A DNA stretch of 64,000 nucleotides, taken from the NCBI GenBank assembly GCA_032027145.1, contig JAVSMP010000001.1, forward strand, positions 2,981,116-3,045,115. Reading direction: 5' to 3'. Every line of letters starts with the position of its first letter. Position 1 is the first letter of the stretch. The translations under genes were made by a program, and so were the position numbers. This stretch comes from Ignavibacterium sp. Lineage in GTDB: Bacteria > Bacteroidota > Ignavibacteria > Ignavibacteriales > Ignavibacteriaceae. Below, piece after piece: positions 1-64,000 of the stretch. The notes under the pieces were generated by a model that made no database searches, was not told the origin of the DNA, and was given only the letters and a program-made list of their open reading frames with translations.

Positions 1-7
1 TCTCTGA

Positions 8-1423
8 TTATATTTCGCCAAGAAGTCGTTTAAAAAGTTTTGATGATTTAATTTCAGGATACTCCTGCTCAAACTCTGTTCTGATAGATGGATCATACAT
101 AAACGCAGTCTTTAAGCATTCAATCGCTTCTTTTGTTCTGCTCAAAACAAAATTTGCTTTAGCTTTATTATAATAAGAAGCAGCATCTTCTGGTTTAATT
201 TTAATACATTCATCAAAAGCTTTCAAAGCTTCAAGCCATTCGCCAAGTTCAAAATAAGTTTCAGCAAGATTAAACCACAGCTCATAATTATTCGGTTCAA
301 GCCTTGCTGCTTCTCTATAACTGTAAATACTTTCTCTAACTTGTCCGAGTGAATATTCAAGGTCTGCCTTTGCAAACCAGGCTTCGGCGCTGTCTTTTGA
401 AAGGGATATTGCTTTATTAAAATCTCTCAAGGCTAACTGATACTTACCCATAGAATCATAACAGAACCCCCGCGAAAGATAAGCATCATAATACTCATCG
501 TTAATTTTTATTGATTCTGAATAATACTTAACAGCAGATGGTAGGTCATTAAGTTCTTCGAAGATGTTAGCAATGTTGTAAACAGCAGTTTCATCATTCT
601 CATCTATTTCATAAGCTTTCTTAAAACAATCTACGGCTTCATATAATCGTCCAAGGTCAGCTAATGCATTTCCCTTATTATACCAAGCGCTTGCAAAGTT
701 ATCTCTTATTGAAATTGCAAGATCATAACTATTAATCCCCTGCTCAATTTTATTTAACTTGACTAAAACGATACCTCGATTATACCAGCCATTTGCATTG
801 TAAGGGTCCAAATCTAAAAATTTATCATACGCATCAAGTGCTTTTTCTAATTGAGCTGTATTTTCATAACAAAATCCTAATTCATAATATACCTCAGCAT
901 AATTAGGATCACGATCAACAACTTTTTTAAAATATAAAATTGCTTCTTCAAGTTTAGATCTTCTTTGAAACAACAATCCAATTGTAAACAGTGCATCTTC
1001 ATTTTCAGGATCGAGTTCTAAAACTCTTTCTAAAGATTCCTGAGCCTGATTTAACATTCCTAAATTCTCTTCGGCAGCAGCTTTATCAATTAAAGTTTCG
1101 ATATCATTTGGATTTAACGAAAGAGATTGTTCATAAGCAAGCAAGGCTTCACTAAACCTGAACAGTCCATTAAATACTATTCCCTTCTTTAACCAATACT
1201 CTGAATTATATGGGAATATTTCAATTAATTTTTCAAGAAGGTAAAGTGCATCTTCCAAACGATCAAGATCAATACAATTTTGAACAAGTTCATCAATCCG
1301 TTCAATAGAATTATAAACATAACCACTTTCCAAAATGGATTTACAATGCTTTAATTCTTCATCCAAATCCTGGTCTGGTAATTCAAATTCATCATCTGAA
1401 TGATCAGAATCAAAAACAGACAT
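8..1423 (-). CDS. tetratricopeptide repeat protein
   Basis: A 471-residue protein made almost entirely of TPR helices: about eleven 34-residue units from residue 35 to the end, with the usual pattern of W/Y, G, A and P (for example LDPENEDALFTIG, LDPYNANGWYNRG). The N-terminus is very acidic (MSVFDSDHSDDEFELPDQD). There is no signal peptide, membrane segment or catalytic domain, so it is probably a cytoplasmic scaffold for protein-protein contacts. The partner cannot be told from the sequence. The gene is complete, with a TAA stop at positions 8-10. It is the downstream neighbour of sucC on the same strand but is separated by a probable terminator, so it is likely transcribed on its own. Confidence 0.9.
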   Translation of the reverse strand: MSVFDSDHSDDEFELPDQDLDEELKHCKSILESGYVYNSIERIDELVQNCIDLDRLEDALYLLEKLIEIFPYNSEYWLKKGIVFNGLFRFSEALLAYEQSLSLNPNDIETLIDKAAAEENLGMLNQAQESLERVLELDPENEDALFTIGLLFQRRSKLEEAILYFKKVVDRDPNYAEVYYELGFCYENTAQLEKALDAYDKFLDLDPYNANGWYNRGIVLVKLNKIEQGINSYDLAISIRDNFASAWYNKGNALADLGRLYEAVDCFKKAYEIDENDETAVYNIANIFEELNDLPSAVKYYSESIKINDEYYDAYLSRGFCYDSMGKYQLALRDFNKAISLSKDSAEAWFAKADLEYSLGQVRESIYSYREAARLEPNNYELWFNLAETYFELGEWLEALKAFDECIKIKPEDAASYYNKAKANFVLSRTKEAIECLKTAFMYDPSIRTEFEQEYPEIKSSKLFKRLLGEI

Positions 1424-1517
1424 TAAGCTCTCCTATTTGAACATTATTCCTGAAAAAAAATCTAATACTAAAAACAAACATCAAAAAAGATTTTTATAAC
1501 TAATTAAATTACTGTCG

Positions 1518-1578
1518 ATAAAAAAACTCAGATGTTCCTACAAGATTATTATACTTTATTTAAAAGAATATCTGAGTT
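1518..1578 (-). terminator. probable sucC terminator
   Basis: The arms AACTCAGAT (1525-1533) and ATCTGAGTT (1570-1578) are perfect 9-bp inverted repeats. On the minus strand the second arm runs into a T tract (positions 1526 down to 1519). The 36-nt loop is long for an intrinsic terminator, so this is a moderate call. It lies just after the sucC stop. Confidence 0.45.
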
Positions 1579-1591
1579 AAAGATAAAACAA

Positions 1592-2809
1592 TTATTTAGT
1601 TCTAAGAACTGCTGTAACCTTTTCGGCAGCATCTTGTAAACTTTTAGCTACTTCAAAATGCAGTGATGATTGATCAAGCAGATCAGCAGCTTCTTCTGCA
1701 TTTGTTCCTTCCAACCTTACAACTATTGGAACCTTCACATCCATTTCTGTTGCTGCATCAATTACACCTTGTGCAACACGGTCACATCGAACAATTCCGC
1801 CAAAAATATTAATCAATATTGCCTTCACATTAGGATCAGAAAGAATAATCTTAAATCCGTTTGCCACAGTTTCTTTATTTGCACCGCCGCCTACATCCAG
1901 AAAATTTGCCGGCTCGCCTCCTGCAAGTTTTATAATATCCATTGTTGCCATTGCAAGCCCAGCACCGTTAACCATACATCCAACATTGCCATCAAGTTTA
2001 ATGTAATTAAGATTAAACTTTGATGCTTCAATTTCTAACGGATCCTCTTCATCAAGATCTCTGTATTCAAATATTTCAGGATGACGATAAAGAGCATTGT
2101 CATCAAAATTCATTTTAGCATCAAGTGCAACTACTTTATCATCATTGGTGATAACCAATGGATTTATTTCCAGCAATGATGCATCAGTTGCTTCATAAGC
2201 TTTGTAAAGAGATCTGATAAATGGTATAAAGCTTTTGAAAGCATTTCCCTGCAAGCCTAAAGCAAAAGCTAATTTACGTGCCTGATATGGCTGCAGACCA
2301 ACACCCGGTTCAATCCATTCTTTAATAATTTTTTCAGGAGTTTCTTCAGCTACTTTCTCAATTTCAACTCCGCCTTCAGTTGAAACCATAATTACATTTT
2401 TTGAAACTGAGCGATCTAAAAGAATTCCTAAATACAATTCCTTTTTATAATCTAATCCTTCGGTAATGTATAGAGTTTTAACAACCTTACCTTCCGGACC
2501 TGATTGATGAGTAACAAGAATATTGCCAAGAATTTTTTCTGCATATTCTGCTGCTTTTTCTGGTGAGGTTGTAAACTTTACTCCGCCTTCCAGAACTAAA
2601 TTATCTCTGTCATTAATATCATATACTTTTCCTTTACCTCTGCCGCCTGCATGTATTTGAGATTTTACAACAAACTGATTAATACCACGCTGCTGCAAAG
2701 TTGCAATCGCATTATCAAACTCCAGCATACTTTTAATAGCTATCCCATCCTGAACAGGAACACCAAATTTCTTAAGTGTTTCTTTTGCCTGAAATTCGTG
2801 TATTTTCAT
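1592..2809 (-). CDS. sucC: succinyl-CoA ligase (ADP-forming) subunit beta
   Basis: ATP-grasp beta subunit of succinyl-CoA synthetase (TCA cycle; succinyl-CoA + ADP + Pi to succinate + ATP + CoA). Seen: the N-terminus MKIHEFQAKETLKKFGVPV, the glycine-rich SQIHAGGRGKGKV segment, LEINPLV, and the C-terminal CoA-ligase part with GGIVRCDRVAQG. The start is placed at MKIHEFQ (2809) because the family begins there; an in-frame ATG at 2833 would add eight atypical residues. GGAG lies upstream of the chosen ATG. The alpha subunit gene sucD, often adjacent, is not in this window, so the two subunits are encoded apart. Confidence 0.95.
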   Translation of the reverse strand: MKIHEFQAKETLKKFGVPVQDGIAIKSMLEFDNAIATLQQRGINQFVVKSQIHAGGRGKGKVYDINDRDNLVLEGGVKFTTSPEKAAEYAEKILGNILVTHQSGPEGKVVKTLYITEGLDYKKELYLGILLDRSVSKNVIMVSTEGGVEIEKVAEETPEKIIKEWIEPGVGLQPYQARKLAFALGLQGNAFKSFIPFIRSLYKAYEATDASLLEINPLVITNDDKVVALDAKMNFDDNALYRHPEIFEYRDLDEEDPLEIEASKFNLNYIKLDGNVGCMVNGAGLAMATMDIIKLAGGEPANFLDVGGGANKETVANGFKIILSDPNVKAILINIFGGIVRCDRVAQGVIDAATEMDVKVPIVVRLEGTNAEEAADLLDQSSLHFEVAKSLQDAAEKVTAVLRTK

Positions 2810-2944
2810 AAAAAATTTACTCCGTTCCTTCACATTAAAGTAAAGGTTATTTTATTGTTATTTATTTTCTCAATCGAATTTGTTTTTGATTTCTCCGTGA
2901 ATGAAACACAGCAAAAATATTAATACTATTATCAACAATTTAAT

Positions 2945-3157
2945 ACAATATTATAAAAGGAAATCTCTTCACTACTTTTTTTCTAAAGTTCTCAAATTCT
3001 ATTGGATAAAGCTCTGGTTACCTTTTAACTTTTTGTATTGCATCATCAATACATCTTACGAATCTAAATCCAAACCAACTTGTTGAATTCCGTACCGCCA
3101 AACAGCTTCTATAAATTCTTCTTCTGCTTTTAGATGGAATACAACTCTATACTTCAT
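2945..3157 (-). pseudogene. degraded RelE/ParE-family toxin gene
   Basis: Minus-strand relic of a type II toxin. It starts at ATG 3157 as MKYRVVFHLKAEEEFIEAV and stays in frame to about QQVGLDLDS. It then shifts frame into GFRFVRCIDDAIQKVKR, hits an in-frame stop, and continues PELYPIEFENFRKKVVKRFP. The order and spacing match ParE/RelE toxins (AIQKIK..PELYP..NFRR..VKRFP). A frameshift and a stop make it non-functional. The ATG is one base-step after the antitoxin stop, so the original two-gene layout is still visible. Confidence 0.75.
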
Positions 3158-3395
3158 TTATATATTGCCTAAAAATTCGTCCCTAATTTCTTCCCAGGAT
3201 CTGTCAAGTTCTGGATTTATTTTAAAAGAACTACGTCTTTCCTTTACAATGTTTTTTTTGCAAATCAGTCAGATCAAATGATTTTTCCTCGTTAGCGATG
3301 TTATCCCAAATTTTCTTAAATCAAAAGAATCTTTTCTGAAACACTTAGATTATTTATTTGGGATCTTAGATTATCATTTATTTCAATAATTCTGT
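3158..3395 (-). pseudogene. degraded antitoxin (TIGR02574/PF09720 addiction module type)
   Basis: Minus-strand fragments reading INNLSVSEKILLI, then KIWDNIANEEKSFDLTDLQKK, then RRSSFKINPELDRSWEEIRD, ending ..EFLGNI and TAA at 3160-3158. These match the short addiction-module antitoxins with the SWEEI(R/K) C-terminus. At least two frame breaks and a stop separate the pieces, and no clean start remains. It is paired with the toxin relic immediately downstream. Assigned from remembered family patterns; a search would settle it. Confidence 0.7.
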
Positions 3396-3443
3396 TTTAC
3401 TTTTTATAATAAAAAAGATACTCCAATTTCAATTCAGATTTTT

Positions 3444-3470
3444 CCCTTCTCTTAGGGAAGGGCTTTTTTA
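3444..3470 (+). terminator. hairpin with T tract at the end of pruA
   Basis: CCCTTC (3444-3449) and GAAGGG (3457-3462) pair around a 7-nt loop and are followed on the plus strand by CTTTTTTA. The T tract favours termination of plus-strand transcripts. On the minus strand, where pruA ends, the arm is followed by A, not T. It may act weakly for pruA or be a leftover of the decayed region. Confidence 0.3.
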
Positions 3471-5099
3471 TTTATCACTCATAAACGGATAACGCCAATC
3501 CTTTGGGGGATCGAAAGTTTCTTTTATTGTTCTTGCAGTCATCCATCTTAAAATGTTCATTGCACTTCCTGCTTTATCATTTGTACCGGAAGCTCTGCCG
3601 CCTCCAAATGGCTGCTGACCGACAACCGCCCCAGTTGGTTTATCGTTAATATAAAAATTACCCGCGGAATTTCTTAATCTATCTGACATCTTAACAATAG
3701 CATTTCTATCCTGGGCAAAGATCGCTCCGGTTAATGCATAAGGAGAAGTTTCATCACACAAAGTAAGTGTTTCATCAAGCTTTTCATCTTCATAAACATA
3801 GATAGTAAGAACCGGACCAAATATCTCTTCTTCCATCGTTTTGAACTTTGGATTTGTTGTTACAATGGTTGTAGGCTCTATAAAATAACCTTTTGAGTCA
3901 TCGAAATTTCCTCCGGTTATGATCTCTGCTTCTTTTGATTCCTTTGCAAATTTAATATAATCAGTAATTGATTTGAAAGCTCCTTTATCAATAACAGCAG
4001 ACATAAAGTTTGTAAAATCTTCAACATCTCCCATTTTAATCTTACCGACTTCAGCAACATACTTTTCTTTAAACTCTTTCCATAAAGATTTTGGAATATA
4101 CATTCTTGAAGCTGCAGAACATTTTTGTCCCTGGAATTCAAATGCGCCTCTCAAAGCTGCAACAACTAATGCATCAACATCAGCAGATTTGTGAACGAAT
4201 ATAAAATCCTTGCCACCGGTTTCTCCAACAATGCGCGGATAGTATTTCATATTCTTAAGATTATCAGAAATTGTTTTCCACATATTCTGAAACACTTCTG
4301 TTGAGCCTGTAAAATGTACGCCGGCAAGATTTGGATTTGTAAATGCCGGTGTTCCAACCTGTCCGCCTGAACCGGGAACAAAATTAATTACACCTTTTGG
4401 TAAACCAGCTTCTTCAAATAATTTCATCAGCCAGTAAGCAGAATAAACAGAGCTTGATGCCGGTTTCCATAAACTTACATTGCCAACAAGTGCCGGAGCA
4501 GTTGGCAGATTGCCTGCAATTGAAGTAAAGTTAAATGGTGTTACTGCAAAGATGAATCCCTCTAATGGGCGATACTCTGAACGATTCCACATTCCACTAC
4601 CAGAATATGGTTGTTCCTGCATTAGTTGAGCCATATAGAAGCTGTTAAATCTAAAGAAATCGATTAACTCTGCAGCCGAATCAATCTCAGCTTGATAAAC
4701 AGTTTTAGATTGCCCAAGCATAGTAGCAGCATTTATTGTTGCCCGCCAGGGTCCGGCAAGAAGATCAGCAATCTTTAAGAACACCGCAACTCTATGTTCC
4801 CATGGCATTTCTGCCCAGGTTTTACGAGCTTCAAGAGCTGCTTCAACAGCCATATCAACTTCTTTTTTACCAGCTTTATGATAAACGCCCAACACATGAC
4901 TATGATTGTGCGGAATCACCATTTTTTCTGTGTTGCCGGTTTTTACTTCTTCACCGCCGATAATAAGCGGCACTTCTATTTGTTTAGACTTGAGTTCGAT
5001 TAATTTTTTCTTTAATTCTTCTCTTTCTGGTGAACCAGGTTTATAAGCCTTAACTGGTTCATTGATTGGCTGTGGAACTTTGAAATATGCATTTGACAT
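3468..5099 (-). CDS. pruA: L-glutamate gamma-semialdehyde dehydrogenase (1-pyrroline-5-carboxylate dehydrogenase)
   Basis: A 543-residue aldehyde dehydrogenase of the P5C dehydrogenase type, the second step of proline breakdown (glutamate semialdehyde + NAD to glutamate). Seen: FTGSTEVFQNMWK (NAD-binding region), VGETGGKD with the catalytic-base Glu, GQKCSAASR with the nucleophile Cys, and EEEIFGPVLTIYVYED. Length and the N-terminal VPQPINEPVKAYKPGS segment match single-function P5C dehydrogenases rather than the bifunctional PutA. No proline dehydrogenase gene is adjacent. It is likely transcribed from the 5100-5639 region. Confidence 0.93.
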   Translation of the reverse strand: MSNAYFKVPQPINEPVKAYKPGSPEREELKKKLIELKSKQIEVPLIIGGEEVKTGNTEKMVIPHNHSHVLGVYHKAGKKEVDMAVEAALEARKTWAEMPWEHRVAVFLKIADLLAGPWRATINAATMLGQSKTVYQAEIDSAAELIDFFRFNSFYMAQLMQEQPYSGSGMWNRSEYRPLEGFIFAVTPFNFTSIAGNLPTAPALVGNVSLWKPASSSVYSAYWLMKLFEEAGLPKGVINFVPGSGGQVGTPAFTNPNLAGVHFTGSTEVFQNMWKTISDNLKNMKYYPRIVGETGGKDFIFVHKSADVDALVVAALRGAFEFQGQKCSAASRMYIPKSLWKEFKEKYVAEVGKIKMGDVEDFTNFMSAVIDKGAFKSITDYIKFAKESKEAEIITGGNFDDSKGYFIEPTTIVTTNPKFKTMEEEIFGPVLTIYVYEDEKLDETLTLCDETSPYALTGAIFAQDRNAIVKMSDRLRNSAGNFYINDKPTGAVVGQQPFGGGRASGTNDKAGSAMNILRWMTARTIKETFDPPKDWRYPFMSDK

Positions 5100-5639
5100 G
5101 ATGTAATCCTAAAATTTTAAAAATTATTGATGAAAATTTAACGCTTTTAGGTGGGATTTTCAATTAATGTGTTTAAGTGAATTAAACGAAGGAAATGCTC
5201 TTGGTTGTTACTTATCATAGCAAGATTTTTTTCAATTTTAGTTTAATACAAAAGCGCAGACTGTTGAAAATAATTTATTCTCTTGTCCAATCTTCTAACT
5301 TTATATCAGTAATTCTTTTAAATTCTTTTGTATTATTTGTCCGAGCTATCACGAACCACTATTTACTTCTAACTGATTACAGTTAAATAACATCATAAAA
5401 AAGTTATTAAGTTGTAGTTCGGAAATTTTCCAAATACCAAATTCGCACTCATATCAATTCTTAAGTAAATATAGTTAGGCGATCAATCTGAATGTTGTAC
5501 CAAAGGCTGTTAACTTTCCACTTTGCAATCTAGATTTTTGATATTATTTTGCTCACAAGTAAACTTTTTCCTAAGCTTATCTTAAACTAATAACTGGTTT
5601 TCAGTGGGCGAAATCCAGTATAAAAAAGGAAGGTAACAA
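5100..5639. other. 540-bp divergent intergenic region, no gene seen
   Basis: It lies between pruA (minus) and the acyl-CoA ligase gene (plus), so it should hold promoters for both. AT-rich. A good ribosome binding site (GGAAGG) sits just before the ATG at 5640. A minus-strand stretch reading VIARTNNTKEFKRITDIKL (about 5290-5350) looks weakly coding but has no start or homologue that I know. No clear -35/-10 pair was identified. Confidence 0.5.
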
Positions 5640-7478
5640 ATGGCAGCAATCGATTATTTAACTACCGTACCCCGTCTTTATCAATATCTTACTGAAGAGT
5701 ACAGTAAGGAAACCAATAATTATGTAATTAAACATAAAGTTGATGGCAAGTACGTTGGTATAACTTACGACCAGTTAAAAGAAGAAACAGATGCGTTTGC
5801 ATTTGGATTAGCTTCGTTAGGTATTAAGAAAGATGATAAGGTTGCAATAATTTCAGAAAACCGGCCTGAATGGGTTTACAGTGATATGGCTATCCTGAGC
5901 CTCGGTGCAGTTGATGTTCCGTTATATCCATCGCTGACTGCTGAATCAGTTGAGTTTATTCTGAATAACTCTGAGTCCAAAATAATAATTGTTTCCACAA
6001 AGTTTCAGCTTAATAAAGTGATGAAGGTAAGGAATAAATGTAAAACACTTAAGTTTATTATCCTTCTTAATGAAAAGGACTATGATCCAAAAATCAAAGA
6101 CCTTATAAATTTTAGTAAAGTTCAGGAGTATGGCAAAGCTTTTCAGAAACAACACCCTTCTTTGCTTAAAGATAATGTTACTTCAATAAAACCATCGGAT
6201 ATTTGTACAATTATTTACACCTCTGGAACAACCGGTGAACCGAAAGGTGTTGTACTAACACATCATAACATTCTTTCAAATGTTGAAGCTGCACTTCAGT
6301 CATTTCCTATCTCAAACAAAGATGTATTCTTATCATTCCTACCATTATGCCACATCTTTGAAAGAATGGCTGGTTATTACACTGCTTTTTCTGCTAAGTG
6401 TACAGTTTGTTATGCAGAAAGTATCGAAACAGTTGCACAAAACCTGATTGAAGTTAAACCAACAATTATGACCACAGTACCAAGATTGTTTGAGAGAATC
6501 CATTCGAAGATTATTAAAAATGTAGAATCTCAGTCAGAGAAAAAACAAAAAATCTTTTTTTGGGCAATGGAAGCCGGTAAAAAATATAGAGATGCAGAAA
6601 AAGCTAAAAAGATACCACTGACATTATTATTACAATTTAAATTAGCTGATAAACTTGTTTATAAAACTTTGCAGGAGAAAACAGGAGGCAATTTAAGATT
6701 TTTTATTTCTGGTGGAGCAGCTTTGCCGCGGGCACTTGGTGAATTTTTTGAAGCAATTGGGATAAAAATCCTTGAGGGATACGGATTAACTGAATCTTCA
6801 CCGGTTATTGCTGCAAACAGATATGACGATTATAAATTTGGCTCAGTTGGAAAGCCTTTCCCGGGAGTAGAAGTAAAAATTGCACCTGATGGTGAGATAC
6901 TTGCAAGAGGTCCAAACATTATGCAAGGTTACTATAAAAACAAAAAAGATACTGAAGCAACGGTTAAAGACGGCTGGCTTTATACCGGTGATATCGGAGT
7001 ATTTGATGCTGATGGGTTTTTAATCATCACTGACAGAAAAAAACACTTGTTTAAAACATCTTCTGGAAAATATATTGCACCTACTCCGATAGAAAGCCTG
7101 TTCCTTGCAAGTAAATATATTGACCAATTTGTTTTGATTGGAGATAGAAGAATGTTCCTGACTGCACTTATTGTTCCTGATTTTGAGGCAGTAAAGGAAT
7201 ATGCTGATACTCATAAAATTGCTTATGAAAAAGTTGAAGACCTCGTTAGAGATGAAGAGATTTATAAAATGCTTGACAAGGAAATGGATCAGTTCCAGAA
7301 AAAACTTGCAAACTATGAGCGAGTAAGAAAATTTATATTACTTGATAAACCATTTACAATTGAATCGGGCGAAATTACACCCAGCCTGAAGATCAAACGT
7401 CAGTTTGTGGAAGAAAGATACCAGGATTTAATTGAACAAATGTATCAAAGCCTGGATAAATCAGTTCCGATAAGATAA
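5640..7478 (+). CDS. long-chain fatty-acid--CoA ligase (AMP-forming)
   Basis: A 612-residue adenylate-forming enzyme that activates fatty acids to acyl-CoA through an acyl-AMP intermediate. Seen: the P-loop-like motif IYTSGTTGEPKGVVLTH (near residue 190), LEGYGLTESSPV, YTGDIGVFDADGFLIITDRKKHLFKTSSGKYIAP. The GKYIAP form is typical of the long-chain ACSL-like group. The start is supported by GGAAGG eight bases upstream. It is one of only four plus-strand genes here and faces the inositol monophosphatase gene. Probable role: fatty-acid activation for beta-oxidation or lipid synthesis at the inner membrane. Confidence 0.92.
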   Translation: MAAIDYLTTVPRLYQYLTEEYSKETNNYVIKHKVDGKYVGITYDQLKEETDAFAFGLASLGIKKDDKVAIISENRPEWVYSDMAILSLGAVDVPLYPSLTAESVEFILNNSESKIIIVSTKFQLNKVMKVRNKCKTLKFIILLNEKDYDPKIKDLINFSKVQEYGKAFQKQHPSLLKDNVTSIKPSDICTIIYTSGTTGEPKGVVLTHHNILSNVEAALQSFPISNKDVFLSFLPLCHIFERMAGYYTAFSAKCTVCYAESIETVAQNLIEVKPTIMTTVPRLFERIHSKIIKNVESQSEKKQKIFFWAMEAGKKYRDAEKAKKIPLTLLLQFKLADKLVYKTLQEKTGGNLRFFISGGAALPRALGEFFEAIGIKILEGYGLTESSPVIAANRYDDYKFGSVGKPFPGVEVKIAPDGEILARGPNIMQGYYKNKKDTEATVKDGWLYTGDIGVFDADGFLIITDRKKHLFKTSSGKYIAPTPIESLFLASKYIDQFVLIGDRRMFLTALIVPDFEAVKEYADTHKIAYEKVEDLVRDEEIYKMLDKEMDQFQKKLANYERVRKFILLDKPFTIESGEITPSLKIKRQFVEERYQDLIEQMYQSLDKSVPIR

Positions 7479-7566
7479 TAATCTTATAAACTGTGATAAT
7501 TAGTTTATACAACCTTTCATATAATAGAATTGTATTTATTGTAAGCTTTCTATCAATTACAAATAA

Positions 7567-8331
7567 TTAAACTTTCAATCCATCAATCATCTGTTGATGG
7601 ATTTTTTTATTGCTTGCGAGTATTTGTTTAGTAAAAATATCTATTCTATTTCCGGTAAAGTCAGTTACAATTCCGCCGGCTTCTTCTACGATTAGTTTTC
7701 CGGCACAAATATCCCAGGGATGCAGTGATACTTCCCAGAAGCCGTCAAACACACCGCTTGCAACATAACAGAAATCAATTGCTGCTGAACCTAATCTTCT
7801 TACTGCACGGGCTTTTTTTGTAAGTGATTCAAATCTTTCAAATGCTTTATAAGGATTATCTTCTACATTATAAGGAAATCCGGTAGCTAATACACCAAAA
7901 CTAATATTATTATTTTCACTTACATTAATTTTAGAACCATTTGCAAAAGAACCGCTGCCTATTTCTGAGGAGTAATAGATATTTGACATAACATCGTAAA
8001 CTACTCCCGCAACAATTTCTCCTTTTTTAATCACCCCGATTGAAACAGCAAAGACCGGTAAGCCGTGTGTAAAGTTAGTAGTGCCGTCAAGCGGATCAAT
8101 CACCCAAAGGTAATCTGAATCTTTATTATGTTCTCCTGACTCTTCGGTTAGAATATTATGCGTCGGATATTTTTTTGTGATAAAATCTAATATCGTCTCT
8201 TCAGATTTTTTATCTATTTCTGTTACAAGATTTTTTTCACTTGATTTATATTCAATCTGAAAATTTTTACCAAACCCATGGCGAATAATATCGCCGGCTA
8301 TACCGGCGATCTCTAAAATGTCTTTAATCAT
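7567..8331 (-). CDS. suhB: inositol monophosphatase family protein
   Basis: A 254-residue Mg-dependent phosphatase of the IMPase/SuhB fold. Seen: TEESGEH (metal-binding Glu), DPLDGTTNFTHGLPVFAVSIG (motif WxxDPLDGTxNF) and HPWDICAGKLIVEEAGG. It should hydrolyse myo-inositol monophosphates or related sugar phosphates; SuhB homologues can also act in transcription antitermination. The start is four bases after the stop of the type IX cargo gene upstream, so the two are probably co-transcribed, though no functional link is evident. Confidence 0.9.
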   Translation of the reverse strand: MIKDILEIAGIAGDIIRHGFGKNFQIEYKSSEKNLVTEIDKKSEETILDFITKKYPTHNILTEESGEHNKDSDYLWVIDPLDGTTNFTHGLPVFAVSIGVIKKGEIVAGVVYDVMSNIYYSSEIGSGSFANGSKINVSENNNISFGVLATGFPYNVEDNPYKAFERFESLTKKARAVRRLGSAAIDFCYVASGVFDGFWEVSLHPWDICAGKLIVEEAGGIVTDFTGNRIDIFTKQILASNKKIHQQMIDGLKV

Positions 8332-8335
8332 AAAT

Positions 8336-11300
8336 TTATTTTATCAGCATCATCTTTTTAACTGAATTATAAACTCCTGCTTCAATTCTGTAATAATAAA
8401 CTCCTGAAGAATACTTATCAGCTTTCCACTCAATCTGATGATATCCAGCATCATAATATTGATTTGCTAATGTTACAACCTTTTCTCCAATCGAGTTATA
8501 GATTGACAAATTAACATTACCCGAAACCGGCAGAGCAAATTTAATTGTTGTAACCGGATTAAACGGATTAGGATAATTCTGATCAAGACCAAATTCAAGA
8601 GGCAAGCCGACCTCAATTTCAATCTCATTAGAATATTTAAACTGACCGTCAAAATCAATTTGTTTTAGTCTGTAAATGTATTTTCCAACTGCAACATTCG
8701 CATCTGTATATGAATATGACCTCAACTCAGTAGTAGAACCTGAACCCGGAACAAACCCAATTCTTTCCCAGTTATCAAACAACTTCCTTTCAATTTCAAA
8801 ACCCTGATTATTAACTTCGGTTGCAGTTGTCCAGTTAAGCACAACATTTCCGTTAACAGCATTAGCTGCAAACGTTGTCAATTCAACCGGCACAGCAACT
8901 GTTCCACCGGAAAAACAAACAACTTTACCGTTCTTTGTTCCGGAAATCAATTCATTACTCGGGTTACCATCAATTGATGACATTGAGTTTACAGTATAAA
9001 CCCAATCACCCGGGAAAGAGTGCACAAATAATAATGAATCTCCTTTACCGCTGATACAATATAGATTACCATCGCGCGAACCGGCAATAACATCTTGAAA
9101 TCCATCATTATTTAAATCCGGAACAGAAGCAACACCAAATTGATAATCCATTGACCACGACCATAACAGCGAGCCATTTGCACCGCTAAGACAATTAAGT
9201 CCGTTGTTTGCAAAAGATGCAACAAGCACTTCCGGAATCTGATCGTTATTAATATCCTGAATTAGTGATATCTGAATCATACCAGCAGCGGAACCCAGCA
9301 TTGAAGTCCAAACAATATTTCCATTTGTACCATTGAGTCTATGAATTCTGTTAAAATACTCCGCTGCAATAACATCTGTACCGCCGCCTGGCAAAGGAAG
9401 TGCAAGCAATTCTTTTGGTTCATAGGCAATCATGTTACGGGTCCATAATGTTTGACCATTAGCTCCATTCAAAGCTCTGACAGAAAGATTTGAACCACCG
9501 TTATTTCCATATCCAATAATTACTTCTGGAATATTGTCCCCAGTAAAATCATCTACAGATATTATAGCTTTACCAAATGAAGGATTTGGTCCGGGATAAT
9601 AATGTTCCCAAATTATATTTCCATTGGTACCATTGAACAGGAATGCTCTTTTATAACCGGTTCCTTCCTGGTTTCCATCTGCAATTGCCAGAACATCAAC
9701 AACACCATCATTATTAAAATCTCTCTGAACATCAACAGCTCCAAAATCTCCGAGACTCCAATTAATTTCATCACCGAATTGCCAAATGATCTGACCATTA
9801 GTGCCATCCAAAGCATAAACATGCTCATTTCCACCGCCGGTTGCAATTACAACATCATTATAACCATCTCCATTCAGATCCTGTGCAATCTGTATTGCCT
9901 CCTGAACTCCATATTCAAAATTCTGACCAATAGAACCTGCATTACTATTTGAAATAAATGTTGTAAAAACCCAAAGAGGATAAGAATTTCCTGAAGCTGC
10001 TCCATCAAGACACATTGTCCAATAATTTTCTGTAGAAACTATAACTTCCGGAATCCCATCACCGGTTATATCGTTAATTGGTTTTAATCCTTCTACTCTT
10101 GGTTCAGCGCTTGCTGATCCCGGATGTAAAGGTATCTGATATTGCCAGAAAGGAAAACCATAACTGTATTGATTAAAATATCCGCTACCCTGCATAAAAA
10201 TTTTAGCAACCGGAGTTGTCAGATCGTTGCTTGAAATTTTAAGTGTATCGAAATATGATCCGGCTTGTTTCGGATAGAAAAATACGGTCAGTTGAACTGT
10301 ATCGGCTGTATAAATCTGAAATGGAATAGCTGGTGAATTGTAAGTGAATTCAGGCAGATTAAAATGAAGGTCTGAAATCTCTAATGTCTGTTCCCCCATA
10401 TTAAATAATTCAAAATTCCAGTAAACAATTCCTTCGCTTCCAACCCAAACATTTCCAAAATTAAATGAAGTAGAAGACAGCCCTATTCTTGCCCCATCTA
10501 AAACACCCTGTCCAATAAGATTAACATTTAAAACCGGGGTAATCGGATCATTATTATAAATTTTAATACTTCCCTGATAGAAAGCATAATTTGAAGGATT
10601 AAAATTAACAGTAACCGTTTGAGAATTACCTGGGGCTATATTGATAGGAAAACTAAGAGCGTTATAAGAAAAACCGCTGCCCGAAATTATAATTGAATCA
10701 ATAGTTAATACAGCACTGCCGTTACTAAACAGGTTTAAACCGTAATTAGATGTATTACTGACTGAGGTATTTGGGAATCCAATGGTTGTAGTGGGAACAA
10801 ATATACCCGGTGTTCCCCCGCCACCAATATCATACTTAAATAACTTTCTTCCAGAACCAGCACCAACCGGTTCGGCAAGCAGCCAAAAATAAGTGCCATC
10901 CCATGCAAGTCCGCGTGGATTTTGTCTTATTCCAGGAGTTTCAGGAACATGAAATGAAAACAGTTCATTTTTTGTGTTCAAATCAATTGCATAGATTTTT
11001 TCATCATCTCCCTGAAATCCATCCATTACATAAAAAAGTGTATCACCCTTAACAGTGATTCCTTGCGGTTGTAATCCAACTACCTGAATTGTATCTACAA
11101 TTGCTCTTGTAGTTACATTAATTTTATATAATGCGGCAAGGGCATCCGGATAATAAATAGAAATCCAAAGACCAGTTCCATCCCAGGCTGCACCGCCAAC
11201 ATAAGCACCGCTGCTGCCGAAAAACTCTTTGGTCGATATTGAATCAATAACAACACCGCCTGTTGATAATTTTTGTAAATCACAGTAAGCAGTTTTTCTT

Positions 11301-11596
11301 TCAACATACCAAAAATTAGTTCCGTCGAAAGCAAGTCCCTGAGATTCTTTAATCCAGCTAGGAGTAAAGTTTAAAAAATCAACCTGCACTCCGCTGCTGT
11401 TTACGGCATTAATTAAATGTTTGCCTGCAGTAGATGAATTAGAACTAATCCAATACTTTCCGGAATTATATACTAATCCGTAACCATAATCATAGAAAGT
11501 ACCGGCTGGCAGATTAATTGTTTCTAAGAGAGTCTGTGGATAATTAAGAAATGAAATGGACACAAGAAGGAAAATAAAAAGTATAGGCTTTCTCAT
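8336..11596 (-). CDS. large secreted repeat protein with type IX secretion sorting domain
   Basis: A 1086-residue extracellular protein. Signal peptide at residues 1-20 (LFIFLLVSISFLNYPQT). Residues about 25-255 look like a propeller with GLAWDGTYFWLL-type blades. About 265-470 holds two Ig-like choice-of-anchor repeats (PNTSVSNTSNYGLNLFSNG; SSTSFNFGNVWVG). About 500-890 carries FG-GAP/PQQ-like repeats with Ca-binding DxNxDG (DLNGDGYNDVV, DFNNDGVVDVL). A fibronectin-like stretch precedes the C-terminal sorting domain (YPNPFNPVTTIKFALP..SGVYYYRIEAG..KKMMLIK). Probably exported by the type IX system and attached to, or released from, the cell surface. The substrate is unknown. Confidence 0.88.
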   Translation of the reverse strand: MRKPILFIFLLVSISFLNYPQTLLETINLPAGTFYDYGYGLVYNSGKYWISSNSSTAGKHLINAVNSSGVQVDFLNFTPSWIKESQGLAFDGTNFWYVERKTAYCDLQKLSTGGVVIDSISTKEFFGSSGAYVGGAAWDGTGLWISIYYPDALAALYKINVTTRAIVDTIQVVGLQPQGITVKGDTLFYVMDGFQGDDEKIYAIDLNTKNELFSFHVPETPGIRQNPRGLAWDGTYFWLLAEPVGAGSGRKLFKYDIGGGGTPGIFVPTTTIGFPNTSVSNTSNYGLNLFSNGSAVLTIDSIIISGSGFSYNALSFPINIAPGNSQTVTVNFNPSNYAFYQGSIKIYNNDPITPVLNVNLIGQGVLDGARIGLSSTSFNFGNVWVGSEGIVYWNFELFNMGEQTLEISDLHFNLPEFTYNSPAIPFQIYTADTVQLTVFFYPKQAGSYFDTLKISSNDLTTPVAKIFMQGSGYFNQYSYGFPFWQYQIPLHPGSASAEPRVEGLKPINDITGDGIPEVIVSTENYWTMCLDGAASGNSYPLWVFTTFISNSNAGSIGQNFEYGVQEAIQIAQDLNGDGYNDVVIATGGGNEHVYALDGTNGQIIWQFGDEINWSLGDFGAVDVQRDFNNDGVVDVLAIADGNQEGTGYKRAFLFNGTNGNIIWEHYYPGPNPSFGKAIISVDDFTGDNIPEVIIGYGNNGGSNLSVRALNGANGQTLWTRNMIAYEPKELLALPLPGGGTDVIAAEYFNRIHRLNGTNGNIVWTSMLGSAAGMIQISLIQDINNDQIPEVLVASFANNGLNCLSGANGSLLWSWSMDYQFGVASVPDLNNDGFQDVIAGSRDGNLYCISGKGDSLLFVHSFPGDWVYTVNSMSSIDGNPSNELISGTKNGKVVCFSGGTVAVPVELTTFAANAVNGNVVLNWTTATEVNNQGFEIERKLFDNWERIGFVPGSGSTTELRSYSYTDANVAVGKYIYRLKQIDFDGQFKYSNEIEIEVGLPLEFGLDQNYPNPFNPVTTIKFALPVSGNVNLSIYNSIGEKVVTLANQYYDAGYHQIEWKADKYSSGVYYYRIEAGVYNSVKKMMLIK

Positions 11597-11641
11597 AGCA
11601 AACCTCGTAAATATTATTTGTTGAATAGTTTTTTTTAAAAA

Positions 11642-12052
11642 CTAATTTTTCTTCGGATTAAGTTTCCTCCACTCTTTAATATATTCGGCTATGTCCACAG
11701 TCGAAGCACCCGGTGTAAATAATTGACCAACACCCATTTCCTTAAGTTTGGCAATATCTTCTTCAGGAATAATCCCGCCACCGGTTAATAATATATCATC
11801 CAATCCTTTTTCTTTCAGCAGATTCAAAATTTTTGGAAATATAGTCATGTGAGCGCCAGATAATATACTTATTCCAATAACATCAGCATCTTCCTGCAAT
11901 GCTGCTTCAACAATCATCTCAGGTGTCTGTCTTAATCCGGTATAAATAACTTCCATCCCTGCATCACGTAAAGCAGCAGCGATAACTTTTGCACCGCGAT
12001 CGTGACCATCTAAACCGGATTTTGCAACTATAACCCTGATTTTATTATTCAT
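11642..12052 (-). CDS. methylmalonyl-CoA mutase cobalamin-binding subunit (stand-alone B12 domain)
   Basis: A 136-residue free-standing B12-binding domain. The DxHxxG motif is seen as [10 protein letters not shown] near residue 15, followed by [11 protein letters not shown] and [13 protein letters not shown], as in the C-terminal domain of methylmalonyl-CoA mutase. It should bind adenosylcobalamin and pair with a separate catalytic subunit, which is not in this window. It overlaps the HIT gene by eight bases, so the two are translationally coupled. A related acyl-CoA mutase subunit (for example isobutyryl-CoA mutase) is possible. Confidence 0.88.
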
Positions 12053-12476
12053 TCAGTAAGTCCTTATATTTTTGTACCGATTCCCGTATCATATCTCCAT
12101 ATTTTCCAATTTCATCATCTTTATACTGCACTGTTCTATACCTCATATGACCATCATTTTCAAAACGAGGAATTATATGATAATGAAAATGGAAAACTGA
12201 CTGACCGGCGCTTACTCCATTATTGGATATAATATTAAAACCATCTGCTTTAACAGCACGTTTTACCACACCGGCAAGATATTGTGTAAGCTTGGTCAAT
12301 CCGTAAAGCTCTTCTGTTTTTATCGTTAAAAAATTATCAAAATGATTTTTCGGCATTACTAAAGTATGACCAAAGTTTACGGGATTAATATCAAGAAAGG
12401 CAATAAATTTTTCATTCTCAAAGATTATTTCTGCATCAGCTTCCTTTGATATAATATCACAGAAAATACAATCCAT
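12045..12476 (-). CDS. HIT family hydrolase
   Basis: A 143-residue histidine-triad protein. The [11 protein letters not shown]-terminus (zinc Cys pair) and the catalytic triad [12 protein letters not shown] near residue 105 are clear. Family members hydrolyse nucleoside phosphoramidates or dinucleoside polyphosphates. The length is normal. Transcribed ahead of, and overlapping, the B12-domain gene. The physiological substrate cannot be read from the sequence. Confidence 0.92.
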
Positions 12477-12577
12477 ATTATTCTTTCAAAGATTACTTAC
12501 AAAGATTACTAATTTCATTTTTCAAAAATAAATTATAAATAACTTAAGAATAATTCACTTAAAGTTCATTAATAAAT

Positions 12578-13546
12578 TTATAAATTCACACTATTAAGAT
12601 ACTCTTTTGTTCTTGCAAAAACTGCAAACAGCCCGCCTGTATGAACAAAAATATTTTTCTTCCCTTTACCAGATTTAATATATTTTTCATAGTAAGCTGT
12701 AAATGCTTTACCTGTATATGCCGGATCGAGTAATATCCCAGATTCAAGTGCAAATTTTCTTAGTAGTTTTAATTTTGTCTCAGAAATCCTTTTATACCCT
12801 TCCTTTGAATAACCGCTTACTACTACAAGATTATCCGGATTTATTTTACAATCAAGTTTATAATCAAGGATACAGCCTTCTGCAAGCTGCAGAATATGCT
12901 TTTCCATTTCCTTCTTTGACATCAAAACATGCACAGCAACAATTTTTATATTAAGTTTATTTAATGCAGCACCGACCAGCATACCTGCGGCTGTTCCACC
13001 TGAACCGCAAGCAGCAACAATTGAATCAATTTTTTTAAGATCCACTTGCTCTTTAAGTTCATTAATAAAATTGATGTAGCCCCAGATTCCAAGTGTAGTA
13101 GAACCGCCTCCGGGAAATACATAAGCATTCTTTCCTTTTTTAAGCAGCTCCATTCTTTGCTTAAACATTATATCATTAACATTTTCATATTCTTTTTCAG
13201 AAAAGAATTCAACATCAGCGCCAAATATTTTATCAAGAAAAAAATTTCCATTTGGTGATTTGGAGTCTTTTCCCCAAAGAAATAATTTTGTCTTAAGTCC
13301 GATTTTCCGGGCGGCTATTACTGTCGCTCTTGCGTGATTAGACTGATCACCGCCTGAGGTGAATATGATATCAGCTTTTTGATGCTTTGCGTCAGCAAGT
13401 AAGTATTCCAGTTTTCTTATCTTGTTTCCGGATAATTCACAGCCTGTAAGATCATCGCGTTTAAGCAGTAAAGATTTTCCGGCAAATTTAATTTCTTCTA
13501 ACGGAGTAGGAATATTTGCGAGTTGTATTTTTTTGGGTGTTATCAT
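12578..13546 (-). CDS. PLP-dependent D-cysteine desulfhydrase / ACC deaminase family enzyme
   Basis: A 322-residue fold-type II PLP enzyme. The lysine that binds PLP lies in SGNKIRKLEYLLADA near residue 43. The substrate loop is TSGGDQSNHARATVIAAR, and the phosphate-binding loop is AACGSGGTAAGM near residue 180. The family includes D-cysteine desulfhydrase (D-cysteine to pyruvate, H2S, NH3) and 1-aminocyclopropane-1-carboxylate deaminase; sequence inspection alone does not separate them, though desulfhydrase is the likelier role outside plant-associated bacteria. It overlaps kdsB by four bases (coupled). Confidence 0.85.
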   Translation of the reverse strand: MITPKKIQLANIPTPLEEIKFAGKSLLLKRDDLTGCELSGNKIRKLEYLLADAKHQKADIIFTSGGDQSNHARATVIAARKIGLKTKLFLWGKDSKSPNGNFFLDKIFGADVEFFSEKEYENVNDIMFKQRMELLKKGKNAYVFPGGGSTTLGIWGYINFINELKEQVDLKKIDSIVAACGSGGTAAGMLVGAALNKLNIKIVAVHVLMSKKEMEKHILQLAEGCILDYKLDCKINPDNLVVVSGYSKEGYKRISETKLKLLRKFALESGILLDPAYTGKAFTAYYEKYIKSGKGKKNIFVHTGGLFAVFARTKEYLNSVNL

Positions 13547-14346
13547 TTTGCTAACTCAATCTTTTTAAGTTTAGAATAAATTTTTCTTGCTTTTTCAAGG
13601 TCTTCAGGTGTATCTACAGAAAAGCTGTCAAATTCTGTTTCAACAATTTTTATTTTAAAACCGTTTTCCAGCATTCTTAACTGCTCAAGTTTTTCCAATT
13701 GTTCAAGGTCTGTCGGCTCAAGCTTAGTAAACTTAATCAAGAATTCTTTTCTGTAAACATATAAACCAATGTGTTTATAAATATCAGCACTCTCAAGAAT
13801 CTCTTTCGGATTTTCCGCATCACGTACAAAAGGTATTGGTGAGCGGGAGAAATACAGAGCAAAGTTTTTATAATCAAATACAACTTTAACAACAGATGGT
13901 GATTCAAGTTCTTCAACCTTATCAATCAATCTTACTAAAGTTGAAACATTAACTTCAGGATCAAATAAAAGCGGTTCAATTGCCTGATCTATCATCATAC
14001 CGCTGATAAAAGGCTCATCGCCCTGAATGTTAACAATTATATCGGCTCTTGGAAACTCCTTTGCAGCAATTGCAATTCTGTCCGAACCGGTAGGACAATC
14101 CTTTGGAGTCATTATCACCGATGCGCCAAATTTTTTGGCTGTTTTAGCTACTTGCTCATCATCAACTGCTATAACTATTTTATTAACCAGTTTGGATTTG
14201 CATGCACCTTCATAAGTATGCTGTAAAAGTGATTTGCCGCCTATATCTGCAAGCGGTTTTCCCAACAATCTTGTTGATGCAAATCTTGCAGGTATTACTC
14301 CAAGAACAAACGGACTGTTTTTTTTTGGTTTCCCCTTCTTTGCCAT
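13543..14346 (-). CDS. kdsB: 3-deoxy-manno-octulosonate cytidylyltransferase
   Basis: A 267-residue CMP-KDO synthetase (KDO + CTP to CMP-KDO), the activation step for lipopolysaccharide inner core. Seen: the nucleotide-binding GVIPARFASTRLLGKPLADIGGKSLLQHTY, the ATDDxR-like VDDEQV, CPTGSDRIA, NIQGDEPF and YKHIGLYVYRKEFL. A lysine-rich N-terminal tail (MAKKGKPKKNS) precedes the domain. Its presence implies a Gram-negative outer membrane with LPS. It is placed between gatC and the PLP enzyme with tight overlaps, so all are in one operon. Confidence 0.94.
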   Translation of the reverse strand: MAKKGKPKKNSPFVLGVIPARFASTRLLGKPLADIGGKSLLQHTYEGACKSKLVNKIVIAVDDEQVAKTAKKFGASVIMTPKDCPTGSDRIAIAAKEFPRADIIVNIQGDEPFISGMMIDQAIEPLLFDPEVNVSTLVRLIDKVEELESPSVVKVVFDYKNFALYFSRSPIPFVRDAENPKEILESADIYKHIGLYVYRKEFLIKFTKLEPTDLEQLEKLEQLRMLENGFKIKIVETEFDSFSVDTPEDLEKARKIYSKLKKIELAK

Positions 14347-14639
14347 TATTTATCACCAATAACTTTTGGAACTTTAAAATGCTGATCAGTTTTATCAGGA
14401 GAATTTTTTAATGCTTCTTCAACCGAAACGGATTCTTTTAATTTATCTTCCCGAAATATATTTACTTGTTCAACCGGATGCGAAAGCGGCTTGATATTTT
14501 CTGTATCAAGCTCATTAAGTTTATCCATATAAGCTAAAATCTCATTCATTTGAATTGTAAAACTTTGCATTTCTTCGTCTGTAAATTTCAGTTTAGCAAG
14601 TGATGCAATTTCTTCAACATCTTTTTTTGTAACAGACAT
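14346..14639 (-). CDS. gatC: Asp-tRNA(Asn)/Glu-tRNA(Gln) amidotransferase subunit C
   Basis: A 97-residue GatC. The family pattern is clear: VEEIASLAKLKFTDEEM, then LAYMDKLNELDTENIKPLSHP, and the C-terminal FKVPKVIGDK. It stabilises the GatA-GatB complex that makes Gln-tRNA(Gln) or Asn-tRNA(Asn) by transamidation, which the organism needs if it lacks GlnRS or AsnRS. gatA and gatB are not adjacent. The stop and start codons abut or overlap kdsB and the acyltransferase gene by one base each. Confidence 0.92.
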   Translation of the reverse strand: MSVTKKDVEEIASLAKLKFTDEEMQSFTIQMNEILAYMDKLNELDTENIKPLSHPVEQVNIFREDKLKESVSVEEALKNSPDKTDQHFKVPKVIGDK

Positions 14640-15349
14640 TAGTTTATTTCTTTCTGATTACTGATAATTATTTTTCTTACTTTTTCCATCAATTCAATTT
14701 CATCTGGTTTGGATTTTATGTTATCAGTTGAAATCGGTTTATCAAAGTGCATATAGATAGTTCCGCTTTTTAGTTTAAATGTTCCTTTAGGCATAATTTT
14801 ATCCGTACCATTTATTGTAATCGGAACAATAGGATATCCGCTGTGTGCGGCAAGATAAAACGCACCACGCTTAAAACTTTGCACTTCACCGGTTTTACTT
14901 CTTGTACCCTCAGGAAAAACTAAAATGGAAATCTTTTTTTTATCCATAATCCATTTTGCACGCTGCAGACTTTTCATTGCAGCCTGAGGATCTTTTCTAT
15001 CAACAACTACATAAGGTCCTAGATACAATTGCCATCCAAAAAAAGGAATGCGGGCAAGTTCTTTCTTAAATATCATACTCATTCTGTTAGGTACACCCCA
15101 TTGTAAAGCAGTAATATCAAGCTGACTTGAATGATTGGAAGCGAAAACATATACTGCTTTGCGGTCAATGTTTTCAAGTCCGGTCATCTTTACTTTAACA
15201 CCAGAAATCAATAATACACCAAAGGGAAAATATTTTGCAAGGTAGTGATATAGAGTAAATGTACGGTCAACTGCAATAAAAATCAGAGCTAAAATTGAAC
15301 AGATAAAAGTATGAATAATTATAAAAAATATTTTAATATAAGTTATCAA
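14639..15349 (-). CDS. plsC: 1-acyl-sn-glycerol-3-phosphate acyltransferase
   Basis: A 236-residue membrane acyltransferase that makes phosphatidic acid from lysophosphatidic acid. The N-terminal membrane helix covers residues about 5-28. The catalytic HX4D motif is in SNHSSQLDITALQWG near residue 73, followed by the FPEGTRSK motif near residue 144 and PIVPITINGTDKI. Length is typical of PlsC. Its start overlaps the M48 peptidase stop by four bases. Confidence 0.88.
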   Translation of the reverse strand: MITYIKIFFIIIHTFICSILALIFIAVDRTFTLYHYLAKYFPFGVLLISGVKVKMTGLENIDRKAVYVFASNHSSQLDITALQWGVPNRMSMIFKKELARIPFFGWQLYLGPYVVVDRKDPQAAMKSLQRAKWIMDKKKISILVFPEGTRSKTGEVQSFKRGAFYLAAHSGYPIVPITINGTDKIMPKGTFKLKSGTIYMHFDKPISTDNIKSKPDEIELMEKVRKIIISNQKEIN

Positions 15350-16488
15350 TCTTCCACCTCTGCAGGCTGTTCTTTTTTTAACTCAATAATTCCTTTTGCT
15401 TCAGCAAATTTTTCCAAAGCATTAATTCTGTTTTTAACAGAAGGATGGGAATAAAAAAACCATTCAACAAACGGATGAGGCTGACGATCACCAAGATTTT
15501 GATCTGTAAGTTTATTTAATGTACTTATAAAACTATCCGGCTTCAAAGTTGATTCAACTGCATATCTGTCAGCTTCAAACTCATATTTTCTTGAAAGGAT
15601 ATTTGAGATTGGTGTTTGAATCAAACCTACAAGCATCGCCCATAAACTTAAAACCGGCAATGCAGCAATTTGTAATATGCTGTTAAAATCAAACCAGCTA
15701 AGCGAATGCTTGTATAAAAGTGAAATAATAAAAAATGTTAAAAAACTTGCAGCGGTACCGAATAAAATATTCTTTTGAATATGCTTATGTTTATAATGAC
15801 CTAGTTCGTGTGCAATAACCGTTTCTATTTCATCTTTAGAATAATCGTTAAGTAAAGTATCGCCAAGAATAATCCGTTTTGTTTTTCCTAATCCTGTAAA
15901 AGCGGCATTAGCTTTTTTTGTATTCTTGCTCATATTAAAAGAAAAAACATTCTGAACAGTTATACCCGCTCCTTTAGCAAGTTTTGTAATTCTAGTTTTT
16001 AATTCATCATCATTCAAAGGAATGATTTTATAAAATATCGGCATGATAAGTATCGGGAAAATCTGTGCCAGCACAACTGAAATTAAAAACATAGCAGAAG
16101 CAAAAACCAGCCACCATAAATCTTCAAACTGATTTAAGACAAAAAAGAAAAGCAATAATACGGGAACACCAATCACCAATCCAACAATCATTGATTTCAG
16201 ATTCTCCACAACATATTTCTTAAATGTCTGGTTGGATAAATTGTATTTATGCTCAAGATAAAAACCTGTGTAAAAGTTTACAGGTGCAAAAAGAACGGAA
16301 GAAATAACTCCGATTGCAAACACATAAAGAATAAAGACAAAGTAATTATCTTGTGTATAACTGCGAATAAATTCTTCTAATCTGAAACTATACCCGAGTA
16401 GTACAAACATAAATAACAGAATAAAACTAACAATACCTTTGGTAATTCCGATAAAGAGCTTAGTATTATTGTATTTTTTTGAATCCAT
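15346..16488 (-). CDS. M48 family membrane metallopeptidase (CAAX prenyl protease/Ste24-like)
   Basis: A polytopic zinc protease of about 380 residues. HEXXH is seen as VIAHELGHYKHKH (residue about 232), and the third ligand Glu is in RKYEFEADRYA. At least six hydrophobic helices surround it. Length and topology match Ste24-like CAAX proteases rather than the shorter HtpX. Probable role: membrane protein quality control. The start is placed at MDSKKYN (16488); an in-frame ATG at 16503 would add five residues. It heads the operon running down to the B12-domain gene. Confidence 0.85.
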   Translation of the reverse strand: MDSKKYNNTKLFIGITKGIVSFILLFMFVLLGYSFRLEEFIRSYTQDNYFVFILYVFAIGVISSVLFAPVNFYTGFYLEHKYNLSNQTFKKYVVENLKSMIVGLVIGVPVLLLFFFVLNQFEDLWWLVFASAMFLISVVLAQIFPILIMPIFYKIIPLNDDELKTRITKLAKGAGITVQNVFSFNMSKNTKKANAAFTGLGKTKRIILGDTLLNDYSKDEIETVIAHELGHYKHKHIQKNILFGTAASFLTFFIISLLYKHSLSWFDFNSILQIAALPVLSLWAMLVGLIQTPISNILSRKYEFEADRYAVESTLKPDSFISTLNKLTDQNLGDRQPHPFVEWFFYSHPSVKNRINALEKFAEAKGIIELKKEQPAEVED

Positions 16489-16588
16489 ACAGATAAAATA
16501 CAAACTCGTGTTATCTCAATCAATTTATACAAAATGATTGTACTAATAAACTTATCACTTCGTAGTCACTTAGAATTAACCATCTAAA

Positions 16589-16742
16589 AAAATACGTCAG
16601 TCTAAGCCTGTCGAAGACGAACATAACACAAATCTTTATCACACTTCAATAGATTCAGTGTAATAAAGTATTATTAACTTTTAAAACAATTAGAAGATTC
16701 AGATAAGCACAGCCGAGGCGGGACAAGTGGTTCGATTAAAAG
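16589..16742. repeat. left copy of the 154-bp direct repeat bounding the CRISPR-Cas island
   Basis: Positions 16589-16742 match 34154-34308 with seven substitutions and one indel by eye. The copy contains a palindromic motif (AAGCCTGTCGAAGACGAAC), an AT-rich middle, and ends with part of palindrome A plus the last 14 bp of a CRISPR repeat. The right copy is in the same orientation about 17.6 kb away. This end is the trailer side of the array. Confidence 0.85.
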
Positions 16743-16795
16743 AGTAGCCCTCATCCTAACCTTCTCCCTAAGGGAGAAGGTCTCAATCCCATTAT

Positions 16796-16816
16796 CCCGC
16801 CAGGGCGGGACAAGTC
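16796..16816. repeat. palindrome A inside a CRISPR repeat (first of 13)
   Basis: A 20-bp insert CCCGCCAGGGCGGGACAAGT (21 bp with a final C in eight copies) sits between ATTAT and GGTT of the repeat. The arms TCCCGCC/GGCGGGA are perfect around a variable central dinucleotide (AG, AA or GG). Other copies: 16936-16956, 17076-17095, 17161-17180, 17449-17468, 17535-17555, 17686-17706, 17972-17992, 18112-18132, 18517-18536, 18803-18822, 18890-18910, 19030-19050. Every copy is at the same repeat position; none is in a spacer. Partial copies end the two island-flanking repeats. Confidence 0.92.
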
Positions 16817-16872
16817 GGTTCGATTAAAAGCAAAGAAAAATAAACACAATATCAAACTATATCAAAAGGTCT

Positions 16873-16923
16873 TCGAAGTGGCTTTAGCCACGAAGATCCC
16901 GATAGGCGCCAGCCGTATCGGGA
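16873..16923. repeat. palindrome B inside a CRISPR repeat (first of 5)
   Basis: A 51-bp insert between GTCT and CAATTCC of the repeat. It holds two stem-loops: CTTCGAAGTGGC..GCCACGAAG and TCCCGATA..TATCGGGA. Other copies: 17013-17063, 18049-18099, 18189-18239, 18967-19017. On the crRNA strand it falls inside the 8-nt tag (ATTG|AGAC). In all five cases the spacer to its left is the same 38-bp sequence. Confidence 0.92.
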
Positions 16924-18836
16924 CAATTCCATTATCCCGCCAGGGCGGGACAAGTCGGTTCGATTAAAAGCAAAGAAAAATAAACACAATATCAAACTAT
17001 ATCAAAAGGTCTTCGAAGTGGCTTTAGCCACGAAGATCCCGATAGGCGCCAGCCGTATCGGGACAATTCCATTATCCCGCCAGGGCGGGACAAGTGGTTC
17101 GATTAAAAGTATAGGAAGCACAAGGACTTACCTGCAACGCTATAGTCTCAATTCCATTATCCCGCCGGGGCGGGACAAGTGGTTCGATTAAAAGGGAAAT
17201 GATAAAAAATTCATATGAAAACGCTGGGTAGTCTCAATTCCATTATGGTTCGATTAAAAGACAAAACACATTATACAGTTCACACGGCAGACCTCTCAGT
17301 CTCAATTCCATTATGGTTCGATTAAAAGTATAAAATTGGTGAAAGGGGTTTTAAATTAGATTTTGAGTCTCAATTCCATTATGGTTCGATTAAAAGATAT
17401 GTGTTACATATCAGCAGAGAAACCAGAAATATGTCTCAATTCCATTATCCCGCCAGGGCGGGACAAGTGGTTCGATTAAAAGGAAGTGAGGAAACTGGTG
17501 AAGAAATCAGACCCAGCGGTCTCAATTCCATTATCCCGCCAGGGCGGGACAAGTCGGTTCGATTAAAAGCAAAGAGGTTTATATGTGTTTCATATCAGAA
17601 AGAGGTCTCAATTCCATTATGGTTCGATTAAAAGCAGTATGCAAAAAACAGAATGGAAGCTATTGAACGGTCTCAATTCCATTATCCCGCCAGGGCGGGA
17701 CAAGTCGGTTCGATTAAAAGAATGAACCAGATAAATTTACAACTGCTTTTAATTCTGTCTCAATTCCATTATGGTTCGATTAAAAGTACTTCTTCGGGGG
17801 TTCCCCGAAAGCAGACTGTTCCGTCTCAATTCCATTATGGTTCGATTAAAAGTAACGGTAATACTGAGCAAAAACACATTCGGGGTGAAGTCTCAATTCC
17901 ATTATGGTTCGATTAAAAGAATGATGATTGATGCACTCAACGGATTGTTTGATTAGTCTCAATTCCATTATCCCGCCAAGGCGGGACAAGTCGGTTCGAT
18001 TAAAAGCAAAGAAAAATAAACACAATATCAAACTATATCAAAAGGTCTTCGAAGTGGCTTTAGCCACGAAGATCCCGATAGGCGCCAGCCGTATCGGGAC
18101 AATTCCATTATCCCGCCAAGGCGGGACAAGTCGGTTCGATTAAAAGCAAAGAAAAATAAACACAATATCAAACTATATCAAAAGGTCTTCGAAGTGGCTT
18201 TAGCCACGAAGATCCCGATAGGCGCCAGCCGTATCGGGACAATTCCATTATGGTTCGATTAAAAGAATAGCCCGCCTCACTTTCCTACCACCTCACATTC
18301 CTGTCTCAATTCCATTATGGTTCGATTAAAAGTAATGCAGTAGAACTTATTGATGATTACTGCAAAAAGTCTCAATTCCATTATGGTTCGATTAAAAGCT
18401 GATAGAATCGTTCAGGAAGCAACGACCAAAGGCTGTCTCAATTCCATTATGGTTCGATTAAAAGGATAGCCTTTTTTTTTATACTACTATGAAAACAAAA
18501 GTCTCAATTCCATTATCCCGCCAGGGCGGGACAAGTGGTTCGATTAAAAGAAAGAAAGGAGTTCACTATGCGTTACGAATATCATTGTCTCAATTCCATT
18601 ATGGTTCGATTAAAAGATTTTTATCAACAAACAAAAGGAGTAAAAAATGAAATGTCTCAATTCCATTATGGTTCGATTAAAAGAGAGCAAAAAAAGACCA
18701 TAAAAACAACAAATGGATTAGTCTCAATTCCATTATGGTTCGATTAAAAGGGTGCAGATACAGCTTTTGAACAAGGCTGTAATGCGGTCTCAATTCCATT
18801 ATCCCGCCAGGGCGGGACAAGTGGTTCGATTAAAAG

Positions 18837-19064
18837 AGTAGCCCTCATCCTAACCTTCTCCCTAAGGGAGAAGGTCTCAATCCCATTATCCCGCCAGGGC
18901 GGGACAAGTCGGTTCGATTAAAAGCAAAGAAAAATAAACACAATATCAAACTATATCAAAAGGTCTTCGAAGTGGCTTTAGCCACGAAGATCCCGATAGG
19001 CGCCAGCCGTATCGGGACAATTCCATTATCCCGCCAGGGCGGGACAAGTCGGTTCGATTAAAAG
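18837..19064. repeat. 228-bp internal array duplication, leader-side copy
   Basis: Identical by eye to 16743-16970. The spacer at 18837-18873 (same as 16743-16779) contains CTTCTCCCTAAGGGAGAAG, itself a near-perfect palindrome that extends one base into the repeat. Only three spacers separate this block from the leader. Confidence 0.85.
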
Positions 19065-19266
19065 AATAAAAAAATGAATACTATCATAAATAAAACCCCT
19101 GTCTCAATTCCATTATGGTTCGATTAAAAGTACCTGCCGTCACGACAAATATTTGGTCCTTCAAAAGCGTCTCAATTCCATTATGGTTCGATTAAAAGTC
19201 CCTTCCTTGTTCTTAATCTTGCTTAAGATAAGCTTGGTCTCAATTCCATTATGGTTCGATTAAAAG

Positions 19267-19605
19267 CCTTGGTTCTCATCTCAAAAATATTTGTTTTTCT
19301 TATAAAATCATACTTCTGCTTAAATCATTTTTCCTGAACCTAATTTTATCCGAAAACATCCGGTAGTTCAAGTTGTGTTTTGAGCATAATTTTGAAGAAT
19401 ATCACTATCTAATTTATGTGTGTATATTTTATTAAACGGAGGTTCAAGTTTTTTGTTTTGATATTCGTCTGTTTTACCACTTTTGGTTTTTAATTTTTTT
19501 TACTGTTTGGTTAAAGTTAAGTGTTTTTATTTTTTCTGTTTAACTAATTTTTTAGTTTTTTTACGGAAACAAAACTGTTTAATTGTTTTTACATAATACC
19601 AGTTA
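19267..19605 (-). promoter_or_regulatory. CRISPR leader
   Basis: 339 bp of AT-rich DNA without a gene, between the TPR gene and the first repeat. It has T runs, short AAACAG/AAACTG repeats and no palindromes A or B. The nearest repeats (28-30) are all intact, as expected at the growing end. A promoter pair is seen inside (listed separately). Confidence 0.75.
19343..19371 (-). promoter_or_regulatory. probable pre-crRNA promoter
   Basis: On the minus strand, TTGAAC (19371-19366) and TAAAAT (19348-19343) are separated by 17 bp, a near-consensus sigma-70 type pair. It points into the array, about 70 bp ahead of the first repeat. Bacteroidota often use a different consensus, so this needs a transcript start for proof. 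Confidence 0.5.
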
Positions 19606-21300
19606 TTATTGTTTTACTGTAGATTTTGCAGAGGTGTATTTTTTTAAATAGAATTTTTTCAATTGTAAAAATTTTTTCTTAAAAACTTTATCATTAAAGT
19701 TTATGTATTTATCAATTATTTCTTCAGCATTTACTATTGAGTTATTTAACAGATATGCTATTGCCAATGTATGTGCTGCATACGCTGGTAAAGTTTTTTT
19801 GCTTTTGTAAAGCGGTTCTAATGTTTTTATAGCTGCTTCGTATTTTTTTTCAGAAATATTTAGCAATGCAGTTTTTTCTAATACAAAAATTTTGTTTTGA
19901 TTTTGTAATTCTTTAGGAAAGCTGGTTTCCAAAGCTTTTTGAAAATATTCTTTTGCTGTATCGGCATATTTATTTTTCTTTACAGTTATAAAAGTAAAAA
20001 GGTTTATTGATGCTTTTCTATAAGATTTGTAAACGCCTGCAATAAAATTATCAACATCAGATTTATCAATTAAGTAGTTTTCGTTCTTGTTACGGTTGTA
20101 ATCTTTAATTATACATTTATCAATATAGCTTTCTGCTTTTATTAAAAGATTGAATCTTTCTTCATTACTTGTTTTACTATTGCCAAAAGGATCACAATCA
20201 TATAAAAGATTTTTTGCATTAAAATCAAACTTGCTTAACTGCAGATAATTTTGTGCAAGATGATAAAGAGATTTTATGTAATACTTTTTATATCGTTTTA
20301 CATCAAACTCATTGTCAATTAAATTTTCGAAGCAATAAACTGCTTTTTCAAAAGCTTCTATACCCGTTATTAAAAACTTCCGGGCTTCTTCGGATTTTGT
20401 CTGCAGTCCGTTTTCATCAGTATTTTTGAAAAGAATATCATTAAATAAAAATTCTGATAATATAAATCCCTTTCTGTAAAGATCAGCAACTCTGTTTGGT
20501 TCTAAATCAAAAACTTTTTCAAGATATTCTAATGCAGCTTCTGATTCTGTCAGGATATTTCCGTCCCTTCTTCCACCGGGCATGCTTAACTCAGTAGCAG
20601 ATTGATATAGGCTGTAAGCAAAGTTGGAGTAATATGCGGCATTTTTAGGTTCAAGTTCTATGCAGCGTTTACGCAGTTTAAAAGTCAGTTTTCTAAGTTT
20701 TCTTTTTTCAGCCAAATAATCATCTCTTTTACTTTTATCAGAAAATTTTCTTTTAAGATTTTCAGTGCATTCAGCCATTTTTGCAGCAGCAAACGAAAAT
20801 TTTGAAAGCAGTTCGGCATCATTCCAAATAATACTTTTTTCTAAAGGCTCAAACTGTTTTAGGATTTTAAATATTGCTTCCCAATCATTTTTGTTTTCCA
20901 GGCTTGATAACTGTGTAATTATTTTGTTATTAGCCAGCATTTCAAAAAAGTTTGTTTCATCCACAGCACAGCAAAATGGAAGCTCGAGTATGCTTTTAAT
21001 TTTAAAATATTTTTTAAGTGCATCTTTTATCTGAAAGGATGGGTAGTCAGTTTGTTTTTCAATTTCGCAATTTATTTTAAGATAGTTCTTGCTTATCAGT
21101 GATGATTTAACATTTAACTGAACTGCATTTTTTTCTTTTTGATTAGATTTATTAAAGTAAATCAAAGCAGATTTGATACTAATTACTTCGGTAACATTTT
21201 GTGGTATGCAGTTTTTAATCTTGATAAAATAATCACTGCCCCAAAAAAATGTTTCAGCGTTATTGATAAACTCTTTTGATGTAGAAATAATAAAGATCAT
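19606..21300 (-). CDS. TPR-rich protein of unknown function in the CRISPR-cas locus
   Basis: A 564-residue protein that I do not recognise. The first ~130 residues are not repeat-like (MIFIISTSKEFINNAETFFW..). From about 190 onward there are degenerate TPR-like helices (LEPKNAAYYSNFAYSLYQSA; LEYLEKVFDLEPNRVADLYRKGF; KYEAAIKTLEPLYKSK; YAAHTLAIAYLLNN). It is strongly basic with Lys/Arg clusters (LKRKFSDKSKRDD; EKRKLRKLTFKLRKR), so RNA or DNA contact is possible. No HEPN, CHAT or nuclease motif was found. It follows cas2 by 17 bp on the same strand and ends at the leader, so it is in the adaptation operon. It could be an adaptation accessory factor or an effector adaptor. Confidence 0.75.
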   Translation of the reverse strand: MIFIISTSKEFINNAETFFWGSDYFIKIKNCIPQNVTEVISIKSALIYFNKSNQKEKNAVQLNVKSSLISKNYLKINCEIEKQTDYPSFQIKDALKKYFKIKSILELPFCCAVDETNFFEMLANNKIITQLSSLENKNDWEAIFKILKQFEPLEKSIIWNDAELLSKFSFAAAKMAECTENLKRKFSDKSKRDDYLAEKRKLRKLTFKLRKRCIELEPKNAAYYSNFAYSLYQSATELSMPGGRRDGNILTESEAALEYLEKVFDLEPNRVADLYRKGFILSEFLFNDILFKNTDENGLQTKSEEARKFLITGIEAFEKAVYCFENLIDNEFDVKRYKKYYIKSLYHLAQNYLQLSKFDFNAKNLLYDCDPFGNSKTSNEERFNLLIKAESYIDKCIIKDYNRNKNENYLIDKSDVDNFIAGVYKSYRKASINLFTFITVKKNKYADTAKEYFQKALETSFPKELQNQNKIFVLEKTALLNISEKKYEAAIKTLEPLYKSKKTLPAYAAHTLAIAYLLNNSIVNAEEIIDKYINFNDKVFKKKFLQLKKFYLKKYTSAKSTVKQ

Positions 21301-21317
21301 CAGTTTAAATTGATTGA

Positions 21318-21611
21318 TTAAAAAAACTGTGTAATTTCATTTTTTTCAGTTCCTAATATTTTTTTACCTATATGTTTTTGTTCTTCGGCATAGTAAAAGA
21401 TAATAGAATCTTTTTCTTTGTTAATAATACTTATCAATCTATCTTTTAATGCTTTAAATTGCTTTGCAGTTAAAACACCTTCAAAAGCAGAGTTTTGAAC
21501 CCAATTCATATACTTTCTGAAAGTCTTTAACACTTTCGGTAGTCTTTTAGGGTTAGATATGTCATAAACAGCTATATAAAACACTTTACTAATTGGCTCT
21601 GTATGGATCAT
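21318..21611 (-). CDS. cas2: CRISPR-associated endonuclease Cas2
   Basis: A 97-residue Cas2 with the ferredoxin-like N-terminus FYIAVYDISNPKRLPKVLKTFRKYMNWVQNSAFEG; the Asp in YDI is the conserved metal-site residue. The C-terminal KDSIIFYYAEEQKHIGKKILG is typical. Cas2 bridges two Cas1 dimers in the spacer-integration complex. The start overlaps the cas1 stop by 23 bases, indicating coupled translation. Length is normal. Confidence 0.95.
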   Translation of the reverse strand: MIHTEPISKVFYIAVYDISNPKRLPKVLKTFRKYMNWVQNSAFEGVLTAKQFKALKDRLISIINKEKDSIIFYYAEEQKHIGKKILGTEKNEITQFF

Positions 21612-22665
21612 AGGATTTAAGTTTACCGTTTAAATAATTAATTAAGTTATAACATTCCATTCTAATTAAGGACCTGAATGAAAGCCTTCTGTTAATTCTT
21701 TTATGCAGTATTACAGTGCTGAGTCTTTTTTCAAATTCTTCAACAAATTTTTTTCTAGCATTATCCTTCAGATATAATCCTTTTTCAGTTGGTTTAAAAT
21801 CATCTGGTTGAATAATATTAAGGTTTATCACTCTGAAAATAACTTTATCAACAATTACAGGTTTAAATATTTCAGAAAGATCATAAGTCAATGGATGTTT
21901 GTTATCGCCAACCTCGTGTATAAAGCCAATAAAAGGGCTTAATCTTGTTCTATATATTTCGGAAAAGCATACAGCATACAGCAATGAGTTACCGAATGAA
22001 ATTAGTGAGTTTACAGTACCAACAGGTGGATTTTTCATTCTTCTATAAAAATCATTTTGTTGTTTTAATATTTTCTGCCAGCTTTCGTAATAAATATTTC
22101 TAACCTGTCCTTCAAAGCCCATTAGTTCTTGTATAGTTTCAGCAAATCTAACTTGTTCAATATAGGCTGAGATAGTGTTAATCTGCTCATCAAGATCAAG
22201 CCCTGTATATGTATATGCTTTTAAGCTGGTCAATATATTTTTCAGTGAAGATTCAATAATCTTTTTTGCGATATAAATTCTTCTGTTTTGGTTAAGATAA
22301 GCACTGTATTGCAGTAACTGAATATCACCTGATCCATTATGATTTACTGGCATAAAACTGCCGATATAGTTTCCGTAATAATTAAATATGTGCACAGGTA
22401 TTGAATAATTATTAAGACATTTAAACAACTGAGTATTAAATCTTACTTCACCAAAAGTATAAATAGATTCTACAGATTCAGCAGGTATATGTTTTGAGCT
22501 GCCATTTGTTTCAGATTTAGCAGGCGGCAGAATAATATGCTCTTCTTTGTCTTCAAAAATATCTATTTTGTTAAGAGGTTCAGTATCCGCTAAAGTATTA
22601 AGAATTAATGAATCATTCTTTCTGGACAGAACAGAATTCGAGAATATGTAAATGTTGTTTTTCAC
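21589..22665 (-). CDS. cas1: CRISPR-associated integrase Cas1
   Basis: A 358-residue Cas1 of the type I-B/III branch. Seen: SIYTFGEVRFNTQLFKCLNNYSIPVHIFNYYGNYIGSF in the N-terminal beta domain, and the metal triad in the helical domain: ELMGFEGQVRNIYY (Glu), LSPFIGFIHEVGDNKHPLTYDLSEIFKP (His and the following acidic residue). It is somewhat longer than usual; the extra residues (about 25-55, PLNKIDIFEDKEEHIILPPAKSE) interrupt the N-terminal domain. Integrates new spacers beside the leader at 19267. Fully intact. Confidence 0.95.
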   Translation of the reverse strand: MKNNIYIFSNSVLSRKNDSLILNTLADTEPLNKIDIFEDKEEHIILPPAKSETNGSSKHIPAESVESIYTFGEVRFNTQLFKCLNNYSIPVHIFNYYGNYIGSFMPVNHNGSGDIQLLQYSAYLNQNRRIYIAKKIIESSLKNILTSLKAYTYTGLDLDEQINTISAYIEQVRFAETIQELMGFEGQVRNIYYESWQKILKQQNDFYRRMKNPPVGTVNSLISFGNSLLYAVCFSEIYRTRLSPFIGFIHEVGDNKHPLTYDLSEIFKPVIVDKVIFRVINLNIIQPDDFKPTEKGLYLKDNARKKFVEEFEKRLSTVILHKRINRRLSFRSLIRMECYNLINYLNGKLKSYDPYRAN

Positions 22666-22877
22666 AGCAAACCTTTTTTATTGTTTTATTAAACTCTTTT
22701 TGGATTATCAGCATTTGCGATTATTATTTCAATTATTTTACCTGCAACACCCCCGATCTTTCATCATTTGAAGTAGTCTCAGCTTCTGAAAGTTCTCAAA
22801 TACTAAAATGCTCTCTCAACTTATATTTGAAATTAGTCCGGCATACTAACCGGTTTAATCTTTTATTTTATTCAAAG
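22666..22877 (-). other. 212-bp gap with possible gene debris
   Basis: No intact gene. On the minus strand short runs look coding in shifting frames: NRLVCRTNFKYKLREHFSI, then a stop, ELSEAETTSNDERSGVLQVK, and in another frame GGVAGKIIEIIIANADNPKRV. They may be remnants of a small cas-locus gene or chance. No family recognised. Confidence 0.25.
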
Positions 22878-23201
22878 TTAATTAATTGAGTAGTACATTT
22901 TAATAGTTTTGCAGTCCTCCTTTTCAATATGATTATGAAATCCAGTAGCGTTAAAGAAAAAATTCCTAATTTCACTGTCTTTAGTAACTACACATAAATG
23001 ATGTATTATAGCATCAGAAAAAATTATTGTTTTCCCTTCAATAAATTCCACATTATTTGGTTCATAGTAGTTTATTATAAATTCATACTCTGCCCAGATA
23101 CCTGAATAGAAAGTTTTCGCTCCAACTATTTCAATTGCATCTGATATGCTGTTGCCATTACCGCCTTCAAATTTTATAATTTCTGCAGTTGAATCCTTCA
23201 T
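22878..23201 (-). CDS. small hypothetical protein in the cas locus
   Basis: A 107-residue acidic protein with no family that I recognise. No signal peptide or membrane helix. Beta-rich look (ISDAIEIVGAKTFYSGIWAEYEF; EFIEGKTIIFSDAIIHHLCVV) with a conserved-looking HH pair and FHNH. The ORF is supported by GGAG eight bases before the ATG. It lies after a terminator and before cas1, so it may be the first gene of the adaptation transcript. It could be a CRISPR accessory, an anti-CRISPR-like or transferred cargo gene, or unrelated. Confidence 0.6.
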   Translation of the reverse strand: MKDSTAEIIKFEGGNGNSISDAIEIVGAKTFYSGIWAEYEFIINYYEPNNVEFIEGKTIIFSDAIIHHLCVVTKDSEIRNFFFNATGFHNHIEKEDCKTIKMYYSIN

Positions 23202-23257
23202 ATTTAATCTCCGTAAAATTTTACAGGGGCAAAATAGAATCTATATGAAAGGGAGTA

Positions 23258-23285
23258 AATAAAAACAACATTGTGGAAATGTTGT
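23258..23285 (-). terminator. intrinsic terminator after the CARF genes
   Basis: On the minus strand ACAACATT (23285-23278) and AATGTTGT (23272-23265) form a perfect 8-bp stem with a 5-nt loop, followed by TTTTATTTA. It sits between the NE0113-family gene and the 107-residue gene, separating the csm/CARF transcript from cas1-cas2. Confidence 0.6.
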
Positions 23286-23366
23286 GTAAGAATTGTATTA
23301 TTAAACTGATAACTTATCTGTGCCGGATTTACAGTTTTGATTTACAAAGATTGATAATCTGTTCTA

Positions 23367-24452
23367 TTAGTACGATAATTTAATTTTGTCTGTTTCGGAT
23401 TTTATAAAATATTTTGTGTTTCCGTATTCTCTTTCACTGCTGATTATAAATTGGTCAGCAGTAACTTCATCATCAAAAAGCGGCGCTAAACATTTGTTAA
23501 TTTTGGAACGCTTTGTACGGATTGCTTCATGTCCAAAACCTTTTAGCCACCATGTGTTTTTCTTCTTTCCATCGAAATAATAGTATGGATATTTTTCACG
23601 CATAAAACTATAAACAGCATTTGCAAATTCTATGTCTGCTAAATAACCTATTGTAAGTTTTTCTTTCCCTTCTTGTTTTATCTCTAACAATTTAAAATAA
23701 ATTGCAAATTCTTGTGGCTCTAGCTTTATAGAATTTAGTCCAAATTTTACTTCTCTTGTATCAGTCTTCAGAATAATTTTTGTTTTATTAGTTAGCGCTT
23801 TTAATTGATTCTGAGTTTTTTCAACAAAATCCGAGTAATTTTTAAGATCTTTTATCTCGCTTCCTAAAATGGATCTTAGACGAATAAATGGTATTTCAGA
23901 AAGTTCTAACTCCTTTGCATCTTGTTTATTTTTTGGATAAAAGCCTTTGAATTCATTTTTTTCAGAAGTAAGCACATGAAGCAACTTATCATTTTCGCGC
24001 CCAAATAAAGTTAGTGCAAAGGCAAGATGGACACTCATAGTTTTTCTTCCGCCAGAAATTGAACAATATAAGTTCGTATTATCTCGAGTTGAAATGCTTT
24101 TGATAAACTCGCACATTCTGTTAGGAAAAAGTATATTATGTTTATCTGTACGAATATCAGAAAGCTCTAATGATTCTTCCTTAGCCGTAATAATATGCTC
24201 ACTGTTATTCTCAAACTTTGGCAGATTTACTTTGTACTGTTGACACAAATTTTCAATTTCGGATTTAAGAGCAGATTTAGGAGTATTAGGTGCTTTGTCA
24301 GTTCCTTGTATCACATTTTTCCCCCTTTGTGTAGTAAGCACATAAATTTCGTGTATCGGAATTTTATTTTTTACCGAAAGACAAAAAAGGGTTTCGGTTA
24401 TAATTTGAGGTGTAAGACCAGAAACACAAATGAGAATATTCTTAGTTTTCAT
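23367..24452 (-). CDS. CARF-domain protein, NE0113 family (TIGR02584/PF09623)
   Basis: A 361-residue protein. The N-terminal CARF (Rossmann-like) domain is clear: ILICVSGLTPQIITETLFCL at residues 5-24 and SISGGRKTMSVHLAFALTLFGR near 130-150, the ligand-binding signatures. The C-terminal ~100 residues (GHEAIRTKRSKINKCLAPLF..) look like a winged-helix domain. No HEPN RxxxxH motif or PD-(D/E)XK site was seen. Family members are annotated as ring nucleases or cyclic-oligoadenylate sensors in type III systems; this one could degrade the signal or act as a transcriptional sensor. It overlaps the Card1-like gene by four bases. Confidence 0.85.
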   Translation of the reverse strand: MKTKNILICVSGLTPQIITETLFCLSVKNKIPIHEIYVLTTQRGKNVIQGTDKAPNTPKSALKSEIENLCQQYKVNLPKFENNSEHIITAKEESLELSDIRTDKHNILFPNRMCEFIKSISTRDNTNLYCSISGGRKTMSVHLAFALTLFGRENDKLLHVLTSEKNEFKGFYPKNKQDAKELELSEIPFIRLRSILGSEIKDLKNYSDFVEKTQNQLKALTNKTKIILKTDTREVKFGLNSIKLEPQEFAIYFKLLEIKQEGKEKLTIGYLADIEFANAVYSFMREKYPYYYFDGKKKNTWWLKGFGHEAIRTKRSKINKCLAPLFDDEVTADQFIISSEREYGNTKYFIKSETDKIKLSY

Positions 24453-25486
24453 AATTCGATAATATCTCCCTTAGAAATATTAGTTACTTTTATCTGAAGT
24501 TCAGCCGCTCTTTTTAAAAACGACTCAGAACTTTCGTTTACACTTACAAACAAACCTTTACCAAATGTTCCTGAAGAAATATTCCTGATAGTTTCTAATT
24601 GAAACAAGTCGAATTGATTATCCTTTTTACCTGATTTACACGATATCAGATAAAGTTTGAAATCTTTTAAAACAATGGTATCAATTTCACTTGAAACTTG
24701 TCTATCAGATTGAATTTTTACTCCGGACATCAGTTCGATACCTTGCAGTTCATTTAACTTGTAATAGACATAATACTCAAGCCAATCACCGGATTTATAC
24801 TCAGATTCATTAACAGAAAAATTTTCGCGGTGTTTATTGCCAAATTCAATTCTGAAGGAACCGAAGTTTTTCTGAAAAAGAAAATTCTTATCAAAACTTG
24901 TAACTGAAAATTTTGATGATGATTGAGCTAATCTTTTCTTTATTTCCTCGTTAAACTCCAGAAAAGATTTCATCAGCTTATATGTTTCAATAAATTTAAA
25001 CAATGAGTAGTATTTCTCAATCTCCGAAATCTCTTTTTGTTCAATAATTTTATAACCATAAGAAAGCAGATAATCTTTAATTGTAAGTTTAACAGTAAAA
25101 GGTTCTGTTTTAGTTTTAGGAAATAAATGCAACAGTTCCAGATTTTCTGTGTTACAATAAAAAACAGGAATTTCATTTACTCTGGCAAAATCATAGGCGG
25201 CAATAGACATAGGTTTTGTTCCGCCTGTAATGTTTATAAACAAAGAATCAGGTTTATCGTTTGCAATAATTTCTGAGAGCGCATTTTTAACTGAGTCAAT
25301 TTGATAAGCTTTAATATTTTCCTTTGTGATAACCTCCATATTTTTCGATTCAAACAATTCCTTAAGATGAATTCCGCACTCCCTTTCTTCTTGAGTCATT
25401 AAAAGATATACTTTACTTGGATTATACATTAAAACAGGAATTACATTCGGCATTGCCTGGCGCGAGACGAGACAAACTATATTCAT
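24449..25486 (-). CDS. card1: Card1/Can2-family cyclic-oligoadenylate-activated nuclease (CARF + DUF1887)
   Basis: A 345-residue two-domain effector. The CARF domain covers residues about 1-140 (MNIVCLVSRQAMPNVIPVL; SLFINITGGTKPMSIAAYDFA). After a helical linker, a PD-(D/E)XK nuclease covers about 220-345: GDWLEYYVYYKL (Glu), SSEIDTIVL (Asp), and LYLISCKSGKKDN (catalytic Lys). This is the architecture of Card1 and Can2, which cut single-stranded DNA, RNA or nicked DNA when bound to cyclic tetra-adenylate made by Cas10. All nuclease residues appear present, so it should be active. It is coupled by four-base overlaps to the CARF genes on both sides. Confidence 0.88.
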   Translation of the reverse strand: MNIVCLVSRQAMPNVIPVLMYNPSKVYLLMTQEERECGIHLKELFESKNMEVITKENIKAYQIDSVKNALSEIIANDKPDSLFINITGGTKPMSIAAYDFARVNEIPVFYCNTENLELLHLFPKTKTEPFTVKLTIKDYLLSYGYKIIEQKEISEIEKYYSLFKFIETYKLMKSFLEFNEEIKKRLAQSSSKFSVTSFDKNFLFQKNFGSFRIEFGNKHRENFSVNESEYKSGDWLEYYVYYKLNELQGIELMSGVKIQSDRQVSSEIDTIVLKDFKLYLISCKSGKKDNQFDLFQLETIRNISSGTFGKGLFVSVNESSESFLKRAAELQIKVTNISKGDIIEL

Positions 25487-26715
25487 TTAATCTCCGGAAA
25501 TTCTTTTACATAATGTGGCTTTTCAATCTCACTAAAAAATAAATTTACCAACTCAGATGCTTCAGAATACAATTTTCCATCTAATGATTTCATTCCGTGC
25601 GCAAGAATTGAATTATTCCTAAGTTGAAGCACCTTTTTAATATTTTCTATATTTTCAAAGAATTTAATCCCTAATGGATTATTGTGCTTATTTAACAAAT
25701 CAAAAGTTGCAAAAAGCGGAAGTTTGATTTTATTATCCTTACTATCTAAATACTTCGCATTGATTTCATCAGCAAACTCTGTGGGAATATTTTCAATCCT
25801 AACATCTGAAGTGGAACAATTGAAAACTTTTTCAAATTCTATTTGTCCAATCATTTCTAATGTGCGGTACAATCTGGCAACTGCATCATCAAATTTACCT
25901 TCCTTTGCCCGTCTATCTGAATTTTGTATTAATTCAAATATCTTCTCATAAGAAAGATTCTTTTCCTTTAATTCCCTTAAAAATGGTTTATAGTATTTTT
26001 CAAATCTGTTCTTCAAATCAAATTCTTTAAGATTTTCTACAAGAATATTGTTTGAAATTTCCCAAGCATAAGAAAAATTAAATTTATCCCAGGCATCAAA
26101 CATTTTAGAAAGCTTTATAAGTAATTCAGATTTTCCCTGATATTCCGGATGGAACTCGTGCTTCTCCAAAAGTTCTATACAACTGTTAAAGCGGTAAATG
26201 TTAAATAGTTCAACAGCTTTATCAAATATATTTTTAGAATAAAATTTATTCGGAGAAAATGAGTTTCGTCTTTCAGTACCTGATTTTACTCTTCCTCCAT
26301 CACCTCGATCTCCGTAAACATAAGATAAAGAACCAACTTTGTTTTCTATTGCGGCACTTACTAATGCAGCTGACATAGCCTTTGTTCCGCTTGTATAATC
26401 AACACAAATTTTATTTAATGAATAACCTTGTTTTAATAATTTTTTAATTATATCAGAGTATTGAAAATGAAGATTTTCAAGATCATTTACCTCTTCAATT
26501 AAATTTTCAACTATTTCTAAATTAATATTTTCAGCATTAATCATATTTTTCAAGTGTGGCAGAGTAGTCTCAAAGCTCTTTGATGAGCCAATAAGAATGA
26601 GAATGGCAGGGTTAGAATCTTTGATAGAAAAAAATAAACCGTGTGCGACATCCGAACCGCTAGCACCGGTGCCGACAGTCATAATTAAAACTTTTTTGGA
26701 ATTGTTTTCAATCAT
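25483..26715 (-). CDS. CARF-HEPN ribonuclease, TIGR02710/Cas02710 family
   Basis: A 410-residue protein. CARF domain at residues about 8-170: VLIMTVGTGASGSDVAHGLFFSI and VDYTSGTKAMSAALVSAAI. The C-terminal helical half contains LQLRNNSILAHGM (residue about 375-387), an R-X6-H HEPN active-site motif. By family, cyclic oligoadenylate binding at the CARF dimer activates HEPN RNA cleavage. It takes the place of Csm6, which is not found in this locus. It follows csm5 after a 92-bp gap that contains a hairpin. Confidence 0.85.
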   Translation of the reverse strand: MIENNSKKVLIMTVGTGASGSDVAHGLFFSIKDSNPAILILIGSSKSFETTLPHLKNMINAENINLEIVENLIEEVNDLENLHFQYSDIIKKLLKQGYSLNKICVDYTSGTKAMSAALVSAAIENKVGSLSYVYGDRGDGGRVKSGTERRNSFSPNKFYSKNIFDKAVELFNIYRFNSCIELLEKHEFHPEYQGKSELLIKLSKMFDAWDKFNFSYAWEISNNILVENLKEFDLKNRFEKYYKPFLRELKEKNLSYEKIFELIQNSDRRAKEGKFDDAVARLYRTLEMIGQIEFEKVFNCSTSDVRIENIPTEFADEINAKYLDSKDNKIKLPLFATFDLLNKHNNPLGIKFFENIENIKKVLQLRNNSILAHGMKSLDGKLYSEASELVNLFFSEIEKPHYVKEFPEIK

Positions 26716-26738
26716 TATTTATCCCACTTCCCAATGCA

Positions 26739-26759
26739 GCAAAGATTATTGATCTTTGC
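26739..26759. other. hairpin between csm5 and the CARF genes
   Basis: GCAAAGAT (26739-26746) and ATCTTTGC (26752-26759) make a perfect 8-bp stem with a 5-nt loop. There is no T tract on the minus strand, so it is not a simple terminator. It could stabilise or partition the operon mRNA between the interference complex and the effectors. Confidence 0.35.
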
Positions 26760-26807
26760 TATGTGTTATAATTAAATTTCAAAATAGATGGCAAACCAAA
26801 TTGAATA

Positions 26808-28334
26808 TTATTCTTCAGCTTTGCCCCTATAATCAGCTTTTTGCAAAGCTTTCTTTTGAAAAACCAACTCTACAAATACTTTTGACCCGTTTTTAAGCCC
26901 AAGACCTTCTAATCGGACACCTGGTAATGTTGTTTCTTTACCTTGGTGTTCGCCATCGAGAATCTTTACTTTGGGAGGTTTGGATTTATCGTCAATGATT
27001 TCGGCTGTTACTGAATTTGGTGGTCGTTGCTTAATCTTTTTTTCTTCTGAAATATTAATTTCAGTAATTGCAAAATCGTTATTATAAAATTTTACCCACC
27101 CAAAGCCACCATAAATATTCTGATTATTGGAATATTTTCTTGTGAAGGGAAATTCATCTATGTTTAATTTTGTCGGATTGTTTCTATTGGAAGTATGGCT
27201 GCCAATGTTAACGGCTTTATAGAACTCAAACACTTTTTGCTTTAACGATGTGTCCTTTAGAAGTAATGGGAAAATAGTCATCCCGCTAAATCCAGTTCCA
27301 AAACCGACTTTAAACTTGTTTTCAGTATTATAAAGATTATCTAATGACCTAATATTAGCATTCCCTATATTATTTATTGAATTTATCCATTCTCTCTCAA
27401 GATTTGAAACTGCGGTTCCAAATTCATTCCAAGATTTAATCAAAGAATCAACAATTTTTTTTTCTGTAAACTCAGATTCATTTTTAATATCTATATCAAA
27501 TAGATTTTTCAACTTATTTTCAATTCCAATGAAAAACTTTTTCCCAAATTCTGAATTAGGCTTATTAAGTTCTTCCTTAGCTTTTTTTAGAAATTCAATG
27601 TCCACAGAAATATCAAATTCTAATTCAACGTTTTCTTTGATTGATTCAGTATATGTTATAAAAGGTTTGTGAGCTGGTACCTTTTGGAGAGCATAAACCT
27701 GAAGTTTCGAGATTTCACCATTATCATTTGTGGAAACTGAGAATGAGTCGGATATCTTAACGAGTTTAAGCAAATCGAATTTTTGATCATCATAGGTGGT
27801 TGTAACTCTTCCGTTTTTTTCTTTTTCAACTCCGCAAATGAAAGTTTCTTCATTTAGCTTGTCGTCAGCCGTTTTTAAGAAGCGTTTAATGTTTTTCTTA
27901 TCTATCCTATTTGTCTCATTAATTAAATCATTTAATACTTTTAATAAAAAATTTTTGTTTGAGCTATTGAGTAGAACTTTATACATCAATGCAGTTCTTA
28001 AGCTTCCCTTTAACGAGCTTCCCGGTATAAAAAATTTGTTAGAAGAATCTTTAATTCCTTCATTCAAATCTCTAGGCAAAGTACTGGTAAAGGAATACAA
28101 TCCACATTTATTAACAATTTCTTGAGGTTTAATATTAAACTTTCGCTGGATTTCACTTACTGTTAATTGAGGGTTTTGATCGAGCCAACTAAAAAATTCA
28201 TTTTGCTTCTCTTCAGCTACTAATTCAAATAATTTATCATAGTTAATTCTATAATTATTCAAAAATTCAAGTGTTCCTAATTTTTTTCCCGTTCCGATAT
28301 GAATCGGTGTTAAACTTTTTATTTTAACTTTCAT
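26808..28334 (-). CDS. csm5: type III-A CRISPR RAMP protein Csm5
   Basis: A 508-residue RAMP protein that caps the crRNA 3' end in the Csm complex. Seen: the N-terminal strand KVKIKSLTPIHIGTGKKLG, and FFIPGSSLKGSLRTALMYKVL, the RAMP loop near residue 105. GFGTGFSGMTIFPLLL and FPFTRKYSNNQNIYGGFGWVKF are typical of Csm5. It is long for the family; about 75 C-terminal residues (SVTAEIIDDKSKPPKVKILDG.. to the end) form a beta-rich, OB-like extension. It overlaps csm4 by four bases. Confidence 0.92.
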   Translation of the reverse strand: MKVKIKSLTPIHIGTGKKLGTLEFLNNYRINYDKLFELVAEEKQNEFFSWLDQNPQLTVSEIQRKFNIKPQEIVNKCGLYSFTSTLPRDLNEGIKDSSNKFFIPGSSLKGSLRTALMYKVLLNSSNKNFLLKVLNDLINETNRIDKKNIKRFLKTADDKLNEETFICGVEKEKNGRVTTTYDDQKFDLLKLVKISDSFSVSTNDNGEISKLQVYALQKVPAHKPFITYTESIKENVELEFDISVDIEFLKKAKEELNKPNSEFGKKFFIGIENKLKNLFDIDIKNESEFTEKKIVDSLIKSWNEFGTAVSNLEREWINSINNIGNANIRSLDNLYNTENKFKVGFGTGFSGMTIFPLLLKDTSLKQKVFEFYKAVNIGSHTSNRNNPTKLNIDEFPFTRKYSNNQNIYGGFGWVKFYNNDFAITEINISEEKKIKQRPPNSVTAEIIDDKSKPPKVKILDGEHQGKETTLPGVRLEGLGLKNGSKVFVELVFQKKALQKADYRGKAEE

Positions 28335-29392
28335 TGCATCCTCAGATTAGCTTTCATTCCAAAGAATAAATAATTGCTATAAATATTTTGTTCATCGTTA
28401 AATTTTGCGGTTGGCACAAGTCTTCCATAAAGTGATTGAGAAACAAAAAAGGAAGATCCTTCAGTAAAGCAAATTACTGGATTTTTCTCATTAAACTCTA
28501 AATTAAAATCCTTTCCTACTTTTCCAATTCGTGTTGTTAAGTCATAGAATAAATGCACTGAATTATTTTTGATTAGGTCAATCTCCACTTGAGAAGGTTG
28601 AAATAGCGATAGCGATACCAAAGCATTAGGATTTGCTGGCACTGAAAAACTAAAATCCTCGATGACAAAATCAAAGCTGCCTTTACCAATCGATTTGTTA
28701 CCTCCGATACCAATATGTGAAAGTAATCTAAGTGGACCTTCAATTAATGAAACATCCGATCCGTCCGCCAAGAAATATATACCTTCAACTACATTTTGTT
28801 TTGAAGATAATTTATTCCCGAAACCGTTAAACTCTTCTTCCCAATAAAGCTGTCCCTTCCCATCTATTTGCAGAGTAGATCCACTCATTCTATCAATAGA
28901 ATTGTGTAAAATGAAAGAAGGGCTTAAACTTTTCTTATAATCAAACCTGTTATCTTTTATTACGTCTATGTTTCTTTCACTTTCTTTTTTGATTTCTTCT
29001 TTTTGCCATCTTAAAAATCTCTCTAATAAAATGTTATCGTCAATTTCGCCGTTCAAGTAGCCCTCAAATAATTTTTTATTTATATATCGAATCCTCTTAA
29101 AATCCTTCAGATAGGTCATTTCTTCCGGGTCTTTTGCATTTCTGATATTTACACCAGTAATTGGCTTTGGCAAATAGTAAGTGATTTTCTCTTTTTCACC
29201 ATTTTCAATCGTGAATGGGAAAATAGATGAAACTTTAAATGGGATTTCAGTCGAAAAATACTTTTTGAGAAGCTCTGATGTTTTATCTACACCATAAAGC
29301 ATTCTATATGCATAAACTAAATTTCCCCAAAGAGTATCTGAATTTAGAAATGTGTGGAAATTAGTTTTAGGATATATTCTTATTATTTTCAT
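28331..29392 (-). CDS. csm4: type III-A CRISPR RAMP protein Csm4
   Basis: A 353-residue Csm4, which sits beside Cas10 and holds the crRNA 5' tag. Seen: KIIRIYPKTNFHTFLNSDTLWGNLVYAYRMLYG (Csm4/Cmr3-like N-terminus), SIDRMSGSTLQIDG, and the glycine-rich loop LSHIGIGGNKSIGKGSFDFVI near residue 225. The C-terminus ends near GMKANLRMQ. One base separates it from the csm3 stop. Confidence 0.92.
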   Translation of the reverse strand: MKIIRIYPKTNFHTFLNSDTLWGNLVYAYRMLYGVDKTSELLKKYFSTEIPFKVSSIFPFTIENGEKEKITYYLPKPITGVNIRNAKDPEEMTYLKDFKRIRYINKKLFEGYLNGEIDDNILLERFLRWQKEEIKKESERNIDVIKDNRFDYKKSLSPSFILHNSIDRMSGSTLQIDGKGQLYWEEEFNGFGNKLSSKQNVVEGIYFLADGSDVSLIEGPLRLLSHIGIGGNKSIGKGSFDFVIEDFSFSVPANPNALVSLSLFQPSQVEIDLIKNNSVHLFYDLTTRIGKVGKDFNLEFNEKNPVICFTEGSSFFVSQSLYGRLVPTAKFNDEQNIYSNYLFFGMKANLRMQ

Positions 29393-29393
29393 C

Positions 29394-30173
29394 TTAATTT
29401 CCGTCTTCTAATTTTATTCCTTTCTGAGTATCAAACATAAGGTCCTTCGTTGAAATATTTGGATTTTCCTTTTCTTCAAATACTTTTTTGAAATTACCAT
29501 TACCGTTTTGATAATCATTAACGCTTACAAAGTATGGTTCAAAAAAGTCAAATTCAACTTTACCACTGCCGCGGCTTCCGCCGCCGCCAAGTGTTGAGTC
29601 TTCAAGAAGTCGAATTGCTTTGACTAATTTTTCAAAATTACTTTTACCATTGTCCTTATCCATCGAAAAAACCTGCAAAACAAATTCCACATCAAATTTA
29701 GAATCTTTGTGTATCCGCTCCATAAAACGAGGATTTGCAGCAGAGGTCATTCTGTCAATAGTATTCTCAGCTTTGTATTCGGTGTAAAGAGTTTCTGAGT
29801 TTGCGTTTTCCCACATTGAAATTGTTTTTGTATCGGGATATGCATCACGAACAATTAATCTTGTGGGACCGTTTGAACTGTTATCTGCACTATCGCCAAA
29901 AAGCGAGGTAATTTCTGAATCAGAGCTCGGCGGATAATTACCTTTATCGTTTGCCTGCACTTTGCCTTCTGCAAATTCCAAGAGCATACGAAGCTTTCCT
30001 TTTAAAGATGAACCCGGTATATACGGATAGTTTGTAATTGGATCTTTAATAACTGGATTATCAACACCTCCGATTTCAAACTTGTCTTTAGAGCCGCCAA
30101 TATGAAGTGGGGTTAGAGTTTTTAGTTTCCCTTTAAGAATGATATTACCTAAAAAAGAATTAGTATTATTCAT
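29394..30173 (-). CDS. csm3: type III-A CRISPR RAMP protein Csm3
   Basis: A 259-residue backbone subunit of the Csm complex and its target-RNA cutter. The catalytic Asp is visible in IGGVDNPVIKDP (Asp38 of this protein), followed by PYIPGSSLKGKLRMLLEFAEG. The glycine-rich loop is STLGGGGSRGSGKVEFDFF near residue 200. GGAG lies just before the ATG. Because the Asp is present, the complex should cleave bound RNA at 6-nt steps (family knowledge). Confidence 0.95.
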   Translation of the reverse strand: MNNTNSFLGNIILKGKLKTLTPLHIGGSKDKFEIGGVDNPVIKDPITNYPYIPGSSLKGKLRMLLEFAEGKVQANDKGNYPPSSDSEITSLFGDSADNSSNGPTRLIVRDAYPDTKTISMWENANSETLYTEYKAENTIDRMTSAANPRFMERIHKDSKFDVEFVLQVFSMDKDNGKSNFEKLVKAIRLLEDSTLGGGGSRGSGKVEFDFFEPYFVSVNDYQNGNGNFKKVFEEKENPNISTKDLMFDTQKGIKLEDGN

Positions 30174-30184
30174 TTTTTTCTCCT

Positions 30185-30568
30185 TTATAAATTTTTGCCT
30201 TCTTCATAGAATTTATGGTAGGCAACAAAACCCTCCATAATATCAAAGAATAATTCTAGTTTGTTATTAAAATCACCAGATGTGCTTAACACAGAATCTG
30301 TCAAGACAAATACATCTTTTCTAAAATCCTTCAGATCTGATCTACCTGTCTGTTTGCCTTCTGCATACAATAACATTGCTTTTAATTTTCTCAACCTTAA
30401 TTCAATCTTATTTTTTTCACTTGGATTGGCTCTGTAAAATGTTCTTAATGATACTATCTCAGAGAAAAAATTTCTAAGTTGGTTTGTAGTAAAATTTTTG
30501 TAGTAGTCTTTTCCTTTTCCAGCATAATAATCCTCTATTTGCTGTGGTGTTGTATTTGAAAGATCCAT
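30185..30568 (-). CDS. csm2: type III-A CRISPR small subunit Csm2
   Basis: A 127-residue, all-helical small subunit. Matches Csm2 in length, place between cas10 and csm3, and sequence: TTNQLRNFFSEIVSLRTFYR and KLRKLKAMLLYAEGKQTGRSDLKDFRK. Two to three copies line the target RNA in the complex. AGGAGG lies seven bases before the ATG, a strong ribosome binding site. Confidence 0.9.
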   Translation of the reverse strand: MDLSNTTPQQIEDYYAGKGKDYYKNFTTNQLRNFFSEIVSLRTFYRANPSEKNKIELRLRKLKAMLLYAEGKQTGRSDLKDFRKDVFVLTDSVLSTSGDFNNKLELFFDIMEGFVAYHKFYEEGKNL

Positions 30569-30570
30569 AT

Positions 30571-32913
30571 TTACCTCCTTGTTTTATATAATGCTAAAGT
30601 TAATGGAAATTTAATTTTTTTGAATTCTTTTTCTTTGTCTTCGCCGAGTAAAAGTCTAACAGCAAGTTTATAGAGTAGATTATTAACTTTTGTTTTGCTA
30701 TCATTTTTTTGTTCGATGATGTTACTGTTAACTTTTCTTCTCGCAAATAAATAATGAAGTGTACTTTTTGCTTTACTTAACTTTTTTAGGTTTGCCATAC
30801 CCTTTGAATCAAAGACATTACCTGTCAAGCTGTATAAATTGTACAAAAAACTTCTTGGAATAATTTTTTTGCCCTCATCTGATTCAAGGAATTCAATTAA
30901 TTCATCTGCATATTTAATAAATTCATCAAACTCTTCCCAAGTCAATTGAATATTTAAAACACCAACTTTGTTCTTTTCAAGTTTATTAGGACAAGTATCT
31001 TTGGCAATTTTTTCTTGTACTTCTGCTAATAAAGCAGATTGAGAAATTGGAAAATTTGGTTTAGTAAAAATTATTCCCGCTGAAGCTGAGAGATGTTCAT
31101 TTTCACATACAAAAGCTCTTAGTTTTTTTCTAAGTTCATTTGCAAACTTTATAATTTGATACCAATTACCAACGACAAACAAATCATCTCCACCTGAATA
31201 AGCAATATAAATATTATATGCCTTGGCAATTTCATTTATATAGCCAGTAAAAAACCAGTTAAGCTCTCTGGATAAATTGGCAACTCTTGAAGGTGTGTAT
31301 TTTTTCTCTTCTTCTCGTAATTCTTTCAATCCAAAAGAAAAAACTGCACCGAGATTATCTACATCCATTCTCATTATGCCCAATAATGGATAACTCTTTG
31401 AATGTTCTTCAGCCAAATCTTCAAATGATTTTGGTTGTTGAGACCCGTCTAAGGGTAAACTTCTGCCAATAAATCTGAACCCCTTAGCTGTATTATAGAA
31501 GATTGTTCGATTAAGCTTGCTTACAAAATCAGTATCATTTATAGTGGTAATCTTTACATTATTCTTCTTTACAATATTTGATAAAATATCTTCAATTTCT
31601 GTTAGTTCTTTGCACAAATAAACATAGGTATTTAATCCTTTGAAAGATACACTGACAAACTTGTTTTCAACTATTTTTTCAATTTTATCTTTTGTTGTTA
31701 CCAAATATTTTATTTTGGGTATAATTTCCCCAACTTGTTTTTCTTCATTTTCAATTTCTTTTTCTTTCTTGTGATAATTGCTGGCTTCAAGTGAGTTTGA
31801 GAAAAGATTTGATAACTGATTTCGATTTTTTTTCTTTTTTCTTTCGTTTAGCTTATTATCAAGCTGTAAGTAAATATTCCTGAAATCACCAATAAATTCT
31901 TTACCGCTGCATTCAACCTTTTCAAGAATAAGTGAAACTCTGCCGATATATTCAGTTGATAGGAATTCATTGATGTTGTTTTCTACTTTTACTAATTCCT
32001 CTTTAATGTTAGTGTTGTTCGGAGCTAACATAAGGAAATGTCCTCCACCATCATAAATTAAATTAGCTTCAAATAAATTCAATTGTTCTAGAAAAAAATT
32101 TGATATTACTCCGGTTAAAAGCTGAATAGTAAAAGATCTTCCACGCAGTCTTTTGGCAATATCTGTCATCTCCCGTATGCCATTATAAATGTAATTTTGA
32201 ATTCCAGAAATATCACCTTTAATAAGTAAACATTCCTTGTTTTCTTCTCCCTTTTCAAAACAAGTGCTTAAAGCAGCAGTAATTCTGGAATGATCAAAAA
32301 GCGAAATATCCGGATGAGATAAATATCCTGCTGATAAAACTTTAGTAGTGTATTTTTCTAATAAGTAATAGAATGTTAATATGAAAGATCCAAATTCAGT
32401 TTCATTATAAAGCAGTTTTAATTCTTCTATAAATCCTTTCAGAAGATTTTTATGATGTTCAATATATTCACCATCGTTGTGTTCATAATCTTCGAGAATT
32501 TTATTATTATTTTCTGGAAAATTATCCCTTTCTAACAGAGATAAGACTCTAGGAATATAATACCAATAATTTTCAGTTTTATTTTTTTTGAATGGCTTGT
32601 CAAATTCGACCCTATTTGTAATTGCTTCTAAATATCTTCGCGGTGCTTTATCGAGACTATCTTCTCTTTCTTGTGCTGCAATTACATCAGCTTTCCAAAT
32701 CTTACCGCTTTGGCGATTAGCTGCTTTAATAATCTTTTCAATATCTGTTTTCAGACATTCAACTTTTCCTAAATACTCTCTGATAAATTGTGAACCCAAA
32801 GATTCATGATCATCTCCAGCTTTAATTTCTTGTGCACGCCAAATAAGTTTTCCAAAATCGTGCAACAATGCACCTAAGTAATTTATCTGATATTCGCTTA
32901 GACTATTATTCAT
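30571..32913 (-). CDS. cas10: type III-A CRISPR large subunit Cas10/Csm1
   Basis: A 780-residue Cas10. N-terminal HD motif: LGALLHDFGKLIWRAQE (His18-Asp19), consistent with single-stranded DNase activity. Two Palm domains follow, and the second holds the cyclase motif YSGGDDLFVVG near residue 575, so it should make cyclic oligoadenylates from ATP on target binding. The start is placed at MNNSLSE (32913) because it overlaps, as ATGA, the stop of a 26-codon ORF upstream; an in-frame ATG at 32922 is possible. It ends two bases before csm2. Confidence 0.95.
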   Translation of the reverse strand: MNNSLSEYQINYLGALLHDFGKLIWRAQEIKAGDDHESLGSQFIREYLGKVECLKTDIEKIIKAANRQSGKIWKADVIAAQEREDSLDKAPRRYLEAITNRVEFDKPFKKNKTENYWYYIPRVLSLLERDNFPENNNKILEDYEHNDGEYIEHHKNLLKGFIEELKLLYNETEFGSFILTFYYLLEKYTTKVLSAGYLSHPDISLFDHSRITAALSTCFEKGEENKECLLIKGDISGIQNYIYNGIREMTDIAKRLRGRSFTIQLLTGVISNFFLEQLNLFEANLIYDGGGHFLMLAPNNTNIKEELVKVENNINEFLSTEYIGRVSLILEKVECSGKEFIGDFRNIYLQLDNKLNERKKKKNRNQLSNLFSNSLEASNYHKKEKEIENEEKQVGEIIPKIKYLVTTKDKIEKIVENKFVSVSFKGLNTYVYLCKELTEIEDILSNIVKKNNVKITTINDTDFVSKLNRTIFYNTAKGFRFIGRSLPLDGSQQPKSFEDLAEEHSKSYPLLGIMRMDVDNLGAVFSFGLKELREEEKKYTPSRVANLSRELNWFFTGYINEIAKAYNIYIAYSGGDDLFVVGNWYQIIKFANELRKKLRAFVCENEHLSASAGIIFTKPNFPISQSALLAEVQEKIAKDTCPNKLEKNKVGVLNIQLTWEEFDEFIKYADELIEFLESDEGKKIIPRSFLYNLYSLTGNVFDSKGMANLKKLSKAKSTLHYLFARRKVNSNIIEQKNDSKTKVNNLLYKLAVRLLLGEDKEKEFKKIKFPLTLALYKTRR

Positions 32914-32990
32914 TTTGTGCACCTCTGCTCAAACTTCCCAATATCATGGAATAGCGCTCCAAGTATTAAGGTTTTTTCTTCTTGTGTCAT
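32910..32990 (-). pseudogene. 26-codon remnant of a second cas10 N-terminus
   Basis: The minus-strand ORF from ATG 32990 to TGA 32910 encodes LGALFHDIGKFEQRC, the HD-motif opening of a Cas10, then stops. It resembles but does not copy the opening of the full cas10 next to it (LGALLHDFGKLIWRA). The stop overlaps the cas10 ATG. Most likely it is the stub of another cas10 replaced by recombination; it may still work as a translated leader. Confidence 0.7.
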
Positions 32991-33080
32991 TTTATTCTCT
33001 TTTTATTTAATTCAAAACTATTTTATTCAAAATGTGTTTTCAACAATCACAATGTTTCGGAAATGTTTTTGATTCTACTT

Positions 33081-33872
33081 TTAATTTTTAATTACTTCAG
33101 CCATTCCAAATCCCATACTATTTTTCTCACCAAATCCACATTCATATCCGGTTTTAATTAATTCCGGATCACCTTCAATTAAAAATGGTGCTTGTATCCC
33201 GATTACATCAATAGGAAATTTACCGTGTTCGTTTATTGTAATCTTTTTAGTTATTCTCTTATTTTTAATCAGATAATCTTGGTCCCACTGAATTTTACAG
33301 TATTCATCCATCACTTGATTCCGACTCAATAATCCCTTTTTATTTAAGAGATTTTTGGTTAACACTCTATTAATCTCATCTATATCCTCAGGTCTTAAAT
33401 AATATGTTTTTATTTTCCCATCAAACTGTCTTACTGTTGATAGTACCATAGGAGAAAGTAAAATAAATTTCATTTTATTTGTAAAAACAGGTTCAGGTAT
33501 TACTTCTGCGGTTAGAATTCTGAAATCAATTATTCTCTGTTTATCAGTAATTTGAATTACTTTATTTTCAAACGTACCAACAACAAAGTTCTTAATAAAA
33601 GGATCAATCAATGGTGACGAAATGTAAAGTGTACTCTTGTTAGAATTTGAGATAAGGTAATTCTCTTTAACCTGTGCTTTCTCAAAACGGAGGGCAAAAG
33701 AAAATAGCTTAAACTTTTTCCCATCAATACTATATCCTGTATTATGCAGGAATTGAGAAAATTCAGGCGAACCAAGCTGAAGTAAATTATAAATAGCTGA
33801 ACTTAACTGATAGTTGTAGTTTAATGGTATTGCACTGTTTAAACTAACATCTAAATGCAACACTAATCTCAC
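33081..33872 (-). CDS. cas6: CRISPR pre-crRNA endoribonuclease Cas6
   Basis: A 263-residue Cas6. The C-terminal glycine-rich RNA-binding loop YECGFGEKNSMGFGMAEV is diagnostic, and the N-terminus is MRLVLHLDVSLNSAIPLNYNYQLSSAIYNLL. The start is GTG with GGAGG six bases upstream. The probable catalytic His is among the N-terminal third (for example FLHNTGYSIDGKKFKLFSFA). It cuts pre-crRNA in the repeat to leave an 8-nt tag. First gene of the cas10-csm operon. Confidence 0.93.
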   Translation of the reverse strand: MRLVLHLDVSLNSAIPLNYNYQLSSAIYNLLQLGSPEFSQFLHNTGYSIDGKKFKLFSFALRFEKAQVKENYLISNSNKSTLYISSPLIDPFIKNFVVGTFENKVIQITDKQRIIDFRILTAEVIPEPVFTNKMKFILLSPMVLSTVRQFDGKIKTYYLRPEDIDEINRVLTKNLLNKKGLLSRNQVMDEYCKIQWDQDYLIKNKRITKKITINEHGKFPIDVIGIQAPFLIEGDPELIKTGYECGFGEKNSMGFGMAEVIKN

Positions 33873-34390
33873 AGAACCTCCGAAAAAAGTGTTTATTCAT
33901 TAGATTATTCATCTACTCATCACCCCGGATGCAGCTATGAATTTACGAAGGGGGTATAATTTCTAACAATCAACAAAGTATATTTAACAATGCACAATCA
34001 ATTCAAAAATTACAATAGAAAATAAAAAAATGATTAACAATAACCTAAGTTTACTTTAAATAATTTTACCTTCTGAAAAAATGAAGTACTGACCCATTAC
34101 TTTTGCAAAATATTTGGATTGCAATAATTAAACTTTATAGGCTCAGTGAAAGCAAAATACGTCCGTCTAAGCCTGTCGAAGTCGAACATAGCATAAATCT
34201 TTATCACACTTCAATACATTCAGTGTAATAAAGTATTATTAACTTTTAAAACAATTAGAAGATTCAGATAAGCACAGCCAGGGCGGGACAAGTCGGTTCG
34301 ATTAAAAGACTTATCAATTTTATTAACGCTGTTAAAAATGAAGAATATTTTTCTTATGTTTAAGCGTAATAATTTAGAGAGAGTTGTAAA
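33873..34390. other. 518-bp region upstream of cas6
   Basis: No gene. It holds the divergent promoters of cas6 (minus) and the outer-membrane gene (plus), and the right direct repeat at 34154-34308. On the minus strand TTGATTG..TATACC (about 33955-33980) is a possible weak promoter. After the repeat the sequence is AT-rich up to GAGAGAG near 34379, the probable ribosome binding site. Confidence 0.5.
34154..34308. repeat. right copy of the 154-bp direct repeat bounding the CRISPR-Cas island
   Basis: Matches 16589-16742. It also ends with part of palindrome A (CCAGGGCGGGACAAGTC) and the last 14 bp of the CRISPR repeat, GGTTCGATTAAAAG, but no spacer or further repeat follows. It may be the trailer end of a lost second array or the product of recombination at palindrome A. 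Confidence 0.85.
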
Positions 34391-35140
34391 ATGAAAAATT
34401 TATTTATTCCCTTATTACTGACTGTCCTGTTTGTTTCTCTGATTACAAGTCAAACAAATGCTCAGATTACTTTTCAAATTGGGGCTGGTGCTGGTTATTC
34501 GCTCCCTTCAGGTGATTATGGAGGAACTGCAATTGATTTTTATAACGGCACAAAATACGGAATGAGTTCCGGATACAATTTTCACGGTAAAGTTCGCTTA
34601 GGTTTATTATTCATCAATGCATTCGGAGAAATCAATTATTCAACTTTTTCCGGTGATGGCGAGATTATAACAGGAAATAATAATAGTACTGTTGATGTTA
34701 CTAATAAAATTCTTTCTCTCAGACTTGGACCGGAATTTAAATTTGACATACCGCTTTCACCAATAACACCATACTTTGATGCATTTTTATCATTAAATAC
34801 ATTAAGTGGAACGGTACAATTTAAGAGTGCACCAAATGGGTTACCAAGTAATGAAAAAAATATTGAATCTGCAAGCAGAATCGGAATCGGCGGAGGCGGA
34901 GGCGTTTTGTTTAGTCTTGGCGGATTAAAACTTGATTTAAACATTCAGTATCATTTAATGAATCTTGCAGGAAAAAAGTTCGATGGTGATGCAACAAAGA
35001 ATGAAAGGCTTGAATCTTATACTTTTATAAATGATGATAAAGATCCTGCTGCTTTGCTCGGCAGTACTGCACATATTATTTCTGATTCGCGTTCAATTAA
35101 TGCAATTGAGTTTAAGTTAACAGTGCTTTTTGGTTTATAA
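34391..35140 (+). CDS. outer-membrane beta-barrel protein
   Basis: A 249-residue protein with a signal peptide (residues 1-24, LLLTVLFVSLITSQTNAQ) and about eight amphipathic strands in the OmpA/OmpW-like 8-strand barrel style (FGEINYSTFSG; LSLRLGPEFKFDI; GLKLDLNIQYHLMN). The last strand ends AIEFKLTVLFGL, suitable for BAM recognition. Function unknown. Followed by a strong terminator. Confidence 0.75.
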   Translation: MKNLFIPLLLTVLFVSLITSQTNAQITFQIGAGAGYSLPSGDYGGTAIDFYNGTKYGMSSGYNFHGKVRLGLLFINAFGEINYSTFSGDGEIITGNNNSTVDVTNKILSLRLGPEFKFDIPLSPITPYFDAFLSLNTLSGTVQFKSAPNGLPSNEKNIESASRIGIGGGGGVLFSLGGLKLDLNIQYHLMNLAGKKFDGDATKNERLESYTFINDDKDPAALLGSTAHIISDSRSINAIEFKLTVLFGL

Positions 35141-35158
35141 AGATTTTTTAACCTGATT

Positions 35159-35195
35159 AACCCAGCTTATTATTTAAGCTGGGTTATTTTTTTTA
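35159..35195 (+). terminator. strong intrinsic terminator between convergent genes
   Basis: AACCCAGCTT (35159-35168) and AAGCTGGGTT (35176-35185) form a perfect 10-bp stem with a 7-nt loop, followed by ATTTTTTTT on the plus strand. It ends the barrel gene and faces terC. Confidence 0.9.
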
Positions 35196-35213
35196 AATAA
35201 TAAAATGGGTTTA

Positions 35214-35954
35214 CTATTCAGACATTTGCTTTCTCAATTTAATTGGATTTCTTTTCGCCTTCCGCATCTTAAGGTTTAACATCTCAACAAAAACACTGAA
35301 TGCCATTGCAAAGTAAATATATCCTTTTGGAATGTGCTGATGTAATCCTTCTACAATGAGTGAAAATCCAATTAACAATAAAAAGCTTAGAGCAAGAATT
35401 TTAATTGTCGGATGCTTCTCAACAAAATCACTAATCGAACCTGAAAAGAACATCATAAAAATTACTGCAATAATTACCGCAATGACCATAACAGCAAGTT
35501 CATTTGCCATACCGATTGCTGTTATTACTGAATCCAGTGAAAATACTATATCAAGTAAAAGGATTTGGATTATAACACTTACAAAAGAAACTTTAGCTTT
35601 CACCTGGTGGTGTTCTTCCTGTCCTTCTAACTTGGAATGAATTTCCATTGTACTTTTGGCTAGAAGAAACAATCCACCAAGAATTAGAATCAAATCCCTG
35701 CCGGATATGCCTAATTCAAAAACTGTAAATAATGGTTCTGTAAGTTTTACAATCAGCGAGATAGAGAACAGTAACAAAATTCTTGTGATCATCGCAAGTG
35801 ATAGACCAACTAACCTTGCTTTCTTTTGCTCATCGTGCGGGAGTTTACCGGATAAAATGGAGATAAAAATTATATTATCTATTCCAAGAACAATTTCAAG
35901 CAATGTTAAAGTAAGCAGAGCTATTAACGATTGAGGATCAGTAATCCATTCCAT
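35214..35954 (-). CDS. TerC family integral membrane protein
   Basis: A 246-residue protein with about seven membrane helices. The two signature acidic segments are seen: LEIVLGIDNIIFISILSGKLP near the N-terminus and LDIVFSLDSVITAIGMA near residue 135. TerC/Alx-like proteins move Mn or other metal ions, often for proteins folded outside. No CBS or CorC domain. It stands alone between a convergent gene and a decayed region. Confidence 0.9.
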   Translation of the reverse strand: MEWITDPQSLIALLTLTLLEIVLGIDNIIFISILSGKLPHDEQKKARLVGLSLAMITRILLLFSISLIVKLTEPLFTVFELGISGRDLILILGGLFLLAKSTMEIHSKLEGQEEHHQVKAKVSFVSVIIQILLLDIVFSLDSVITAIGMANELAVMVIAVIIAVIFMMFFSGSISDFVEKHPTIKILALSFLLLIGFSLIVEGLHQHIPKGYIYFAMAFSVFVEMLNLKMRKAKRNPIKLRKQMSE

Positions 35955-36474
35955 TAAATTTTTTCTTTCTTCAAAAAAAGTGAATTAAAATTAAGTTTAA
36001 AAATAGAATGATTCTAAACTAATGTGCAAAAAAATAATCCCGCATTAGCAGGAATTACAAACTTCTAAAATTCAGTTTTACTGAACCTCTTTATTCTTTA
36101 GCTCCGTCTCCTTTTGTTTCATATACTTTATCCTCTTTCCAACACTGCACCAAAGGTCTTAAGTTCAATTTCATTTTCTACTTCGGATGTAACAATTTCT
36201 TTTTCAGATTTAACAGTATGATCAATTAATATAGCAGAAGTTGTTTTTAATCCATTTTCTGTCTTAACTGTTTCATACAGATCATAGCTCTTTAAAATAG
36301 ATGCTTTTATTTCTTTACTCGATCACCGTTTGATTAAACATTAATTGCGAAAGAAAGTAGGAGTGTAAAGGCAAGCAGCATTAAAATGTTTTCATATTAA
36401 CATTTCAGATTCAGTTGAAACTGCACGATTGCATAAGAAACATAATAATTAACAAAAATAAATCTCCCCCTCTG
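35955..36474. other. 520-bp region with a decayed gene
   Basis: No intact gene. It contains the relic at 36091-36395 and the probable terC promoter next to 35954. AT-rich. A weak stem-loop (TTCAG/CTGAA, about 36070-36085) lies just after the relic. Confidence 0.5.
36091..36395 (-). pseudogene. decayed small secreted protein gene
   Basis: Minus-strand fragments in shifting frames: a signal-peptide-like ILMLLAFTLLLSFAINV, then SILKSYDLYETVKTENGLKT, TSAILIDHTVKSEKEIVTSE, VENEIELKTFGAVLE, and finally KEDKVYETKGDGAKE with TAA at 36093-36091. Two or more frameshifts and stops separate them. The parent was a secreted or periplasmic protein of roughly 90-100 residues. Family unknown. Confidence 0.55.
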
Positions 36475-37233
36475 TTAAATGATACCGACTGATTGTTTGC
36501 TTACCCACCCAATTTTTCCATCTTCAAGTCTTATCTTCAGCCAGTCATCAACATTATCTTCTACTTTAACTTTTAATCCTTCGTGCACTTGAAATTCATC
36601 ATTTGATGTTTGATCGGGAGCAGATTTAACCAGAACAGACTTATTTACAACTATTCCGTATTTTATATTAAACTCTTTATTCATTTTAACAGCAAGTAAA
36701 AGAATAGTTAAGAATAAGACAATAAATATTCCAATAGCAGAAAAGACAGCAGCTCTTTGCTGACTAATACTTTTAGAGAAAAAGTATAATACAATTGTTA
36801 TTAGAAACAGAATGAAAAAAATATAAACTAAAAATGTCCATCCTGTTACTGAGAAAAATGCAAGTAAACCTTCCCATAAATTAAAAATAAAGAAAGGCGG
36901 AAGCGTATCTACTTTATCTTTAAGATGCTGTTTTACAAGCTCAAGGTTATGAAGCACATCTTCATCGTTGGGTGAAATTGTTAAAGCTTTTTCATAATAA
37001 AGAATTGCATATCCAACCTGTCCCAGCCTATAGTAAGAATTGCCCAGATTATAGAAAAGTGAAACTCCTGTGTAACCATCATCAATTAATTTATTATACT
37101 CATCAACTGCAAGCTGATAGCGATTGTTTTTGTAATACTCATTAGCATTCCTCATTATAGATTCTGGATTTGGGAATATATTACAATTAAAAACTATAAG
37201 TATAAATAATATTTTCATCATGGTATTTTTCAT
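36475..37233 (-). CDS. batE: BatE-like TPR and SH3 domain protein
   Basis: A 252-residue protein, last of the Bat operon. Signal peptide at 1-21. TPR repeats at about 25-100 (NANEYYKNNRYQLAVDEYNKLI; FYNLGNSYYRLGQVGYAILYYEKAL). Two membrane helices at about 120-145 and 155-180. A bacterial SH3-like domain closes the protein (VVNKSVLVKSAPDQTSN..GKIGWVSKQS). It is probably a periplasmic scaffold of the Bat complex. It overlaps batD by four bases. Confidence 0.85.
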   Translation of the reverse strand: MKNTMMKILFILIVFNCNIFPNPESIMRNANEYYKNNRYQLAVDEYNKLIDDGYTGVSLFYNLGNSYYRLGQVGYAILYYEKALTISPNDEDVLHNLELVKQHLKDKVDTLPPFFIFNLWEGLLAFFSVTGWTFLVYIFFILFLITIVLYFFSKSISQQRAAVFSAIGIFIVLFLTILLLAVKMNKEFNIKYGIVVNKSVLVKSAPDQTSNDEFQVHEGLKVKVEDNVDDWLKIRLEDGKIGWVSKQSVGII

Positions 37234-39029
37234 TTTGAAATATACCTTTCAATATCAATAACAACATCAGAAAACGAATTGAACATTTCATTCATTGCTT
37301 GTATCGGGTTGGTATTTGGTGCAAATCTAATATATTCACATTTCTCTGCATTGACTTTCATCTTTCGCACAAGTTCGGGATTAATATTTCTTTTCAGCAA
37401 CTCATCAACTGCTCTATCAAGTGTAAATTCAGATTTTGAAATTTGGAATTTATCTTCAAGGTAACCAAACAGTGCCTGAGATATTTCTGAATAAAAAGCT
37501 TCAACATTTTTCTGCTCTAACAGTCTCTTTGCATTCTTAAATCTTTTTCTTGCAACTTTTTCTGCCTTTGAGTACTGCAGCAGTTTGGTATTACCGTAAA
37601 GTTTATCTTGTTTGCGTTTCCAGATTATCAATCCGCCGGCAATAAACAATGGAACAATACCAGCAATCCAAAACCCTGGCTGCATCAATAATAATTCAGA
37701 TTTTATATTAATATCATTAAAATCAGTTTTAATAAATCTTATATCACTATCCAGTTGTTTTACAGATTGTTGATCAGTATAAACATCAGCAGTGCTGCTG
37801 CCTTGTTCAATTTCCAGAGTAAATTTTTGAGACTTAACTGTTTTATAGGATTTAGTTTCAGGATTAAAATATGAAAACTCTATCTCAGGTATCTCTCTAG
37901 AACCGGCTACTCTTGGAATTAAAAGATACTCTGCAGTTTTACTGCCGCTTATTGATCCTGTTCTTCTTAATTGTTCATTAATCTTAGGATCATATTTTTC
38001 AACTCCATTAGGCAATTCAAATGGCGGAAGTTCAAGCAGTTTAATATTTCCGGAGCCAGCAATTTCAAGTTTTAAAGTTACCGGTTCGTTGGTTTTAGTT
38101 TTTTGTTTATCAATAGAGGCTGAAAAGTTATAATTCCCTACTGCACCTTTGAACGAATCAGGTTTATTGTTTTGCGGTAAAGGTATAACATCAATTTTTA
38201 GGGTATTTGATTTAACAGGATACTGCACAATTTCTGATCTTCCGAAAGGATCGCCAAAAAAATCATCCCAAATATTTTGTGGATTTTTTTTCTTCTGAAT
38301 CTGAATTGGTATGGTCAATTCAAGCGGAGTTACTTCAAGTTTACCTGTTTGAGTTGCAAATAAAGCTACTCTTTTAAGCAGCCCGACTTTATACTGTTTG
38401 CCATTTATAACCTCTGTATTAAATGTAATATTACGTGCAGTTTCCAGTTCTTCGGCCCAAAATCCCTGGTATTGCGGAAGTTTATCAACAGACATCTGTG
38501 CTGCAATTGTTAATCTTGTATATAACTTATAAGTAACTGTTATCTGCTCGCCCTGATATGCTTTGTTTTTATCTATCGAGGCTTTTATAAATAAGTTTTC
38601 AGCTATCTCTTGATCTGATACATCGGATTGTTTTTCATCTTTGGGTTTAACTGTGCCTTTGATAACAGTTATTTTTATTGGACTTGTTGTAAATGTTTGT
38701 CCATCAGACTGGATTGAAGCACTGCCAATAGTAAATGTACCTATAGTGTTTGAAAGCAGAATATAAGAAAGTGTAAGTGATGAAGACGAAACACCATTTA
38801 TTATCTGCATACTTGAAGATTGATTCGGACCCGAAAGCACCTTAAAATTATTAAAAGAAGGGGGATTAAAATTCTTAAGTCTATTTAAATCTTTCCCTTC
38901 AAATACAAAACTAAGTTGAAATCGTTCATTCTCGGCTACGGTATTATTATCTACAGTTGCTGTAAATGTTTGTGCAAAACTGAATTGAACAAAAAAAATA
39001 AATACCGTTAGTAATAATCTGATAAACAT
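37230..39029 (-). CDS. batD: BatD oxygen tolerance protein
   Basis: A 599-residue protein with a signal peptide (1-19), repeated Ig-like domains (FTATVDNNTVAENERFQLSF; FIKASIDKNKAYQGEQITVTYKLY; NYNFSASIDKQKTKTNEPVTL), a membrane helix near 450 (FWIAGIVPLFIAGGLIIW) and a cytoplasmic helical tail. This is the BatD architecture. Bat proteins help Bacteroidota and others survive oxygen or envelope stress. It overlaps batC by one base and batE by four. Confidence 0.9.
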   Translation of the reverse strand: MFIRLLLTVFIFFVQFSFAQTFTATVDNNTVAENERFQLSFVFEGKDLNRLKNFNPPSFNNFKVLSGPNQSSSMQIINGVSSSSLTLSYILLSNTIGTFTIGSASIQSDGQTFTTSPIKITVIKGTVKPKDEKQSDVSDQEIAENLFIKASIDKNKAYQGEQITVTYKLYTRLTIAAQMSVDKLPQYQGFWAEELETARNITFNTEVINGKQYKVGLLKRVALFATQTGKLEVTPLELTIPIQIQKKKNPQNIWDDFFGDPFGRSEIVQYPVKSNTLKIDVIPLPQNNKPDSFKGAVGNYNFSASIDKQKTKTNEPVTLKLEIAGSGNIKLLELPPFELPNGVEKYDPKINEQLRRTGSISGSKTAEYLLIPRVAGSREIPEIEFSYFNPETKSYKTVKSQKFTLEIEQGSSTADVYTDQQSVKQLDSDIRFIKTDFNDINIKSELLLMQPGFWIAGIVPLFIAGGLIIWKRKQDKLYGNTKLLQYSKAEKVARKRFKNAKRLLEQKNVEAFYSEISQALFGYLEDKFQISKSEFTLDRAVDELLKRNINPELVRKMKVNAEKCEYIRFAPNTNPIQAMNEMFNSFSDVVIDIERYISK

Positions 39030-39787
39030 TACCAGTCTTTATCTGTTTTTTTAATTGGTCCGGATTTTTTTCTTAATTGCTTTTGCAGATCTTTTTCATT
39101 GTTCTTTAACGCATCAAGAATTCTTTGAGCTTCTTCTTTAGAGATCTTTTCTTCTCTCGGCTGCTGCTGTTGTTGTTTAGTATTATCCTGCTTGCTCTCC
39201 TGATCTTTTGGCTGCTGCTGTTCCTGCTTGTTCTGATCTTTGTCCTTTTGATCCTGATTTTGATTTTGCTGCTGCTGATCTTGTTTGTTCTTGTCTTTAT
39301 TATCCTTATTGTCTTTATCGTTTTTGTTTTGCTGATCTTTATTTTGATTTTTTAATAATTCCAGTGCATAAGACAAATTATACTTTGTATCATCATCAGC
39401 AGGATTAAATTTTAGAGCATTCTTGTAGGCTTCAATACTTTGTTCAATCTTATTAGTTTTTAACAATGAGTTGCCGATATTGTGATAGATTTTTGCTTTT
39501 TTGTCGTTATCTTTTGCACCTTCCAAAGCACTATTAAACGACTTTATTGCATCTTCATATTTTTCTTGTTTGTAATAAGTATCACCAAGATTAAAATTCG
39601 CTTCAAAACTTCCGGGTGAATTTTCAACAACTTTTCTGAAATCTATTTCTGCATCACTAAACTTTTTTTCTTCATATTTATCTACACCCTTGTTAAGTGT
39701 ACTTCTGTTTGACTGCGTAAATCCATAAAAGTTTAATAATAATAACAGAACTAAAATTGTTTTAATGTTAATAATATTCATACTCAT
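39029..39787 (-). CDS. batC: BatC TPR protein with Gln/Asn/Lys/Asp-rich linker
   Basis: A 252-residue protein with a signal peptide (1-24), TPR repeats at about 28-145 (FEANFNLGDTYYKQEKYEDAIKSFNSAL) and a low-complexity K/N/D/Q tract (about 150-215). A conserved-looking end follows (EEAQRILDALKNNEKDLQKQLRKKSGP), as in BatC. The low-complexity DNA makes spurious plus-strand ORFs here. Coupled to batB by one base. Confidence 0.88.
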   Translation of the reverse strand: MSMNIINIKTILVLLLLLNFYGFTQSNRSTLNKGVDKYEEKKFSDAEIDFRKVVENSPGSFEANFNLGDTYYKQEKYEDAIKSFNSALEGAKDNDKKAKIYHNIGNSLLKTNKIEQSIEAYKNALKFNPADDDTKYNLSYALELLKNQNKDQQNKNDKDNKDNKDKNKQDQQQQNQNQDQKDKDQNKQEQQQPKDQESKQDNTKQQQQQPREEKISKEEAQRILDALKNNEKDLQKQLRKKSGPIKKTDKDW

Positions 39788-40827
39788 TAAGTTTCAATTC
39801 CAAGTTTCTTATTTAGTCTGGTAAAGAACGGTGATCTAATATCAGTTATAAATAATTCAATTATCAAAAGCAAAACAGCCGGTATTAAAAAGTAATAAAA
39901 TCTATCCTCGTAATCAGTAACTTTTTTTACTCCAAACTCAGCTTGTTCAAGAGCAGAGAGGTCACTATAAATCTTATCAAGATAGTCTTCATAATTATTA
40001 CCTCGATAATATTTACCATTACCTTTATCAGCAATTTCCTTCAATATGCTTTCATTTAGCTTGGTAAGAACAGTTTCTCCTGAATTATCTTTTTTAAAAC
40101 CTACCTGATTTCCCCGATTATCATAAATCGGGATTGGGAGACCATCGGGTGAACCTAAACCGATTGTATAAATCTTTATTTCTCTCTTTGTTGCCTTTTC
40201 TATTGCATCATCAATATCGCCTTCGTGATCTTCACCATCAGTAATAATAATTATCGCTTTATCAGTTGCTGCAGAATCAAACGCCTGAACTGCAAGCGTT
40301 ATGGCTGAAGCAATTGCAGTGCCTGGCTGCGGTACTGAATTAAAGTCAACCGCAGATAAAAAAAGATTCGCAGCCGAATAATCAGTTGTTAAAGGAAATT
40401 GTATGTAAGCCTCACCCGAGAAAACAATCAATCCAATTCTGTCGCCTCTTAGCTTCTGAATCAAGTTTGAAATCTGATATTTTGCCTTTTCCAATCTGTT
40501 TGGTTTTATATCTTCAGCAGCCATACTTCTTGAAACATCAAGCAGAATATAAACATCTATTCCGGTTTGCTTTACTTCAGTCATTTTTGTTCCAACCTGC
40601 GGTTTTGCAAATGCAATTATCAGCAAAGAAAATACTACTAACAGCATTGCAAATTTTAGTTTTGATTTTGTACTGCTGTATGAATAAAAAATAACTTTAT
40701 GAATTTCCTTATCAGCAAATTTTTCCAATAGTCTTTTTCTGTTCCTGTTAAAAAGTACATAAAGCAATATCAAAGCTGGAATCAGCCACAAGGCAATTAA
40801 ATACTCAGGGTTAGCAAATCTAAACAC
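39787..40827 (-). CDS. batB: BatB von Willebrand factor A domain protein
   Basis: A 346-residue inner-membrane protein. Two helices at the N-terminus (about 8-25 and 60-77), then a VWA domain with the metal-ion site DVSRSMAAEDIKPNR (DxSxS) near residue 96 and IITDGEDHEGD, and a C-terminal helix (FYYFLIPAVLLLIIELFI). Aerotolerance operon. Its MIDAS is intact, so metal-dependent ligand binding is likely. Confidence 0.92.
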   Translation of the reverse strand: MFRFANPEYLIALWLIPALILLYVLFNRNRKRLLEKFADKEIHKVIFYSYSSTKSKLKFAMLLVVFSLLIIAFAKPQVGTKMTEVKQTGIDVYILLDVSRSMAAEDIKPNRLEKAKYQISNLIQKLRGDRIGLIVFSGEAYIQFPLTTDYSAANLFLSAVDFNSVPQPGTAIASAITLAVQAFDSAATDKAIIIITDGEDHEGDIDDAIEKATKREIKIYTIGLGSPDGLPIPIYDNRGNQVGFKKDNSGETVLTKLNESILKEIADKGNGKYYRGNNYEDYLDKIYSDLSALEQAEFGVKKVTDYEDRFYYFLIPAVLLLIIELFITDIRSPFFTRLNKKLGIET

Positions 40828-41822
40828 TATGGCAGTTTCCTTAAAATTGTTTTTGATGTAAGCAGTTCAAATAAAAGTAACCCGAAACCTATTAACAACC
40901 AGGGAGCAAAAAGCTCCTGAGCATTTTTAAAAGATGTAATTTCAATTTTTGTCTTTTCCATCTTATCTATTCTTTGATAAATCTCCTGTAAAGCTTTATT
41001 ATTTGTTGCTCTGAAATACTCACCGCCTGTAATTTCAGCAATTTTTTTTAAGATAACTTCATCAATTTCAACCGGTACCATTTGATACCTTGTACCGAAT
41101 GGAGTTTGAACAGGATATGGAGCTTCACCTCGAGTACCAACTCCGATAGTATATATCCTAATACCAAATGAAGCTGCTATTTCGGCTGCTGAGACAGGAT
41201 CAACCTCTCCGGCATTGTTTACACCATCAGTTAGCAATATTAAAACCTTGCTTTTGGCATCACTGTCTGTAAGTCTATTAATACCATTTGCAATTCCATT
41301 GCCTATTGCGGTACCATCTTCAATCATTCCGGTTTTGATATCATTTAAAAGATTCCTGAGTACTGAGTAATCAATTGTTAAGGGACATTGTGTAAAAGCT
41401 TCTCTGGAAAAAATTACCAATCCGATTCTGTCGTTTGTTCTTCCCTGAATAAAAGTATCAATTACTTTTTTAGCTGCATCCAATCTGTTTGGTTTGAAAT
41501 CCTCAGCAAGCATGCTGCTTGAAATATCCAGTACAATTGAGATATCAATTCCTTCAGTGTTAACATTCTGACCGGAAGAAAAGTTCTGTGGTCTTGCAAG
41601 GGCGATAATTAAAACTGCCAGTGCTGCCATTCTTACAATAAATGGCAGATGTCTTAATTTAACCCTTAAAGTTGAAGGTACTTTATTAAATATTTTAGTT
41701 GAAGAATAAGATATAGCAGATTTCTTTTTTCTCCCTTTCCAGAAATACCAGAAGATAAGTAAAGGTATAATCAGCAAAGAGTATAAAACCCAGGAGTAAG
41801 CAAATGTTATATCAGTAAACAT
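40827..41822 (-). CDS. batA: BatA von Willebrand factor A domain protein
   Basis: A 331-residue paralogue of BatB with the same layout: N-terminal helices, VWA domain with LDISSSMLAEDFKPNR (DxSxS) and LLTDGVNNAGEVDP, and a C-terminal helix. The two VWA genes are adjacent and probably arose by duplication. It overlaps the upstream 315-residue gene by 11 bases. Confidence 0.92.
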   Translation of the reverse strand: MFTDITFAYSWVLYSLLIIPLLIFWYFWKGRKKKSAISYSSTKIFNKVPSTLRVKLRHLPFIVRMAALAVLIIALARPQNFSSGQNVNTEGIDISIVLDISSSMLAEDFKPNRLDAAKKVIDTFIQGRTNDRIGLVIFSREAFTQCPLTIDYSVLRNLLNDIKTGMIEDGTAIGNGIANGINRLTDSDAKSKVLILLTDGVNNAGEVDPVSAAEIAASFGIRIYTIGVGTRGEAPYPVQTPFGTRYQMVPVEIDEVILKKIAEITGGEYFRATNNKALQEIYQRIDKMEKTKIEITSFKNAQELFAPWLLIGFGLLLFELLTSKTILRKLP

Positions 41823-42759
41823 TTTCTTTCTCCATATTTTCAGTTTGCTCTGTTACTGCTGTTTTGTTTATAATAGTTTTAGCCTGTTCCATCATTTCAA
41901 TATTAACTTTTTCCATCGGAATATATTTAGCAAACTTTACAAGATCTGCATTATTCAAGAACTGCTCTGTAATATCAGACACCTTTGTCCCTTTGCGATG
42001 GCGTTTAAGCAGAGCTAATGATTCCGTTGTGGTTTTTTCAAGTGCCGGTAAACCGAATTGTTTTTCAAAATACCAGCGAATAATTTCAGTAATTCTTGAA
42101 TGATAATCTTTTATAAATCCATTCTGCCACAGTTGTTCCTTTTCAAGCTGTTCTAATTTTTGCAATGCTAATTGATGAGCAGGAATTTTTTCTATGCCAT
42201 TATCAACTTTTATCTCTTCTTTTTTCCGAAAATATTTATGCCAGATAAAGTAATAAACTAATAATGATAATATTATCAATCCGATAAATATGTAAAGAAG
42301 AAAATAATAATTAAATAATCTGATAGGCGGTTTAATATCTTTAATATCTTCTTCAACAGAAACATTTAATCTGTGCACATTAAAACTGACAGGATTTGAT
42401 TCAATAAATTTTAATGTTGTATCATTTTCAGTTCGGTATTCAATTTTAATCGGCGGAATAGTTACTACTGCAGAATCATACATCGAAAGGACGGAAAAAT
42501 AGTTGACTGTTCTCTTAGTCTCAGATTCTTCAACAATAGGTCCATCAATAGATAATACATTAATATTTTTTAGTGTATCACGAAAAAAAGGATTTATAAT
42601 ATGAACATTTTTATTCATTGTAATTACAAGTGAATATTTAATATAATCGCCAATAAGATAATCACTTGAATCAGTTGATGCTGCTGCTGTAATCTCTTGA
42701 GCAAATGAAGACTGTGTAAGAATAATAATTAAAAAGATGAATAAAATCTTATTTACCAT
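41812..42759 (-). CDS. BatD-like Ig/membrane protein of the Bat operon
   Basis: A 315-residue protein with a signal peptide (1-20), a beta-rich periplasmic part (DYIKYSLVITMNKNVHIINP; VVTIPPIKIEYRTENDT), one membrane helix (about 150-172, LYIFIGLIILSLLVYYFIW) and a cytoplasmic helical tail with ITEIIRWYFEKQFGLPALEKTTTE, a segment also met in BatD tails. It probably belongs to the complex as a short BatD-like subunit. It overlaps the DUF58 gene by seven bases. Confidence 0.75.
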   Translation of the reverse strand: MVNKILFIFLIIILTQSSFAQEITAAASTDSSDYLIGDYIKYSLVITMNKNVHIINPFFRDTLKNINVLSIDGPIVEESETKRTVNYFSVLSMYDSAVVTIPPIKIEYRTENDTTLKFIESNPVSFNVHRLNVSVEEDIKDIKPPIRLFNYYFLLYIFIGLIILSLLVYYFIWHKYFRKKEEIKVDNGIEKIPAHQLALQKLEQLEKEQLWQNGFIKDYHSRITEIIRWYFEKQFGLPALEKTTTESLALLKRHRKGTKVSDITEQFLNNADLVKFAKYIPMEKVNIEMMEQAKTIINKTAVTEQTENMEKENVY

Positions 42760-43628
42760 TTTCTCGCCCGCCTTCTGAAAAACTGAACCAACGGCTGGAT
42801 GTAATTTGAATCTGTTGTTACTTCAATTTTATCTAACCCGCTTTTAACAAAAACAGAATTTCTGATTTTTTCATTTTCTTTACGCACAGTTGAAATTGTT
42901 TCTCTAACTTTTCTTGAGCTTGTATCAATCCATCTTTCATTACCGGTTTCCGAATCAGTAAGTTTGATCAAACCAATATTCGGAATTTCCTTTTCTCTTT
43001 TATCGTCAAGCACAACACCTATAAGATCATGTTTCCGTCCAACAATTCTGAGAATTTTTTCATATCCTTCATCAATAAAATCTGATATAAGAAATGCAAT
43101 TGATTTTTTCTTTATTGCATTGTGCATAAATTCTAATGCGCCGCGAAGATTAGTTGATTTACCTTCCGGTTCAAATGATAATACTTCACGAATAATTCTT
43201 AATACGTGTTTTCTACCTTTTCTTGGAGGAACAAATTTTTCGATCTTATCGGTAAATAAAATCAAACCGACTTTATCATTGTTCTTTAAAGCAGAAAAGG
43301 CAAGAATAGCACTAAGTTCTGCGGCGATCCGCTGTTTAGTTTTACTAACAGAGCCAAACATCAAAGAACCGCTAAGATCAACCATAAGAATAACAGTAAG
43401 TTCACGCTCTTCTTCAAATATTTTAATGTATGGATGCCCAAACCGTGCAGTTACATTCCAATCAATATTTCTTATATCATCACCAAACTGATATTCGCGG
43501 ACTTCAGAAAATTCCATTCCACGCCCTTTGAAAACAGAATGGTATTCACCTGAAAAAACCTGATTGACCAGCCCTTTGGTTCTTATTTCGATTTGTCTGA
43601 CTTGTTTTACTAAATCTTTAGTAAGCAT
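42753..43628 (-). CDS. DUF58 domain-containing protein
   Basis: A 291-residue protein. DUF58 signature: GRGMEFSEVREYQFGDDIRNIDWNVTAR near residue 35. A VWA-like core follows with MVDLSGSLMFG and SIAFLISDFIDEG. These proteins are almost always paired with MoxR ATPases, as here. Cytoplasmic; probably acts with MoxR in assembling Bat proteins. Confidence 0.9.
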   Translation of the reverse strand: MLTKDLVKQVRQIEIRTKGLVNQVFSGEYHSVFKGRGMEFSEVREYQFGDDIRNIDWNVTARFGHPYIKIFEEERELTVILMVDLSGSLMFGSVSKTKQRIAAELSAILAFSALKNNDKVGLILFTDKIEKFVPPRKGRKHVLRIIREVLSFEPEGKSTNLRGALEFMHNAIKKKSIAFLISDFIDEGYEKILRIVGRKHDLIGVVLDDKREKEIPNIGLIKLTDSETGNERWIDTSSRKVRETISTVRKENEKIRNSVFVKSGLDKIEVTTDSNYIQPLVQFFRRRARKW

Positions 43629-43713
43629 TACTGATCTTTATAAACTCATTAAAAAATATTTCGGTTAAATAATCAATTGCCGTCAATTAAAAGAGACGAA
43701 GTTTAATGATTAT

Positions 43714-44697
43714 TTAAGGGACAACAACCTTATTCAGGATATCCTGAATAACATTTTCACTTGTAATTTCCTCAGCTTCTGCTTCATAAGTAACAGCAAT
43801 ACGATGTCTGAGAACATCAAAACAAATTGCTCTGACATCTTCAGGAATAACATAACCTCTTCGTCTGATAAATGCCATTGCTTTAGCACCAACTGCAAGA
43901 TTAATTGTAGCACGCGGTGATGCTCCGTAGCTAATAAGATCTGAAAGATTATTTAACCCGAATTGTTTGGGATTACGTGTAGCAAATACAATATCAAGGA
44001 TATATTTTTCAATTTTTTCATCAAGATAAACTTCATTAAGTAAATGTCTTGCTCTCAGAATTACATCCGGAGAGATAACCGGATTAATTACTGTTTCAAC
44101 CATTGCCATATTCTGACGCATAATTGAGAGTTCTTCCGCTCTTTCAGGATAAGTAATTTTTATTTTGAGCATAAACCTGTCAACCTGTGCTTCGGGCAAA
44201 GGATATGTTCCTTCCTGCTCAATTGGATTTTGTGTTGCAAGAACTAAAAATGGTTCATCTAATTTAAAAGTAGTTTCACCAATCGTAACTTGTCTTTCCT
44301 GCATCGCTTCAAGAAGAGCACTCTGAACTTTTGCCGGTGCTCGGTTAATTTCATCAGCAAGAATAAAATTAGAAAAGATAGGACCTTTACGAATTAGAAA
44401 ATTTCCGTCACGTTGATTATAAATCTGAGTCCCGATTAAATCGGCAGGCAGTAGATCAGGTGTAAACTGAATTCTCTGAAACTTAGCTTTCATTACCTGT
44501 GCAAGAGTTTTTATCGCTAAAGTTTTAGCAAGACCAGGAACTCCTTCCAGCAAAACATGTCCGTTACCCAGAAGTCCAATAACAAGTCTTTCAACCATAG
44601 CTTTTTGTCCAACTATTACCTTACTGATTTCACTCATTAGTATATCAATAAAAGCGCTTTCCTGCTTTATCTTTTCATTTAATGCAACAATATCCAA
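43714..44697 (-). CDS. MoxR family AAA+ ATPase
   Basis: A 327-residue AAA+ ATPase, first gene of the aerotolerance operon. Walker A-like GHVLLEGVPGLAKTLAIKTLA (GxPGxxKT near residue 56), Walker B FILADEINRAPAKVQSALLEAM, sensor-1 ATQNPIEQEGTYPLPEAQVDRF. A chaperone-like ATPase paired with VWA partners. It is 85 bp from the DUF58 gene and about 160 bp from the terminator upstream, where its promoter should lie. Confidence 0.93.
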   Translation of the reverse strand: MDIVALNEKIKQESAFIDILMSEISKVIVGQKAMVERLVIGLLGNGHVLLEGVPGLAKTLAIKTLAQVMKAKFQRIQFTPDLLPADLIGTQIYNQRDGNFLIRKGPIFSNFILADEINRAPAKVQSALLEAMQERQVTIGETTFKLDEPFLVLATQNPIEQEGTYPLPEAQVDRFMLKIKITYPERAEELSIMRQNMAMVETVINPVISPDVILRARHLLNEVYLDEKIEKYILDIVFATRNPKQFGLNNLSDLISYGASPRATINLAVGAKAMAFIRRRGYVIPEDVRAICFDVLRHRIAVTYEAEAEEITSENVIQDILNKVVVP

Positions 44698-44810
44698 AAG
44701 GTTACCTCATTATTTGTTAATTATTTTAAACTTGAATTTATTTACGATTAGACGCTGGCAAACTTATAAATGTTGCGTTTTTTTTACAAGAATTTACCTT
44801 GCTTTAAAAT

Positions 44811-44836
44811 AAAAAAGGACGGCTTTAAACCGTCCC
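44811..44836 (-). terminator. intrinsic terminator after the type IX cargo gene
   Basis: On the minus strand GGACGG (44835-44830) pairs with CCGTCC (44822-44817) around a 7-nt loop, followed by TTTTTTATTT. It ends the 44860-46689 gene and isolates the moxR operon. Confidence 0.85.
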
Positions 44837-44859
44837 TTTTAATAATCCTGATTGAAAAA

Positions 44860-46689
44860 TTATTTGATAAGTATCATCTTTTTTGTAGATGTGAAAGCAG
44901 GTGTCTCAATTCTGTAAAAATAAACTCCGCTTGATAACTTACTTGCGTTAAAATCAACCTCATGATTACCTGCAGTCATTTCTCCATTTATCAGAGTAGC
45001 GACTTCCTGTCCGATGCTGTTGAACACTTTTAAGCTTACATTTGTTTGCTCAGGAATACTGAATCTGACAGCAGTACTCGGGTTAAATGGATTTGGATAG
45101 TTTTGTTCTAAAGAATATTCTGTTGCTACACCAGGTAATTCTGAAACACTGCTAACCAGATGTTCGCCATCAAAATAAACATTACTCGAATAATTTGATA
45201 CTAAACCAGTATAAAGTAAAGCTGAAGATTTTGTACCTGATGGATTATAAACTGCAACAACAGGTGCATTGTAAATTGAAGAAGTAAACTCATTTACTTT
45301 ATAATTCCTAACACCTAAACTACCTGGTCGACCTCTTCTAACTACAATCGTATCTCCTGAACCTAATTGGTAAGCACCAACAATAAAATCATTTGATGTT
45401 GAATTACTATCTGATGAAATTGCAACGAATTTTACATTACTCTCACTTAATAAACTTAAATAGTTATAAGTTGACCAGCTACTTCCTCCATTATCACTAT
45501 ATATGTATCTAGCAACATTATTTTCGATAACGGCAATAACTGCCAGTTTAGGTAGTGAACCAGCGTTCTGAACAATTGTAATACTTGGTTTTAAATATTC
45601 ATTGTCAGTTCCTGTTGTAAGTGTGTAGCGGTGAAAACCTGTTGATAAAGTCCAAGGAGTTGCTATAACTCTTAATTGTGACTTTATACCACCAGAAAAT
45701 CTTCTCTCAACAGCAATATATAAAGAATCTATTGAACCTTTTTTAAAATCAGCTACAGGAAAAAAATCACTCCATGTCGGATAATTGTCATTAATATTTA
45801 CTTTTGTAAAGTCTGAACCCCAATTAACAGTTTTACCTATTACCAGTGATTGACTTTTTGAATCACTATTAGAATACTCACCACAAACAACTCCGAAGTA
45901 TGTTGCTGACGTCCAGTATTGCCCATCACTAACCGCAGAAGGATAAAGTAATTTATTACCTGCATCAGGGCTAAGAATAGTTGATCCACCAGTCCAATTA
46001 GCACCGTCACTACGTACAGAAACAAATCCTATGCTAGCATCATTAAAATTAGAATTTTCTGATCTTGAATAGAACACCAAAATTGTTGATGAATCCGGAT
46101 TACTAATTCTATTTTCGACTAATATTGAAACCTGTCCAAAGTATCGTGTTGAACTGCTAATACTAGAAACAGTACTCCAACTTGATCCACCATCTGTTGA
46201 TTTGACAATTTGAATGTATCCATTAATTCCTGTTACTGGTCTTCGGATAAAAGCAGCGTAAAGCCTGCCATCTTCACCAGTTTTCATATCTATTCTTCTG
46301 TGGTCGGTACCGGTAGAACCAATATCGCCGTTATATAACAGCACATCATTTGCAAACCACTTTGGTTGATAAAATGCACCTTTGGATTCTTCTAATGGAA
46401 AATCACGATCATCAGAATTTGGTTTAGATATCTGATCTTTATAGAGCTCATTTAATTTAGTTCTTAAAAGATTTTCTTTGTTTTGATTGCCTGTTTCAAT
46501 TGCTTCTTTCAGTTCATTTTCAAGCCGGGCATTTTCAGAAACATCAACTATATTTGAAGAAGGATACTGTTTTTCAATTTCCGTCCCCGAATATTTTTGA
46601 AATTTCATCTGTCCATCTTGTGCAAAGCTGGTAATCGAAATAAAGGTAAAAACAAAAAAAAGTGAAAGTAAAGTTAAGTATTTGTTCAT
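44860..46689 (-). CDS. secreted sialidase-fold-like protein with type IX sorting domain
   Basis: A 609-residue exported protein. Signal peptide 1-23. After a charged segment, residues about 120-500 contain BNR-like Asp-box repeats (KSTDGGSSWSTV; YSDNGGSSWSTY), as in sialidase-type propellers, but no clear catalytic site of a true sialidase was seen. A C-terminal sorting domain ends the protein (YPNPFNPSTAVRFSIPEQTN..GVYFYRIETP..KKMILIK). Probably a surface protein. Confidence 0.85.
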   Translation of the reverse strand: MNKYLTLLSLFFVFTFISITSFAQDGQMKFQKYSGTEIEKQYPSSNIVDVSENARLENELKEAIETGNQNKENLLRTKLNELYKDQISKPNSDDRDFPLEESKGAFYQPKWFANDVLLYNGDIGSTGTDHRRIDMKTGEDGRLYAAFIRRPVTGINGYIQIVKSTDGGSSWSTVSSISSSTRYFGQVSILVENRISNPDSSTILVFYSRSENSNFNDASIGFVSVRSDGANWTGGSTILSPDAGNKLLYPSAVSDGQYWTSATYFGVVCGEYSNSDSKSQSLVIGKTVNWGSDFTKVNINDNYPTWSDFFPVADFKKGSIDSLYIAVERRFSGGIKSQLRVIATPWTLSTGFHRYTLTTGTDNEYLKPSITIVQNAGSLPKLAVIAVIENNVARYIYSDNGGSSWSTYNYLSLLSESNVKFVAISSDSNSTSNDFIVGAYQLGSGDTIVVRRGRPGSLGVRNYKVNEFTSSIYNAPVVAVYNPSGTKSSALLYTGLVSNYSSNVYFDGEHLVSSVSELPGVATEYSLEQNYPNPFNPSTAVRFSIPEQTNVSLKVFNSIGQEVATLINGEMTAGNHEVDFNASKLSSGVYFYRIETPAFTSTKKMILIK

Positions 46690-46741
46690 AATACAATCCT
46701 TAATTAATGAATTAATAAATTAGTTAGTTAGTTTGTTGCTA

Positions 46742-47017
46742 TTAGTCTATATCAGAATTATTTGTATTCCGGAAAAGATTTGCAATTTCCGGTTTAACCT
46801 CATTCCAAGCAGTTTTCAATTAAGATTTTAAAGAATAATATAAATCCCAATCTTTATTCTGTTCAGATTGTTTAATCTTTTGTTGTAAAGATTGAATAAG
46901 TTCAGGAACTTCAAATTGAAAATTTTGACTTAAAAGTTGATCACCCTGTACGAAAATAATTTGGGGTAAAAATACTATAAAGCAGAAAACAAAAAGAGAA
47001 AAAGTATTTTTTTTCAC
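46742..47017 (-). pseudogene. small secreted protein gene with an in-frame stop
   Basis: From GTG at 47017 it reads a signal peptide (NTFSLFVFCFIVFLPQIIF) and LLSQNFQFEVPELIQSLQQK up to TAA at 46822-46820 (65 residues). Reading on in the same frame gives LKTAWNEVKPEIANLFRNTN..SDID and a second stop at 46744-46742, about 91 residues in all. The second part still looks coding, so the first stop may be a recent nonsense change; alternatively the 65-residue form is the real product. Confidence 0.5.
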
Positions 47018-47161
47018 TATGCACCCTTTGATTTATGAAACAGATATATTTGCTTGATAGGTTATTAATTTTTCGAATTAGTTATACAATTAATAGCCAT
47101 TTTATTTTAAAAAATCAAAAATAATTGCCAACTTTTTTATAAATTAAATGATGTATGCAAA

Positions 47162-49000
47162 ATGATTACTATCGTGAAAAATCATCTGATATTAATTGAT
47201 ATAATGCATCTCATAGTTATTCTATTGCTCTTCAGTGCATTATGTTCGCCAATATTATGCCAAAATAAAAAGTATGCTATAGTTTCAAACAATGGATTAA
47301 ATGGAAAATCTGACCGAAACAAAATTGAATTTCTTACAACTTTACTTAAAAAAGAAAGCAGTACTAATGGTATTATTATCTTGGGAGATGTAGTCTCAAC
47401 GCATTCTTTGGATGATCTTGGAGAGTTCCAGTCCTTTATTTCTGAAAATAATTTTAATATAAAAATAATTCCCGGTTACAATGATTACTCAAGTAATATT
47501 CTTAGTCCTTATCTGATCAAACAGGAATTAAATGAACAATTCTTTTTAGTTAAAGATCAGAACAGCATTTTATTAGGTTATAGTTCAGTTATTCCATTTA
47601 TTAAAAGTGCCGGATATATTGATATTGAGACGCTTAATTATTTAAATGAAGAGTGCAAATCAATTAAAGATAAATTGATATACTCTTTTTCAAATCTACC
47701 TTTAAGTAAAGTAATCAATAAAGCTTCACTAATTAAAGAAATCGGGAACAATAAAATTATCCACTTCTATCCGGAGGAAAATAAATTTGTTGTTAAGAAT
47801 GATTTTGTACTTGAAATAGGATTTCCCGGAGCAGATAAAAACAATAAACCGATCTATCATCTTGTTGAAAACAAAAATGATTCAATCTTTGTAATAAAAA
47901 AGTATTTTGAAAATGAAAACACAGAACTTCAGTTTTCAGAATCATTAAATAAGTTAAAGATTTTACCCAAGCAAATTACAGAAACCAAGAATATTAACCC
48001 TTTCATTAAAGTGATTACCAAGGTTGATTATAGTTCAACTTCTACAACTAAAGTTAACATTGCTGAAAACAGGATTTATGTAACAATTGATAACGGGTTA
48101 GTTTATCTTATAGACTTTAATGGAAAGGAGAAATTTGTTTCTGAAATATTTGGTGATATTAAAACAAACCCAGTTCTCTATAGAGATTTGTTTCTTGCTG
48201 CAACAGTTGGCGGAGATCTTTATTCACTAAATTCAAACAACGGCGAGGTTATTCAGGTTGCAGGTATTGGTGAAAATATAACATCTGATTTATCGATAAT
48301 TGATTTAGATAAAACAGTTAAAAGTGTTGTATTCGGCACAGCAAAAGGAAATATACTTTCTTATGATGCTTTCACATTTGAAATTTTATGGAATAAAAAA
48401 TTGTCTGATAAAGCAATTATATCAAAAGCAGTATATGAAAATGATAAAATAATTTTTATTGATGCTTCATATTCTGTTTATTGTGTTAATTCAAAATCGG
48501 GAGTATTAATCTGGAAGTATGTGCAAAAATCATCTGATAATATTGCTTATGATTTTCCGTTAATTATTTCATCTAAGGTTTTCGTTTTGTCGCCTGAAGG
48601 AAATGTTATTGCGCTTGATTTGCTGCAAGGTAAAATAGTATGGTCTGCTGATATAAAAACTGATATTAAAAAATTATATATAAATAAAACCAAATCACAT
48701 ATTTTTGCTCTTAACAGTTCGGGGAAGATTTTTGCAGTTTCAACAAATGATGGAAAAGTTGATTACAGCATTGAGTTAAACAAATCCGGTATATTTTCGT
48801 TTGAGATTATTGAATCAGATTATGATGTTATTATCGGTTTGTCTGATGGATCAATTTTCAGAATTTCTGGCAATAAAAATATTAAACAAATTATTGAACC
48901 GGCATTTACACCAATAACAGGTTTGGCACATCTTAACCAGAATCAGATAGTTGTTAAAACCCTCGACGGTAAACTTAGTATCATAAAAATAATTGAATAA
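47162..49000 (+). CDS. PQQ-like beta-propeller fused to a degenerate metallophosphoesterase domain
   Basis: A 612-residue exported protein. An N-terminal signal or anchor (LIVILLLFSALCSPILC) is followed by a phosphoesterase-like fold (residues about 35-230) in which IIILGDVVSTH keeps the GD motif, but the first DxH has become SNNGLNG and GNHD has become GYNDYS. Metal binding is thus doubtful. Residues about 270-612 form a PQQ-type propeller (VYLIDFNGKEKF; LYSLNSNNGEVIQ; YCVNSKSGVLIWKY; VIALDLLQGKIVWSA). The start could be the second Met (47204). Role unknown, perhaps envelope assembly or binding. Confidence 0.8.
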   Translation: MITIVKNHLILIDIMHLIVILLLFSALCSPILCQNKKYAIVSNNGLNGKSDRNKIEFLTTLLKKESSTNGIIILGDVVSTHSLDDLGEFQSFISENNFNIKIIPGYNDYSSNILSPYLIKQELNEQFFLVKDQNSILLGYSSVIPFIKSAGYIDIETLNYLNEECKSIKDKLIYSFSNLPLSKVINKASLIKEIGNNKIIHFYPEENKFVVKNDFVLEIGFPGADKNNKPIYHLVENKNDSIFVIKKYFENENTELQFSESLNKLKILPKQITETKNINPFIKVITKVDYSSTSTTKVNIAENRIYVTIDNGLVYLIDFNGKEKFVSEIFGDIKTNPVLYRDLFLAATVGGDLYSLNSNNGEVIQVAGIGENITSDLSIIDLDKTVKSVVFGTAKGNILSYDAFTFEILWNKKLSDKAIISKAVYENDKIIFIDASYSVYCVNSKSGVLIWKYVQKSSDNIAYDFPLIISSKVFVLSPEGNVIALDLLQGKIVWSADIKTDIKKLYINKTKSHIFALNSSGKIFAVSTNDGKVDYSIELNKSGIFSFEIIESDYDVIIGLSDGSIFRISGNKNIKQIIEPAFTPITGLAHLNQNQIVVKTLDGKLSIIKIIE

Positions 49001-49001
49001 T

Positions 49002-49646
49002 ATGAAGTCGCGTTTTAAAGGAATTATTTTTGATGTTGATGGAACACTAACATATACAAATCAACTTATTTTTAATTCATTCAATCATATTACAAAGAAG
49101 TATCTCGGCAAAACTTTTTCAGATGAAGAAATAATTGCTCTGTTTGGACCAACTGAAGATGTTATACTTAAAGAAATGTGCAAAGATGAATACGAATCAG
49201 CCCGTAGAGATTATTACAAATATTACAAAGACAATCATGCCATTGCAAAATTATATGAAGGGATAGAGCCGTTAATTATCGAAATAAAAAATGCAGGGAT
49301 ACTTCTATCAGTCTATACAGGTAAAGGAAGAACATCTGCTTTGATTACACTTGATGAACTTGGTTTAACAAAATACTTCGATATGATAGTAAGCGGAGAT
49401 GACGTTAATGATCATAAACCATCACCGGAGGGAATAATTAATTTTTTACAGGAGTTCAAACTTAATCCGAGCGAAGTACTTATGATTGGAGATGCTCCTT
49501 CTGACATTATTGCTGCTAAAGAAGCCAAGGTCGAAATAGCATCTGTCCTTTGGGATAGTTATGCAGAAGATGAAGTGAGAAAGTTGAATTCAAAAAATCT
49601 TTTCCACTCCGTTGATGAGTTAAGAAATTTTATTTTCAAAAAGTAG
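49002..49646 (+). CDS. HAD-superfamily hydrolase (phosphoglycolate phosphatase-like)
   Basis: About 215 residues. HAD motif I: GIIFDVDGTLTYTNQ (nucleophile Asp); motif II SVYTGKGRTS; motif III/IV HKPSPEGIINF and MIGDAPSDIIAAKEA. The cap domain between motifs I and II is helical (C1 type), as in Gph or beta-phosphoglucomutase. The start is set at ATG 49002 (MKSRFKG), right after the stop of the previous gene; an earlier in-frame TTG is less likely. Confidence 0.88.
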   Translation: MKSRFKGIIFDVDGTLTYTNQLIFNSFNHITKKYLGKTFSDEEIIALFGPTEDVILKEMCKDEYESARRDYYKYYKDNHAIAKLYEGIEPLIIEIKNAGILLSVYTGKGRTSALITLDELGLTKYFDMIVSGDDVNDHKPSPEGIINFLQEFKLNPSEVLMIGDAPSDIIAAKEAKVEIASVLWDSYAEDEVRKLNSKNLFHSVDELRNFIFKK

Positions 49647-49668
49647 GGAACGGTCTTCCGACCGTTCC
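49647..49668 (+). terminator. hairpin after the HAD gene
   Basis: GGAACGGTC (49647-49655) and GACCGTTCC (49660-49668) form a perfect 9-bp stem with loop TTCC, directly after the TAG stop. The downstream T run is short (GATTTT). It lies between convergent genes and may serve both. Confidence 0.65.
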
Positions 49669-49683
49669 GATGATTTTAACAGG

Positions 49684-51039
49684 TTAAAACTTAAACGGAT
49701 AAATAAATGATACTCTTGGCTCAATTCGCTTCTGTGGTTCAAATCCAATAATTTTATCATCTCCGCCTCTGATTGGAGTATAAGTCCAGCTATAAACAAT
49801 GGATATCAGTAAATACTCAACCGGTTTGTATCCCACTTCGGTAAACAAATAAGAACGATCATCAAGAGTAAAAAGATCTTTTTCATTTTGAATATTTATT
49901 TTATCGTAACCTGCCCGTAATACAAAAGGAACTCCTTCCGGTTCAATTGCACTTCTCAGATTCATAATACCGCTTTTAGGTTCTTTATCCAGGCGCTGAT
50001 AGCCGCCATAAATATCAAACAAGCCTAAAATTCTTATCAGCAAGTTTCCGTAAAATCCATTTTGATTTTCAGTTATACTGTTTAGTGCTAGTGCTTTGCT
50101 TGTAAATGTTCCTTTTGCAGAATCAACTTTAAATCTTTCTATTTCGTGTAGAGAATTAAAATATGCAGGTATATACTTACCATTATTAAATCTTCTTTCT
50201 AATTTTGCATTAACATTAACAAGAGTACTAAGATTAAAATCAAACATAACACCTGCTGCAACACCGCTGCCAAATCCAGATATTTTTGAATAATCTGCAT
50301 ATAAAGTAATTTCAGTAACGCTTGAGTTAAGCAGTGGAAGCCCAATATCAAATCCAAGCACACTTACAGCCCCCTTATCTTCGGTAATGTCAAACTTCTT
50401 CAACGAATTATTGTAGGTGCCATTTATTATTCCTGCATCTTTATTTAAATCCGAAACGAAAGAAACTCCTGTTTCAAGATTACCTATAATTGGAATATCT
50501 GCTGCAGAAGTAAACTGCAATGGTCTTATGTAACCTCTTATTCCAAATACTCCGGCTGGAGAGAACGAACCCATAATTGATTCGAAACCAAACTTTCCGA
50601 AATCAATATCAGCAACTAATCCAATCCTTCTGTTATCAAAAGTCGGACTGTTATTGTAATACTGCATAATACTACCGTGTCCCAAAGTATAGTAATCAAG
50701 CGCACCGATTTTAATAAAAACTGGATCGTTCTTAATTCCATATCTTATATAACGGATAATACTAAGATAATCTGATGTTTCGTTAAAATTTTCTTTTCTC
50801 AACTTCCCTTCCGAATCAAAGTCCAGATTAAGATCCAAACCGATACCAAAGTCAGAAAAAGAAATCTCAGGTCTGAATGCAATCCGGTAATGAGGTTTTC
50901 CATCAATCCAGGTAATACCTAAACCGCTATTAATAAAACCTTCATCCGGTTTTGGATAATTATCCCACTGAGCATTAGATTGAACAGAGAGTATTAACAT
51001 TAATAATAACAGCAATGTTGATTTCATATATTTCTCCAT
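49684..51039 (-). CDS. outer-membrane beta-barrel protein (hypothetical)
   Basis: A 451-residue protein with a signal peptide (STLLLLLMLILSVQSNAQ) and many amphipathic strands (YRIAFRPEISFSDFGIGLDL; FGIRGYIRPLQF; YADYSKISGFGSG). It ends VSFIYPFKF with a terminal Phe, usual for BAM-inserted barrels. No family recognised; it might be a porin or a type IX-linked channel. It follows the C25 peptidase by 17 bp, so the two are likely co-expressed. The true start may be the second Met (51027). Confidence 0.75.
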   Translation of the reverse strand: MEKYMKSTLLLLLMLILSVQSNAQWDNYPKPDEGFINSGLGITWIDGKPHYRIAFRPEISFSDFGIGLDLNLDFDSEGKLRKENFNETSDYLSIIRYIRYGIKNDPVFIKIGALDYYTLGHGSIMQYYNNSPTFDNRRIGLVADIDFGKFGFESIMGSFSPAGVFGIRGYIRPLQFTSAADIPIIGNLETGVSFVSDLNKDAGIINGTYNNSLKKFDITEDKGAVSVLGFDIGLPLLNSSVTEITLYADYSKISGFGSGVAAGVMFDFNLSTLVNVNAKLERRFNNGKYIPAYFNSLHEIERFKVDSAKGTFTSKALALNSITENQNGFYGNLLIRILGLFDIYGGYQRLDKEPKSGIMNLRSAIEPEGVPFVLRAGYDKINIQNEKDLFTLDDRSYLFTEVGYKPVEYLLISIVYSWTYTPIRGGDDKIIGFEPQKRIEPRVSFIYPFKF

Positions 51040-51056
51040 ACTTTGATAAATTATTT

Positions 51057-54000
51057 CTACCTAACAATAACTAACTTTTGAGTAACTGATTCTACTTTAT
51101 CCTGATTTTTTATAAAAACTTTGTAAATATAAGTACCATTTGCAATAATATCTCCGTCTTCATCCCGTCCATTCCAGAAAATTTTATTAAGATCATAATT
51201 TAATTCTGATGAATTACGAACTATCTCTTTAATCATTCTTCCTGCGATAGTGTAAATTTTTATTTTTATTTCCTGCGGTATCTGGCTTAACCTGAACGTA
51301 AAATATGTTTCATCAGAAAACGGATTAGGATAGTTATAAACCTGATGAAGTTTGGTTTCAGACGAGACAATAAAATATACTTCACTCGAAGCTGAATCAG
51401 CAATGTTACCGCTTAAATCTTTTCCTACTACTCTCAGTAAATAATCACCATCCTCAAGCACAGGTTTGTAATTGACAATAAATTTAGGATTATCCGGACT
51501 TGTTGAATAAGAAATATTATTCTGAGTAACTCCGTAATAAACCGGCATTTCATTAAGGTAAATTTTTATAGCAGTAGTATCTGTGATGAGAATAGGAGAA
51601 TCATCACTGAGTGCAATCTTAATATCCGGTTTGTTAGAAACGAAATCACCATTTAAAACTTCAGTATTATCAAATGTAATTTTAACTGCTGGTGAAATAA
51701 GATCTTTTTGAATAAAAAATGATTTTGTGAAGAAGTTATTGTCCTTAAAATATTCTTTAATCTTGTTATCCGGATCTATAAGAATAAAAAATTTCTTATC
51801 TGTATCTGAACCATAAGGAGTATAATTAACATCAAACTTCAACTTTCCGCCGGCAGATATCGAAACAGAATTAAATTTATAACTTGTATCTAAAGTATTG
51901 TTAGAGTTTAACACATTTACTATTACATCGAAAGAATCTGCTTTAGATTCGCCAACATTATAAACCCAAAAAGTAAGATTAACATTTTCACCAGCAAGCA
52001 CAGTATCTTTATTAATTCCAACAACCTGATAATTTGTTCCTATTTCTGATAAGCCTGTATAATCAATCCCAAGCGATAAAAGTTCTGGTGAAACTCCTTC
52101 AGTATTTGCATTGAAATAAGATTTGATTTTTATTTTTGGATAAATTTCTGAGTCAATGAAATCAAGGTTTGCGCTATTATTTACTAAATTCAAAGCACCA
52201 AGAGAATCAATTTGTAAATCAGACTTTATTCCGTAAACAAAATGTTGGATTGCGCTGCCAGTTTGTATTGTTTGCTCAAATTTAGCTGATTGCCAATCAG
52301 ATGATGGACCAATTTCAACAGTTTCAAGTGTGCCCTCATTTTTAGGAATTACAAAAGTAGTATCAATATAAATAAGTCCATCATATCTTCCTTTTACCTC
52401 TTCTATTACTTCTCCGGGAGCAGCGCCTTTCTTACCAATTAATGCCCATGAACCTCTGAAAGAAATCAGATCAATCTTTGTACTCCCCAGAGTTTTAATA
52501 GCATTTTTTAATGCGGCAGTAATGTTGTTTGCTGCATCATCTGAAACACCCATTGCCACTATCTTCCCTTCAGGAATTGAATCAATTAGTGAAGCTAATG
52601 CTGCCACATTAGCAGGTTGATTAAATAATGAGAACCAGGTTGAAGTATCTACTTCAAAGGTGATATCATCAAAGACAACTATACCTATTCCGGCAAAGAA
52701 TGTGTTAGATAAAAGATTAATTCCATTTTTAGCTATCACACAAGTTTTGCCAGCTTCAAATCCTGCAGAAGTAACAGAAATATTTATTTCTTCAGGTCCG
52801 ATTGATAATGTTTGATTCTCATATTCAAGGTCAGTTGTAACTTGATTTGCAAAAGAAACTGAGTCACGAAGTAAAAAATCAGAATCAATTTTATTATAAA
52901 ATGATTTTATACCAGAATAAGATGAATTTGCATCATCCATTTTATATCTGAGGAAATATCTCCTGTTGTTTTGTAATCCCGATAAATTTAATAGTGTAAA
53001 GAATGAATCAGCTGAGATTACATTTTCGAGTGGACTTAGGAAATCTTCAGTTTCAGATATTTGATATCTGATTTGAAAAGAAACTTCACTATTTAATGAA
53101 GGACTTAGAATTTTTATACTGTTTAATCCAGGATTTTCTATTCTGTGTTTAACAATATCTCTTAGCTCTGTTGAGTAAACATAAAAATGAAATGTAATAT
53201 TATTATCATCTTCATATATTTCATTTACTTCATTATTTGGATCGAGATCAACTGTTAAAATATTTTCTCCGGCTAACCCTTTCGTTAAGATCCAAACTGA
53301 TAAAGTATCTTTGAATCGTGGCAAAGACATTCTGCTGGAAAAACTTTTTTGAATATTACCATTAAAAGAGTGTTTGATACTATAATTAAACAACGAAGTA
53401 TCTTGAATACCGAAATTATTAATAATTACATTCACTTGAACTGAATCAATCGCATCATTTATAAAATTATTATTAAAAACTATATCTGCTTCTGAAATAT
53501 TAAGATTTGGTTTATCCGGAATTTTAATCTTTATTATGGGATCACCTAAGAGGGTGTTTGTTAGCGAAAATAATTTAACAACTGAAGATGTACCAATGTA
53601 GTTAAACATTTTAATTTTTGACAAAAGATGTGCTGCTCCAACTTCTTTATCAGAGCTATTTATAATAGAGCCATAAAAATAAAATGGCAATGTCAATGAA
53701 GTGCTGGTAAACCCTAAGGATGAATTTCCAATATAACCGATTGCCTGACCATCGTTGTTAAATAAAAATCTTTCACCAAATGATAAGATATCAGGTTCTG
53801 CAAATTTATTAGTAGAACACCCAAAATCAGTTATCAGGGGATTACGATTGACTTTGTTTTTTAATTGAGTAGTTTCACTAATACTATTATCCCATGTTGC
53901 AGTACCGCTATGCCCGATATAGGAGATAAAAACTCCTCCTGCATCAATCTTTTCAGAAATTTGTTCCGGCGTATAAGGACCAAAATCTGTCATAGGTTCA

Positions 54001-56408
54001 GATGTTTTATAAAAATGAGTATATGAACCAGCTAATGGAGCCGGCTTTACAAAGTTGTTAATCACCTGATCATTTGCTGCTTTTAACTGTGCAATTTCAC
54101 CCGGTTCATTTGCTCTGCCTCCTGAAAAAAATAAATATTCTTTGTTCCATTCATTATATCTCTGATTAAAATTATTCTGAACCTTACTTAAATAATAATC
54201 TAATTCTTCATTTGTATTGATTGGTATTCTACCAACTTTCATTTGTGGAATCGGTAATGTATCCGTATCCCAGATTGCAAGCCAATTATCACTAATCGGA
54301 TTTCCAAATCCTGGTACAAAATTTCCCCCGCCCTTTACACCATCTGCTTTAAATCTGTATAATTTATAATCATAATTAGCATCTCCGATTATTGTGAGGT
54401 ACTGAGGTTTTGGAGATTGTTTGTTTTGATAAGTAACCGCATTAAATAATCTTATAGATTCAGGAGTTGGATATCCAAATCCAAATTCATCAAAGATATC
54501 CTCTACAGAGACAAGATCTGCAGTTACATTGTAAATTGATGAAATTGAGTTTACATAGTTTTGTGCAGACTGCAAAAACTTTGGATGTGTTATAGCAAGA
54601 TAATCAGTCTGTTCGTTTTGTGATCTGAGATTTACAAACAGTTTTCTGTAATAGAAAACTGGTTTACCGATTTTTGATACTTCAGTAATGATATAACGAT
54701 CACCTGCATTTACTGTATCAGTAAATAAAAGCTTACCAGAATTAATTTGATAACTAGTTATTTTTTTAAGAAAAGGCTTAACTTTATATATTTCAAATGT
54801 AGATGCGACAGGATTACCTATTGTTATAGTTTTTAAACCACTCGTGACATCATCATCCACAGTAAACAAAAGGAAATCAGAATCAAGTTTCAGATAACGA
54901 GGATATTCAACATCATACCAGTCGGGTACAACAGCATTATTTGAGCTTGAATTAGCATGGTTTTTTATAGTTAGAACACTTGGATTGACAGATAATTGAT
55001 TAGTATTTAACTGACCAGATAATAAAACCTGATCATTTCTATTGATTGATTGTGAATCTAACAATACAGAATTTACTTTTAATGTCAGCTGATGAGCATC
55101 AAGAACCCTATCTGAACCGAAGCTAACTGCTTTATAGAAAAATTTTGCTAGTTTATTTGGGACTACATCTATAACATTAAAATTATAATTACGTGTAGTA
55201 TTACTATAAAACCAAGCTGTTTGTACAAAATACCATGTCTTGTTCCGAAGCCATCCCGGAGTTTGATTTTCAACTTCATCAGTATAACAATTTTGAAATA
55301 AAATGTTGTTTTCAACATGCTCAAAATATTTGTAATATTTTAATGAATCTGAAATACCGTTTACATAATCAGTTTGTTCAGGAATTCTTAATCCATTCTG
55401 TTTATTCCAGGTTAAAAAGTAAAATGTTGTATCTGAATATCTGTTTAAATATTCATTATACGGCTGATTTGGCTGGTTAATAATACGATGAGATATTTTT
55501 GGATAATTAAGTGTACCATAAAATTGAATATAATCGTTATCATTAAACACACTATCTTCCTCACCAAAAACAGTTATTGGCATTTCTACAGAAGATTCAA
55601 AAAGTTGAAAAGTAACGGGATTAATTTGTGATACATTAATACCCATCGTTTCTAAATCAGACTTTTTAATTCTTACGAGTTCATCTTTAGCGGTTCCAAT
55701 CTTAAGATATTCTGAACCATAATTAATCCAATTACCAGTAGTATCAGGTAAAACCAACGGTTGTTTAGCAGTAAAATTTTGAGCAATCTGTGAATTGATG
55801 ATTAAATCATCCTGAATAGAACTATTATCTGATGTAATAAATGATATGTTGTTAAAATCAACCGGATAATTCAAATCAAATTCAATTCTCAAATCACCGT
55901 TTTTTATTCTGTTTATCTGCCTTTTCTCGTAGTCAAATTTGTGAGTGTTTATTCTGACAACTGCACAATAATATTCTCTGTACCATGTATATCCTAAAAT
56001 CTGGGTTTCTGAATACGAATCAGAAATGATTGCTTGATCAAACTTAATTTTTTCATAAACAATAGTAGAATCATTTATTTTTTTTACTTTAGGCTGAATT
56101 TCAGGAATTGTATTTCCAATTATCTCTGTTTGTACATTTTCAAACTTGATAAATGGCTTTGAGAACTGAGGTATGGCAACCAAGAAAGTTTTAGATGGCA
56201 GTTTGAAATGCCCGGCTGCATTAACATCTGTATAATCTGGATAGTCCCTTATAATTACCAAATCATTTTTAATATCATTATGAAAAGGTTCATTAAAATC
56301 AAGCTTGACAGAAAACCCATTTGAAAAAGTCTCAATATCAGATTGAGCGTAAAAAGAAAATTGAAGCATTAAAGACAATAGAATTACAATAGTTATAGTT
56401 TGTTTCAT
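51057..56408 (-). CDS. C25-family (gingipain/PorU-like) cysteine peptidase with ILEI-like domain
   Basis: A 1783-residue exported protein. Signal peptide 1-21. The C25 peptidase core lies around residues 600-900: FISYIGHSGTATWDN (catalytic His about 832) and LITDFGCSTNKFAEPD (catalytic Cys about 864), with spacing as in gingipains. Residues about 1220-1335 match the ILEI/PANDER (FAM3-type) domain: KIVAMGVSDDAANNIT, LGSTKIDLISFRGSWALIGKKG. CARDB-like Ig domains (about 960 and 1430) and a FlgD-like C-terminal domain follow. This could be the type IX sortase PorU or a cargo peptidase; size and added domains set it apart from usual PorU. Confidence 0.82.
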   Translation of the reverse strand: MKQTITIVILLSLMLQFSFYAQSDIETFSNGFSVKLDFNEPFHNDIKNDLVIIRDYPDYTDVNAAGHFKLPSKTFLVAIPQFSKPFIKFENVQTEIIGNTIPEIQPKVKKINDSTIVYEKIKFDQAIISDSYSETQILGYTWYREYYCAVVRINTHKFDYEKRQINRIKNGDLRIEFDLNYPVDFNNISFITSDNSSIQDDLIINSQIAQNFTAKQPLVLPDTTGNWINYGSEYLKIGTAKDELVRIKKSDLETMGINVSQINPVTFQLFESSVEMPITVFGEEDSVFNDNDYIQFYGTLNYPKISHRIINQPNQPYNEYLNRYSDTTFYFLTWNKQNGLRIPEQTDYVNGISDSLKYYKYFEHVENNILFQNCYTDEVENQTPGWLRNKTWYFVQTAWFYSNTTRNYNFNVIDVVPNKLAKFFYKAVSFGSDRVLDAHQLTLKVNSVLLDSQSINRNDQVLLSGQLNTNQLSVNPSVLTIKNHANSSSNNAVVPDWYDVEYPRYLKLDSDFLLFTVDDDVTSGLKTITIGNPVASTFEIYKVKPFLKKITSYQINSGKLLFTDTVNAGDRYIITEVSKIGKPVFYYRKLFVNLRSQNEQTDYLAITHPKFLQSAQNYVNSISSIYNVTADLVSVEDIFDEFGFGYPTPESIRLFNAVTYQNKQSPKPQYLTIIGDANYDYKLYRFKADGVKGGGNFVPGFGNPISDNWLAIWDTDTLPIPQMKVGRIPINTNEELDYYLSKVQNNFNQRYNEWNKEYLFFSGGRANEPGEIAQLKAANDQVINNFVKPAPLAGSYTHFYKTSEPMTDFGPYTPEQISEKIDAGGVFISYIGHSGTATWDNSISETTQLKNKVNRNPLITDFGCSTNKFAEPDILSFGERFLFNNDGQAIGYIGNSSLGFTSTSLTLPFYFYGSIINSSDKEVGAAHLLSKIKMFNYIGTSSVVKLFSLTNTLLGDPIIKIKIPDKPNLNISEADIVFNNNFINDAIDSVQVNVIINNFGIQDTSLFNYSIKHSFNGNIQKSFSSRMSLPRFKDTLSVWILTKGLAGENILTVDLDPNNEVNEIYEDDNNITFHFYVYSTELRDIVKHRIENPGLNSIKILSPSLNSEVSFQIRYQISETEDFLSPLENVISADSFFTLLNLSGLQNNRRYFLRYKMDDANSSYSGIKSFYNKIDSDFLLRDSVSFANQVTTDLEYENQTLSIGPEEINISVTSAGFEAGKTCVIAKNGINLLSNTFFAGIGIVVFDDITFEVDTSTWFSLFNQPANVAALASLIDSIPEGKIVAMGVSDDAANNITAALKNAIKTLGSTKIDLISFRGSWALIGKKGAAPGEVIEEVKGRYDGLIYIDTTFVIPKNEGTLETVEIGPSSDWQSAKFEQTIQTGSAIQHFVYGIKSDLQIDSLGALNLVNNSANLDFIDSEIYPKIKIKSYFNANTEGVSPELLSLGIDYTGLSEIGTNYQVVGINKDTVLAGENVNLTFWVYNVGESKADSFDVIVNVLNSNNTLDTSYKFNSVSISAGGKLKFDVNYTPYGSDTDKKFFILIDPDNKIKEYFKDNNFFTKSFFIQKDLISPAVKITFDNTEVLNGDFVSNKPDIKIALSDDSPILITDTTAIKIYLNEMPVYYGVTQNNISYSTSPDNPKFIVNYKPVLEDGDYLLRVVGKDLSGNIADSASSEVYFIVSSETKLHQVYNYPNPFSDETYFTFRLSQIPQEIKIKIYTIAGRMIKEIVRNSSELNYDLNKIFWNGRDEDGDIIANGTYIYKVFIKNQDKVESVTQKLVIVR

Positions 56409-56409
56409 A

Positions 56410-57162
56410 TTATAAATCTGTTTTGTTTATTTGAAACTTGAATTTTATTATTCTAAATATAAATAACGGTATGCCAATAAAATACCGTTTCCAGAGTCGT
56501 TTCGGTTCGTATAAAAACCTTACAAACCACTCCAATCCAATCATCCGAATAAATTTTGGTCCTCTTTTTTTATTACCGGCAAAAACTTTTATCCCATCAC
56601 CAACTGCAATAATGACTTTTGATTTAATTTTCCTTTTATTTTGTGCAATCCACTTTTCTTGTAATCCTGAACCAAGACCAACAATTACAATATCAGAGTT
56701 TGATTTATTAATATCGTCAATCACTGAATCTGTATTAAAATTAAATCCTGAGTGAATTCCATTTACCTTTAATTTCGGGTGTTTGTAAGATACCAGTCTT
56801 AAAGTATTTAAGGTATCACCAAAAAAAAAGAATGAATAATTATATTCAATTGCATGTGGAATTAACTTTTCATAAAAATCTGAACCGGTAATTCTTTTTA
56901 AATCTTTTAATTGAGGATAAAGAAATTTAATTGCAAGAAAAGAACCAATTCCATCAAAATGGATTATGTTAAATTCTTTAATAGAATTATTAAAAGATGT
57001 TTCAGACTCATTCAGATTAATTATGTGAGCATTTGCCCCTGTAATAGTCAATGAAAAATTATCATTTATTGCTTTATCAATAGCATTCAATAAATCTTTG
57101 TAATCGAGCAGATTGATTTTGCAGGAAATTATAGAAATAGAATTTGAATCATTTAATAACAT
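56410..57162 (-). CDS. WecG/TagA/CpsF family glycosyltransferase
   Basis: About 250 residues. Family motifs: FNIIHFDGIGSFLAIKFL, RITGSDFYEKLIPHA, FFFGD, DIVIVGLGSGLQEKWI, VIIAVGDGIKVFAGNKKRGPKFIRMIGLEWFVRFLYEPKRLWKRY. These enzymes transfer N-acetylmannosamine or a related sugar to an undecaprenyl-PP-sugar primer. The start MLLNDSN (57162) is chosen; an in-frame ATG at 57180 would lengthen the overlap with the previous gene. Last gene of the polysaccharide cluster. Confidence 0.88.
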   Translation of the reverse strand: MLLNDSNSISIISCKINLLDYKDLLNAIDKAINDNFSLTITGANAHIINLNESETSFNNSIKEFNIIHFDGIGSFLAIKFLYPQLKDLKRITGSDFYEKLIPHAIEYNYSFFFFGDTLNTLRLVSYKHPKLKVNGIHSGFNFNTDSVIDDINKSNSDIVIVGLGSGLQEKWIAQNKRKIKSKVIIAVGDGIKVFAGNKKRGPKFIRMIGLEWFVRFLYEPKRLWKRYFIGIPLFIFRIIKFKFQINKTDL

Positions 57163-58225
57163 CTCTGTATACCCGCTCAAATAAAGGTATCGTCTTCTCA
57201 GTAGTAAAAGTATCCATTACTTTTCTATATAAATTTTGTACATATTCATTTTTGAGTTTTGGGTTGTCCAAGATTTTTATAATCTTAGTTATCAAATCGT
57301 CAATATTTTCCGGCTCAAATAGTAAACCATTTATTTCATGATCAATTAACTCGGGAATACCGTCAACATTGCTTGCTACTACAGGTTTTTTCATAATCGC
57401 TGCTTCAAGTATAACTATTCCAAAAGGTTCGATTCTTGACGGCAAAACATACACATCTATTAATTGATAATAATTATATATATCCTTTTTCGAGTTAAAT
57501 ACTTTTGCATTAAGTTGATGAACAGAAATAAATGACTTAATTTCATTTTCATCTTTTCCATTTCCGATCAATAATAAGAATATATTTTTATTAGTTTCAC
57601 TCAAGAGCCTGAACGCTTCTAATAAAATATCAATACCCTTCTCCAAATAATCGAGCCTTCCAAAGTAACCAATAACAAAATTATCAGGCTGAATATTAAG
57701 TTCACTCATTATTTCTTCTTTAGATCTTCCGGTAAAAATTTCAGATTGATCCACTGAATTGTAAATAACTTTAAGCCGTTCTTCCTTAATTTTAAAATTC
57801 TTTATCAAATGTTCTTTAATAAAATTACTACAAGGAATCAGCATATCTGCTTTATAACTAATTATTTTATTGCCGTATACTTTACTTTGAACAGAAGTAA
57901 TCGTCTTTACTGATAAAAATAATTTTAACAATTTGGATAAAGCATCAAAGTATCTGTGATGTGAATGTATAATTTGTATAGAATTATTTTTACAGTATTT
58001 AGCAAGCGACTTGAATATTTTTATTGCTCCAATAACCGAATTCCTTTTATACTTTAATAAAGTTGGATGAAATCCAAAATCAGTAAATCTACTCAGTCCA
58101 TCTCCATCCAGCGCAATCAAGTGATGTTCAAAATCCCTCGAAGTATTTTTTGTAATTTGAGAAATAGTTCGAGTAACACCGCACGAAAGATTCAACTCTG
58201 TTTGTAAGTGCAAAATTTTAATCAT
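57149..58225 (-). CDS. GT4-family glycosyltransferase
   Basis: A 358-residue GT-B enzyme. N-terminal acceptor domain with ILHLQTELNLSCGVTRTI and IQIIHSHHRYFDALSKL. C-terminal donor domain with VIGYFGRLDYLEKGIDILLEAF and the EX7E-like PSRIEPFGIVILEAAIMKKPVVASNVDGIPELI. Donor and acceptor are not predictable. The Val-Gly-rich C-terminal GT4 signature is intact. It is in the cluster with three GT2 genes and overlaps the WecG-type gene. Confidence 0.9.
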   Translation of the reverse strand: MIKILHLQTELNLSCGVTRTISQITKNTSRDFEHHLIALDGDGLSRFTDFGFHPTLLKYKRNSVIGAIKIFKSLAKYCKNNSIQIIHSHHRYFDALSKLLKLFLSVKTITSVQSKVYGNKIISYKADMLIPCSNFIKEHLIKNFKIKEERLKVIYNSVDQSEIFTGRSKEEIMSELNIQPDNFVIGYFGRLDYLEKGIDILLEAFRLLSETNKNIFLLLIGNGKDENEIKSFISVHQLNAKVFNSKKDIYNYYQLIDVYVLPSRIEPFGIVILEAAIMKKPVVASNVDGIPELIDHEINGLLFEPENIDDLITKIIKILDNPKLKNEYVQNLYRKVMDTFTTEKTIPLFERVYRDVIK

Positions 58226-58228
58226 TGG

Positions 58229-59203
58229 TCAAGAAACTTCTCTTAATTTTTTCTTGAACTCTTTATCTAAGCCTTTGAATGTAGTAAATTTTTGAACCCA
58301 GTATTGAAGTCGAAGTCGGAATCTTTTCCGTTTGAACCAAATTAAAATATTTTCTGGTAAAAAGGTTAAAATATATGCGATAAGTACACGATAGTTTAAA
58401 TTCCAAAAATTTATCTGATTCCAATAAACCCTGGCAAGTTTTTTGTCACCGTAAAAAAACTCCCTCCAAGCTTTTAACTTAGTTTGTTCAGAAAACCCAT
58501 ATATACCAAAAGAGTATTTTATATCATTGTAATATGGTTCTTGAAGTAAATAAACTTTCTTATCTAAATTTTTAATATTTGAATTTGTCAAAGATTCATT
58601 TCTTATTCTAACATATTGTAAAAAGTCTGTTACAAATAAGAATCTGCTATCATTTTTAATCCTTAACCATAAATCATAATCTTCAAAGACTTCAATATTT
58701 TCATTATACCCGCCAAACTTAATAATATGTTTTCTGTTGAACAGAAAAGTTGAATTAGTAAAATGACCGTGTAAGGCAAGTATGTCATTTATATTTCGGT
58801 TATCAAAATTATTTTTTAATGTATAGAGAATTCGGTCTTCTTTAAAAAATGCAGCATCAGTAAAGCAGATTTCGTTTTCAAAGTTAGTGATAGATTTGAC
58901 TTGCTTTTCAAATCTTAATGGATGAGCAATATCATCAGCATCCATAATAGAAATCCAATCGTATTTTGCAAATGATAATCCAAAATTTAGTGCTTTGCTT
59001 CTGCCCAAATGCTCATTTTTTTTATATACAATCCTTCCATCTTCAAATGATTTTACAATTTCATCAGTATTATCACTTGATCCGTCATCAATAATTAAAA
59101 ATTCAAAATCCTTGAATGTCTGGTTTAAAATACTTTTTATCGCCTGAGAAATGTATTTGCCACAATTATAAGTTGTCATCAAAACAGTAATTGCAAAATT
59201 CAT
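58229..59203 (-). CDS. GT2-family glycosyltransferase
   Basis: A 324-residue GT-A enzyme. Nucleotide-binding start FAITVLMTTYNCGKYISQAI and LIIDDGSSDNTDEIV; DxD motif ISIMDADDIAHPLRF; then FEDYDLWLRI with the catalytic-base region. It probably adds a hexose or deoxyhexose to the repeat unit. It is similar in layout to the next gene upstream (59205-60167), suggesting a duplicated pair. Confidence 0.9.
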   Translation of the reverse strand: MNFAITVLMTTYNCGKYISQAIKSILNQTFKDFEFLIIDDGSSDNTDEIVKSFEDGRIVYKKNEHLGRSKALNFGLSFAKYDWISIMDADDIAHPLRFEKQVKSITNFENEICFTDAAFFKEDRILYTLKNNFDNRNINDILALHGHFTNSTFLFNRKHIIKFGGYNENIEVFEDYDLWLRIKNDSRFLFVTDFLQYVRIRNESLTNSNIKNLDKKVYLLQEPYYNDIKYSFGIYGFSEQTKLKAWREFFYGDKKLARVYWNQINFWNLNYRVLIAYILTFLPENILIWFKRKRFRLRLQYWVQKFTTFKGLDKEFKKKLREVS

Positions 59204-59204
59204 A

Positions 59205-60167
59205 CTAAGTTTCTTTAACTTTCTGAAAATCTATTCGAAACATTGCATAAAACATTTTGTTAATTTGCGGCAGAACACCTTTAGCTCTTAATAAGCTGAT
59301 AAATCTATGCCCTAAAATTGATACCAGTAATAATCTGAAGATTTTCAATTTTGAGACTGACTTTTCTTCCAGTGATTTAAGTAGATATTTTCGGCAGCGT
59401 GAAATATCACCATAGTAGTATTCAAGTAATCCTTTTCTAAAATTATTTCTAAAATCCTTTTGAACAATTTTAGGAGTATTTAAATAACTTAAGGCATTGG
59501 TGTAGTGATTTGACTTCTGAATGTGTAAGTATTTATGAGATATTGAATCACTAACTTTTCTGTACGTATATAAATTCTCTTGTATGTTTTTAACTTTAAA
59601 TCCACCAAGCAAAAGTCGTAATAATAATTCAAGATCACCAGCAGCAATTAAATCCTCTTTGTATCCTCCAATTTTTAATAAGTTTTCTTTTAATACCATT
59701 ATTGAAGGAAAGCATATTGAGTTAAATAATGGAGCTAAAAACTCTATATGTTCATGATCTTCAGGAAATTTTTTTTTGGCTATTACTCTTCCGGATTGAT
59801 CGATTAACATACAATTAGTCCCAACTATTTGTATATGATCATTTTCTATTAAAAAATTATACTGTCTTTCAAGTCTCTCACTATCAGAAATATCATCTGC
59901 ATCCATCAATGCGATAAATTTTCCTGAAGCAACTGAAATCCCAAAATTCCTTGAAGCTGACACTCCTTTGTTGGTAAAAGAAAAATATCTAATCCTTTTA
60001 TCAGAGAAATTTTTAACTATGTTTTCAGACTTATCCGTTGAACCATCAATAATAATTATTAATTCAAAGTTTTTAAATGTCTGATTTAAAATACTTTGAA
60101 TGGCTTCTCCAATATATTTTTCTGCATTATACACAGGCATAATTACAGATATTTCAGGATTCGTCAT
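59205..60167 (-). CDS. GT2-family glycosyltransferase
   Basis: About 320 residues. PEISVIMPVYNAEKYIGEAI, LIIIIDGSTDKSENIV, DxD in LMDADDISDSERLERQ, AAGDLELLLRLL. The start is set at ATG 60167 (MTNPEIS), one base after the upstream stop; an earlier in-frame ATG at 60197 would overlap that gene by 29 bases. The C-terminal 100 residues are basic and may touch the membrane. Confidence 0.9.
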   Translation of the reverse strand: MTNPEISVIMPVYNAEKYIGEAIQSILNQTFKNFELIIIIDGSTDKSENIVKNFSDKRIRYFSFTNKGVSASRNFGISVASGKFIALMDADDISDSERLERQYNFLIENDHIQIVGTNCMLIDQSGRVIAKKKFPEDHEHIEFLAPLFNSICFPSIMVLKENLLKIGGYKEDLIAAGDLELLLRLLLGGFKVKNIQENLYTYRKVSDSISHKYLHIQKSNHYTNALSYLNTPKIVQKDFRNNFRKGLLEYYYGDISRCRKYLLKSLEEKSVSKLKIFRLLLVSILGHRFISLLRAKGVLPQINKMFYAMFRIDFQKVKET

Positions 60168-60168
60168 C

Positions 60169-61140
60169 TTATTCGAGTAATAATTTCTTTCTTGCAAGTG
60201 GAGAAAATAGTGTTTTCAGATATAAAAATGGATAATACTTCCTTGGTTGATATTGAAAAAGTCTATTGAAGTAGTATCGACTGAATATTTCCACATTAAA
60301 GTTATACAAACTTATAATTTCTTGGTTAATAAACACTCTTTGATTATCTGGTAATTCTTTACTTATTAATTTCAATAGCTTGATGAAATCTTTTAGCATA
60401 CAAAAGTATAATGCAACCAGAAACCTATTCAATAATAATTTCCTTTTGTATTTTTTGATTTGTTCAGGTTGAAGATATTTATTTATTAATTTAACATAAC
60501 TTAAACTTTGATAGACAAACCTATACTTACTAAAAGCAGGCTTAGAACCAGCGGCAACTAAATTCCTATGATAAGCAATCGCTTCATCACAATAGTCAAT
60601 TAAATATCCTGCATTTAAAAGTCGAATTGAAAAGTCTGTTTCATGAGCGTAAATAAAAAATCTATTATCAAATCCACCAATCTCATCTATACAACTCTTT
60701 CTTATTAATACTCCACAGCCAATAAAATCTTTAAAAGGTGGAGAAAAATCTTTTGTCTCATAAATATTTCTACTTTTATCAAAAATATTTAAGGCAACTA
60801 TGCCGACTTTATTTTTTTCAAGCAAAATATTAACAACTTGTAATAAAGCATTTCTATCCGGATAACTATCATCATCTAAAACTAAAACATATTCTCCTTT
60901 GGCAACTTTAAAACCTTCATTCCAGCCGGCGATGCCAACATTCTTTTCCATTTGTATTAGCCGCACTGACGGGAATTCATTTTTAACCATTTCTGCGCTT
61001 CCATCACTTGAGGAATTATCTACAACTATAACTTCTATGTTTTTATAGTCCTGTTCATAAACTTTAGTCAAAGTGTTTCGCAATTCATCTTTACGATTGA
61101 AAGAAAGTATATTTACTGTAACTAACGGCTTATCATTCAT
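60169..61140 (-). CDS. GT2-family glycosyltransferase (rhamnosyl/galactofuranosyl-type)
   Basis: A 323-residue GT-A enzyme with LVTVNILSFNRKDELRNTL, VIVVDNSSSDGSAEMV, DxD in VLVLDDDSYPDR and FIYAHETDFSIRLLNAGYLIDYC, the pattern of the WbbL/GlfT-like group of GT2. As glf is the next gene upstream (overlap eight bases), it is a fair candidate for the galactofuranosyltransferase, though rhamnose is possible. Confidence 0.88.
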   Translation of the reverse strand: MNDKPLVTVNILSFNRKDELRNTLTKVYEQDYKNIEVIVVDNSSSDGSAEMVKNEFPSVRLIQMEKNVGIAGWNEGFKVAKGEYVLVLDDDSYPDRNALLQVVNILLEKNKVGIVALNIFDKSRNIYETKDFSPPFKDFIGCGVLIRKSCIDEIGGFDNRFFIYAHETDFSIRLLNAGYLIDYCDEAIAYHRNLVAAGSKPAFSKYRFVYQSLSYVKLINKYLQPEQIKKYKRKLLLNRFLVALYFCMLKDFIKLLKLISKELPDNQRVFINQEIISLYNFNVEIFSRYYFNRLFQYQPRKYYPFLYLKTLFSPLARKKLLLE

Positions 61141-62233
61141 TTTTTAGATTCCAAAATACTTTAATTGTATTTGCCACTACCTGATCCATATTATAATACT
61201 GATACTCAGCTAATCTGCCACAGAAAAAAACATTGTTCAATTTCTCTGCTTCTTTCTTATATAACAGATATTTATTTCTGTTTTCTTCAGTCGGAATAGG
61301 GTAAAATTGTTCTCCTTCTGTCTGAGGATATTCAAATGATATTGTAGTCGAGTCGGAATTCTGCTGACTTAACAACTTATGTTCAATTACTCTTGTGTAT
61401 TCAACAGAATCATCAACATAATTTATTTGTGCAGTCTCCTGATATTGATTGTGTTGTAAATTCCTGAACTCAAACCTTATTGATCTGTATGGAAGTTTTC
61501 CAAACTTATAATCAAAGAAATAGTCTATCGGTCCGGTATAAATCATTTTATCAAATTTTACAGAATTTAAAATATTTTTATAATCAGTATTTAAAATTAC
61601 TTCAATGTTTTTATGATTCAATATCCTTTCAAACATTTTTGTATAACCATCTTTTGGCATAAACTGATATTTATCTGTAAAATACCTGCAGTCATCATTT
61701 GTTCTGACAGGTATTCTTCCGCAAACCGAAGATGAGAGTTCTTTCGGCTCTAAATTCCATTGCTTTTTTGTGTAGTATCTAAAAAATTTCTCAAATAAAT
61801 CATAACCTACCTGATTAACTATTATATCTTCAGAGTTTGCTATCGGAAATCTCTTATCTTTTACTTTTTCATAAAACTCTTTTACTTCTTCATCTGTTTG
61901 AAGATTAAGATTATAAAGTTTATTAATTGTTATTCTATTAATCGGAATGGGATAAAGCTCATTTCCAAGTTTTGCCAGAACTTTATGTTCATAAGGTACC
62001 CATTCTGTGAATAGTGATAAATAGTTAAAAACTTCCTTGCTGTTTGTGTGAAATATATGCGGTCCATAACGATGGATTAATATTCCGTGTTCATCATACT
62101 CATCATAAGCATTGCCCGCGATATGATTTCTTTTCTCAACAATCACAACCTTTTTATTCAATTGCGATGCGATTCTTTCAGCCATTACAGACCCGGCAAA
62201 ACCGGCACCAACTATTATAAAATCATATTTCAT
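61133..62233 (-). CDS. glf: UDP-galactopyranose mutase
   Basis: A 366-residue FAD enzyme that converts UDP-galactopyranose to UDP-galactofuranose. Dinucleotide motif FIIVGAGFAGSVMAERI; then HIAGNAYDEYDEHGILIHRYGPHIFHTNSKEV and IPINRITINKLYNL. The active-site arginine region (GRIPVRTNDDCRYFTDKYQFMPKDGYTKMFE) and the closing FCGRLAEYQYYNMDQVVANTI are all present. It implies that galactofuranose is part of the surface glycan. Four-base overlap with the flippase gene. Confidence 0.95.
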   Translation of the reverse strand: MKYDFIIVGAGFAGSVMAERIASQLNKKVVIVEKRNHIAGNAYDEYDEHGILIHRYGPHIFHTNSKEVFNYLSLFTEWVPYEHKVLAKLGNELYPIPINRITINKLYNLNLQTDEEVKEFYEKVKDKRFPIANSEDIIVNQVGYDLFEKFFRYYTKKQWNLEPKELSSSVCGRIPVRTNDDCRYFTDKYQFMPKDGYTKMFERILNHKNIEVILNTDYKNILNSVKFDKMIYTGPIDYFFDYKFGKLPYRSIRFEFRNLQHNQYQETAQINYVDDSVEYTRVIEHKLLSQQNSDSTTISFEYPQTEGEQFYPIPTEENRNKYLLYKKEAEKLNNVFFCGRLAEYQYYNMDQVVANTIKVFWNLKNE

Positions 62234-63495
62234 ATAATTTGAATTTTATTTTTTTTGATAAAAACAAAGAACGAAAATGTTACAAATATTTCTGTAATAA
62301 GCATCGATATTGAAGTACCGATTTCAAAATAGTAAGGGACGATTAAAAATGATATAATCAGATTGATCACTGCTGCAAAAAATACAATCTGAGAAAATCT
62401 TTTTTGATAATTTAATGGCAGCATTGTCTGAATGCCAAATATGTTGCTTAAAAATATTATTAATGGCAGCCAGGCGATAATTCTTAAAACAATTATAGAG
62501 GGTAAATATTCATTTCCCAAAACTATATTAACAATCGGTTTAGCAAATAAGAACAACGATAAAGAAATAAAAAGCCCTACAATTACTGCAATACTTAATA
62601 ACTTCTTATTAAAGTTTATAAACTTCTCATAAGATTCTGATAGTATTTTATTTACATAAGGAAATACACTTTGAGACATTGAGGATAAAATTCCCTGAAA
62701 AGCTATCCTGATTTTATCAGCGGCAGCATAATAACCGACTACATTATTTGGGGCAAACAGTCCAAGTATAAAAACATTTGACGTTGTATAAAGATTTATC
62801 CAGATTGAAGAAAGAAAGAGATCCCAGCCTTTTTTTAGTTGGTCGAGTAACTGGACTTTAGAAGGAAATAAATATTTCAACTTGAATCTTCTGATTCCAA
62901 AGATTAGTCCGGTTGCACCAATTAGTATTTGTGCAATCGTATATAAAACCGCAAGAAGCAAATAATCATTTTGAACCTTTACTGCTAAAAATATAATCAC
63001 AACTGTAACCGATCTGATAACAACATTAATTATAAGAATGTATTTCATCTGTTCTAAACCCTGATAAAGCCACAACGGAAATATTACTATACCAAGAACT
63101 CCGATGAACATTATTGTATAAAAACCAGAATCATTACTGAATATTGCAAACATTCCAACAATTAAATAAAATATCACTGATGACAAAAAGAACAGTAGTA
63201 TTTTAATTGTTAATACTGATGAAAATATCTCAGATACCTTCTCTTTATTATTTCTGTTAACAGAAATCTCCTTAGTTGCAGAAAGATTAAATCCATAATC
63301 AGTTATTATTGTAAAATATGCTGTAAATGCTGAAGCGAAATTTATTAACCCATATTTTTCAGGACCAAGTACCCTGACTAAATATGGCAAAGTAATTATT
63401 GGAAAGATGTAATTGGCTAACTGAAGAAGTGATAATGAAGTAAAGTTTTGGAATAAAACCTTATTGCTGCTGATTATTTTTAATAATCTCTTCAA
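62230..63495 (-). CDS. polysaccharide flippase (Wzx/MATE-MurJ-like superfamily)
   Basis: A 421-residue polytopic protein with about 12 membrane helices and the opening NFTSLSLLQLANYIFPIITLPYLVRVLGPEKYGLINFASAF, typical of RfbX/Wzx oligosaccharide transporters. It should flip undecaprenyl-linked repeat units across the inner membrane. It is first in the cluster; a Wzy polymerase is not seen in the window. Confidence 0.88.
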   Translation of the reverse strand: MKRLLKIISSNKVLFQNFTSLSLLQLANYIFPIITLPYLVRVLGPEKYGLINFASAFTAYFTIITDYGFNLSATKEISVNRNNKEKVSEIFSSVLTIKILLFFLSSVIFYLIVGMFAIFSNDSGFYTIMFIGVLGIVIFPLWLYQGLEQMKYILIINVVIRSVTVVIIFLAVKVQNDYLLLAVLYTIAQILIGATGLIFGIRRFKLKYLFPSKVQLLDQLKKGWDLFLSSIWINLYTTSNVFILGLFAPNNVVGYYAAADKIRIAFQGILSSMSQSVFPYVNKILSESYEKFINFNKKLLSIAVIVGLFISLSLFLFAKPIVNIVLGNEYLPSIIVLRIIAWLPLIIFLSNIFGIQTMLPLNYQKRFSQIVFFAAVINLIISFLIVPYYFEIGTSISMLITEIFVTFSFFVFIKKNKIQII

Positions 63496-63504
63496 TGATC
63501 AAAT

Positions 63505-64000
63505 TTATTTTTTCAACCATATCAAAGGATCAACATTTTGCCTGCCGTTCCATACTTCGAAATGCAGAATATTACCTTCTACTCCTTCACTAATTTTTCC
63601 GATCAATCCGGCAGTCTTAACCTTATCGCCTTCTTTTACAAATACTTCAGCAAGATGTCCGTAAACGGTTCTAAAATTTCCCTTATGACTCATAATTAAA
63701 ACTGTACCATAGCCCGGAAGCCACTCAACAGCAGATACAACTCCATCTCCAACACTTTTTACACTTAAATCACCGCTGGCTCTTATATCAATACCATAAT
63801 TAACTGTCAGAGTTTTCAATTTAGGATTCAGTGATTCGCCAAAGCCTCTTACTACTTTACCTTTTGAAACTGGCCAGTTGAGTTTCCCCTTCATCTCCGC
63901 AAAAGATCCAAAAGTTGCTGTTGATAAATTAACATCATATTCAGCTGGAACTATTTCTTTTTTTGTTTTTGTCTCAGTAGAAGCTAGTAACTCCCGTTTC
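63505..64000 (-). CDS. EnvC-like murein hydrolase activator (LytM domain), partial
   Basis: The reading frame is open to the window edge, so the 5' part is cut off. The visible 165 residues end in a LytM/M23 domain: KLNWPVSKGKVVRGFG, VNYGIDIRASG, FRTVYGHLAEVFVKEGDKVKTAG, ILHFEVWNGRQNVDP. The first zinc-ligand His (HxGID) is replaced (NYGID), while HLxEV and LHFEVW keep theirs. This fits EnvC-type activators, which stimulate amidases without cutting themselves. The usual N-terminal coiled coil would lie beyond the window. Confidence 0.85.
   Translation of the reverse strand, partial: KRELLASTETKTKKEIVPAEYDVNLSTATFGSFAEMKGKLNWPVSKGKVVRGFGESLNPKLKTLTVNYGIDIRASGDLSVKSVGDGVVSAVEWLPGYGTVLIMSHKGNFRTVYGHLAEVFVKEGDKVKTAGLIGKISEGVEGNILHFEVWNGRQNVDPLIWLKK

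Follow-up and report, generated by a model that had tools for sequence, protein, structure and literature searches.

Thirteen of the 30 full repeats of a type III-A CRISPR array in Ignavibacterium sp. are split by a palindrome, insert A, at repeat position 15/16, between ATTAT and GGTT, and related genomes hold different palindromes at the same point (site 1). Insertion at the CRISPR repeat is strongly supported, and we put at about two in three the probability that REP-like palindromic elements have repeatedly inserted at preferred points of the repeat family CAATTC..GATT in Ignavibacteria, after which recombination spread them within the array. Coordinates refer to the window, the whole stretch of 64,000 nucleotides that was analyzed, which belongs to a genome (G000) assembled as one contig of 3,665,746 bases.

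Inserts in a type III-A array

The array occupies 16717-19266, with crRNAs encoded on the minus strand, and consists of 30 full repeats plus one partial repeat, as defined by array parsing and leader alignment. Its full repeats have the sequence GTCTCAATTCCATTATGGTTCGATTAAAAG, with halves GTCTCAATTCCATTAT|GGTTCGATTAAAAG on either side of site 1, and the crRNA-strand repeat, CTTTTAATCGAACCATAATGGAATTGAGAC, carries a 3'-terminal tag of the usual kind (AUUGAGAC). The partial repeat at the trailer end (16717-16742, plus strand) carries the 3' part of insert A. Since the leader (19267-19600, minus strand) aligns with similar sequences in two relatives, G005 and G009, the right end of the array is taken as its young end. 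As in type III-A systems, cas10/csm1, csm2-csm5 and cas6 adjoin the array, and all cas genes of the locus lie on the minus strand and end beside the leader: cas2 (21318-21611; TIGR01573), cas1 (21589-22665; TIGR03641/PF01867), csm5, csm4, csm3, csm2 and csm1/cas10 (26808-32922, where csm3 and csm5 were assigned from RAMP matches and gene order), and cas6 (33081-33872; PF01881/PF21350, with relatives in the PDB). Three CARF-type ancillary effectors, a Cas_NE0113-family protein, a Card1-like nuclease and Csm6, are encoded consecutively at 23367-26715 on the minus strand.

Other features of this locus can be recorded here. Between cas2 and the leader (19606-21300) lies a gene for a 564-aa TPR-like protein that has no NCBIfam match and has a counterpart at the same place in G009 (L153:7203-8942), and a 107-aa ORF without a Pfam or NCBIfam match separates cas1 from the CARF genes (22878-23201). 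In addition, a 140-nt segment (95% identical) occurs on both sides of the type III-A locus, at 16589-16742 and 34154-34308, and each copy runs on into the 3' portion of insert A and then the half-repeat GGTTCGATTAAAAG; these segments may be what is left of another array that lay upstream of cas6, or else direct repeats through which the locus could be excised. Searches of phage and plasmid collections for spacer targets gave only weak, chance-level matches.

Insert A (CCCGCCNNGGCGGGACAAGT; stem plus tail, CCCGCCNNGGCGGG) is 20 nt long in five copies and 21 nt, through an extra C, in the other eight, and its central dinucleotide is AG in 10 copies, GG in one and AA in two. The interrupted repeats start at 16780, 16920, 17060, 17145, 17433, 17519, 17670, 17956, 18096, 18501, 18787, 18874 and 19014. 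Within them, the 21-nt copies lie on the plus strand at 16796-16816 (repeat 16780-16830), 16936-16956 (repeat 16920-16970), 17535-17555, 17686-17706, 17972-17992 and 18112-18132 (both AA variants), 18890-18910 and 19030-19050, and the 20-nt copies, on the same strand, at 17076-17095 (repeat 17060-17109), 17161-17180 (the GG variant), 17449-17468, 18517-18536 and 18803-18822. The insert is a pure insertion with at most one ambiguous base, and the target-site duplication of several bases that characterizes MITEs is absent. Array parsing thus bears out the initial annotation, which had described 13 of 30 repeats with a palindrome at one exact site and no interrupted spacer: all 13 inserts are at 15/16, and spacers measure 35-37 nt beside insert-bearing repeats and 36-38 nt beside clean ones. 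The same annotation had proposed counting the palindrome across the genome and its relatives. In the whole of G000, CCCGCCNNGGCGGGACAAGT occurs 13 times on the plus strand and not at all on the other, always inside the array (a reversed-pattern control gave 0), and dispersed copies outside the array number zero genome-wide. The genome also contains a second array, of 73 repeats, beside a type I-C cas7 gene (L307:5661-10433); it is perfectly regular, with an insert in none of its 73 repeats, so insertion here affects a single repeat family.

Five repeats, those at 16920, 17060, 18096, 18236 and 19014, carry a further insert, a 51-nt double palindrome (TCGAAGTGGCTTTAGCCACGAAGATCCCGATAGGCGCCAGCCGTATCGGGA) between GTCT and CAATTCC (site 2). 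Its copies lie on the plus strand at 16873-16923, 17013-17063, 18049-18099, 18189-18239 (the one whose repeat is without insert A) and 18967-19017. A 38-nt spacer, X, is repeated five times together with these inserts, in 140-nt units that are single or in tandem, and the first palindrome of the pair has no copy elsewhere in the genome even when three mismatches are allowed.

The arrangement of inserted repeats bears on how insert A multiplied. From leader to trailer, clean and inserted repeats alternate, beginning with clean ones, in runs of 3, 3, 3, 1, 4, 2, 3, 1, 1, 2, 3 and 4, so that the three repeats nearest the leader have no insert and the inserted ones form six runs that are only mildly clustered. 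One way to account for this would be a single old insertion whose further copies arose within the array when blocks were duplicated, when repeats underwent gene conversion or when the leader-proximal repeat was copied as a new spacer was acquired. All copies of insert A share one orientation and one site, and block duplication is proven by the duplicated spacers, X (five times) and an AGTAG spacer present at both 16743-16779 and 18837-18873. However, there are six separate inserted runs, several of them beside unique spacers, as well as two tail lengths and three loop variants, and this explanation leaves the other palindromes at site 1 in other genera unaccounted for. As a general explanation it is therefore improbable, yet for the spread inside the G000 array alone it could well hold. 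Because inserted repeats also stand beside unique spacers, conversion, repeated insertion or loss is required in addition to block duplication, and the spread of insert A inside the array needs more than one event. The AGTAG spacer (AGTAGCCCTCATCCTAACCTTCTCCCTAAGGGAGAAG) is itself mostly a palindrome (CCTTCTCCCTAAGGGAGAAGG).

Predicted effects on the repeat hairpin

The repeat contains a hairpin with a three-pair stem and a three-nt loop, in which the stem is CCA/TGG, CCG/CGG, CTA/TAG or CCT/AGG. These inner three pairs form in all 14 repeats from different genomes, with compensatory changes, and the whole hairpin pairs in 94.9% of cells, compared with 89.2% when shuffled and no more than 43% with the partner slid. 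Site 1 falls at the apical loop of this hairpin in G000, G005, G032, G088, G110 and G011, and 1-3 nt off the loop in G146, G145 and G151. Placement within the apical loop of such a conserved hairpin recalls the intervening sequences of rRNA, with the offset of 1-3 nt in the last three genomes.

In the predicted folds, insert A changes the repeat RNA from -1.9 kcal/mol when clean to -18.6 kcal/mol, as one continuous hairpin in which the extra stem stacks on CCA/UGG, in agreement with the stem-loop gain that had been anticipated for these repeats. No change is predicted in the CCA/UGG stem or on the 3' side, so Cas6 cleavage after the stem would be expected to survive. This fits the earlier proposal that the Cas6 cut and the adjoining 16 nt stay intact, and crRNAs from repeats with insert A probably still mature. 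Site 2 lies elsewhere, within the 8-nt tag and at the 3' foot of the repeat hairpin, and its insert should spoil the crRNA tag.

These positions allow the role of selection to be weighed. If palindromes inserted anywhere and only those in the apical loop, which spare crRNA maturation, survived within arrays, site 1 would be explained by tolerance alone, and its place at the loop, with Cas6 cut and tag intact, agrees with such filtering. However, an insert in a spacer should cost at most that one spacer, yet none was seen inside spacers in the arrays examined; site 2 is inside the tag and is still recurrent, so functional tolerance cannot account for both sites; and the palindrome of G000 is absent from the remaining genome. 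Tolerance as the sole cause is accordingly unlikely, if somewhat less so than a single old insertion.

The same sites in related genomes

In nine further related genomes, site 1 of CRISPR repeats is occupied by other palindromes, which can have either orientation. The insertion point is 15-16 in G000 and G032, 15 in G005 (TCCCGCAAACGGGACAAG), 14-15 in G110 and, in reverse orientation, in G088 (CTTGTCCCCCTGGGA), 16 in G146 (TTCGCTAGGGGCGAACAAG), 16-18 in G151 (CCTGCCTACCGCAGGTAGG), about 17-18 in G145, which has two unrelated palindromes there, and 13-14 in G011, where the repeat is of another family; G109 also carries a palindrome at this site. Site 2, next to CAATTC, holds palindrome clusters in G009, G005, G088, G145, G151, G110, G109 and G032. 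This independent occupation of site 1 adds weight to the suspicion of a repeat-targeting element that was voiced in the initial annotation. That annotation was right about the site, the spacers and the stem-loop, and it missed site 2, the occurrence in other genera, the position at the hairpin loop and the clean second array.

Arrays of the relatives were collected from the neighborhoods of cas1 homologs and by a class-wide pattern search. The cas1-neighbor search, which does not select for inserts in mid-repeat, supplied six of the site-1 genomes, and G005, G088 and G146 were found with a pattern that presupposes site 1. For all six unselected genomes to have inserts at positions 13-18 of a 66-nt unit by chance, the probability is ~6e-7, on the assumptions that all positions are equally open and that each genome represents one event. 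One class-wide match, in G446, was dropped as apparently coding sequence. A phylum-wide pattern search, with a pattern that fits only one repeat family, gave no clear nested case outside the order.

In most relatives, whose assemblies are mostly fragmented, the inserts are at the trailer (old) end, some of them in repeated long units that look decayed, and decay rather than insertion may account for part of the pattern; the main array of G005 has 36 clean repeats as well. At the trailer end of a G005 contig (L241:9478-10153), tandem units of ~120-130 nt combine CRISPR half-repeats with inserts at site 1 and a long inverted repeat (GAAGACGAAAGACG...CGTCTTGCGTCTTTC). In another genome, G089, tandem palindromes (GGATAAATCCTGTCCTACAGT) lie beside a cas1 gene (L193:702-971).

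The relatives also speak to the fear that repeats from two populations, or misjoined reads, had been combined during assembly or binning. Breaks at such units do occur in the relatives' assemblies (G005 C24/C42, G009 C12/C35), but G000 is a single 3.67-Mb contig with normal spacer lengths, with variants of insert A and with a clean 73-repeat array within the same genome, and the same kind of insert occurs at the same site in nine other assemblies, which together make an artefact very improbable.

Affinities of the element and implications for CRISPR repeats

The inserted element is a stem-loop with the tail ACAAGT (head ACTTGT on the other strand), found in both orientations. Inserts of the ACAAG type have A|T borders, like most solitary copies elsewhere, and a few scattered copies occur in G003, G005 and G032, and also in other phyla. 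A general preference for dyad centers was considered and set aside, as only two independent nested cases, a G032 compound and one in Ignavibacteria GWC2_36_12, were found among ~35 solitary copies; the shuffle test for dyad centers did reach significance, but it owed this to copies of a single compound. Since most solitary copies are not nested in a dyad, hairpin targeting is no general property of the family. The G032 compound (L252, L254, L255, L256, L257 and L258) is a dispersed element in which TCCCGAAAGNATTCGGGACAAG is nested at the exact center of GTAGAGACGGGGCA|TGCCCCGTCTCTAC.

Repetitive extragenic palindromes (REPs) and REPtrons are mobilized by RAYT enzymes and include families tagged by GTAG and CGTC (PMC3733652). 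Insert A falls within the REP definition of an imperfect palindrome of 20-40 bp, has a short conserved tag at one end and, as an element, is found between genes in several related genomes, as REPs are. Unlike REPs, its tag is ACTTGT/ACAAGT rather than GTAG or CGTC (PMC3733652), and its copies in G000 are all in one CRISPR array instead of being dispersed in extragenic DNA. Unlike REPtrons, it shows no RAYT gene flanked by the palindrome. Transposases of the IS200/IS605 type are present in G000, and of its four Y1 transposase genes, the two that were scored fall in IS200/IS605 and do not reach the RAYT cut-off; the surroundings of all four contain no hairpin with the ACAAGT tag, and no Y1 transposase was detected in G145, G146 or G109, which carry inserts. 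A resident RAYT-type enzyme as the source is therefore unsupported. The element resembles REPs but stands outside the REP superfamilies described so far.

Other known systems share single aspects of this arrangement. Insertion sequences insert into REPs (PMC1525189), so a short palindrome is the landing site of a mobile element there too, whereas here the element that lands is itself a short, gene-free palindrome and its target a CRISPR repeat. Mobile DNA also interrupts CRISPR-Cas loci when insertion sequences enter cas genes, as single, inactivating events (PMC10359306); in contrast, the tiny insert described here is shared by many repeats at one point and need not inactivate. In the open-access papers searched, we found no report of palindromes, REPs, MITEs or transposons within CRISPR repeats. 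Among functional RNAs, intervening sequences sit in the apical loops of 23S rRNA helices, and like insert A they are stem-loops that extend the tip of a helix, the host RNA here being pre-crRNA. Removal from the RNA by RNase III is a feature of the rRNA inserts.

Under the reading we prefer, repeated insertion followed by recombination, stem-loop elements with an ACAAGT tail, normally found between A and T, would repeatedly enter CRISPR repeats of the CAATTC..GATT family. We infer that the route is transposition and that the target recognized is the repeat or its hairpin. After its arrival at site 1 of the type III-A array, insert A would have become more numerous through recombination among repeats, new insertions or both. 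Within precursor crRNA, it would lengthen the hairpin by stacking on CCA/UGG, and the Cas6 cut one nt past the stem, together with the 8-nt tag, would stay intact. A more far-reaching and rather doubtful proposal is that a class of miniature palindromic elements is specialized on CRISPR repeats; these would recognize the DNA hairpin, insert at its loop or foot, and ride recombination and array turnover, and the resulting crRNAs with short and long hairpins would possibly affect or adjust type III immunity.

CRISPR repeats are usually regarded as fixed by Cas6 and Cas1-Cas2. Array finders may split or discard arrays with inserts of this kind. If such inserts recur in several genera at the same two positions of the repeat, CRISPR repeats would be a landing site for selfish DNA, and these arrays would provide natural repeat-length mutants for probing the tolerance of Cas6 and the adaptation machinery.
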